Source: [Lactobacillus] timonensis
GTDB taxonomy: Bacteria > Bacillota > Bacilli > Lactobacillales > Lactobacillaceae
Length of the DNA stretch: 33,915 bases
Reading direction: 5' to 3'
NCBI RefSeq assembly: GCF_900240275.1
Contig: NZ_LT964761.1
Location: 509,600 to 543,514 of the forward strand
Of the stretch, positions 1-33,915 are shown piece after piece. A model generated the notes under the pieces. That model had not been told where the DNA came from and did not search any database. It saw only the letters and a list, made by a program, of their open reading frames with translations. A program made the position numbers and the translations under genes. Positions within the stretch are counted from its first letter, which is position 1. Every line of letters starts with the position of its first letter.

Positions 1-135
1 GGAGGAGTGGATAGAATACTATAATCGGAATCGAATCAAGCACATATTAAAAGGCAAGACTCCGATTGAATATCGAAATCTTGCCTTAGAAAAAGTTGCC
101 TAAATTAAAGTGTCCAACTTACAGGGTTCACTTCA
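1..135 (+). mobile_element. 3' end of an IS3-family insertion sequence
   Basis: Only the right end of the element lies in the window. It holds the last codons of an IS3/IS150-type OrfB transposase and then a terminal inverted-repeat-like end at about 111-135 (TGTCCAACTTACAGGG...TTCA), finishing in the TCA typical of IS3 ends (elements beginning TGA). The element stops about 35 bases short of the dehydrogenase stop codon. The sequence just outside, GGTGGTGTTTTT, resembles one arm of that gene's terminator. The left end and target duplication are out of view. Confidence 0.8.
2..103 (+). CDS. IS3-family transposase OrfB, C-terminal fragment (partial)
   Basis: The frame starting at base 2 reads EEWIEYYNRNRIKHILKGK and continues to KVA-stop at 101-103. 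The pattern W-I-x-Y-Y-N-x-x-R-I-K, then a lysine-rich turn and P-I-E-Y-R, is the conserved C-terminal tail of the IS150/IS3 rve-type integrase (OrfB), downstream of its DDE core. The catalytic residues lie to the left of the window, so whether the transposase is intact cannot be judged. It runs towards the IS right end, as expected for OrfB. Confidence 0.8.
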   Translation, partial: EEWIEYYNRNRIKHILKGKTPIEYRNLALEKVA

Positions 136-169
136 CAGGTGGTGTTTTTAGATTATTTGTTCTCTTTTT

Positions 170-1174
170 TTAACCGAGAAAGACCTCGTTACGGCTGCGG
201 CCGCCGTTAACGATGGTGACTACGTCATTCAAACCAATCCGCACCATGTTGCGAACCGCGGTTTCGGTAAAAAAGGCCGAGTGCGGTGTAATGGTGACGT
301 TAGGCATTGCTGCCAGTTCCTTGTAGTCTGCTGGAACATCCGCTGGCGTAACCTTCTTACCAAAGTAGGTCGTTTCGTCAGCCAGAGTATCCAGGCCGGC
401 ACCGGCGATTTCGTGGTTCTTCAGTGCCTGAATCAAGGCCTCAGTATCAACCAAGCCACCCCGCGACATGTTAATCAGGTAAGCCGAGTTTTTCATCATC
501 TTCAATTGTTCTGCGCCAATCATTCCCTTAGTACTTGGCAGCAGCGGAACGTGAAGACTCAAAATGTCGGCGTTCTTAATCACTTCATCGGCACTGTCAA
601 CGTAGGTCACAAATGGTTCATCTGCCGGGTTATACGACGGGTCGAAGGCAATCACCTTTGCACCCAAGGCCTTGTAAATCTGGGCGGTTGCCGACCCAAT
701 GTTTCCCAGCCCGATCAAACCAACAGTCAGGTTGAAGATTTCGTTGCTCATCAGGTTAGCAGGCCAGCTAAAGTCGGCGTTATGGTCCATTTCGTAACGG
801 TATTCGCCAATCCGACGCAGGAGGTACATTGCGTGTGCGACCCCCATTTCGGCAATTGCCCGTGGCGAGTAAACCGGCACGTGGGTTACCTTGAGGTTGT
901 ATTTCTTGCAGGCAGCCAGGTCAATCATGTTGATCCCGACCATCCGACAAGTAATCTGCCTAATTCCCATGTCGGCAATCTGTTTGTAAACTGCTTCGTC
1001 ACCAATGGGCATCGTCTGCAGAATATCGAGGCCGTCGCAGCCCTTCATTAGGTTAACGTTGTCGGCGCTTAACGGTTCATGAACAACCTTGACTTCATTG
1101 CCCGTTTCTTTTGCCCATTCACGAACAAAACGTCCTTCCGTATCTTGACGAACGTTATACATAATAATCTTCAT
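170..1174 (-). CDS. NAD-dependent D-2-hydroxyacid dehydrogenase (D-LDH / D-hydroxyisocaproate dehydrogenase type)
   Basis: Cytosolic enzyme predicted to reduce pyruvate or branched 2-oxoacids to D-2-hydroxyacids with NADH. The 334-residue protein has the family's split substrate domain, the NAD-binding loop GLGNIG (155-160), and catalytic R238 (in NMSRGG), E267 (in LDTLADE) and H298 (in TPHSAFF). The C-terminal half, with LDT..DET and FFTETAVRNMV, resembles Lactobacillus D-HicDH more than L. delbrueckii LdhD, so the preferred substrate is open. I start at the ATG at 1174, preceded by AAAGGAGCG, not at the in-frame upstream codon at 1207. It lies 79 bases downstream of the tetR gene on the same strand. 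Its transcript may depend on that gene, or on a -10-like TACAAT (1217-1222) for which I see no convincing -35. Confidence 0.9.
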   Translation of the reverse strand: MKIIMYNVRQDTEGRFVREWAKETGNEVKVVHEPLSADNVNLMKGCDGLDILQTMPIGDEAVYKQIADMGIRQITCRMVGINMIDLAACKKYNLKVTHVPVYSPRAIAEMGVAHAMYLLRRIGEYRYEMDHNADFSWPANLMSNEIFNLTVGLIGLGNIGSATAQIYKALGAKVIAFDPSYNPADEPFVTYVDSADEVIKNADILSLHVPLLPSTKGMIGAEQLKMMKNSAYLINMSRGGLVDTEALIQALKNHEIAGAGLDTLADETTYFGKKVTPADVPADYKELAAMPNVTITPHSAFFTETAVRNMVRIGLNDVVTIVNGGRSRNEVFLG

Positions 1175-1253
1175 TGGCGTACGCTCCTTTATCTTTTCAT
1201 AACTCACACTACCAACATTGTACCCAAATTAATCATGACAAGCACGAAATCAG

Positions 1254-1808
1254 CTAAACTAACCGGCCACTATTCGAGATATTATGAATCTGCTGTTTAC
1301 AGAACTTAGCAACTTCCTCTCGTGACACGTCATAATTATGTTTCTGCCACCACATAAAGGCGCCATTAATTGACCCACCGATCATGTAAGACATTAACTC
1401 TGGCTGGTCAGATTGGGAAACGGCCTGCAGGACCAGGTCATTATTATCACGCTGACTGCGATGGAGGATCAGGTCGCTGATAATTTGCAAAATTTCTGCA
1501 TGAATGCCCGGCCGATCCTTCGTGGCCACCAGGTGGTGGAACAATTCTTGGTGATGGTCAACATAATTTAATATCGCGTCCACGATACCGTCAGTCGTCT
1601 GCTGGTTACTAATCAGCTTATTCAGCTGTCCATCAATAGTTTGGGCCAGCAAGTCATACTTATCGTGAAAATAACGGTAAAAACTGCTCCGGTGTAGCAT
1701 CGCTTCCTGGCAAATCTGGTCTACTGTGATCCGGTCAAATGGTACTTTTTCCAGTAGTGAGATCAGCCCGTTTTCAAAGTCCCGCACGGTGCGGTTCACC
1801 CTTGCCAC
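1254..1808 (-). CDS. TetR/AcrR-family transcriptional regulator
   Basis: The N-terminal TetR helix-turn-helix is clear: FENGLISLLEK, then FDRITVDQICQEA, then RSSFYRYFHDKYDLL. The helical C-terminal ligand/dimer domain is not recognisable in detail. The frame is open to an ATG at 1826, with another at 1814. However, the AGGGGG motif lies about 7 bases before a GTG at 1808 and overlaps the other candidates poorly, so GTG is my preferred start (about 184 residues). A TATAAT (about 1841-1846) sits so close upstream that the message would have a very short leader. The ligand is unknown. The D-hydroxyacid dehydrogenase directly downstream on the same strand is a possible target. Confidence 0.85.
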   Translation of the reverse strand: MARVNRTVRDFENGLISLLEKVPFDRITVDQICQEAMLHRSSFYRYFHDKYDLLAQTIDGQLNKLISNQQTTDGIVDAILNYVDHHQELFHHLVATKDRPGIHAEILQIISDLILHRSQRDNNDLVLQAVSQSDQPELMSYMIGGSINGAFMWWQKHNYDVSREEVAKFCKQQIHNISNSGRLV

Positions 1809-1860
1809 TTGCATTCCCCCTGTCATGTCTGATTAATACCATTATATTAGTTACACCACA

Positions 1861-1893
1861 CAAAAACCAGCCGCCGGATTTTCCGGCAGCTGG
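1861..1893 (-). terminator. Intrinsic terminator after the two-gene membrane operon
   Basis: On the minus strand, CCAGCTGCCGGA pairs with TCCGGCGGCTGG around an AAA loop (one G-U pair) and is followed by TTTTTG. It begins about 11 bases past the stop at 1904 and separates this operon from tetR. Confidence 0.85.
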
Positions 1894-1903
1894 AGGTACT
1901 TTG

Positions 1904-2725
1904 TCAGTTATTCTCTTGACGGTCCCGGTAAGCAACTTGCACTGCCAACCGGTAGTCACCATTCATCATGATCGTGGAACCATTTCGTCCCGGAATTTTG
2001 TAAGGACCGCCGACAATCGTGACGTTAGCGAGGTACAGCTTGTACTTATCATGAGCCGTGTGGATATCAGTTAATCCCACCTGGGTAATGTGACCCACGG
2101 CCAGCCGTTCCATCTGGTTCACCCCGATGCTGATTTCCATCCGGTGTTTTCCCTGGTCATGGATCAATTCAAAGTAAGGCGGCACCTGGTTATCATCGAT
2201 GGCGTGAACAGGCTGCCCTGTTTTTTCGTACTGGGCAATTACTTCTTTTCCGGACATGCCGTTGAAGTTTGCCGTTACCAACTCCGCATCCAATAGCCGA
2301 CGGACAACCTTGTTTAGGTTCCGTTGTTCCAACGGGTCGGCTTCAAAGTGAGCCGGAATTGTCTCCGTGTTGTGATAAATTCCGTTGGACGCTGCCGGAC
2401 GTGGTTGTCCAGCTTGGCGGCGAGTCGGCTGACCGTCATCGTCAACCACCAGTGGCCGAATGTACGGTGACAAAAAGTCAAACTTCGAGGTGCGCCCTAA
2501 GAAGAAAAAGATAATGTTAAGGTAGGCAAAGTAAGTAACAAAGATCACGGCTAAACAGTAAAGCAATCCCCGTAGCCAAACGTGATTAGCCAAAAGACGA
2601 GCAGTCACGTAGATGAGATAACCATCCCCCAGCAGGGCTACCAAGGTATATACCCGGTTCTTCAAGCGGGTATTGATGTTAAAGTAACTCAGCGATTGGT
2701 TAATTAAGTCCAAGAAACTAAACAA
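1904..2725 (-). CDS. Conserved lactobacillar two-helix membrane protein of unknown function (DUF6681-like)
   Basis: The 273-residue protein has two hydrophobic helices (about 25-45 and 52-76). A soluble, proline- and charge-rich linker follows, then a C-terminal domain with no catalytic motif that I recognise. I recall similar Lactobacillaceae proteins under the name DUF6681, but this is from memory and not verified. The start is TTG at 2725: AAAAGGGGGG lies 7 bases upstream and no early ATG exists. It begins 16 bases after the stop of the Asn/Ser-rich protein, so the two are almost certainly co-transcribed. A role in the envelope is inferred only from topology. Confidence 0.7.
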   Translation of the reverse strand: MFSFLDLINQSLSYFNINTRLKNRVYTLVALLGDGYLIYVTARLLANHVWLRGLLYCLAVIFVTYFAYLNIIFFFLGRTSKFDFLSPYIRPLVVDDDGQPTRRQAGQPRPAASNGIYHNTETIPAHFEADPLEQRNLNKVVRRLLDAELVTANFNGMSGKEVIAQYEKTGQPVHAIDDNQVPPYFELIHDQGKHRMEISIGVNQMERLAVGHITQVGLTDIHTAHDKYKLYLANVTIVGGPYKIPGRNGSTIMMNGDYRLAVQVAYRDRQENN

Positions 2726-2741
2726 TTGTCAGCCCCCCCTT

Positions 2742-3149
2742 TTATTGCTGTACAGTTCCCTGAGTGTTGCCAGCATTTGTCTGGTTATTATTAGTATTAT
2801 TGTTGGTTTGGTTCCCGTTAGTCGTATTGTTGTTATTGTTATTATTAGTAGTTTGCTTCTTGTTAGTTGTACTTTCCTGCGTATCGTTCGTTTCTTGGTC
2901 GTCGTTTGCTTGCTGGTTGTCACGTTGACTTGAACTCGAAGACTCGCTGTTATCGTCGTTGTTTTCTGACGAACTGCTACTATGGACTTCAGAGCTAGTC
3001 GTTGACGAATCACGGCGGGAGACGGTAGAAACCCGTGCTCCTTCGTTGGTATGGGTGGTCTTGTTGACCACGACGTTAGTTGCGCCGAGTGCCAGAACAA
3101 TGGACACGAGAGCAAACGGCGTCACGAACGGCGGCGTTTTTGATGCCAT
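2742..3149 (-). CDS. Small membrane-anchored Asn/Ser/Thr/Gln-rich low-complexity protein
   Basis: The 135-residue protein begins MASKTPPF and carries one hydrophobic helix (about 8-26). The rest is Ser-, Asn-, Gln- and Thr-rich and mostly disordered, including a run of seven Asn. It has no LPXTG motif and no lipobox Cys, so the helix is probably an uncleaved anchor or a signal peptide. ATG at 3149 is preferred because AAGGAG lies 11 bases upstream; the alternative GTG at 3161 overlaps that site. Function is unknown. Low-complexity tails of this kind often vary in length between strains. Confidence 0.7.
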   Translation of the reverse strand: MASKTPPFVTPFALVSIVLALGATNVVVNKTTHTNEGARVSTVSRRDSSTTSSEVHSSSSSENNDDNSESSSSSQRDNQQANDDQETNDTQESTTNKKQTTNNNNNNNTTNGNQTNNNTNNNQTNAGNTQGTVQQ

Positions 3150-3180
3150 ATTTAGACACACTCCTTTTCACTGTTTACTA

Positions 3181-3208
3181 ATCATACCGCAAATTGTTCC
3201 CACGACAA
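3181..3208 (-). promoter_or_regulatory. Putative promoter of the Asn/Ser-rich protein operon
   Basis: On the minus strand TTGTCG and TATGAT are separated by 16 bases and lie about 32 bases before the start codon. This is a reasonable sigma-A match by eye and has not been tested. Confidence 0.5.
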
Positions 3209-3218
3209 GTTAAGTAAG

Positions 3219-3794
3219 TTATAAGTTCGTCTGTGATTCGCCAAAAGCGGTCAGCAACCGGTTCAGACGGCGCTCCGTCTTTGGCCAGTAATCGTTAACT
3301 ACCACGTAGGCAGTTTGGCGCAACTTGTCAGGCAAACTAATATCTCGCTGGTTTTCCTGACTCCTGAGCCGTGACTTGATCGCATGACGACGGTCACCAC
3401 GTGCCTGAATGCGCTTTGCCAAAGCATCCAGTACCGAGACCGTTAAGTAAATCACCACTGCCTGGTCGCCCAACTTTTGTTTATAGGTAACCGCCCCGAT
3501 AGTGTCGAGGACGATCACGTTATTATGTCCAGTTTGCCAACCGGCAACGAGCCCCTCCATGGACGAACCGTACTGGTGATGGTCATAGGTTACCTGTTCT
3601 AGCAAGGTCAGCTTAGCCATGCTCGTCGGCGTTTCAAAGTAGTAGTCCACTCCGTCACGCTCACCGGGCCGTGGTGGTCTCGTCGTGTGGGTCACCACCC
3701 GGTGCAAACCGAAGTGGCGGCACAGGTAATTAGCCACCGTCGTCTTGCCCGCTCCCGCGGGGCCAGTGATAACATAAACTCTTTCTTGTCCCAT
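3219..3794 (-). CDS. Guanylate-kinase-like P-loop NMP kinase
   Basis: Predicted to transfer phosphate from ATP to GMP or a similar nucleotide. The 191-residue protein has the Walker A loop GPAGAGKT (11-18) and the GMP-binding segment THTTRPPRPGERDGVDYYF. It also has a basic lid region and the R..E.....I pattern (RLRSQENQRDI) of guanylate kinases. Its divergent C-terminal half and its pairing with a Nudix gene suggest it is a paralogue of the housekeeping gmk, which is normally elsewhere in the genome; this is inference. Its ATG is 1 base beyond the Nudix stop codon, so translation is probably coupled. Confidence 0.8.
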   Translation of the reverse strand: MGQERVYVITGPAGAGKTTVANYLCRHFGLHRVVTHTTRPPRPGERDGVDYYFETPTSMAKLTLLEQVTYDHHQYGSSMEGLVAGWQTGHNNVIVLDTIGAVTYKQKLGDQAVVIYLTVSVLDALAKRIQARGDRRHAIKSRLRSQENQRDISLPDKLRQTAYVVVNDYWPKTERRLNRLLTAFGESQTNL

Positions 3795-3795
3795 C

Positions 3796-4212
3796 TTATT
3801 TCGTTAAGTACTCGTTAGCCTGGTCGAGCAACTGCTTTAAATTATCGTAAGTGAGCCGCTGACGCGCCGCCTCATAAGTGAACCAGCCAGCATTCTTGAT
3901 TTCTTCAGCCTGCAGTTGAAGTTGGTGTTCAGCGGTCACTTCTGCCAGGTAAAGGGTCATTTCCTTGTAATTACCATTTGGCAAGTCGTAGCCGGTTTTG
4001 ACGGCAAAGCTAGTGTCAATCGGCAGGTTCAGACTAGTCTCTTCCCGAATTTCCCGCTGAGCAGTTTGGACCAGATCTTCACCGTCCTCAACGTGGCCCT
4101 TAGGAAATCCCCAAAAGTGGCCCTTGTTTTGGCTTTCAAGTAATAAGTACTCTAGTTGATGCTGCTGATTATAACGGTAAACAACCGCTCCGCTAGTAAT
4201 TTCTGTTGCCAT
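3796..4212 (-). CDS. Nudix hydrolase (diadenosine-tetraphosphatase-like)
   Basis: The 138-residue single-domain protein has a Nudix box at 39-61: G39, E45, R53-E54 and E57-E58, with Ser in place of the usual Gly after EET. The N-terminal SGAVVYR and the FWGFPKGHVE context resemble the asymmetric Ap4A hydrolase subgroup. The likely reaction is Mg-dependent cleavage of a nucleoside diphosphate linked to X, but the substrate is inferred from similarity only. The start at 4212 has GGAGG 10 bases upstream. It is the first gene of a two-gene unit with the guanylate-kinase-like gene, which suggests a joint role in nucleotide clean-up. Confidence 0.88.
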   Translation of the reverse strand: MATEITSGAVVYRYNQQHQLEYLLLESQNKGHFWGFPKGHVEDGEDLVQTAQREIREETSLNLPIDTSFAVKTGYDLPNGNYKEMTLYLAEVTAEHQLQLQAEEIKNAGWFTYEAARQRLTYDNLKQLLDQANEYLTK

Positions 4213-4316
4213 GAAGAAGGTTCCTCCCTATTTTTTAATTTTTCTCATTGACTTCTAATCGTTTGCCCCATATGATGGACGTTAACCAATATAGTATAAC
4301 AAAGGTGGTTGACTAA

Positions 4317-5708
4317 ATGAGTGGAAATATTTTTCGAAAAGAGAGCCTCGACCGTTATCTTGGTGCGGACAAGAAATTTGTCAAGTCCCTGACAGCCTTC
4401 GACCTCGTTGCAATGGGCGTTGGTGCAGTTATTGGGACGGGGATTTTTATCTTGCCCGGGACTGTTGCGGCCAAAACCGCCGGCCCGGGGGTCACGCTCT
4501 CTTTTCTCCTGTCAGCCATCGTCTGTGCCCTCTCGGCCATGTGCTACGCCGAATTTTCCTCGGCCCTGCCGGTCGCCGGAAGTGCCTACTCCTATGGTAA
4601 CGTCGTCTTTGGCGAAATTTTTGGCTGGATCCTTGGCTGGGCGCTAATTCTTGAATACATGCTGGCCGTTGCTTCTGTTTCGACTGGCTGGGCAGCCTAT
4701 TTTCAGTCACTCCTGCAAGGGTTCGGGATTACCATCCCCAAAGCAATTTCTGGTCCCTTTGACCCGGCGCATGGTACGTACATTAACTTGGTGGCGGTCC
4801 TGATCGTCCTGGTCGTCGTGGCGTTGCTTTCTCACGGGATGCAGACTTCCATGCGGATTAACAACATCGCCGTCGTCTTAAAGATCGCCATTATTCTCCT
4901 CTTCTTAGGCATCGGTATCTTCTTTATCAAGCCAACGAATTATCACCCGTTTTTACCCTACCACCTTCACGGGGTCTTCCGCGGCGCGACGGTTGTCTTC
5001 TTCGCTTACCTCGGGTTCGATGCCGTTTCTAGTTCGGCCGCCGAGGTTAAGAACCCGTCACGAAATATGCCGCTCGGGATCATTGGCACCTTAATCATCG
5101 CCACCATTCTTTACATGGGCGTTTCCGTCGTCTTAACCGGGATGGTCCCTTACACTAAGTTAGATGTTGCCAACCCCGTCTCCTTTGCCCTCCAGGTTGT
5201 CCACCAGGACTGGATGGCTGGCCTCTTATCCATTGGGGCGCTGGTCGGGATGTTCACCATGATGGTCACAATGACCTACTCCAGTTCCCGACTAGTTTAC
5301 TCCGTCGGCCGTGACGGTCTGTTGCCATCACAGCTCAGCAAGTTGGATAAGCAAGGTCTTCCGCAACACGCCATCTGGGTTGTCGGCCTCATCATTGCGA
5401 TCCTTGGTGGTCTGGTGTCACTGGATCAACTCACCAACCTGGTTAACATCGGGACGCTGCTGGCCTTTACCTTTGTTTCCTTCGGGATTATTCCACTGCG
5501 TAAACGTCATGACATTGGTAACAAGGGTGGGTTCAAAGTTCCCCTCTATCCCGTCTTACCGATTATTTCTGGTCTTGCCTGCCTGTGGATGATGACCCTC
5601 CTGTCGAAAGAAACCTATCTCGGTGCCGGTATTTGGTTTGGCCTGGGACTCTTGATCTATGCCCTTTACGGCTACCGCCACAGCAAGTTAAACCAAGACC
5701 GTGACTAA
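4317..5708 (+). CDS. APC-superfamily amino acid permease (cationic amino acid transporter type)
   Basis: The 463-residue integral membrane protein has about 12 hydrophobic helices. It carries the APC signature in helix 1 (GVGAVIGTGIFILPG) and the helix 6 motif FFAYLGFDAVSSSAAEVKNP. The MSGNIFRKES...ADKKFVKSL leader and length fit the CAT/YfnA branch, which imports amino acids with protons; the substrate is not determinable here. AAAGGTGG lies upstream of ATG 4317, and a TATAAC -10-like motif is at about 4294. It is monocistronic, closed by a terminator, and divergent from the Nudix operon. Confidence 0.88.
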   Translation: MSGNIFRKESLDRYLGADKKFVKSLTAFDLVAMGVGAVIGTGIFILPGTVAAKTAGPGVTLSFLLSAIVCALSAMCYAEFSSALPVAGSAYSYGNVVFGEIFGWILGWALILEYMLAVASVSTGWAAYFQSLLQGFGITIPKAISGPFDPAHGTYINLVAVLIVLVVVALLSHGMQTSMRINNIAVVLKIAIILLFLGIGIFFIKPTNYHPFLPYHLHGVFRGATVVFFAYLGFDAVSSSAAEVKNPSRNMPLGIIGTLIIATILYMGVSVVLTGMVPYTKLDVANPVSFALQVVHQDWMAGLLSIGALVGMFTMMVTMTYSSSRLVYSVGRDGLLPSQLSKLDKQGLPQHAIWVVGLIIAILGGLVSLDQLTNLVNIGTLLAFTFVSFGIIPLRKRHDIGNKGGFKVPLYPVLPIISGLACLWMMTLLSKETYLGAGIWFGLGLLIYALYGYRHSKLNQDRD

Positions 5709-5725
5709 CATCACTGTCATAATTT

Positions 5726-5758
5726 CCCTGTCACTAACTCGTGACGGGGTCTTTTTTG
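5726..5758 (+). terminator. Intrinsic terminator after the APC permease
   Basis: CCCTGTCAC pairs with GTGACGGGG around TAACTC (one G-U pair), then TCTTTTTTG. It starts 17 bases after the stop codon. Confidence 0.9.
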
Positions 5759-5814
5759 TTTAATGGTAAAATAAAGTTATTCACTAAGTCAGACGAAAGG
5801 AACGGTTTCATACC

Positions 5815-8220
5815 ATGATTGACAACCAATTCAGTATTGTTGACGTCAAATTCAAGCAAGAGGTCGCCGAACTAGTATCTCTTCACCTCCTCGATGATGG
5901 GGACACCAAGCTTGCGCCAGTCGACCTCTTTAGGAAGCTACTGACCACCACGATGACTAACGGTCACGACCCAGCCACCATCACTTATAACTTCCACCAG
6001 CTGTTAGCCACCCCCGATGAAGACCTGGCCGCTTGGCTGGATTCCGGACAAGAGCTAACCGACGAGGTCTTTTACCTAGTGGCGCTCCAGCTTTTGCAAT
6101 TCGAACCCGCACTTGACTTTCAGCTGGATGATCCCCTGAGAGCTGTGACGAAGATTCACCTGCCGCACAAGTTTTACCAGCAATGGACGAGTGAGGACGT
6201 CATCGATTCCTGGTACCGGTTAATGGTGACCAGGAACAAGAACGGTCAAAATTACCTTGACTACCTGACCAGCCAGGGACTGTTTGCCTGGACCTACGAC
6301 CTGCCGGCCCAGGACAAGCCGCTGTGGTTCAACGGCAAGTCAGTGGCCTGTTTTGATCCGGCGAAGTTAATTCGCGAGGTTGTTTACATCGAAACTGACC
6401 TCGATACCGATGCCGACGGTTACGCCGACCTGGTCAAAGCCGAAATCATCCGCCCAGCCGACACCAATGACGGCTTAAAGGTTCCCGCTGTCTTTACTGC
6501 CAGTCCGTACAACCAGGGGACAAACGATCAATGGGGAGAGAAGATCACCCACGACGTCAACCAGCCACTAGTTGCTAAGAAGACTGGCCGTGTCAAGTCA
6601 CCAGCAGAAGCGACCTTCTCTGCGCCCCGTTATCACCAGCAGGTAAACGGCCACGCCACGAAGGCGACGCAAACTTTTAGTGAAACTAGTACTTACACCC
6701 TCAACGACTACCTGGCCGTCCGCGGCTACGCCATCGTTTACGCTGCCGGCATCGGTACTAAAGATTCAGACGGGCTGCAAACGTGTGGCTCACCAGAACA
6801 AACCGACTCGATGAAGGCGGTCGTTGAATGGCTCCATGGTGACCGAAAAGCCTTCACTGACCGGACCAGCGGCATCGAAATTCACGCCTGGTGGTGTAAT
6901 GGTAATGTCGCGATGACGGGCCGCTCCTACTTAGGCACCCTGGCAACTGCTGTCGCTACCACTGGCGTTGCCGGCCTCAAGGCCATCGTCAGTGAAGCGG
7001 CCATCTCTAGCTGGTACGACTACTACCGCGAGGGTGGACTCGTCATGGCTCCCGGCGGCTTCCAGGGGGAAGACGCCGATGTCCTGGCAGCGGAAACATT
7101 TAGCCGCACCAAGAACCCGGCGGACTACCGGCGAATTGAAGAAACCAACCGTGACTACCTGGAAAAGATGACCGTCGCTCAGGATCGGCAAACCGGGAAC
7201 TATAACCAGTTTTGGATAGCCCGCAACTACCGGCGTCACTTTGACAACATCCGGGCTGACGTGATGATGGTTCACGGTCTCAATGACTGGAACGTTAAAC
7301 CAGTCAATGTTAAACGCTTATTTGATGCAGTCCAGGGACTGCCGGTTGCTAGCCACCTGATCCTACACCAGGGTCAGCACATTTACATCAATGCCTTCCA
7401 GTCACTGGATTTTTCCGAGATGATCAACCTCTGGTTTGCTAATAAGCTCTGGGGGCTTGATAATAATGCCGACTTGGCCATCCCCCACGTGTTAGTCCAG
7501 GATAACGCCCAGCCAGAGACCTGGCACGCTCACCGTAACTGGAGCACGGGGAATAAACGGACCTACTACCTCAGCAGCAAAATCCTGTCAACCAGTAACA
7601 TTGGCCAAAGCAGCCTCGCCACTTTCAATGACCGCCAGGACGAGAAGACGTTTAAGCAGTGGTGCCAACAACCAACCCGCTGGCAGCATGCAATGCTGGC
7701 GGACGACAACGACTTCAGTCTCCGCCTGCTGAGCGAGCCGGCAAGTAACGAGTGGCTTTTGCGAGGAACACCGCAGGTCAACTTACGGGTGGCTGTCGAT
7801 CGTGACCACGGAATGATTTCTGCTCAGCTGGTTGACTTTGGTCAAGACCGTCGCCTAACCACTAGTCCGCAGTTAATTAACAAGGGTGGTCTCCCGCTCG
7901 GCTACCACTGGAAATATGACGATTTGCGGGAATTCAAGCTGGCTAAACAGCCGACACCATTTAAGGTCATTTCATACGGACACATTAACCTGCAAAATAT
8001 CAAGGGAGCCGGAAACGTTAACCGCCTCCGGCCCAACCGCTTTGAAAACGTCCGCTTGCTCTTGCAGCCAGTCTTCCACCACCTGTTAGCCGGCCACCAG
8101 CTTGGCTTGGTAATCTTCAGTACTGACTTTGGGATGACCCTGCGGGGAAACGAGGACCTGACATACCAGGTCGACCTCGGTCGCAGTTCACTGGTCATCC
8201 CGGACATGAGTGCCCTATAA
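5815..8220 (+). CDS. pepX: Xaa-Pro dipeptidyl-peptidase PepX
   Basis: Cytosolic serine peptidase that releases X-Pro dipeptides from the N-terminus of peptides, a key step in using casein-type proline-rich peptides. The 801-residue length is normal for lactobacilli. The catalytic triad is visible: S371 in GRSYLG, D491 in GLNDWNV and H522 in HQGQHIYI. The N-terminal dimerisation region, alpha/beta-hydrolase core and C-terminal beta domain follow the family order. AAAGGA lies 11 bases before ATG 5815. The prolyl aminopeptidase gene follows in the same direction 72 bases downstream with no terminator visible, so co-transcription is plausible. Confidence 0.97.
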   Translation: MIDNQFSIVDVKFKQEVAELVSLHLLDDGDTKLAPVDLFRKLLTTTMTNGHDPATITYNFHQLLATPDEDLAAWLDSGQELTDEVFYLVALQLLQFEPALDFQLDDPLRAVTKIHLPHKFYQQWTSEDVIDSWYRLMVTRNKNGQNYLDYLTSQGLFAWTYDLPAQDKPLWFNGKSVACFDPAKLIREVVYIETDLDTDADGYADLVKAEIIRPADTNDGLKVPAVFTASPYNQGTNDQWGEKITHDVNQPLVAKKTGRVKSPAEATFSAPRYHQQVNGHATKATQTFSETSTYTLNDYLAVRGYAIVYAAGIGTKDSDGLQTCGSPEQTDSMKAVVEWLHGDRKAFTDRTSGIEIHAWWCNGNVAMTGRSYLGTLATAVATTGVAGLKAIVSEAAISSWYDYYREGGLVMAPGGFQGEDADVLAAETFSRTKNPADYRRIEETNRDYLEKMTVAQDRQTGNYNQFWIARNYRRHFDNIRADVMMVHGLNDWNVKPVNVKRLFDAVQGLPVASHLILHQGQHIYINAFQSLDFSEMINLWFANKLWGLDNNADLAIPHVLVQDNAQPETWHAHRNWSTGNKRTYYLSSKILSTSNIGQSSLATFNDRQDEKTFKQWCQQPTRWQHAMLADDNDFSLRLLSEPASNEWLLRGTPQVNLRVAVDRDHGMISAQLVDFGQDRRLTTSPQLINKGGLPLGYHWKYDDLREFKLAKQPTPFKVISYGHINLQNIKGAGNVNRLRPNRFENVRLLLQPVFHHLLAGHQLGLVIFSTDFGMTLRGNEDLTYQVDLGRSSLVIPDMSAL

Positions 8221-8292
8221 TTTTTCTTGGAGAAGAATGAGAAACGCGTTAGAATATCAATATCACTAAAACAAGTTAACGGAGGGATTTTG

Positions 8293-9204
8293 ATGAAAAA
8301 AGGAACAACCATTATTACACTGCACAATGGCTACCACCTCTGGACCAACACCCAGGGTGAAGGCAACATCCACCTGCTTTGCCTTCACGGTGGTCCTGGG
8401 GCCAACCACGAATACTGGGAAGACACCGCAACGCAACTCGCCAAGCAGGGACTAAATGTCCAGGTTCACATGTACGACCAACTGGGCTCACTGTACTCTG
8501 ACACGCCGGACTTTTCCGACCCGGCAGTTCGCGATGAGGTCCTGACTTACGATTACTTCCTCGATGAAGTTGAAGAAGTCCGCCAAAAGCTGGGAATTGA
8601 CCACTTCTACCTGATGGGGCAAAGCTGGGGCGGCCTGCTCGTCCAACTCTACGCCGAAAAGTATGGTCAACACCTTAAAGGGGCCATCATTTCCGGGATG
8701 GTTGACGACATTGACGACTACGTTAAGAGTATTAACCACATCCGGGAAACGGTCCTGCCGGCTGACGACGTGGCCTTCATGAAGGAATGTGAAGCCAACA
8801 ACGACTACAACAACGACCGCTACCGAAAATGCGTCGACGTCCTTAACAAGGGCTACATTGATCGGCGGCAGCCAAGCAAGCTGGAACACCTCCAGGACTT
8901 AACCGACCCGACAATCTACAACACTTTCCAGGGTGATAACGAGTTCGTCATTACCGGTAAATTAGCTAGCTGGCACTTCCGCGACCACCTGAAGAACATC
9001 ACCATGCCAACGTTAATCACTTACGGTGGTCATGAATCGATGCCAATTCCGACTGGTAAGAAGATGGCCGAACTGATCCCCCACGCGCGGTTCGTAACGA
9101 CGCCTGGTGCTGGTCACCACCAGATGACTGATAACCCTGGTGTCTTCTACAAGCACGTGGCCGACTTCATTAAGGAAGTCGAAGAAGACCGCTTCAACGC
9201 TTAA
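8293..9204 (+). CDS. pepI: Proline iminopeptidase (prolyl aminopeptidase), alpha/beta hydrolase
   Basis: Removes an N-terminal proline from small peptides and complements PepX. The 303-residue protein has the oxyanion-hole motif HGGPG (32-36), the nucleophile S111 in GQSWGG and a late GAGHH histidine. At the position of the acid residue, where many family members have GxxD, this protein reads GGHESMP, so Glu may take the role of Asp. The start is ATG 8293, directly preceded by GGAGGGATTTTG; the longer in-frame reading from 8227 has no ribosome site. It ends at a strong bidirectional terminator. Confidence 0.93.
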   Translation: MKKGTTIITLHNGYHLWTNTQGEGNIHLLCLHGGPGANHEYWEDTATQLAKQGLNVQVHMYDQLGSLYSDTPDFSDPAVRDEVLTYDYFLDEVEEVRQKLGIDHFYLMGQSWGGLLVQLYAEKYGQHLKGAIISGMVDDIDDYVKSINHIRETVLPADDVAFMKECEANNDYNNDRYRKCVDVLNKGYIDRRQPSKLEHLQDLTDPTIYNTFQGDNEFVITGKLASWHFRDHLKNITMPTLITYGGHESMPIPTGKKMAELIPHARFVTTPGAGHHQMTDNPGVFYKHVADFIKEVEEDRFNA

Positions 9205-9217
9205 TCAGAGTACAAAT

Positions 9218-9255
9218 AAAGAAGGCAACGCTCATGAATGAACGTTGCCTTCTTT
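9218..9255. terminator. Bidirectional intrinsic terminator between pepI and the convergent permease gene
   Basis: A perfect 13-base stem, AAAGAAGGCAACG against CGTTGCCTTCTTT, has a 12-base loop. It is flanked by T-rich sequence on the right and A-rich on the left, so it can end both pepI and the minus-strand permease operon. Confidence 0.92.
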
Positions 9256-9272
9256 CTTATTGAATTTCATCA

Positions 9273-10568
9273 TTAACTAAATTCAGCGTCGGCATGGCGG
9301 CCAGTGATGAAGTAGAATGGTACCGCAATCAGCAATGCTCCAAAGCCCCAGAGAAGGTTTTCTGCTGGCGTGTGGAACAATAACCAGCCAGAAACCGCTA
9401 AGGCGAGCAGGGGGATCAGCGGGCCAAATGGCACCTTAAAGCTCCGCACTGCCTCCGGCTTAGTCCGCCGGAAGACAATAACAGCCAAACAGGTTGGGAT
9501 GTATTGAACAAAACGGGAAATGGCCGAGATCATCGCTAGCTTAGCAAAACTTCCCGTGTAGGCCAACAACAAGCCGACGACAGTTGAGACGATAATGGCC
9601 ACGTAAGGTGCACCCCAGCGATTTTTCTTGGCGAGCACTGCTGGCATCATCTGGTGTTCTGCCAGTGCTTCCCCGGAACGCGGGGTGATGAAGGAGGAAG
9701 CCACGCAAATTCCACCAATGGAGCAAAGCGTTCCTGCAGCAACCAGGACGCTCCCCCATTCGCCGACCATTCGCTGCAGGGCATCCTGAACCGGGACAGT
9801 CGACTTCATCAGGCCAGTCCCTAAGACACCAATGCAGGCAACCATGATCAACATGTAAATCGCAACAACAGCACTCAGCGAAATCAGCAGTGACTTGGGA
9901 AGATTGCGTTTCGGGTTACGCATTTCCCCAGCAGCCACAACTAGTCCCTCAAAACCACTGAACACGTAGAAGAGGGTCAGAGTTGTCTGGGCAAAGTTGG
10001 CAGTTGAAGCCTTGCCTGGCACAAAGAACGGGTGGAAGTTGGCTGGATGCAGAAAGAACAACCCCAACAACGCTACCAGCAGCAACGGAACCAGCTTGGC
10101 AACAGTCATAATATCGTTTAGCCTCGTGGTTAACCGGACCCCTGCAATGTTGAGCAGCATCAGGAAAATACCTAACACGGTTACCATCGCGTTTTTGATA
10201 AAGGGGGTGTTCAGCGCCGGAAAAATCCCGCCAACCGCCGTGGCAAAACCGACGTATAAGGTGGCTTCGGCAATCATCCGTACTACCCAGGTCATAAATC
10301 CAACTTCGTAGCCGACAAAGTTGCCGAAGGCTCCCCGGGCATATAGGTAAGGCCCCCCATTCGTTCCGTACAAGCCAGCACACTCAGCAAAGCAAAGTGC
10401 AATCAAGAATACCAGGAGGCCGTCGAACGCTAGCGAGAGCAAACTAGCCGGACCAAATAATTTCATTCCAGAACTCGGTAACAGAAAAATCCCCGTCCCG
10501 ATAATTCCGTTGATTCCGAAGAGGATGACACTCCCCATTCCCATCTTTTGTTTATTAGCTTCTTCCAT
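9273..10568 (-). CDS. APC-superfamily amino acid permease
   Basis: The 431-residue membrane protein has about 12 predicted helices. Helix 1 carries NGIIGTGIFLLP and helix 6 FYVFSGFEGLVVAAGEMRNP, both APC hallmarks. The substrate is unknown. Its ATG directly abuts the stop codon of the upstream amidotransferase-type hydrolase, and its ribosome site (AAAGGGGGA) lies inside that gene, so the two are translated from one message. This pairing suggests import of the compound that the hydrolase handles, or of its products, for example gamma-glutamyl compounds or glutamine; this is inference. Confidence 0.88.
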   Translation of the reverse strand: MEEANKQKMGMGSVILFGINGIIGTGIFLLPSSGMKLFGPASLLSLAFDGLLVFLIALCFAECAGLYGTNGGPYLYARGAFGNFVGYEVGFMTWVVRMIAEATLYVGFATAVGGIFPALNTPFIKNAMVTVLGIFLMLLNIAGVRLTTRLNDIMTVAKLVPLLLVALLGLFFLHPANFHPFFVPGKASTANFAQTTLTLFYVFSGFEGLVVAAGEMRNPKRNLPKSLLISLSAVVAIYMLIMVACIGVLGTGLMKSTVPVQDALQRMVGEWGSVLVAAGTLCSIGGICVASSFITPRSGEALAEHQMMPAVLAKKNRWGAPYVAIIVSTVVGLLLAYTGSFAKLAMISAISRFVQYIPTCLAVIVFRRTKPEAVRSFKVPFGPLIPLLALAVSGWLLFHTPAENLLWGFGALLIAVPFYFITGRHADAEFS

Positions 10569-11294
10569 TTAGTCTTCCCCCTTTGCTACGCGGTCAAAGA
10601 ACGCGGTAAAAATGCGTTCTTGCTGTTCGCTGTTTTGCCAAAGATTTTCCGGATGCCACTGAACTGCTTGAATTGATGCGTCATCGTTTTCTACTGCTTC
10701 AACCACCCCGTCAGGAGCCGTTGCCACAACGTGTAATCCCGGCGCAACGTCTTTAACCGCCTGGTGGTGGCGGGAGTTCACCAGGGCGGTTTCACCAACG
10801 GCGTGCCCCAGCTGGCTATCACCATCAATTTTGACGCGGTGGGTTGGCAAGTCACCGCGACTCCGTTGTGAGTGGGGTAGCAGGTTATCTGCCTCATACT
10901 CGCTTGGCAGGTCCTGGTAGACTGAACCGCCAAGTGCCGCGTTAATTACCTGAATGCCGCGACAAATCCCAAACAAGGGTAGGTGTAGTTTGACCGCCGC
11001 CTTTACCAGGGGAAACTCGAAGGCGTCCCGGGGTGAATAAGTCGGTCCAATGAACCTGCTCGGGTTTGCTGACAGGTATTCTGGTGCAATGTCATGGCCG
11101 CCAGGAATAATCAAACCATCTAATCCCTGAAGAGACGCTAATGCCATCTCACCAGGAACGATCGGCAGGATCACCGGCACCACCTGGTGTTTCACTAACA
11201 CGTCGACTAACGGCTTTGGTGCAAAGTGTGCTAACTGCAGATTAATAATCTCCGTTGGCTCCAAATCCGCGTCTGCACTAATCCCAATTCGCAT
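10569..11294 (-). CDS. Class-I glutamine-amidotransferase-like hydrolase (gamma-glutamyl-GABA hydrolase / PuuD family)
   Basis: The 241-residue protein belongs to the peptidase C26 fold. The nucleophile is C111 in FGICRG and the partner residues are H214 and E216 in QWHPE; IIPGGHDIAPE is the family's early glycine loop. Family members hydrolyse gamma-glutamyl bonds, such as gamma-glutamyl-GABA in putrescine breakdown. No other putrescine genes are present here, so the true substrate is open. It is the first gene of an operon with the APC permease, behind a well-formed promoter (TTGACA, 17 bases, TTTAAT). Confidence 0.88.
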   Translation of the reverse strand: MRIGISADADLEPTEIINLQLAHFAPKPLVDVLVKHQVVPVILPIVPGEMALASLQGLDGLIIPGGHDIAPEYLSANPSRFIGPTYSPRDAFEFPLVKAAVKLHLPLFGICRGIQVINAALGGSVYQDLPSEYEADNLLPHSQRSRGDLPTHRVKIDGDSQLGHAVGETALVNSRHHQAVKDVAPGLHVVATAPDGVVEAVENDDASIQAVQWHPENLWQNSEQQERIFTAFFDRVAKGED

Positions 11295-11328
11295 CGCTAA
11301 CCCCTTCTCTCATTAGATTTTAATAATC

Positions 11329-11357
11329 ATTAAACAGCGAGAATGCTTGATTGTCAA
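11329..11357 (-). promoter_or_regulatory. Sigma-A promoter of the hydrolase/permease operon
   Basis: On the minus strand TTGACA (11352-11357) and TTTAAT (11329-11334) are separated by exactly 17 bases, about 35 bases before the start codon. It is one of the best promoter matches in the window. Confidence 0.75.
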
Positions 11358-11423
11358 TGCTCTGAGTGAACAAAATCGTCAGTGACGGTCAGAAAATGAG
11401 AGTAATATAATTTTTATTGCATA

Positions 11424-11467
11424 AAGAAAACCGGCAAGGAGCTCATCATCAAGCTTCTTACCGGTTC
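11424..11467 (-). terminator. Intrinsic terminator after the ABC-F/DHH/HAD operon
   Basis: Minus-strand AACCGGTAAG and the complementary CTTGCCGGTT close a long stem with inner AGCT pairs, followed by TTCTTTAT. The plus strand also ends in a T-rich run, so it may work in both directions. Confidence 0.85.
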
Positions 11468-11490
11468 GTTATTTTTAATTTTTATCCTGT

Positions 11491-12135
11491 TTAGTGAACG
11501 TTCAACAAGTCCGCTGGACGCTTTAACAGAAACTCGCTATCTTTCAGCTTTTCTGGCATTGCCGACTCATAAACCGCCCCCGCAAAGTGCGTGTGAGCGT
11601 CAGCGGCAGCTTTCAGGTCGTTGATGGTGTCACCAACGTAAATCGTTTCTTCTGCTTTCAAGCCATGGTCTTCCATCGCCTTGACCAACGGGTCGCCATA
11701 TGGCTTGTGACGGACAGTGTCAGTCGCGGTGATCGCAAAGGAGAAGTACTTAGCAATAGGAAATGCCTGGCGGAAGTACTGCTCATACTCGTCACGGACC
11801 TTGGAAGTGACAATTCCCAGCTGGACATCCGGCCGGGCTGACAATTCAGCGAGCATCTCCGGCACGCCGTCAATGACGGTCGCATCCTTTTGCCGCTTGC
11901 TGGCAGCCTCGTCCCAGGCATCGGAAACCGCCTGAAAATCTTCCTTTTTAATGCCAATGTACTCCAGCGATTCAGTTCCCGGAATCCCAAAAACCTCTTT
12001 GCTGTAACGTTGCTCTTCTTCCGGGGTGTAGTGATAACCAAAATCAGCTAGGACCTCGAACAGCACCGGCATATAAACGTCAAAAGTGTCAATCATTGTC
12101 CCATCAATATCAAAAATGAAGTTTTTAATTGCCAT
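11491..12135 (-). CDS. HAD-superfamily phosphatase (phosphoglycolate phosphatase-like, subfamily IA)
   Basis: The 214-residue protein has the nucleophile motif FDIDGTMID (D9, D11), a helical cap, the motif II threonine in VTSKV, and motif IV YVGDTINDLKAA. It dephosphorylates a small phosphorylated metabolite; PpaX/Gph-like activity is possible but not shown. ATG 12135 is preferred over the upstream in-frame codon at 12150 because GAGGAG lies 7 bases before it. The start overlaps the end of the DHH gene by 11 bases, so the two are translationally coupled in the ABC-F/DHH/HAD operon. Confidence 0.88.
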   Translation of the reverse strand: MAIKNFIFDIDGTMIDTFDVYMPVLFEVLADFGYHYTPEEEQRYSKEVFGIPGTESLEYIGIKKEDFQAVSDAWDEAASKRQKDATVIDGVPEMLAELSARPDVQLGIVTSKVRDEYEQYFRQAFPIAKYFSFAITATDTVRHKPYGDPLVKAMEDHGLKAEETIYVGDTINDLKAAADAHTHFAGAVYESAMPEKLKDSEFLLKRPADLLNVH

Positions 12136-13231
12136 TCTTGTTCTCCTCATCAGGCTGTTGCTTCAACAATGCTGCCAGTTTACCGGCTACTTCTGGGTCT
12201 AGGTCATCAGCAAGTGTATGTTCGCTATCCTGCTTTTCTTCGTGGACCGCCTTGGTCGCACTTACCAGTTGGTCAATAACCGCCTGCTCCCCAATTTTCA
12301 CCGGGTTGATCGTCAGCCGGCCACCAGCGGCATTGGCATGACCACCACCCTGATAATACTGCTCAGCAAACTTAGCTACATCCATTTTATCATTACTCCG
12401 CAGCGAAATCCGCATGGCGCCGATCACCAAGGCCGCATCAAGTTCTGGCTGGTCTTTCAGGAGGTCATGGGCCAACTGTGACTGGTAGTCGCTCGCGTAA
12501 ACGACACCCAAGCGGTGCCCATTAACTGTCGTCTCCAAAACATCCTTCAGGTGATGCTTGATGTACGCTGCCCGCCGCTCCATCAGGGTATGGACCAGGA
12601 GTTCGTTATCCTGCCAGTAAGCATCCCAGCCGGCTGCAAAGACGTGGTCCATGAACTCTCCGGCCCGTTTTTTCGGGTAAAACCAGAACAATTCGTTGAG
12701 CTGGTCAGCGCCCTCACTCACTGACGTCGGTAATTCGGGATCATTTTGCCAGTCCCAGGTATCGTATGCCCGGATTAGCTCTGCTAACTGAGCTAACTGC
12801 TGTCGCCGCTGACTGTCCAGCTGATCCATCCCCGGTTGTTGCTGGAGCCAGTCCCACACGATGCTAGTAGCACTAGCGTGAACCATCTCGCCATGGGGAG
12901 CAACCGTATTGGCAGCATAACGCCGCCGCTGGTCTTCTTCGGATTCGTGGTGGTCAAAGACCAGCCAGTGGTTAGCGAAGTGCTGGTTTAGCTCCTTAAA
13001 GGTATTCTCCGAGTCCGGCGTCATATCCATGATGTAAACGTCACTGTAATTATTTAACGACGGCGAGTTAAACCAGTGGTCCAGGGTAGCGTCAATTTGT
13101 CCCGCCCCGATATGTTCGACGTCAAATTCAACGCTGGAAAAGACGGTTGGCTGGACGCTCTGCAATAGCATTGGACCGCCGAAACCGTCGAGGTCGTTGT
13201 GCGAAAATACCTTGATTAATTGTTTTGCCAT
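12125..13231 (-). CDS. DHH-family phosphoesterase (oligoribonuclease NrnB-like)
   Basis: The 368-residue protein has the N-terminal metal-binding signature HNDLDG (11-16), the DHH motif (D93-H95, VFDHHE) and the C-terminal DHHA1 nucleic-acid-binding motif GGGHANAAGG (295-304). Relatives degrade nano-RNA or cyclic-dinucleotide products such as pApA. The layout and N-terminal FSHNDLDG resemble the NrnB branch, though I assign that with less certainty. The start is ATG 13231, with GAGGA 9 bases upstream; the upstream in-frame ATG at 13240 overlaps that site. It lies between the ABC-F and HAD genes with a 15-base gap and an 11-base overlap. Confidence 0.88.
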   Translation of the reverse strand: MAKQLIKVFSHNDLDGFGGPMLLQSVQPTVFSSVEFDVEHIGAGQIDATLDHWFNSPSLNNYSDVYIMDMTPDSENTFKELNQHFANHWLVFDHHESEEDQRRRYAANTVAPHGEMVHASATSIVWDWLQQQPGMDQLDSQRRQQLAQLAELIRAYDTWDWQNDPELPTSVSEGADQLNELFWFYPKKRAGEFMDHVFAAGWDAYWQDNELLVHTLMERRAAYIKHHLKDVLETTVNGHRLGVVYASDYQSQLAHDLLKDQPELDAALVIGAMRISLRSNDKMDVAKFAEQYYQGGGHANAAGGRLTINPVKIGEQAVIDQLVSATKAVHEEKQDSEHTLADDLDPEVAGKLAALLKQQPDEENKNGN

Positions 13232-13246
13232 GATAGTCATTCCTCA

Positions 13247-14791
13247 CTACTTGCGCAAACTAAGCTTTTCAACGTTCAGGACCTTATCGAGCCAACCGCT
13301 TGTAAAGCTTTCTTCGTGGCTCACCAGCAAAAGGTTCCCCGGGAACTCCTGCAGAGCCCGCTTCAGGCCCTCCTTCGTCTCGTCATCCAGGTGGTTAGTC
13401 GGTTCGTCCATGATCAGGAAATTGCACGGTGTCAGTTCGAGCACCGCGATTTTAACCTTGGTCTGCTCGCCCCCAGAAAGCTGGTGAAGTGGTTTGGCCG
13501 CATTGGCAGCGTTAATCCCTGCCCGCGCTAGCTTGGTTCTAATCGTCTTGGGCTGCATCGTCGGAAACAGGTTTTGGATCGTCTGCAACGGCGTGAGGCT
13601 GGGGTTATCCCAGGTCAGGTTCTGGTCAAAGTAGTTGACCTTGGCCGACGGAGATAACGTTGCCGTGCCGCCCTTAGCCGGGAGTTCGCCGAGGATGGTC
13701 CGAATCAGCGTCGTTTTCCCCACCCCGTTAAACCCACTAAAGAGCATCTTCTCGCCCATTGTCAGCGAGAAAGTAACTGGTTTGAGCAACGGTCGGTTAT
13801 AGCCCACGCTGAGGTGGTCAACCCGCAGCGCGTTGGCCGACCCGCTTTCTTCGTACGGAAAATGGAACGTCGCCTTGAGGTTCGTCGACGGCGGCTCCAC
13901 TTTTGTCATCCGGGCCAGCATCTTCTCCCGGGACTTGGCCATGTTGGAATTCCGACCGGCCTTATTCTTCCGGATAAAACGGGTCGCCTTTTCAATTACT
14001 TCCTGCTGCTTTTCGTATTTCCGCTCTTGAGCTTCCTGGCGTTCAGCTTTCTGCCGCATCGCCTGCTGGAAACTGCCACGGTACTTGGTAATCTTGCCAA
14101 AACTGACGTCACAGATGGTGGCCGTCACCTTTTCCAGGAAGTCGTAGTCGTGAGAAATAATCATGGCCGCCCCGTCAAAGTCGTTGAGGTAGTCAACCAG
14201 CCAGGCAATGTGCGCCGTATCCAGGTAGTTAGTGGGTTCATCCAATAAGATCACGTCAGGATTTTGCAGCAGGAGCTTAGCCAGGATCAGTTTTGACCGC
14301 TGACCACCACTCATCTTGCCTACCAGGCGGTCCTCGCCCAGTTCCGTTAATCCCAGACCAGACATTACTTCAGCCACCTTGGTGTCAATGTCGTAAAACC
14401 CGTGCGACTCCAAGTAATCCTGCATTTGGCCAGCCTTCTCCAGTTGTTTCGGATCGGTCATGGCGCGAGGGTCGGCATATAACTTAGTAAGTTTGTCCTG
14501 CGTTTGGTACAACTTGGCAAACGCACTGTGTAAAAACTGTAAGAGAGTCTCATCCTGGGGAATGTCCACGTACTGGTCAAGGTAACCGCGGGTTGTTCCC
14601 GGCTGCCAGCTAACGGTTCCAGCAACTGGCAGGACCTGGCCGATTAAGATCTTGATGAGGGTACTCTTCCCGGCACCGTTTTGCCCAATAATCCCCATGT
14701 GCTCGTGCTTTTCCAGCCGGAAGCTGGCATCGTTATATAGTTCCTTATCGGCGTAGCTCATTGTCAGCCCGCTGACTTCTAATAAACTCAT
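13247..14791 (-). CDS. ABC-F family ATP-binding protein (ribosome-associated type)
   Basis: The 514-residue protein has two ABC domains and no membrane segments. Domain 1 has Walker A GQNGAGKS (36-43), signature SGGQ (161-164) and DEPTN (184-188). Domain 2 has GFNGVGKTT (from 353), SGGEQ (439-443) and DEPTN (462-466). A basic, charged linker (about 240-300) holds the P-site-tRNA-interaction motif expected of ABC-F proteins. These act on the ribosome as translation factors or, in some members, give antibiotic resistance; the sequence does not say which. AAAGGAG precedes ATG 14791. It is first in the operon with the DHH and HAD genes. Confidence 0.92.
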   Translation of the reverse strand: MSLLEVSGLTMSYADKELYNDASFRLEKHEHMGIIGQNGAGKSTLIKILIGQVLPVAGTVSWQPGTTRGYLDQYVDIPQDETLLQFLHSAFAKLYQTQDKLTKLYADPRAMTDPKQLEKAGQMQDYLESHGFYDIDTKVAEVMSGLGLTELGEDRLVGKMSGGQRSKLILAKLLLQNPDVILLDEPTNYLDTAHIAWLVDYLNDFDGAAMIISHDYDFLEKVTATICDVSFGKITKYRGSFQQAMRQKAERQEAQERKYEKQQEVIEKATRFIRKNKAGRNSNMAKSREKMLARMTKVEPPSTNLKATFHFPYEESGSANALRVDHLSVGYNRPLLKPVTFSLTMGEKMLFSGFNGVGKTTLIRTILGELPAKGGTATLSPSAKVNYFDQNLTWDNPSLTPLQTIQNLFPTMQPKTIRTKLARAGINAANAAKPLHQLSGGEQTKVKIAVLELTPCNFLIMDEPTNHLDDETKEGLKRALQEFPGNLLLVSHEESFTSGWLDKVLNVEKLSLRK

Positions 14792-14870
14792 TTGTTTCGC
14801 TCCTTTATACCACCACTAATAGTAGCATAATCCACCCGTTAATTTCGAAACATCCCTGCTGTTGAACAAT

Positions 14871-14911
14871 AAAAAGCCCCTCGTTCTCGGCCAAAACCAA
14901 GTACGAAGGGC
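14871..14911 (-). terminator. Intrinsic terminator of thrC
   Basis: On the minus strand GCCCTTCGT pairs with ACGAGGGGC, an inner CTTGG pairs with CCGAG, and TTTTT follows. It begins 12 bases after the thrC stop codon. Confidence 0.9.
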
Positions 14912-14923
14912 AAATTAATTATC

Positions 14924-16411
14924 CTAGAAAAGGATCGTCTCCAACAAGCCGCTCATGGCTGCCGGATCAACAACGCGCTGCGGCCGGTCCTGGCGATTAA
15001 AGAGGTTGGCCACACCACGGGGCAGCGAACCGCCCAGCAACTGTTGTAGTTGACGGATAGCTGGCAGTCCCGGCTCATCCACTGCTTTACTAGTAATGGA
15101 GTAGTAAACCGTCTCCGGGAACTTAAACGGGCTAGCCGTCGAAATGATGACCATTGGGGTTTCATCACCACTATCTTCCTGGTACTGGCGAGCGACCGCC
15201 GACGCCACGGCAGTATGCGGGTCAATGGCGTAGTGATCCTGATGGTATGAACGGTGAATTTCGTCTCTAACCAGCTGCTCATCCGCGTAGCCAGCCGCAA
15301 AATGACTGTCCAAGAAATCTTTTTCACTATCACTAACCTGGTAGAAGCCTCGCCGTTGCAGCTGGGACATTAATGCAGCTACTCGCTGGTCATCGCCGTT
15401 GGCAGTGTCAAATAATAGCCGCTCCAGGTTGCTGGAAACCAAGATGTCCATCGATGGTGAATTGGTAACCGTAAAATCACGGCGGCGGTCATACTTACCA
15501 GTCGTAAAGAAATCAGTTAAGACGTTATTTTGGTCTGAGGCACAAACCAGACGGTGAACGGGTAGTCCCAGTTTTTGTGCGTAATAACCGGCAAGGATAT
15601 CGCCAAAGTTGCCAGTTGGTACCGTAAAGTTGACCTGGTCTCCGGCACTTATGTCGTGGCGGGCCAGCAGCTGTCCATAAGCATAAAAGTAATAAGCAAT
15701 CTGGGGAATTAGCCGCCCGATATTCATCGAGTTAGCCGAAGAGAATTGCAGTTGGTGAGCCGCTAATTCAGCCCGTAATTGCGGGTCATTAAAAATTTGC
15801 TTAACGTTTTGCTGGGCATCGTCAAAGTTACCATCGACCGCTACCGGAGTTAGGTTATCACCGGGCAGACTTCGCATCTGGTGGAGCTGAACAGGGCTCA
15901 CCCCATGGTGCGGGTAAAAGACAACCACCTGGGTCCCGTCCACGTTGCTAAACCCATCCATCGAAGCGCCACCGGTATCGCCAGAGGTTGCCGTTAGAAT
16001 GACGATTTTGCGATCGAGCCCCATCAGTTTGACCGCCCGCGTCATCAGCTGTGGTAACAATTGAAGAGCAACATCCTTAAAGGCCAAAGTTGGTCCGTGG
16101 AAGAGCTCCAGGAAGTAATTGCCACCTACTTTCTTGGTCAGCGGGGTAATTGCCGGATCATCCCACTGACTACAGTAAGCACGGTGAATGCTAGCCGTCC
16201 GCTGCTCAGCTGACCAGTCGTCCATCAGCCAGGACAACACCAGCGACGATGCCTGCTGAAGTGTAATGCCACTCAATTGTTCCAGTGAAAATTCTGGGTG
16301 AGGAAAGTCAACGGGGACGTAAAGGCCGCCGTCAGGAGCAAGTCCCTGAATCACCGCTTCTGCGGCGTTTTTGGCGTTGGCGACAGTTCCCCGAGTACTC
16401 CGGTATTGCAT
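14924..16411 (-). CDS. thrC: Threonine synthase
   Basis: PLP enzyme converting O-phosphohomoserine to threonine, the last step of threonine synthesis. The 495-residue length fits the longer bacterial/fungal-type threonine synthase. The N-terminal MQYRSTRG and LAPDGGLYVP are family hallmarks, the PLP lysine is K112 in GPTLAFKD, and TSGDTGGA binds the cofactor phosphate. AAGGAGG lies 7 bases before ATG 16411, and TATAAT (16445-16450) is probably the -10. It is transcribed divergently from hom-thrB across about 107 bases, so all three genes of the homoserine-to-threonine branch are together. Confidence 0.96.
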   Translation of the reverse strand: MQYRSTRGTVANAKNAAEAVIQGLAPDGGLYVPVDFPHPEFSLEQLSGITLQQASSLVLSWLMDDWSAEQRTASIHRAYCSQWDDPAITPLTKKVGGNYFLELFHGPTLAFKDVALQLLPQLMTRAVKLMGLDRKIVILTATSGDTGGASMDGFSNVDGTQVVVFYPHHGVSPVQLHQMRSLPGDNLTPVAVDGNFDDAQQNVKQIFNDPQLRAELAAHQLQFSSANSMNIGRLIPQIAYYFYAYGQLLARHDISAGDQVNFTVPTGNFGDILAGYYAQKLGLPVHRLVCASDQNNVLTDFFTTGKYDRRRDFTVTNSPSMDILVSSNLERLLFDTANGDDQRVAALMSQLQRRGFYQVSDSEKDFLDSHFAAGYADEQLVRDEIHRSYHQDHYAIDPHTAVASAVARQYQEDSGDETPMVIISTASPFKFPETVYYSITSKAVDEPGLPAIRQLQQLLGGSLPRGVANLFNRQDRPQRVVDPAAMSGLLETILF

Positions 16412-16444
16412 GATAGGCCCTCCTTAAGAAGATTTGATGCGCCC

Positions 16445-16450
16445 ATTATA
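16445..16450 (-). promoter_or_regulatory. -10 element of thrC
   Basis: A consensus TATAAT sits 34 bases before the thrC start codon on the minus strand. No good -35 is visible at 17 bases. The intergenic region (107 bases) is too short for a T-box, and I see no obvious palindromic operator. Confidence 0.55.
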
Positions 16451-16518
16451 CCGCACTTTAACTGGATTATGATAGAATAATGAGAGAAAACCTAATCTTT
16501 GGAAGGAGCGCGTCATAG

Positions 16519-17808
16519 ATGAGAGAAATCCAGATCGGAATGATTGGCCTGGGAACGGTTGGTTCCGGTGTTTTAAAGATGATTCAGGATAACGAAGGAA
16601 AGATCCTGAATATAACCGGTTGCCGGTTGCACGTCAAAACGATTGTCGTTCACAACACGAGCAAACGGCGGCAAGTCCCGCTGTGGGATACCTACCTGAC
16701 TAACAACTTTGATGAATTGCTCAACGATCCGGAGATTCCAATTGTTGTTGAGGTGATGGGCGGCATTCATCCGGCCAAAGAACGGATTGCGGCGCTCCTC
16801 AAGGCCAAAAAGCACGTGGTCACTGCTAACAAGAATTTAATTGCTACTGACGGGCCCGAGTTAACGAAGTTGGCGGCAGATAACGGCGTTGACCTCGTCT
16901 ACGAAGCAAGTGTGGCTGGCGGGATCCCAATCTTACGGACGATTGCCAATAGTTTCCCGGCTGATAAGATTCTGGAAGTTCGCGGGATTGTCAACGGTAC
17001 CACCAACTACATTCTGACCAAGATGAATGCCGACCACCTCAGTTACGAAAAAGCCCTCAAGCAGGCTCAGGACCTGGGATTTGCTGAGGCCGACCCAACA
17101 AATGACGTTGCCGGTTTTGACGCGGCCTACAAGATGATTATCCTTAGCCAATTCTCATTTGGCACGCGCTTAACCATTGATGACCTGCATGTTGAGGGAA
17201 TTGAAAACATTAACCGGGAGGACATCAAGCAAGCAGACGCCTTTGGTTACATCATTAAACTCATCGGGATTGCCCGGCGGGTGAAAGAATCGGTCTTTGC
17301 CGAAGTGGCTCCCGTCCTCGTTCCAAAGGGGACCCCACTGGCCACCGTTAATAACGAACGCAACGCCGTGATGGTGACCGGCCAGGCTGTCGGCGACGTC
17401 CTCTTTTACGGTCCCGGCGCTGGTGGACTGCCAACGGCTAACTCGGTTTTAAGTGACATTATTGCCGTCACCCAAAACATTGCGACCGGCACCACCGGTC
17501 ACCAGTTCAATAATTACCGTCAGCACTACCAATCAACCTCGCTGGATGATATTTGTTACCGTTACTACCTCTCACTGACGATGAAGGACGTTCCTGGTGA
17601 GATGCTTCGTTTAACGAAGATTTTTGCGGACATCAACGCTAGTTTCCTAACCATCGTTCAATCATCATCTACTGCAGGGTTGGCCAAACTGGCAATTGTC
17701 ACCCACTCAATGACGCGTCGCCAGTTGCTTGACCTCCAGGCCGCGATTGATAAATCACCCCACCATTCTCTGCAACTGAAGGCGGCCTACAAGGTCTTAG
17801 ATAAGTAA
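16519..17808 (+). CDS. hom: Homoserine dehydrogenase
   Basis: NAD(P)H-dependent reduction of aspartate semialdehyde to homoserine. The 429-residue protein has the nucleotide loop GLGTVG (10-15), the catalytic region with TANKNLIA and EASVAGGIPI, and GIVNGTTNYIL. The C-terminal segment from about 350 (YYLSLTMKDVPGEM...) is an ACT domain, the usual site of threonine feedback control in Gram-positive enzymes. GGAAGGAG precedes ATG 16519. thrB follows after 10 bases. Confidence 0.96.
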   Translation: MREIQIGMIGLGTVGSGVLKMIQDNEGKILNITGCRLHVKTIVVHNTSKRRQVPLWDTYLTNNFDELLNDPEIPIVVEVMGGIHPAKERIAALLKAKKHVVTANKNLIATDGPELTKLAADNGVDLVYEASVAGGIPILRTIANSFPADKILEVRGIVNGTTNYILTKMNADHLSYEKALKQAQDLGFAEADPTNDVAGFDAAYKMIILSQFSFGTRLTIDDLHVEGIENINREDIKQADAFGYIIKLIGIARRVKESVFAEVAPVLVPKGTPLATVNNERNAVMVTGQAVGDVLFYGPGAGGLPTANSVLSDIIAVTQNIATGTTGHQFNNYRQHYQSTSLDDICYRYYLSLTMKDVPGEMLRLTKIFADINASFLTIVQSSSTAGLAKLAIVTHSMTRRQLLDLQAAIDKSPHHSLQLKAAYKVLDK

Positions 17809-17818
17809 GGAGGAATTA

Positions 17819-18688
17819 ATGATGAGAATTATTGTGCCGGCTTCCAGTGCTAACCTGGGGCCGGGATTCGACTCCATTGGTGTCGCCGTCAACCGCTACC
17901 TGACAATGACGGTGGGCGAAGAAACAGACCGGTGGCAAGTTGATCACGACCTGCCCAACATCCCTCATGACGAGCGCAACATGATTGTTCAGGCAGCAAT
18001 TAAAACTAGCCCGACGCCCCTGGTTCCCCACCGGTTGACCGTCGTTAGCAATATTCCACTGTCGCACGGGCTGGGCAGTTCCTCCAGTGCCAATGTTGCC
18101 GGAGTCGAACTCGCTAACCAGCTCAACCAGCTGAATTTAACCGACGAACAAAAGGTCCAGGCAGCGGCTCGTTTGGAAGGACACCCGGATAACGTTGTTC
18201 CTGCCATTATGGGTGGAATTGTGGTCGGCACGAGTATCGACGAACAGTTCTATGCCGTCAAAGCACCTGAACCGCCATACGCCCTTGCGGCATACATTCC
18301 CCGCTATAACCTTGCGACCGCGGATTCGCGGGCAGCTTTGCCAGCCACAATGCTCTATCCGCGAGCAACTCACGCTAGCGCAATTGCCAATACTCTGGTG
18401 GCCGCCCTCTTTGCCCGCAACTATCCGGTAGTCGGAAAAATGATGGAAGCTGACCTGTTTCACGAACCGTACCGGGCACAGCTGGTACCAGAATTACACA
18501 CTATTCGCCGGCTCAGTCACCGCTGCGGGGCGCTGGCAACCTACCTCAGTGGCGCTGGTCCAACGGTGATGACCCTGATCCCGCATAACGGAACCGATCT
18601 CTTTAGTCGGACATTGCGGTTGCATGGTCTCACTGCCCCACTCTGGCAGTTAGCCATCGACGACCAGGGCGTCCGGGTGGAGGAATAA
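17819..18688 (+). CDS. thrB: Homoserine kinase
   Basis: GHMP-family kinase that phosphorylates homoserine, supplying ThrC. The 289-residue protein has the N-terminal VPASSANLGPGFDS, the GHMP phosphate loop LSHGLGSSSSANVAG (81-95) and the C-terminal GAGPTVMTL. Two ATGs are adjacent in frame (17819 and 17822); AAGGAGG lies 5 or 8 bases before them, so the second may be the real start. It forms an operon with hom, and the next gene starts 3 bases after its stop. Confidence 0.96.
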   Translation: MMRIIVPASSANLGPGFDSIGVAVNRYLTMTVGEETDRWQVDHDLPNIPHDERNMIVQAAIKTSPTPLVPHRLTVVSNIPLSHGLGSSSSANVAGVELANQLNQLNLTDEQKVQAAARLEGHPDNVVPAIMGGIVVGTSIDEQFYAVKAPEPPYALAAYIPRYNLATADSRAALPATMLYPRATHASAIANTLVAALFARNYPVVGKMMEADLFHEPYRAQLVPELHTIRRLSHRCGALATYLSGAGPTVMTLIPHNGTDLFSRTLRLHGLTAPLWQLAIDDQGVRVEE

Positions 18689-18691
18689 CAA

Positions 18692-19468
18692 ATGAGATTC
18701 ACCATTGATGACATCATTCTGATGTTTTTCTGCTACTCGTTCATCGGCTGGCTCTGGGAGACGATCTACTGTTCCCTGAGGCAACGAGCTCTCCAGTACC
18801 GGGGATTTTTAATCGGCCCCTACTGTCCCGTTTATGGCTTTGCTATTGTCACGATCATTCTCTGCACTGACAACTTTAATAATAACCTCATCGCCCTTTT
18901 CTTCATGGGCTGTTTGGTAGCCACCATTTTCGAGTTTTTTGCCAGCCTGTTGCTTGAAAAGGCGTTCCACATGAAACTCTGGGACTATTCCAACCACTGG
19001 GGTAACCTCCAGGGGCGGGTTGCGCCAGCCATCTCGCTTTTTTGGGGCGTTGGGACGGTTTTTCTCGTTCGTGACGTCCAACCTGCCGTCCTGAAGTTCA
19101 TTAACTTTGTCGAGTATGAGACAGCTCACTGGGCAGCCATCGCTGTCGCGCTAGTGATGAGCACTGACGCGGTCATGACCATCCTTGACACCGTTCAGTT
19201 TAAGGAACACGCTGCCATTTGGGAACAACGGATTCACGCAGAAAACCAACGGCTGCACGTTCAGCTGCTTGACGCAATGGATCAGCACCGGCTCAACCAG
19301 CACCAGCGGCGTGCCCGGTTGGTTCAGTTAGTCCACCCGACCTGGAACGAACGGCGGATGATGCATAACTATCCGACATTAAAAGTTAAAGAAGCACCGC
19401 ACTTATCAGCTCTTCACCACCAACTTCATCAGCACCAGCTGTATTCCAACAAAAAATCTCACAAGTAA
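18692..19468 (+). CDS. CmpB-type putative ABC-transporter membrane protein (PF06541 family)
   Basis: The N-terminal 160-170 residues have about five hydrophobic helices and the family signature FIGWLWETIYCSL...YRGFLIGPYCPVYGF. The C-terminal third is soluble, helical and rich in Gln, His and Arg, which suggests a coiled-coil or cytoplasmic tail. No ATP-binding partner is nearby, so the transporter label is by family name only. GGTGGAGGA, partly inside thrB, precedes ATG 18692. The 3-base gap to thrB indicates co-transcription with hom-thrB, a link to threonine metabolism that is unexplained. Confidence 0.8.
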   Translation: MRFTIDDIILMFFCYSFIGWLWETIYCSLRQRALQYRGFLIGPYCPVYGFAIVTIILCTDNFNNNLIALFFMGCLVATIFEFFASLLLEKAFHMKLWDYSNHWGNLQGRVAPAISLFWGVGTVFLVRDVQPAVLKFINFVEYETAHWAAIAVALVMSTDAVMTILDTVQFKEHAAIWEQRIHAENQRLHVQLLDAMDQHRLNQHQRRARLVQLVHPTWNERRMMHNYPTLKVKEAPHLSALHHQLHQHQLYSNKKSHK

Positions 19469-19547
19469 TGGTGTCAATTTACATTGACTTATTTATAGGT
19501 TGAAAACATACTGCCAGCCTTCTAGCAACCTCTTAGTTCATAATTGT

Positions 19548-19555
19548 GTTATAAT
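19548..19555 (+). promoter_or_regulatory. Extended -10 promoter of the reductase gene
   Basis: TATAAT at 19550-19555 is preceded by a TG-type extension, about 44 bases before the start codon. No clear -35 is visible. Confidence 0.5.
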
Positions 19556-19599
19556 TATTAATGCAACATGTGCAGATAAACTGGGAGGCCTTTATTATA

Positions 19600-20124
19600 A
19601 TGAAATTTTTGGTAATTACCGGAAGTGCCCATCAGCCAGGCGCTTCGACGCAGCTTGCTGAGCAACTGGCTAAGGGTGCCAAAGAAGCGGGAAATACCGT
19701 CGAGATGTTCGACGCTGGTCTCCACCCGGTTTCACCGCTCGCTTTCAACGCTGATAACCAACTCCTGCCCGGAGATGATCGTGTTGAAGGTTTACTGGAT
19801 AAGATGGTGAGCGCTGACATTTTGGCCTTCGCTACCCCTATGCACTACTTTGGGATGTCTGCTCAGCTTAAGGCCGTTGTCGACCACATGGCAGAACGTG
19901 ATGAAGAACTTCATGGCGACAAACAAGCAATTCTACTCGCAACGTCGCAAAATGATGACTTTGACCCGCTAAAATCCGAGTTTAAAGCAATCGTTGACCA
20001 CATGGGTTGGACTTACGCCGGCCAAGTGTTGGCAGCGAAAACCAGTACCGACCACTTGCGGTTTTATCCCCAGATGGCCTTTGAGCTGGGCAAAAGCTTT
20101 GACGCCTCCAGTACTTCCGCTTAA
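19600..20124 (+). CDS. NAD(P)H-dependent flavodoxin-fold oxidoreductase
   Basis: The 174-residue protein has the FMN phosphate-binding loop GSAHQPGASTQLA (from residue 8) and the second FMN segment ATPMHYFGMSAQLKAVVDH, typical of the NADPH-dependent FMN/quinone reductase group. The electron acceptor is unknown. The start is ATG 19600 (MKFLVITGS), with GGGAGG 11 bases upstream; an upstream in-frame ATG at 19561 lacks a ribosome site and lies inside the likely leader. It is probably monocistronic, as the trpXYZ promoter lies only 29 bases past its stop. Confidence 0.88.
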   Translation: MKFLVITGSAHQPGASTQLAEQLAKGAKEAGNTVEMFDAGLHPVSPLAFNADNQLLPGDDRVEGLLDKMVSADILAFATPMHYFGMSAQLKAVVDHMAERDEELHGDKQAILLATSQNDDFDPLKSEFKAIVDHMGWTYAGQVLAAKTSTDHLRFYPQMAFELGKSFDASSTSA

Positions 20125-20152
20125 CTATTTATGAGATTTTTTTAATGTTTTA

Positions 20153-20181
20153 TTGACAGTCGTTGGTCCTGCCGGTATACT
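20153..20181 (+). promoter_or_regulatory. Strong sigma-A promoter of the trpXYZ leader
   Basis: TTGACA (20153-20158), a 17-base spacer and TATACT (20176-20181). Predicted transcription starts near 20188, giving a leader of about 255 bases before trpX. Confidence 0.85.
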
Positions 20182-20212
20182 TACAGACAAATCAACGAAG
20201 GGAGTGTCAATC

Positions 20213-20269
20213 ATGAGCAAAAACTTTATCCAACAATTACAGATGATGCGTCGTTGGCAAAGCCAGTAG
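20213..20269 (+). CDS. Leader peptide of trpXYZ with a Trp codon near its end (putative attenuator peptide)
   Basis: An 18-codon frame, MSKNFIQQLQMMRRWQSQ, starts at ATG 20213, 8 bases after GGGAG, and ends at TAG 20267. A single Trp codon (20255-20257) is three codons before the last. It lies about 25 bases after the predicted transcription start and is followed at once by competing hairpins and a terminator in front of trpX. In known amino-acid attenuators, stalling at a scarce codon in such a peptide changes the downstream fold. Use of this peptide in Trp sensing is inferred; no homologue is known to me. Confidence 0.65.
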   Translation: MSKNFIQQLQMMRRWQSQ

Positions 20270-20420
20270 CTCGGGTTGACTCCGGTCGGAATCAGCCTGA
20301 CACAATTCGGGTTAATTCCGTGCTGGCATCCAATTAATACTTAGTGCCCGCATGTGAAGCAAGATCATTGCGGGCATCCTGAAGAGAAGGGGTCCGTGTA
20401 GCGGGCTCCTTTTTCTTTTT
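20254..20420 (+). promoter_or_regulatory. Putative transcription attenuator of trpXYZ
   Basis: Visible structure: (A) GGTTGACTCC (20274-20283) pairs with GGAATCAGCC (20288-20297), with one C/A mismatch. (B) The same middle segment CGGAATCAGCC (20287-20297) can instead pair with GGTTAATTCCG (20310-20320). The two left arms are a 13-base direct repeat with two differences. TTGG/GCCAG around the Trp codon (20254-20266) can pair with CTGGC/CCAA (20323-20333). (C) TGCCCGCA (20345-20352) pairs with TGCGGGCA (20369-20376). (D) Terminator AGGGGTCCG/CGGGCTCCT (20388-20410) plus a T tract. GCCCGC of hairpin C can alternatively pair with GCGGGC of the terminator. I find no T-box sequence (UGGNACCGCG-like). 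Confidence 0.6.
20388..20420 (+). terminator. Intrinsic terminator inside the trpXYZ leader
   Basis: A 9-base stem, AGGGGTCCG/CGGGCTCCT, with a TGTAG loop is followed by TTTTTCTTTTT. It ends 24 bases before the trpX start codon, where an attenuator terminator is expected. Confidence 0.8.
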
Positions 20421-20444
20421 GCTAACTACTGGGAGGAAATGTCA

Positions 20445-21434
20445 ATGAAAAGAATGTATACCCTCATCACCGTTTTATTTGTCTTCCTCGGTGTGGCCTT
20501 CTTTCGGGAAAACAACGGTGTGTCTCAAAGTAAGCACCCCACCGTCGGGATATTGCAATTAATGCACCACCCCTCGCTCGACCAAATTCATCACGGCTTT
20601 ATTGCTGGTTTGGCAGACGAAGGGTTTCATGAAGGAAAGAACCTAACAATCGACTACCAGAACGCGCAGGGTGATCAAAGTACCCTCAAGACGATGGCCA
20701 ATAAGCTAGTCAACGAGCACGACAACGCCATCTTTGCCATCACCACCCCGGCAGCCCAGTCGGTTGCCAACTCAACAACTAAGATACCGATCATCCTCGG
20801 GGCCGTAACCAATCCGCAGGGGGCTGGGCTGGTTAAAAATAACCACCACCCTGGCGGCAACATTACCGGGGTTTCCGACCAAGCACCGGTAGCTCAGCAA
20901 CTGGCGCTGGTCAAAGAGTTTCTTCCCCATGCCAAAAGCATCGGAATCATCTATACCTCCAGCGATAACTCCGCATCAACCGAACACGCCCTCTTTGTTA
21001 AGGAAGCCAAGCGGCAACACGTCAACCTGAAGTCGTACACCATTGCTAATAGCAACGACCTCAACCAGGTTTCCCAAACGGCGCTAAATAATAACGATGC
21101 CTTAATCGTCCCGACTGATAACACCATTGCCGGCGCAATGCAGACCCTAGTTAAAAACGCTAACGCTGTTAACAAGCCAATCTTCCCGGCAGTCGCCCAG
21201 ATGGTTAAACAAGGCGGGGTTGCCACCTACAGTATCAACCAGTACGACCTTGGTGTCCGTGGCGGCCGGATGACCGGTAAAATTTTGAAAGGGGAGAACC
21301 CCGCGAAGATGCCGATTGACTTTTCGCGGCACGGTGAACCAGTTTTGAACCTCAAACAAGCTCATAAGTTGGGTCTGACGGTACCAAAGCACTTTGAACA
21401 CGAAGCAGAAACGAAAGGGCAGGTGTTTAAATAA
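20445..21434 (+). CDS. trpX: Tryptophan-type ABC transporter substrate-binding protein TrpX
   Basis: Extracytoplasmic binding protein of the ABC_sub_bind/TrpX family, which captures tryptophan (or related aromatic amino acids) for TrpYZ. The 329-residue protein has an N-terminal hydrophobic segment (about 5-20). There is no lipobox Cys, so it may be held by an uncleaved signal anchor. Typical family segments are TVGILQLMHHPSLDQIHHGF, AITTPAAQSV, GAVTNPQGAGLV and NITGVSD. The start is ATG 20445, 8 bases after GGGAGG; the ATG at 20439 is too close. Its stop overlaps the trpY start (TAATG). Expression is probably controlled by the leader attenuator. Confidence 0.9.
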   Translation: MKRMYTLITVLFVFLGVAFFRENNGVSQSKHPTVGILQLMHHPSLDQIHHGFIAGLADEGFHEGKNLTIDYQNAQGDQSTLKTMANKLVNEHDNAIFAITTPAAQSVANSTTKIPIILGAVTNPQGAGLVKNNHHPGGNITGVSDQAPVAQQLALVKEFLPHAKSIGIIYTSSDNSASTEHALFVKEAKRQHVNLKSYTIANSNDLNQVSQTALNNNDALIVPTDNTIAGAMQTLVKNANAVNKPIFPAVAQMVKQGGVATYSINQYDLGVRGGRMTGKILKGENPAKMPIDFSRHGEPVLNLKQAHKLGLTVPKHFEHEAETKGQVFK

Positions 21435-22330
21435 TGAACTTAATTACTTCAGCAATCGGGCAGGGATTATTATGGGCCCTGCTGGGAATTGGTCTTTACC
21501 TGACCTTCCGCATTCTCAACTTTGCCGACATGACGGTTGAAGGAACCTTCCCCCTCGGGGCTGCCGTCGCGGTAACCGCCATCACTCACGGTATCTCGCC
21601 ACTAGGGGCAACGGTTCTCGCCGCCCTTGCCGGAATGGCTGCCGGGCTGATTACCGGTTTACTGTGCACCAAGGCGAAAATTGACAGCCTGCTGGCGGGA
21701 ATCTTAACCATGACCGCTGCTTATTCCGTCAACTTGCGGATCATGGGGAAATCCAACGTTTCCCTGCTCGGTAAGCAAACCCTGCTGACGCCGCTCCGGA
21801 ATCTTCCCCAATACTTTGACAGCGTTTTTCTGGGGCTGATCGTCATTCTGATTATTACGGCCGGTCTGATTTTCTTCCTCCAAACCGACTTTGGCCAGGC
21901 CTTTATCGCTACTGGTGACAACCCGGTCATGGCCAGGTCGCTCGGGATTAAAACCGACTCAATGGTCATCATTGGCCTAATGCTCTCCAACGCCCTGGTT
22001 GGCCTTTGCGGCGCTTTAATTGCGCAGAGCAACGGTTACGCCGACATTAACATGGGAATTGGGACGATCGTCATCGCCCTCGCCTCAATCATTATTGGGG
22101 AAGTGGCTTTCGGTGACCTTACCCTCAACCAGCGGTTAGTCGCCGTCACCCTCGGGAGTATCATCTACCGGCTGATCCTCTTAGCCGTCCTCCAGCTTGG
22201 TTTCTCCACCAACGACTTGAACCTGATTTCTTCAATTGTTCTGGCGCTATGCATGATGCTGCCACGACTAAACAACGTCCTGCACATCAAAGAACCATTC
22301 GTCAAGGGAGGTCTTAGTCATGACAAATAA
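21434..22330 (+). CDS. trpY: Tryptophan-type ABC transporter permease TrpY
   Basis: The 298-residue integral membrane protein has about 8-9 hydrophobic helices and belongs to the LivH/RbsC-like BPD_transp_2 permeases. It begins with the family's glutamine/glycine-rich first helix (SAIGQGLLWALLGIGLYLTFRILNFADMTVEG). It forms the channel for TrpX-delivered substrate. The start codon overlaps the trpX stop, and its last 11 bases overlap trpZ, so translation of all three genes is coupled. Confidence 0.9.
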   Translation: MNLITSAIGQGLLWALLGIGLYLTFRILNFADMTVEGTFPLGAAVAVTAITHGISPLGATVLAALAGMAAGLITGLLCTKAKIDSLLAGILTMTAAYSVNLRIMGKSNVSLLGKQTLLTPLRNLPQYFDSVFLGLIVILIITAGLIFFLQTDFGQAFIATGDNPVMARSLGIKTDSMVIIGLMLSNALVGLCGALIAQSNGYADINMGIGTIVIALASIIIGEVAFGDLTLNQRLVAVTLGSIIYRLILLAVLQLGFSTNDLNLISSIVLALCMMLPRLNNVLHIKEPFVKGGLSHDK

Positions 22331-23093
22331 TCGCGAACCAATGTTACAGCTAAAAGACGTTTCCACGGTGGTCAACGCGGGAACGCCCAACCAAACCACG
22401 ATCTTGAAGAAGATTAACCTGACGATCAACGATGGTGACTTCATCTCCATCATTGGGACCAACGGGGCTGGGAAGTCCACCCTCTTTAACGTGATTGCCG
22501 GCAGTTTGCCGGTTGCTAGTGGACAACTGTTTCACCAGGGTGTCGACATTACCACAATGAGCGTAGAACAGCGGACTAGTTTCCTCAGCCGCGTCTTCCA
22601 AGACCCCAAAATGGGGACGGCCCCGCGGATGACCGTGGCCGAAAATCTGCTGTTAGCGGCTAAGCGGGGCGAAAAACGTCACCTTATTCCGCGACACCTC
22701 AAACAGCGCCTGCCGGAACTCAAACAGCTCGCCGCCTCGATGAACAACGGGCTGGAACAGCGCCTTAACACCGCTACTGGCAACCTTTCCGGCGGTCAGC
22801 GACAGGCACTCAGTTTCCTGATGGCAACGATCAAACGACCAGATATCTTATTGCTGGACGAACACACCGCCGCCCTCGATCCCCATACCAGTCAGTCGCT
22901 CCTTCACGCCACCAACCAGCGGATTACCGAGGACCACTTAACGGCTCTGATGATTACCCACCGGATGGAGGACGCCCTGACCTATGGCAACCGGTTGATT
23001 GTTTTAAAGGCCGGTCAGATTGTGGCTGACTTTGCCGGTAAAGAAAAGCAACAATTGACCCTTGACCAGCTATATGACTTTTTTGAGGACTAA
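22320..23093 (+). CDS. trpZ: Tryptophan-type ABC transporter ATPase TrpZ
   Basis: The 257-residue ATP-binding protein powers TrpXY. Walker A is GTNGAGKS (46-53), the Q-loop is in VFQDPKMGT, the signature is LSGGQRQ (156-162), Walker B is ILLLDE (D180, E181), and the H-loop is in MITHRMED. The D-loop context DEHTAALD is typical of this family in place of DEPTAALD. GGGAGG in the trpY end serves as the ribosome site. The operon ends 1 base later in a strong terminator. Confidence 0.92.
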   Translation: MTNNREPMLQLKDVSTVVNAGTPNQTTILKKINLTINDGDFISIIGTNGAGKSTLFNVIAGSLPVASGQLFHQGVDITTMSVEQRTSFLSRVFQDPKMGTAPRMTVAENLLLAAKRGEKRHLIPRHLKQRLPELKQLAASMNNGLEQRLNTATGNLSGGQRQALSFLMATIKRPDILLLDEHTAALDPHTSQSLLHATNQRITEDHLTALMITHRMEDALTYGNRLIVLKAGQIVADFAGKEKQQLTLDQLYDFFED

Positions 23094-23136
23094 AAATACG
23101 GGCTTGTTTCGTTAAGGAAGCAAGTCCGTATTTTTG
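23093..23136 (+). terminator. Intrinsic terminator of trpXYZ
   Basis: AAAAATACGG-CTTG pairs with CAAG-T-CCGTATTTTT with one bulged T. The stem's own T-run gives termination on the plus strand. It marks the end of the core region, after which GC drops. Confidence 0.88.
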
Positions 23137-23454
23137 TTGCTCGTTCAACAATTTATGTCTTAAGAAATTCATGATACAGTTACTGTGTTATCAAATTATA
23201 TACTCTGATTTGATAAACAAGTATCTGGATCTTAACGTAGTCACCTCTCCTTTTTTATATTCCTAAATACAAAACCTAGTATGCATCAATTCCCTACTAA
23301 CTTTTTCCATCACAATTAAGTTTAATCTTAAAAAGATATTTACAATAAAAATGCGTACATATTATCATAGATACGCTAGAGGAATTGATAAACATAGATT
23401 CAAAGGCCTCTTTAAGAATAAGCCGCTTTAATCTATAAAAATTTATGCTTCTGA
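23137..23454. other. AT-rich gene-free stretch at the core/accessory boundary
   Basis: About 320 bases without a plausible gene on either strand. It holds a near-palindrome centred near 23181 (ACAGT-T-ACTGT within TGATA...TTATCA). Next is an inverted repeat, TTATCAAAT (23188-23196) against ATTTGATAA (23208-23216), with an 11-base spacer and no T tract. A GCGTA/TACGC arm pair lies around 23352-23377. These could be operators or remnants of a recombination site; I cannot assign them. A TATAAA near 23435 may be the -10 for the restriction-modification operon. Confidence 0.5.
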
Positions 23455-23689
23455 ATGGAAAACAAAAAACGCCGGGTAGGTCGACCTAAAAGCAAGCGTT
23501 AAACCTACCAGACGGTTCGTCTGCAAAAAAACTTTTTTGGAGATTAATGCACCGGAAAATGCTTTGAGCATCAAAACACAAGATGAAACTGTTGACCAGG
23601 CGATTGATCGTGTGCTGCGGTCACTGAGCACGGATGAGATGCGGTCGTATAAGCTGTGGTTGGAAATGTTTGAAAAGAAAGAGAAGTAA
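23455..23689 (+). pseudogene. Small basic AT-hook-like protein upstream of mod, two frameshifts
   Basis: Three consecutive frames give one continuous protein of about 78 residues. It begins MENKKRRVGRPKSKR (frame of 23455), continues LNLPDGSSAKKLF (frame of 23499-23537) and ends LEINAPENALSI...LWLEMFEKKEK, stopping at 23687. Each break is explained by loss of one T from a T-run (near 23499 and in the six-T run 23533-23538). VGRPKSK resembles an AT-hook. It ends 2 bases before the mod start, so it was probably the first gene of the RM operon. No ribosome site is visible before ATG 23455. It could be true decay, homopolymer sequencing error, or slippage-controlled expression; I do not know the family's function. 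Confidence 0.6.
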
Positions 23690-23691
23690 AA

Positions 23692-25407
23692 ATGAAAGTC
23701 GAACCCAAAATTATTGAGCAAGTTAAGTCTGTCTTAAAGCAATTTGGCACTAAATATCTTACGGAATCAGGCGAGTTGAAGCGTAGTAACGTCATTAATG
23801 ACCTCGATCAGTATGATCGTGAATTAATGGCTGCTCTCTTAGCCAATCCGCTCATTCATGATAATTACACCGAGATGATCGCCGGCACCGAAATCTTCAA
23901 GCTAAACAAGTTTATCGAGATGTTTGAATATAAGGATTTCTGGGAGGATAGCTTCACTAAATATACCGACAAAATCGGTCTAGCTAGCGGAGGCAAATTC
24001 ATCTCAGATTCGTCTGATGTCGTCCTCGATTTTCCTTATAAAGATACTGTCCTCAAAGCTGGCATGGATAAGGAAGACGCTGATCCCGAGGTTGGGGCTG
24101 ATGAACCATTCCTGAATGAAACATTAGCTCATGCGGAAATTAGTGAGCTCTTGGAACCAAAAGTTTTAATCAACGCCAAGCGCTATGATAAAGATGGTGA
24201 ACATGAGGCAAATAGTTTTGATGATCAAGATAACTTGATTATCAAGGGAAACAATCTTGTTGCATTACATAGCTTAAAAGAAAAATACTCCAGTAAAGTT
24301 AATTTAATTTATTTTGATGTACCTTTTAATACAAGTAACGACTTCCCATATAATGATAAATATAATAGATCAACGTGGCTTACTTTTCTTCAAAATAGGT
24401 TAAGAATCGCAAAAAACTTGTTAACAAATACTGGTAGCATTTTCGTACATATTGATTGGCATGAGGATGCTTACTTAAGAATTTTATTGGACGAAATTTT
24501 TGGGAAAGATAATCTTATTAATGAAATTATTTGGCACTATGGTTCCGGTGGTAGTTATAAAAATTCATTTGCTAAGAAGCATGATACTATTTTCTGGTAT
24601 TCTAAAACATCAAATTATAAGTACTTTCCTGATAATAAAATGGTTGGCGAAAAAAGAGGAACTAAAAAGCGAAATAATATGAAAAGGAATGTCGATGAGG
24701 ATGGGAGGGTTTACTATTCAATTAAATCAGCAGGTAAAATATATAAGTATTATGAAAACGATTTAATTACACCAGATGATGTCTGGAATATATCGATCTT
24801 GCAACAAAAAGACCCAGAAAGGATGGGATTTAACTCTCAAAAGCCTGAAAGACTATTAGCACGGATTATAGGGGCCACAACGAAAGAAAATGACTTAGTT
24901 CTAGATTCCTTCATGGGATCCGCAACAACACAAGCTGTTGCAATGAAAATGAAGCGACGTTTTATTGGTATTGAGCAAATGAATTATATTAATACCATTT
25001 CGGTTCCTCGCCTACAAAAGGTTATAAAGGGTAGCCAAGAAGGAATTTCAAAAAAAGTAAACTGGCAAGGCGGTGGTTCCTTCGTCTACGCTGAATTGAT
25101 GGAGAAGAATCAGGGATACTTGAAAGATCTACAGAAAGCCACGACTTTCGATGAATTAGACGCTATTTTCCAACGTATGAAAGCCGGTGCCGACTTTGAT
25201 TTCCGGGTTGACCTGGCTAAATTTGAAGATGATCCTGATCGGAGAAAACTATCCTTTGAGGGCCAAAAGAAATTACTCATTAAGCTGCTGGACAAAAACC
25301 AGCTTTATTACAATGAAGCCAACATTGATGATGCTGATGTCCGCGATCTGATTTCCAATAGTGATTATCAATTCAATAAGAGTTTCTACGGGAAGGAGTC
25401 AGAATAA
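23692..25407 (+). CDS. mod: Type III restriction-modification system methyltransferase (Mod)
   Basis: The 571-residue beta-class adenine-N6 methyltransferase also acts as the DNA-recognition subunit for Res. The order is an N-terminal helical region, the catalytic motif IV context NLIYFDVPFNT (D209-F212), a target-recognition region, then the AdoMet motif I LDSFMGSATT (404-413) and FIGIE. The catalytic tetrad reads DVPF, not the common DPPY/DPPF. Bases from about 24240 to 25050 are much more AT-rich than the rest (13/60 GC at 24301-24360 and 17/60 at 24601-24660, against 23/60 at 23881-23940 and 26/60 at 25201-25260), pointing to an exchanged specificity segment. The stop overlaps the res start. 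Confidence 0.93.
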   Translation: MKVEPKIIEQVKSVLKQFGTKYLTESGELKRSNVINDLDQYDRELMAALLANPLIHDNYTEMIAGTEIFKLNKFIEMFEYKDFWEDSFTKYTDKIGLASGGKFISDSSDVVLDFPYKDTVLKAGMDKEDADPEVGADEPFLNETLAHAEISELLEPKVLINAKRYDKDGEHEANSFDDQDNLIIKGNNLVALHSLKEKYSSKVNLIYFDVPFNTSNDFPYNDKYNRSTWLTFLQNRLRIAKNLLTNTGSIFVHIDWHEDAYLRILLDEIFGKDNLINEIIWHYGSGGSYKNSFAKKHDTIFWYSKTSNYKYFPDNKMVGEKRGTKKRNNMKRNVDEDGRVYYSIKSAGKIYKYYENDLITPDDVWNISILQQKDPERMGFNSQKPERLLARIIGATTKENDLVLDSFMGSATTQAVAMKMKRRFIGIEQMNYINTISVPRLQKVIKGSQEGISKKVNWQGGGSFVYAELMEKNQGYLKDLQKATTFDELDAIFQRMKAGADFDFRVDLAKFEDDPDRRKLSFEGQKKLLIKLLDKNQLYYNEANIDDADVRDLISNSDYQFNKSFYGKESE

Positions 25408-28043
25408 TGGCTCGCAAGAAATCGATCCCGCAAGAAAAAATCGACCTCAAACTATTAAATTGGCTAAATGATACGTCGTTTTTTAGCCAAGATGAAGGTA
25501 TGCTACGGTTACCGCTGTATATCAGTCAAAACCTCAAGCACAAACTCCGTGACTACCAGTTTTCTGCCATCCATAACCTAGACGCCGTTAAAAGACGGTT
25601 TGGTAATGATAGCAACTATAATCAGCTCATGTTTTACATGGCCACTGGGTCGGGAAAGACTGATATCATGGCTGCAATTATCTTGTACATGTATCATGTT
25701 TGGGGGTATCGATGTTTCTTATTTACTACAAACACCACAGCCGTTGTCAGCAAAACCATCGATAATCTGACCAACAATGCTTCTCCCAAGTACCTATACC
25801 AAGATCCGTTAACCATCGACGGTCAACGGGTAACGATTAAGCAAACCAATGATTTTCCAGTAACTTTGGAACAGAATACGATCTATATCAAGTTTTCCGG
25901 TATTCAACAGTTATCAAACGACTTCAATGTACCACGAGAGAATGGTATTACACGAGATTCCCTCAGTCGCCATAAACTGGTGATTTTAGCCGATGAAGCA
26001 CACCACTTTAACGTTGGTACACGGAGTAAGAAAGCTAATGCTGAAAGCAAGAGCTGGGAATCACTACTCGATGAAATTCGGGGACTAAATCCACAAAACC
26101 AGCAATTGGAATTTACGGCAACAATCGACCTACATAACCCTGATATCTATCACAAATATCAGAACAAGATAATCGCCCAGTATGATCTCAGCCGCTTCAT
26201 TAACGATGGGTATTCCAAGCAAGTTTACCGATTGCAGGCCAACAATAGTGACAAGGATAAAATGCTCAACGCTGTTTTATTATCACAATATCGGAAGCGA
26301 ATTGCTCAGAACATGGGTATTCCTGACTTTAAGCCGGTTATTTTGTTTAAATCAAACACAATTGCCCAATCTAAGTCAGTTAATGAACAATTCCTCACGA
26401 TGATTGACAGCTTATCTGCTGAGTCTTTGCAAGAATTTATTCAGTCTCAAAACCAATCTACCCAGAGTGAAGCCCTCAGTATGGCCTATGATTACTGGCT
26501 TAAGCAGGGCTTTGGTGAAACAGTGGCGGAGTTAAAGCATGACTTCCGTGAACTGACGACAGTCAACGCCAACGACCCAGGATCTAAGGGACTGCTTTAT
26601 CATTCTAACGTCGCCACCAAGTTAAATAATCTGGAAAACCCAGATAATCCAGTTCGCTCAGTCTTCGCCGTTGCCAAGTTAAGTGAAGGTTGGGACGTTC
26701 TGAACCTATACGACATTGTCCGAATTGGCGAAAAAAATATTAAGCCAAAAGACACTAATGCCGAAGCCCAGTTAATTGGCCGTGGTGCCCGCTATAATCC
26801 TTTTATTTACCAGGGGAAGAAGTCTTATGTTCGCCGCTTTGACGACCGGAAACCTGAAATTCAGCTTCTGGAGCGGCTTTACTACCACACCATTAACAAT
26901 CCACAGTACCTTGAAAACCTGCGGAAGTCCCTAGATGCCATTGATTTACCGGTTAATGAAGATACTAAGTTTAAGCTTTATACTGCCAACGTCAAAAAGT
27001 CATTCAAACGCACTGCTACATATCGTCACGGTAATATCTATTACAACAAGGTAGAAACCGTACCAGCATCGCATTACGATTGTATTCAAAAATACGGCTT
27101 CGATCCCTCCACGACCGAGCCGATTGATTTGATTAATACAACGTCAGAACGACAAATTAATACTGGCGCTGATCGGAACGATCAAGCTTCGACAGAATTA
27201 GTCAACGTGGCTTCATTTATTAACCCATCCGATAGAGCCCTGATTAATACTGCTATCTCATTCAATGATTTCTTCAGATTTGATAAGCTGAAAAAGCAAT
27301 GTCCAACACTAACTAGTGTTCGAGAACTATTGACGAGTGATAAGTGGCTGGGACATGCAGTTGTGCAAGCCCGGGTTGCCGTCGGAGCAAAAATCACTCC
27401 ACAGTTACGCTTACGGGCAGTTGAGAAATATCTAACACGGGTCAACAATGCCCTCGTTCATAATTTCCAACGTTCAAAAGGGACTGATGAATTCCAACCA
27501 GTAGCCGTTCACGAAGTCATTAAAGATTACACTAAGCGGGTTCGTGATGCTTTTAACGATCCTCACACGGCACAAATTGGTCCAAACCCGATGAAAGGCA
27601 AAGACTGGTTCGTTTACGATTACGCAATTGTCGACATTTTAGAGAAGAACTTTATTGACAAAATCGGTGCAGAAATTCCACACATCAAAGAAAAATTCAA
27701 GAACGCCTACTTATTACGAATTGACGAACGCAATACTGACTTTAAACTTCATGATTTTGGTGAAGAGGTTTATCGTTATGAAGGCTACATGCCCGACTTT
27801 GTCCTTTACCTCGACAACAAAGACTACATTTACCAAATTTATCTGGAACCGAAAGGGCAGCAGCTTCTCGAAAAAGATAAATGGAAAGAAGAACTACTCA
27901 GTCGGATCAATCCAGAAAATGTTGTTATCCTCGGCGAAACTGACAACGTAAAACTGTACGGGGTAAAATTCTACGTTGAAGATGATAAAGGACATCAAGA
28001 CCTTCATCATATGATGGACGATTTGCGCAAAAAGATTGATTAA
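25407..28043 (+). CDS. res: Type III restriction enzyme helicase/endonuclease (Res)
   Basis: The 878-residue partner of Mod is an SF2 translocase with an endonuclease domain. Motif I is ATGSGKT (79-85), motif II DEAH (196-199) and motif III FTATI; later motifs include AKLSEGWDV and QLIGRGARY. The C-terminal nuclease site fits PD-(D/E)xK: D797 in GYMPDFVLYL and E814-P-K816 in LEPKG. All core motifs are intact, so restriction is likely active if Mod is. Translation is coupled to mod through TAATG. A short terminator follows. Confidence 0.95.
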   Translation: MARKKSIPQEKIDLKLLNWLNDTSFFSQDEGMLRLPLYISQNLKHKLRDYQFSAIHNLDAVKRRFGNDSNYNQLMFYMATGSGKTDIMAAIILYMYHVWGYRCFLFTTNTTAVVSKTIDNLTNNASPKYLYQDPLTIDGQRVTIKQTNDFPVTLEQNTIYIKFSGIQQLSNDFNVPRENGITRDSLSRHKLVILADEAHHFNVGTRSKKANAESKSWESLLDEIRGLNPQNQQLEFTATIDLHNPDIYHKYQNKIIAQYDLSRFINDGYSKQVYRLQANNSDKDKMLNAVLLSQYRKRIAQNMGIPDFKPVILFKSNTIAQSKSVNEQFLTMIDSLSAESLQEFIQSQNQSTQSEALSMAYDYWLKQGFGETVAELKHDFRELTTVNANDPGSKGLLYHSNVATKLNNLENPDNPVRSVFAVAKLSEGWDVLNLYDIVRIGEKNIKPKDTNAEAQLIGRGARYNPFIYQGKKSYVRRFDDRKPEIQLLERLYYHTINNPQYLENLRKSLDAIDLPVNEDTKFKLYTANVKKSFKRTATYRHGNIYYNKVETVPASHYDCIQKYGFDPSTTEPIDLINTTSERQINTGADRNDQASTELVNVASFINPSDRALINTAISFNDFFRFDKLKKQCPTLTSVRELLTSDKWLGHAVVQARVAVGAKITPQLRLRAVEKYLTRVNNALVHNFQRSKGTDEFQPVAVHEVIKDYTKRVRDAFNDPHTAQIGPNPMKGKDWFVYDYAIVDILEKNFIDKIGAEIPHIKEKFKNAYLLRIDERNTDFKLHDFGEEVYRYEGYMPDFVLYLDNKDYIYQIYLEPKGQQLLEKDKWKEELLSRINPENVVILGETDNVKLYGVKFYVEDDKGHQDLHHMMDDLRKKID

Positions 28044-28058
28044 TCCAATGCAAAAAAA

Positions 28059-28087
28059 CCTCACATTTTTCTTGTGAGAGTTTTTTT
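28059..28087 (+). terminator. Intrinsic terminator of mod-res
   Basis: CTCACA (28060-28065) pairs with TGTGAG (28073-28078), followed by AGTTTTTTT. It starts 16 bases after the res stop. Confidence 0.8.
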
Positions 28088-28182
28088 CTCGACAGGTTAT
28101 AAATGCCTTCATATCAACAATGCAAAGAACCTTTGCTAGACTTATGACCCCTGATATCATACGCTAATCCCAACGAAAAGAG

Positions 28183-28833
28183 ATGAGAAACGTGATCTTC
28201 GGAGAACGCATTAAGGAACAACGAAATCAGCTGCAACTTACTCAGGCCGATGTAGCTAAAAAACTATTTACCACTCGACAAACGATTTCGAACTGGGAAA
28301 AAGGTAAAAGCTACCCTGACCTAAGTACACTGATTAAAATCAGCGATTTCTATCACGTTTCAATCGACTCTTTACTAAGGGAGGACCAGGAATTGAAAAA
28401 GTCACTTGAACGCGATACTGTACAAAAGAAATTTGATATCTTAAGTAGCCTACTATCAATTTTTGGATTACTTGTCGTATTACTAATTATGCTTATTGCC
28501 GACACCACTGCTTTTAACAAACCAATGGTTGCGCCACTTACTATTGCTATTTTAATCTTGAATGGTTTAATTACCCTTGTGGCAAGTCGCTTTAGTACAT
28601 ATATATCAGATAATCGTCTTCTTAAAAAGCTAATTCCAAAAATAGTAACTATATTCTTAATATGTACTTTAATTATATTTACCGCACTCTATTTCTATAC
28701 TGGGAAACAATTAGATAAAGCGATTAATTACCTGGAATATACGCTCTTTATCGTTACTGCTATTCTATGTATCATCGCTACGACTATTTCTACGGTCATA
28801 GCATACATAAACAAGAAAAAGGCAAGAGAATAG
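28183..28833 (+). CDS. Membrane-anchored XRE-type helix-turn-helix regulator
   Basis: The 216-residue protein has an N-terminal HTH_3 domain (about 5-60) with LTQADVAKKL...TTRQTISNWEKGKSYPD. After a charged linker it has four hydrophobic helices (about 84-106, 114-134, 148-170 and 184-207). Such membrane-tethered XRE proteins are common in lactobacilli; the signal is unknown. The start is ambiguous: ATG 28183 has an AAAAGAG almost touching it, and GTG 28192 would give the more usual MIFGERIKEQR. It faces the SOS-box gene tail-to-tail with only 5 bases between them. Confidence 0.82.
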   Translation: MRNVIFGERIKEQRNQLQLTQADVAKKLFTTRQTISNWEKGKSYPDLSTLIKISDFYHVSIDSLLREDQELKKSLERDTVQKKFDILSSLLSIFGLLVVLLIMLIADTTAFNKPMVAPLTIAILILNGLITLVASRFSTYISDNRLLKKLIPKIVTIFLICTLIIFTALYFYTGKQLDKAINYLEYTLFIVTAILCIIATTISTVIAYINKKKARE

Positions 28834-28838
28834 CTCTC

Positions 28839-29201
28839 TCACACATACGGCTTATACGTCGCCCAGTCCTCGTATTGGTCGGCAATTTCCTGCTGGACTT
28901 GCGAAATCGCGTCCGTATAGGTCACTTCGGGATTACGCGCTAAGTAATTAACCCGGTCTCGTTCTTGATTGCTGAAGTTAATCTCGCTCAATGACGCAGG
29001 CTCCAGCACATAGCCGGTAAATTCTTCGCCGCGACTTTGCGCCATCTGTTCACCAATCCGATTAGCATAACTTAATAACCAATCTGCCACGCTCTCACGA
29101 TAAATGAGGGCGTGTTTGCGTTCCGTCTCAAAAACATCAGTGTTGCGAATACCAAAATAACGCTGGTTTTGCATATTACGTAAACGAAAATATCTCACCA
29201 T
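28839..29201 (-). CDS. Small protein of unknown function behind a LexA-type SOS box
   Basis: The 120-residue soluble protein is rich in Arg, Tyr, Glu and Gln, with no signal peptide or membrane helix, and I cannot place it in a family. AAGGA lies 9 bases before ATG 29201. A perfect CGAAC-N4-GTTCG element lies 16-29 bases upstream, and an extended -10 (TGCTATACT) lies just beyond it, so LexA repression and induction by DNA damage are expected. Small genes accompany SOS-controlled error-prone polymerases in other Firmicutes, but no polymerase is present here. Confidence 0.65.
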   Translation of the reverse strand: MVRYFRLRNMQNQRYFGIRNTDVFETERKHALIYRESVADWLLSYANRIGEQMAQSRGEEFTGYVLEPASLSEINFSNQERDRVNYLARNPEVTYTDAISQVQQEIADQYEDWATYKPYV

Positions 29202-29216
29202 TCAATTCATCCTTTT

Positions 29217-29230
29217 CGAACGTTTGTTCG
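29217..29230 (-). promoter_or_regulatory. LexA (DinR-type) SOS box
   Basis: CGAACGTTTGTTCG matches the Gram-positive SOS operator CGAACN4GTTCG in all ten half-site positions. A further half-site CGAAC lies at 29240-29244, between the box and the -10. Confidence 0.75.
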
Positions 29231-29246
29231 CATATTGCTCGAACAA

Positions 29247-29255
29247 AGTATAGCA
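29247..29255 (-). promoter_or_regulatory. Extended -10 promoter of the SOS-box gene
   Basis: On the minus strand TATACT (29247-29252) is preceded by TGC. The LexA box lies about 16-30 bases downstream, where bound repressor would block initiation or early elongation. Confidence 0.6.
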
Positions 29256-29305
29256 TGAATGGTAGGAAAAATAAAAAGTGCTAGTAAAAATAGCAGGCAT
29301 CTACT

Positions 29306-29381
29306 AGGCAAACGTAATATTAGTATTCCAAGGCAAACGTGCTATAATACTTATAGAAAGAAATAGTCGAAGTGCAAACGT
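29306..29381 (+). repeat. Three direct copies of GCAAACGT around the antitoxin RNA promoter
   Basis: The copies are at 29308-29315, 29333-29340 and 29374-29381. The first two are part of a longer identical AGGCAAACGT, spaced 25 bases apart. The second lies directly before the -10 of the antisense RNA and the third is inside that RNA. They may be an operator array or repeats shared with RNA target sites. Confidence 0.6.
29338..29348 (+). promoter_or_regulatory. Extended -10 promoter of the antitoxin RNA
   Basis: TGCTATAAT (29340-29348) is a good extended -10; the -35 (TTAGTA, 29320-29325, 17-base spacing) is weak. Transcription would start near 29355, exactly at the 13-base direct repeat. Confidence 0.6.
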
Positions 29382-29437
29382 ACTTCAACCACAAAAGCCC
29401 CCCACTAGTGCAAGTAGTGAGAGGCTTTTATTTGTGG
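29355..29437 (+). ncRNA. Putative antisense antitoxin RNA of an Fst/par-like type I system
   Basis: The predicted RNA is about 75-80 bases. It starts at GAAAGAAATAGTC, has a 5' hairpin (GAAGT...ACTTC, 29369-29386) and ends in the shared terminator. The same 13 bases recur at 29528-29540, inside the start of the toxin gene on the opposite strand, so the RNA can pair with the toxin message both there and over the convergent terminator. This matches the organisation of the enterococcal par locus RNA II. Existence is inferred from sequence only. Confidence 0.6.
29389..29437. terminator. Bidirectional terminator shared by toxin mRNA and antitoxin RNA
   Basis: Nested arms CCACA/TGTGG, AAAAGCC/GGCTTTT and CACTA/TAGTG fold on either strand, with T-runs at both sides (TTTTATTT on plus, TTTTGTGG on minus). 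Confidence 0.75.
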
Positions 29438-29462
29438 GCGAAATTGCCGTTCGATTACTGAA

Positions 29463-29555
29463 TTAATGCTTCTTGTGGTTGTTCAGCCACCAACCAAAGT
29501 AGGTTACAAGTAATGCATTAACCAGCTGAAAGAAATAGTCTTGAAAGCGCAACAT
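29463..29555 (-). CDS. Fst/Ldr-like type I toxin peptide (30 residues)
   Basis: The small frame begins MLRFQDYFFQLVN, continues with a hydrophobic helix ALLVTYFGWW and ends LNNHKKH. A short N-terminus, one membrane helix and a W-L-N-x-x-x-K basic tail are the pattern of the Fst/Lpt toxin family, whose members insert in the membrane and block growth when overproduced. GGAGGG lies 5 bases before ATG 29555. An extended -10 (TGTTATACT) lies about 60 bases upstream on the minus strand. Convergent organisation with an antisense RNA, the shared terminator and the 13-base direct repeat support a type I toxin-antitoxin locus. Confidence 0.8.
   Translation of the reverse strand: MLRFQDYFFQLVNALLVTYFGWWLNNHKKH
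29528..29540. repeat. Second copy of the 13-base direct repeat GAAAGAAATAGTC (toxin side)
   Basis: Identical to 29356-29368 at the 5' end of the predicted antitoxin RNA. Here it covers codons about 5-9 of the toxin on the opposite strand. In par-type loci, such repeats are where the two RNAs pair. Confidence 0.75.
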
Positions 29556-29633
29556 TCACACCCTCCTTCCCATATATCCAAAGGGTGACGAATGACTTAC
29601 TAAGTATAACAGAATAATTATAGGAGGACTTAT

Positions 29634-30821
29634 ATGATCCCACTAGAAGATTTATTATCCGCCCCTGAAGACGAATATCATGATTTTAAGCAGCAATGGT
29701 ATGCACCAAATAAGAAAACAGAATTAATAAAGGATATTTTTAGCTTCGTTAATACTGCCCATCATAAAGACTGCTACTTAATCATCGGTGTGGACGACAA
29801 TCACAATGTTAGTGGTGTAGAGAACGATGATAATAGGTTGAATACACAAAATTTAACTGATTTCCTGCATTCATTACCCATCGCGAACTCGCATACGCCA
29901 AAAGTGATCGTTACTCCTATCCAAATGGGGCAACATACAGTAGATGTAATTACAATCAAAGATACGTTAGATGTTCCTGTCTATCTTGATGAGGATAAAC
30001 GCCCCAAAAAAGCTAACCGTCCTATACATGCTGGACAAATATTTACACGAGAAAATGACACAAATACAGCTATTAGCGCCTCGGCAAGTGATTACCAAGT
30101 TGAACGCCTTTGGAAGAAAAGATTTGGATTAGACCTTCCAGTTCAGGAACAATATAAGATTAAATTAGCAGATGTAAACAACTGGGAATATTTTGAGATG
30201 GATAAAACTGGGTTTATATATGATGTAGATCCAGATTATTGTATGTACCTTACAAAGGATGATTTTCCTAGGTATAAAGTAGAGTCATATGCCTTAGGAC
30301 AAGTTCGAATGAATATGTCTTGGTATACACTAACACTTAAATATCGAGATAGGACTATCAAGGAGCTACTTGTGGTAGCTATGGATGGTGGTCGTTTTAT
30401 GACAGTTACTCCCGCCTTAAACTCTATAGATAAATTCTCTAATTATTCGCTTACATTCCAATATTATTTAGCAGGATCATTGGATTTCGCTGTTGAAAAA
30501 CTAATCTTAAAAATGCATAAACCAGCAATCTCCCCCGATTACGGAAGTAGAATGCAGTTATTGAAACGAATTGTAATTTTTCAAGATTATGAACATCTCA
30601 ATAAAGTTACAGCAGATTTGAATCAGCATTATAAAACTATTAAGCAAATGTGTACACCAACAGACGAACAACTGAACTTATGTAAAGGTGCGCTCTCAAT
30701 GGATTTCAAAAATGATGATCCTGAAATGCAAAGTTCTCATATTGAGCAGATGTGTAGAGAATCAAATGTGAGCCAACTTATTAATAATTATTTAGAAACA
30801 AGGTCTATTTCTATTAAATAA
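29634..30821 (+). CDS. AlbA_2 (Schlafen-like) domain protein with an unrecognised C-terminal domain
   Basis: The 395-residue protein starts at ATG 29634, 6 bases after AGGAGG. Residues about 8-125 fit the AlbA_2/Schlafen putative DNA-binding or nuclease-like domain: E-x-x-x-x-D-F-K, then ELIKDIFSFVNTAHHKDCYLIIGVDD and V.V..I. Residues about 160-395 are unlike any domain I know and include tandem aromatic-rich beta-like segments. AlbA_2 domains occur in regulators and in anti-phage proteins. Here the gene sits between a type I TA locus and an Mrr remnant, downstream of a type III RM system, so a defence role is a reasonable guess but unproven. It has its own terminator and an AT-rich composition. 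Confidence 0.75.
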   Translation: MIPLEDLLSAPEDEYHDFKQQWYAPNKKTELIKDIFSFVNTAHHKDCYLIIGVDDNHNVSGVENDDNRLNTQNLTDFLHSLPIANSHTPKVIVTPIQMGQHTVDVITIKDTLDVPVYLDEDKRPKKANRPIHAGQIFTRENDTNTAISASASDYQVERLWKKRFGLDLPVQEQYKIKLADVNNWEYFEMDKTGFIYDVDPDYCMYLTKDDFPRYKVESYALGQVRMNMSWYTLTLKYRDRTIKELLVVAMDGGRFMTVTPALNSIDKFSNYSLTFQYYLAGSLDFAVEKLILKMHKPAISPDYGSRMQLLKRIVIFQDYEHLNKVTADLNQHYKTIKQMCTPTDEQLNLCKGALSMDFKNDDPEMQSSHIEQMCRESNVSQLINNYLETRSISIK

Positions 30822-30847
30822 CTCCAAAGCAACCTTGATATACCAAG

Positions 30848-30888
30848 CCCCTGTATCCTACAATCAGAATATAGGGGTCATTTCTTTC
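30848..30888 (+). terminator. Intrinsic terminator after the AlbA_2 gene
   Basis: CCCCTGTAT (30848-30856) pairs with ATATAGGGG (30869-30877) with one G-U pair, followed by T-rich TCATTTCTTTC. Confidence 0.75.
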
Positions 30889-30925
30889 AATTGATTAATT
30901 ATCGCCCTTAATTAAGGAGCATATT

Positions 30926-31356
30926 ATGCGCGAATACACAAAGCTAACTAACTACAAAGAAGAAGACTTCCTGGAAGTGAAAATCCTCAAATGCTTAGCT
31001 TACAGCAAAAGAAACAATCAATGACGCGTCCTCAACTAGCAGAGTATCTAGTAACTAATATAGATGCTATTCCTAATGATTCACTGAAATATGTAAAGTC
31101 CCAAAAAACAGGTAATGAATATCAACCATTCATGAGACGACTCAGCTTTGCCCTCACATCACTTAGCAAAGCACAATTGATTAAACATCCCAAAAGGGGG
31201 ATTACTGAATTGACTGAACTTGGCAAAAATATTAATCCTAATGATAGCCAGTACATCCATCAGTTAGTGATGAAAGGATGGCACCTTTCAAAACAAAGGC
31301 CTTCCAAACCGCGCCAAATCAACAATGCAACTCAAATTAACATGAATGTATGCTAA
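30926..31356 (+). pseudogene. Mrr N-terminal-domain protein, frameshifted and short
   Basis: ATG 30926 follows AAGGAG by 6 bases and reads MREYTKLTNYKEEDFLEVKI, but that frame stops at 31022. The next frame (open to 31356) continues with a winged-helix like Mrr_N: TRPQLAEYLV, then MRRLSFALTSLSKAQLIKHPKRGITELTELGK. Restoring one A in the AAA at about 30989-30991 fuses the two. Full Mrr-type proteins carry a C-terminal PD-(D/E)xK nuclease, which is absent here, so the gene is either a truncated restriction enzyme or a stand-alone DNA-binding domain. The 121-residue downstream part has no ribosome site of its own. Confidence 0.65.
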
Positions 31357-31444
31357 TAGTTGCGGTTTTATAAGCGATATTTGCTTTATTATCGCCCCTA
31401 AGCAATCTCATAATGAAAGTAAACTAAAATGAGGAGAACAACTT

Positions 31445-31878
31445 ATGGAATTTTCAACCCAACTTAAACAATTAAGGAATCGTGATGGCCTATAACAAGA
31501 AGATGTTGCTAAAGCCGTTCACGTTACCCGACAGTCAATTTCCAAATGGGAATCTGGTGACAGCACACTTGACCTAGCCACTGCTGTCAAACTAGCCGAG
31601 CTATTTGATGTTAGCCTTGATAATTTAGTCCTAGGTATTGACCGAAGGAGAATGGAAAGAAAGATATTTCCAACAAAAAGCTGCTAAAGGAAATAGTAAA
31701 AATCAATGAGGAAAATAAGGGATACTCTTTGGGAGAATTTTTAGAAGATTATTGGTTTCTAATTGTAGTGGTGATTGCGGCTTTCATGGTGGCATTAAAT
31801 TCTGGTGGCACAAATTTTTCTAAAACAAAAAAAGCCGGCATTTCTGCTAGCTTCCAAAACAGCTTTCCTAGTAATTAA
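31445..31878 (+). pseudogene. Decayed XRE-type regulator with membrane segment
   Basis: ATG 31445, 8 bases after GAGGAG, opens an HTH_3 domain. It has an in-frame TAA at 31493 in the middle of the helix-turn-helix (RNRDGL-stop-QEDVAKAVHV), then continues TRQSISKWESGDS to DVSLDNLV. After 1-2 frameshifts a charged stretch (EGEWKERYFQQKAAKGNSK) and a hydrophobic helix (FLIVVVIAAFMVAL) follow, ending at 31876. The layout is like the intact membrane-XRE gene at 28183, so this is probably a dead relative. Confidence 0.7.
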
Positions 31879-31997
31879 TTAGGTCCATTGTTTTTTCGGA
31901 AATAATCCAGTGCAATAATCGGAGAGCTAATAACCCCAATTTAAGGTAGATCAGGGGCTATTGCGCCCACACACTTTCTTATAGGAGATAAAATCTC

Positions 31998-32320
31998 ATG
32001 AAACAACTCGTCCTGCCAATCAAAGACAGCAACATTCTCCATGAAGTTGAAAACACATTGCTCAACAACTTCCGCTTTGGACGCCGAAATTACACAATTT
32101 TCCAAGTTGGCAAGGCAACCCTGCTTCAGGTATCAGATTTATTGGCTCTCAGACGCAAATCTATTTACTTAGACGATGGATCCCATCAGAAAGAACGCTT
32201 ATATCGTCGATCAGAAGACCCAAAAACAGAACACTTTGTACTTAAAGCCCGTCAAAGATGACCTCGAAAAATATTATCAGTGGCTGCAAGACAAAAATAT
32301 CGACTCAGGATGGCTGGTAC
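31998..32320 (+). pseudogene. Tyrosine-type site-specific integrase, N-terminal fragment, frameshifted and interrupted by IS DNA
   Basis: From ATG 31998 (GGAGATAAAATCTC upstream) the frame reads like the core-binding part of lactobacillar integrase-like proteins: MKQLVLPIKDSNILHEVENT, then FGRRNYTIFQVGKATLLQVSDLLALR. At about 32181-32184 an extra C in CCC shifts the frame; the continuation is IRKNAYIVDQKTQKQNTLYL, then DDLEKYYQWLQDKNIDSGWL, ending where the IS3-type end begins. The catalytic R-H-R-Y region is missing. It is evidence that this accessory block once carried, or was next to, an integrating element. Confidence 0.65.
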
Positions 32321-32348
32321 TGTACCCTGTCAAGTTGACACATTAAAT
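32321..32348. mobile_element. Terminal inverted-repeat remnant of an IS3-family element
   Basis: TGTACCCTGTCAAGTTGACA plus eight more bases is, in reverse complement, nearly the same as the IS3 end at 108-135 (shared GTGTC, AACTT, ACAGGGT; a few single-base differences and gaps). It directly follows the integrase fragment and is cut off by the IS4-family element, so it appears to be the tip of an interrupted IS. Confidence 0.55.
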
Positions 32349-32363
32349 AACTGAAACTTGAAA

Positions 32364-32404
32364 GCTAATAATCACGCCAAAGGCGTGTGGTTATTGGCTT
32401 TTTT
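32364..32404 (+). terminator. Terminator at the left end of the IS4-family element
   Basis: GCTAATAATCACGCC pairs with GGCGTGTGGTTATTGGC (small bulge) around AAA, followed by TTTTTT. It lies between the IS end and the transposase gene, where it would stop outside transcription from entering transposase. Confidence 0.75.
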
Positions 32405-32482
32405 GGCAAAAAAATAAACGCAAGCTCTCCTGCGTTGTATACTTTAGTCGACCAAAACCAAGATACAAAGGAGACTTACGTC

Positions 32483-33841
32483 ATGAATATTATAAGACAA
32501 AAAAATACAGAAAACGAGCTTCACAATATTGTTCATCAATTTACTTCCCTCATTGGTCTATCTAAACTCACCAAGTTGGTGAATTATCGCCGGAATTCAG
32601 AAATCAGCTTGATGAAGGTCATTGAATGGCTGCTCACGACAAAGTTCCTGGGACGCTCGCTTTATCGAGCCCATGAAACACCTAACTTTACCAGTCGCAC
32701 CGTCAGAAATAATTTGAACGATGGCCGGATCAATTGGCAACGCTTGATTTGTCAAGTTGGGAGTCATTTAATCAAGCATTTACGACCGTTTATTGACCGC
32801 CGGCGGCGGTTAGCATTGATCATTGACGATACACTCTTTTCCCGTGAGTACGCCACCCAAACCGAATTACTAGCGCGAGTCTTTGACCATGACAAACAGT
32901 TATATATTAAGGGATACCGGGCTTTAACTTTGGGTTGGAGTGACGCCAATACATTCTTACCGATCAACTTTGCATTAATGTCTTCCAAGAAGCCACAAAA
33001 CGTCCTTGGAAAATCAGCTAAAACAACCGATCAACGAACAATTGCTGGCCGGAGACGTCGCCAAGCACAGCAAAAAATGAACCTCGTTTCATTGCAACTT
33101 GTCAAGCAAGCCCTCGCAAATGGCGTTCTAGCTGACTATGTGTTATTTGATAGCTGGTATAGCTCACCAAAAATGTTCTATGAATTAACCAAGTTGGGAT
33201 TAAACGGCGTGGGCATGCTTAAACGATCCAGCAAAATTTACTATCAATATCGCGGACGGCAATATTCAGTTAAAGCATTATACAAGCGACTGCAGGCCTC
33301 AAAATATCAACCCAAGCAAGCTTATCAATACAGCTGCTTTGTCGAAGCGCACGTCGGGAACCAAAAATTCAAGCTTCGCTTGGTATTTGTGGCTAATCGG
33401 GCCCGTCAAGATGACTACCTAGTACTGGCAACGACTCAGTTAGGCCTTCAGCCACAAGCGATCATTCAACTATACGCCCGAAGATGGCAAATTGAGAATT
33501 ACTTTAAAGTTGCCAAGCAATACTTGCGGCTCGACAAATCACAAGTTCAAAATTATGACGGGCTTTGTGGCCATTTAGCAATTGTCATGATGACTTATGA
33601 CCTATTAGCTTGGCAGGAACGGCAAAATCAGGATGATCGCACCATTGGGGATTTATTCTTTATAATGAACGAAGCCATGCCAGATATTGAGTTGTCTCAA
33701 GCACTGGTATGGCTTCTAAATTCGTTAAAAACGATTATTAATCATGAAGTTTATGCAAGAAGAGCCCAAATTATTCAGATGATGAATCAGTTCTTCACAT
33801 TTTTGCCGAAACGGTTAGTTTCGCTGTTAACAGCAAGCTAA
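32483..33841 (+). CDS. IS4-family DDE transposase
   Basis: The 452-residue protein has a visible DDE core. The first Asp is D115 or D116 in LIIDDTLF, the second is D223 in VLFDSWYSSP, and the Glu is E338 within the IS4 signature YARRWQIENYFKVAKQYL (Y-x2-R-x3-E-x6-K type). It is full length and probably active. ATG 32483 is preferred, with AAAGGAG 9 bases upstream; the longer reading from 32387 runs through the terminator hairpin and has no ribosome site. It stops about 57 bases before the right inverted repeat. Confidence 0.92.
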   Translation: MNIIRQKNTENELHNIVHQFTSLIGLSKLTKLVNYRRNSEISLMKVIEWLLTTKFLGRSLYRAHETPNFTSRTVRNNLNDGRINWQRLICQVGSHLIKHLRPFIDRRRRLALIIDDTLFSREYATQTELLARVFDHDKQLYIKGYRALTLGWSDANTFLPINFALMSSKKPQNVLGKSAKTTDQRTIAGRRRRQAQQKMNLVSLQLVKQALANGVLADYVLFDSWYSSPKMFYELTKLGLNGVGMLKRSSKIYYQYRGRQYSVKALYKRLQASKYQPKQAYQYSCFVEAHVGNQKFKLRLVFVANRARQDDYLVLATTQLGLQPQAIIQLYARRWQIENYFKVAKQYLRLDKSQVQNYDGLCGHLAIVMMTYDLLAWQERQNQDDRTIGDLFFIMNEAMPDIELSQALVWLLNSLKTIINHEVYARRAQIIQMMNQFFTFLPKRLVSLLTAS

Positions 33842-33915
33842 ATGGTTAAATTAATTAAAATATGCCCTGTGATACCAAGGGATCAGTCTGTCTTCATACT
33901 TTCAAGTTTCAGTTT

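Follow-up and report, generated by a model that had tools for sequence, protein, structure and literature searches.

Our analysis argues that the trpXYZ operon of the 33,915-nucleotide stretch of DNA studied here (the window) is preceded by a ribosome-mediated (leader-peptide) transcription attenuator reading charged tRNA-Trp, a reading to which we give a probability of roughly 87%. The leader combines a short open reading frame (ORF), a set of pairing arms, covariation of most of the helices and codons that track the downstream gene, and the sequence evidence favors codon-dependent ribosome stalling over a riboswitch, a T-box, or an arrest peptide. The 3' part of the leader corresponds, by its sequence, to the Rfam family RF04312 (trpB motif); the RNA is therefore not unknown. 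More broadly, the trpB motif is probably a modular attenuator of Lactobacillales and not a riboswitch, in which one scaffold carries natural swaps of the stall codon (Trp, Tyr, Phe, Arg), the leader peptide would predict the substrate of the transporter and, in Limosilactobacillus, a two-step domino would operate, the block of the left arm of a first stem (T1L) releasing its right arm (T1R) onto a second terminator.

The operon lies on the plus strand and starts with trpX (20439 to 21434, likely start at 20445), whose product is a tryptophan ABC transporter substrate-binding protein according to NF041285 (442 bits, for a cut-off of 390) and is 91% identical to TrpX of Candidatus Limosilactobacillus merdipullorum. 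The two following genes on this strand, a permease (BPD_transp_2; 21434 to 22330) and an ATPase (ABC_tran; 22320 to 23093), were recognized by Pfam matches and named trpY and trpZ by position. Judged by its neighbors, the host genome is a Limosilactobacillus, and a TrpX match is present in 44 of the 50 genomes examined from that genus; tryptophan synthase beta gave no match in the own genome, a point in favor of the attenuator reading. Upstream of the leader (18692 to 20124) lie genes for a membrane protein of the ABC_trans_CmpB family and for a protein of the FMN reductase family, and the operon is followed (23692 to 28043) by type III restriction-modification genes (N6_N4_Mtase, ResIII).

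The leader region (20153 to 20445, all features on the plus strand) begins with the strong promoter announced by the initial annotation, a sigma-70-type TTGACA-17-TATACT with 11 of 12 consensus matches at the position given there (20153 to 20181). A Shine-Dalgarno (SD) motif read from the sequence (20200 to 20206) precedes the leader ORF MSKNFIQQLQMMRRWQSQ, 18 codons closed by a TAG stop (20213 to 20269), whose sole Trp codon, UGG at 20255 to 20257, is the proposed stall codon. The end of the ORF forms arm P1L (20262 to 20268), a partner of arm D. Downstream, and supported by covariation, are arm A (20270 to 20279), the proposed partner of B when the ribosome is on UGG, arm B (20288 to 20300), the partner common to A and C, and arm C (20306 to 20319), which pairs with B and whose 3' part doubles as antiterminator; A and C are direct repeats, each able to pair with B. 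Arm D (20321 to 20327), placed by covariation and pairing counts, is the partner of P1L or of the T1 left arm. The antiterminator C/D:T1L (20316 to 20357) pairs 20316-20328 with 20345-20357, corresponding to columns 68-80/115-127 of the alignment A1 described below, and 11 of its 13 pairs form in the window by a hand count on alignment columns. Stem T1 (20345 to 20376), supported by covariation, pairs 20345-20352 with 20369-20376 and has no T-rich tail in the window; a coupling helix, T1R:T2L (20370 to 20397), joins 20370-20375 to 20392-20397 according to duplex energies. The terminator T2 with its U tract (20384 to 20414, from a pattern scan) and the SD motif of trpX (20431 to 20438, read from the sequence) complete the layout. 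Promoter and terminator pattern counts were not above chance (1 and 2 sites versus shuffle means of 0.9 and 1.0); the layout stands above chance because of the stability of its fold (-85.2 kcal/mol, z = -4.65, an energy that none of 200 dinucleotide shuffles reached) and because of a conserved, covarying arrangement across an alignment of 51 leaders.

The annotated 18-codon frame with one Trp codon near its end is present and recurs in the genus: a leader ORF of 14 to 18 codons ending in WQS plus 1 to 3 residues was found at 62 of 66 genus-level loci, a count of that very pattern since the ORF scan required WQS. These loci lie upstream of trpX or its remnants and include duplicates, with 58 unique leaders. 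The start codon is ATG in 61 of the 62 ORFs, an SD word is present in 60 and TTGAC occurs at most 90 nt upstream in 57. Most of the genus leaders have one Trp codon, three having two (L020, L027, and L032), and TGGCAAAGC is invariant in 62/62, which exceeds what P1L pairing requires. The four loci devoid of a leader ORF comprise L051, where trpX stands behind a permease-like gene and the leader is absent, L054, where a TrpX paralog directly follows an apparent rlmH (by reading) and the leader is also absent, and the degenerate L063 and L066.

Several related elements were observed at other places in the genus. A scar keeps T1 and T2 while the leader ORF and the transporter are gone (L207, G006:C2:174165-176800), in a genome with no TrpX match, and a second trpX copy (L241, G038:C1) has an intact leader, a fragmented gene and, by reading, a reverse-transcriptase-like frame downstream. 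On its minus strand (G000:C1:456899-457003, L295/L272), the own genome has a second leader of the Trp type, MKTRYEQKRWQAWYTFDRI, which is followed by a frame of just 92 residues for a membrane protein; a nearly identical leader (L415, G024) precedes a 385-residue membrane protein with a 2HCT match under the Pfam cut-off and, by reading, an M20-type peptidase. Another Trp-type leader, MTFNDLQFNTAWQSWH (L205, G016:C6:22819-25500), lies before an operon other than trpX, which encodes an aldo/keto reductase and two proteins with no Pfam match.

Alignment A1 holds 51 leaders, 49 of them distinct (L061 was left out). Helices C/D:T1L, B:C, A:B, and T1 are paired in 90.6%, 89.8%, 94.7%, and 99.0% of its cells, respectively, and the covariation score of each was reached by 0 of 500 shuffles, which, like the T1R:T2L permutations reported below, ignore relatedness; sliding the registers by 1 to 3 columns destroys the score in all four. 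Compensatory columns of C/D:T1L are 74-121 (GC 33, AU 15) and 68-127 (AU 43, UA 5). The number of doubly changed pairs was matched by 118, 20, 34, and 16 of 500 shuffles, in the same order of helices, and the count of further pair types in T1 was no better than in shuffles (494/500). Two left arms competing for one right arm had been proposed from the direct repeat, and both A:B and B:C indeed covary. The pairing of the Trp-codon region with a downstream segment was retained in part: P1L:D pairs in 99.4% of cells, but its covariation, with a score of 0.138 versus 0.122 in shuffles (0/500) and one doubly changed pair of 2 cells that 83 of 500 shuffles equal, supports the helix weakly. Columns 76-119, inside the antiterminator, carry a C-C, C-U, U-C, or U-U mismatch in 51/51 sequences, as if the antiterminator had been deliberately weakened. 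Since B can pair with A or C, and D with P1L or T1L, the helices amount to a series of either-or choices, and covariation of C/D:T1L and of T1 supports a mutually exclusive antiterminator and terminator. The comparison across relatives that the initial annotation had recommended hence shows covarying arms A/B/C/D and T1 side together with a conserved Trp codon.

The terminator announced just before trpX exists as T2, but the annotated layout was incomplete, for stem T1 and the cascade from T1 to T2 were missing from it. A T-rich tail follows T1 in 47 of 49 leaders, the exceptions being the window and L001, and T2 lies downstream of T1 in 49/49, partly by construction as the script demanded a T-rich tail. 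Because the window and L001 have no U tract behind T1, T2 is the sole possible terminator there, and the T1R:T2L helix would link it to the antiterminator. Cognate T1R:T2L duplexes average -10.4 kcal/mol versus -8.76 kcal/mol when permuted (0/20000 permutations, 45 unique pairs), and the permutation fraction is 0.0002 upon restriction to 19 unique T1R. The attenuator model needs T1, whose left arm is the antiterminator target, plus a cascade to the terminator.

The ORF is predicted to be translatable, having both a start codon and an SD motif, and we infer the stalling, the order of events, and the response to Trp as follows. When Trp is scarce, the ribosome would stall with UGG in its A site, masking P1L but leaving A available; A would pair with B, the freed C and D would pair with the T1 left arm, and the freed T1 right arm would pair with the T2 left arm, so that both stems are prevented and transcription proceeds into trpXYZ. 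When Trp is ample, the ribosome would reach the stop codon and mask A, B would pair with C and then P1L with D, and T1 and T2 would form and end transcription. P1L:D would also form when the leader is not translated, termination being the default.

Folding with a masked ribosome was computed for 49 leaders, the degenerate copies L064 and L065 having been dropped beforehand, on transcripts ending before T1R and with an assumed footprint reaching 12 nt beyond the first nucleotide of the A site. The antiterminator probability averaged 0.84 for a ribosome whose A site holds UGG, 0.43 for one at the stop codon, and 0.13 with no ribosome; a shift of the A site by one codon gave 0.82 (before UGG) and 0.77 (after it), and positions two to four codons before it gave 0.50 to 0.66, which makes the UGG peak moderate. 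Masking past the stop gave 0.60 to 0.99, though no ribosome is expected there. At UGG, at the stop, and with no ribosome, mean A:B pairing was 0.82, 0, and 0.50, and mean B:C pairing 0.17, 0.92, and 0.43, respectively. The window's own copy discriminates poorly between ribosome positions in this folding, its antiterminator probability being 0.98 on UGG, 0.91 with the ribosome at the stop, and 0.90 with nothing masked, which is a weakness of the model. The switch was not reproduced with longer transcripts at equilibrium, T1 being favored at every ribosome position (mean probability of at least 0.86); therefore, the switch would have to be kinetic.

A covariance model built from A1, R1, which includes the Trp-codon region, matches 45 of the 50 genus genomes at E up to 0.1 (one being the scar L207) and, at the same limit and with chance matches included, 306 of 396 family genomes, in 32 of 40 genera; at E up to 0.001 it matches 48 of 295 genomes from the order. 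Outside the family, its best match (L210, E = 4.8e-5) is by reading a Trp leader with a TrpX-like gene downstream. Among 40 family regions that were read, 36 precede TrpX, and all 36 of these leaders have a Trp codon, a proportion not independent of the search as the regions were picked by R1, which holds Trp codons. Their peptides end in WQSR, WQSQ, WQSW, WWRR, WPSR, WQNR, or WQGQ or are several residues longer. The weak R1 matches L198, L200 to L202, L204, L206, L211, and L212 were read as terminators, a tRNA, or coding sequence and rejected. In 27 genomes with no listed R1 match (G006, with the scar, added), trpX was absent from 12, and of 15 above-cut-off TrpX loci in genomes with no listed match, 10 have a Trp leader by reading and 5 show none by the rule applied.

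RF04312 (SRC-39-1; Narunsky et al. 2024, PMC11109978) is presented in the available part of that paper as a strong riboswitch candidate of >900 representatives, mostly upstream of an uncharacterized ABC transporter homologous to amino-acid transporters. By position and helices it is the same RNA as the leader, with the B:C hairpin, an antiterminator located in the right shoulder of that hairpin and terminator T1, and it shares the gene neighborhood, an amino-acid ABC transporter and trpB. The helices are homologous and likewise placed before trpX, but the model, which spans arm B to just after T1, leaves out the leader ORF, P1L, arm A, and T2, and it does not report the window's own copy, which stays below the gathering score. 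Other leaders score 72.6 bits (L053) and 60.1 bits (L030), or fall under the gathering score of 59 (L119, L107, and L043). Twelve of 50 genomes of the genus have matches over the gathering score, with sites up to 94 bits, and the genus matches coincide with R1 leaders (e.g., G002:C43 and G049:C62). Across the order, 178 of 295 genomes have an RF04312 match at E up to 0.01, 52 of them exceeding the cut-off; across the phylum, the model matches 23 of 398 genomes, a single one of which exceeds it. The only other Rfam family on the window leader, RF00489 on T2 (22.6 bits for a gathering score of 50), was taken as chance. The titles and abstract openings among the matches listed from the open-license PMC literature do not describe the leader ORF.

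As the RF04312 model lacks the ORF, its sites provide an independent test of the Trp leader. Among 126 hand-chosen sites (30 best loci, 16 sites, and 80 from 150 places listed), an ORF defined by a fixed rule contains Trp in 118, compared to 6 of the 126 when the opposite strand is read and 131 among 2520 shuffled sequences. Of the eight misses (L305, L348, L393, L355, L307, L308b, L314, and L361), L305 and L393 were reassigned to Trp by hand, another ORF with an SD motif lying at the same place, and so was L348 (G602:C55), by reading, through an in-frame ATT start behind an SD motif; L307, L308b, L314, and L361 are of the Tyr/Phe type, and L355 was discarded, reading as a terminator located behind the end of a coding sequence. 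The corrected set hence comprises 121 Trp sites, 4 Tyr/Phe sites, and 1 that is no site. Behind the 121 Trp-type sites are 110 TrpX-like and 5 TrpB-like genes, one TrpB having been checked (TIGR00263, 617 bits); the other 6 (L241, L244, L270, L295, L305, and L367) were not assigned by script.

Which amino acid the leader codons specify (Trp, Tyr/Phe, or Arg) varies with the gene behind the leader, as expected of a ribosome that reads codons. At a fixed place, Trp codons precede trpX or trpB, and Tyr/Phe codons precede paralogs and aroE. A Tyr/Phe leader stands before aroE and DAHP synthase at L308 and, by reading, before aroE at L294 (match E of 0.007). Others precede TrpX paralogs at RF04312 sites (L307, L361, and L314) and at L231 to L235, L238, and L239, that is, 7 of 10 below-cut-off TrpX loci, the remaining three being by coordinates later genes of tandem clusters. 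Their peptides include YYFSYFR, FFFDFFG, and YYYGYYG. Outside the order, a Phe-rich leader precedes a sodium symporter (L271). In a quick tree of 165 substrate-binding proteins, which loci lacking a TrpX-like ORF do not enter, a single branch (SH-aLRT 100) splits 155 Trp from 10 Tyr/Phe proteins, where the Trp label means RF04312 sites not marked otherwise, minus L241, L295, L308b, and L355, and where L361 was flagged as a long branch with odd composition. The conserved ORF, Trp codon, and arms, together with codons changing with the gene, thus lend support to the attenuator proposed at the outset.

Arg-type leaders occur in one genus, at six sites in 4 of 7 genomes (L116, L117, L118, L120, L150, and L163). 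They end in NIRLRSR or NIRLRSQ, CTG CGA replacing TGG CAA, and precede SBP_bac_3/permease transporters or an OppA-like protein; none of the downstream genes tested gave an NCBIfam transporter equivalog over the cut-off. At L163, P1L and its partner were by reading changed together (AAGUCG/CGACUU). Arginine is the signal that we would propose for these leaders. A macrolide-type arrest at Arg-Leu-Arg instead of arginine sensing, an explanation concerning them only, could account for the RLR of their peptides, listed as a motif of antibiotic-resistance leader peptides in the available part of PMC8632094, and for the mixed folding of the six leaders, in which the T1 left arm of L118 and L163 is paired upstream with no ribosome (0.93 and 0.97). 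It is nevertheless doubtful, for the genes tested resemble amino-acid or oligopeptide transporters and not resistance genes, and the two Arg codons flank the place of UGG by one codon on each side, within the peak of antiterminator probability.

TnaC is an arrest peptide sensing free tryptophan in the ribosome tunnel. A similar peptide before trpX would agree with the conservation of WQS in the genus, which the search pattern places 1 to 3 residues before the C-terminus; we consider it very unlikely, as conserved arrest residues were not found across the family and the order, where the C-termini vary (WQNWRR, YYFSYFR, and FFFDFFG among them). Moreover, CAA and AGC show no synonymous change in the genus, so that the constraint looks to be at the RNA level, a point qualified by the family member L108, which has AGT instead of AGC.

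The invariance of TGGCAAAGC, the presence of both a terminator and an antiterminator, and the publication of RF04312 as a strong candidate would also suit an RNA that itself binds an amino acid or a related ligand. A riboswitch nevertheless appears very unlikely, given a short ORF, located where the model begins on its 5' side, that holds Trp or Tyr/Phe codons in the proportions given above and leader codons that change with the gene; its authors, in the part of the paper available, left a classic attenuator possible (PMC11109978). Next to no weight can be given to a divergent T-box binding uncharged tRNA-Trp independently of translation, even if the Streptococcus suis trpXYZ carries a Trp T-box (PMC9382623, available part): as the initial annotation had stated, the window has no T-box at the gathering score (RF00230), the 22 matches of this model in the own genome, 5 over the cut-off, include none within the window, and the leader, with its SD motif and ORF, is about 250 nt long.

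The codon-reading attenuator that we favor has known counterparts. In the E. coli trp attenuator, the ribosome at Trp codons chooses between antiterminator and terminator, and at the stop favors termination. The window-type leader would share the decision by a ribosome at a Trp codon and termination with the ribosome at the stop; unlike it, it has mostly one Trp codon and places downstream of arms A/B/C/D the serial stems T1 and T2, which T1R:T2L couples, and it drives an importer. The initial annotation took ribosome-stalling control of a Trp importer in a lactobacillus to be notable, Trp genes of Gram-positive bacteria being usually under T-box or TRAP control; leader-peptide attenuation has a Firmicutes precedent in the His leader of bacilli (PMC2965389), and further Gram-positive examples are a Leu-rich attenuator of S. 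aureus (PMC5794164) and the ilvB upstream ORF of Corynebacterium (PMC10272879; also in PMC11109978). In common with the window-type leader, they have regulatory codons in a short ORF that lies upstream of a terminator/antiterminator pair; they respond to other amino acids. The S. suis T-box has in common with the leader the operon and, as proposed here, the on-when-Trp-scarce logic, but it senses tRNA directly and is about 460 nt long (PMC9382623, available part). Altogether, the sequence tests suggest a known kind of regulator, the ribosome-mediated attenuator, on an RNA scaffold whose mechanism had been open.

If true, this reading would close the case of an orphan riboswitch candidate by naming as its sensor the ribosome on an ORF omitted from the model, and the search for a ligand would become a codon test. 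The natural series of codon swaps would provide a measure of how stall codon and RNA scaffold cooperate, and the tandem-terminator cascade, if real, would tighten the weak signal of a single codon. Leader peptides could, moreover, predict the substrates of otherwise unassigned transporters, the clade of TrpX paralogs with Tyr/Phe leaders being predicted to carry Tyr or Phe.
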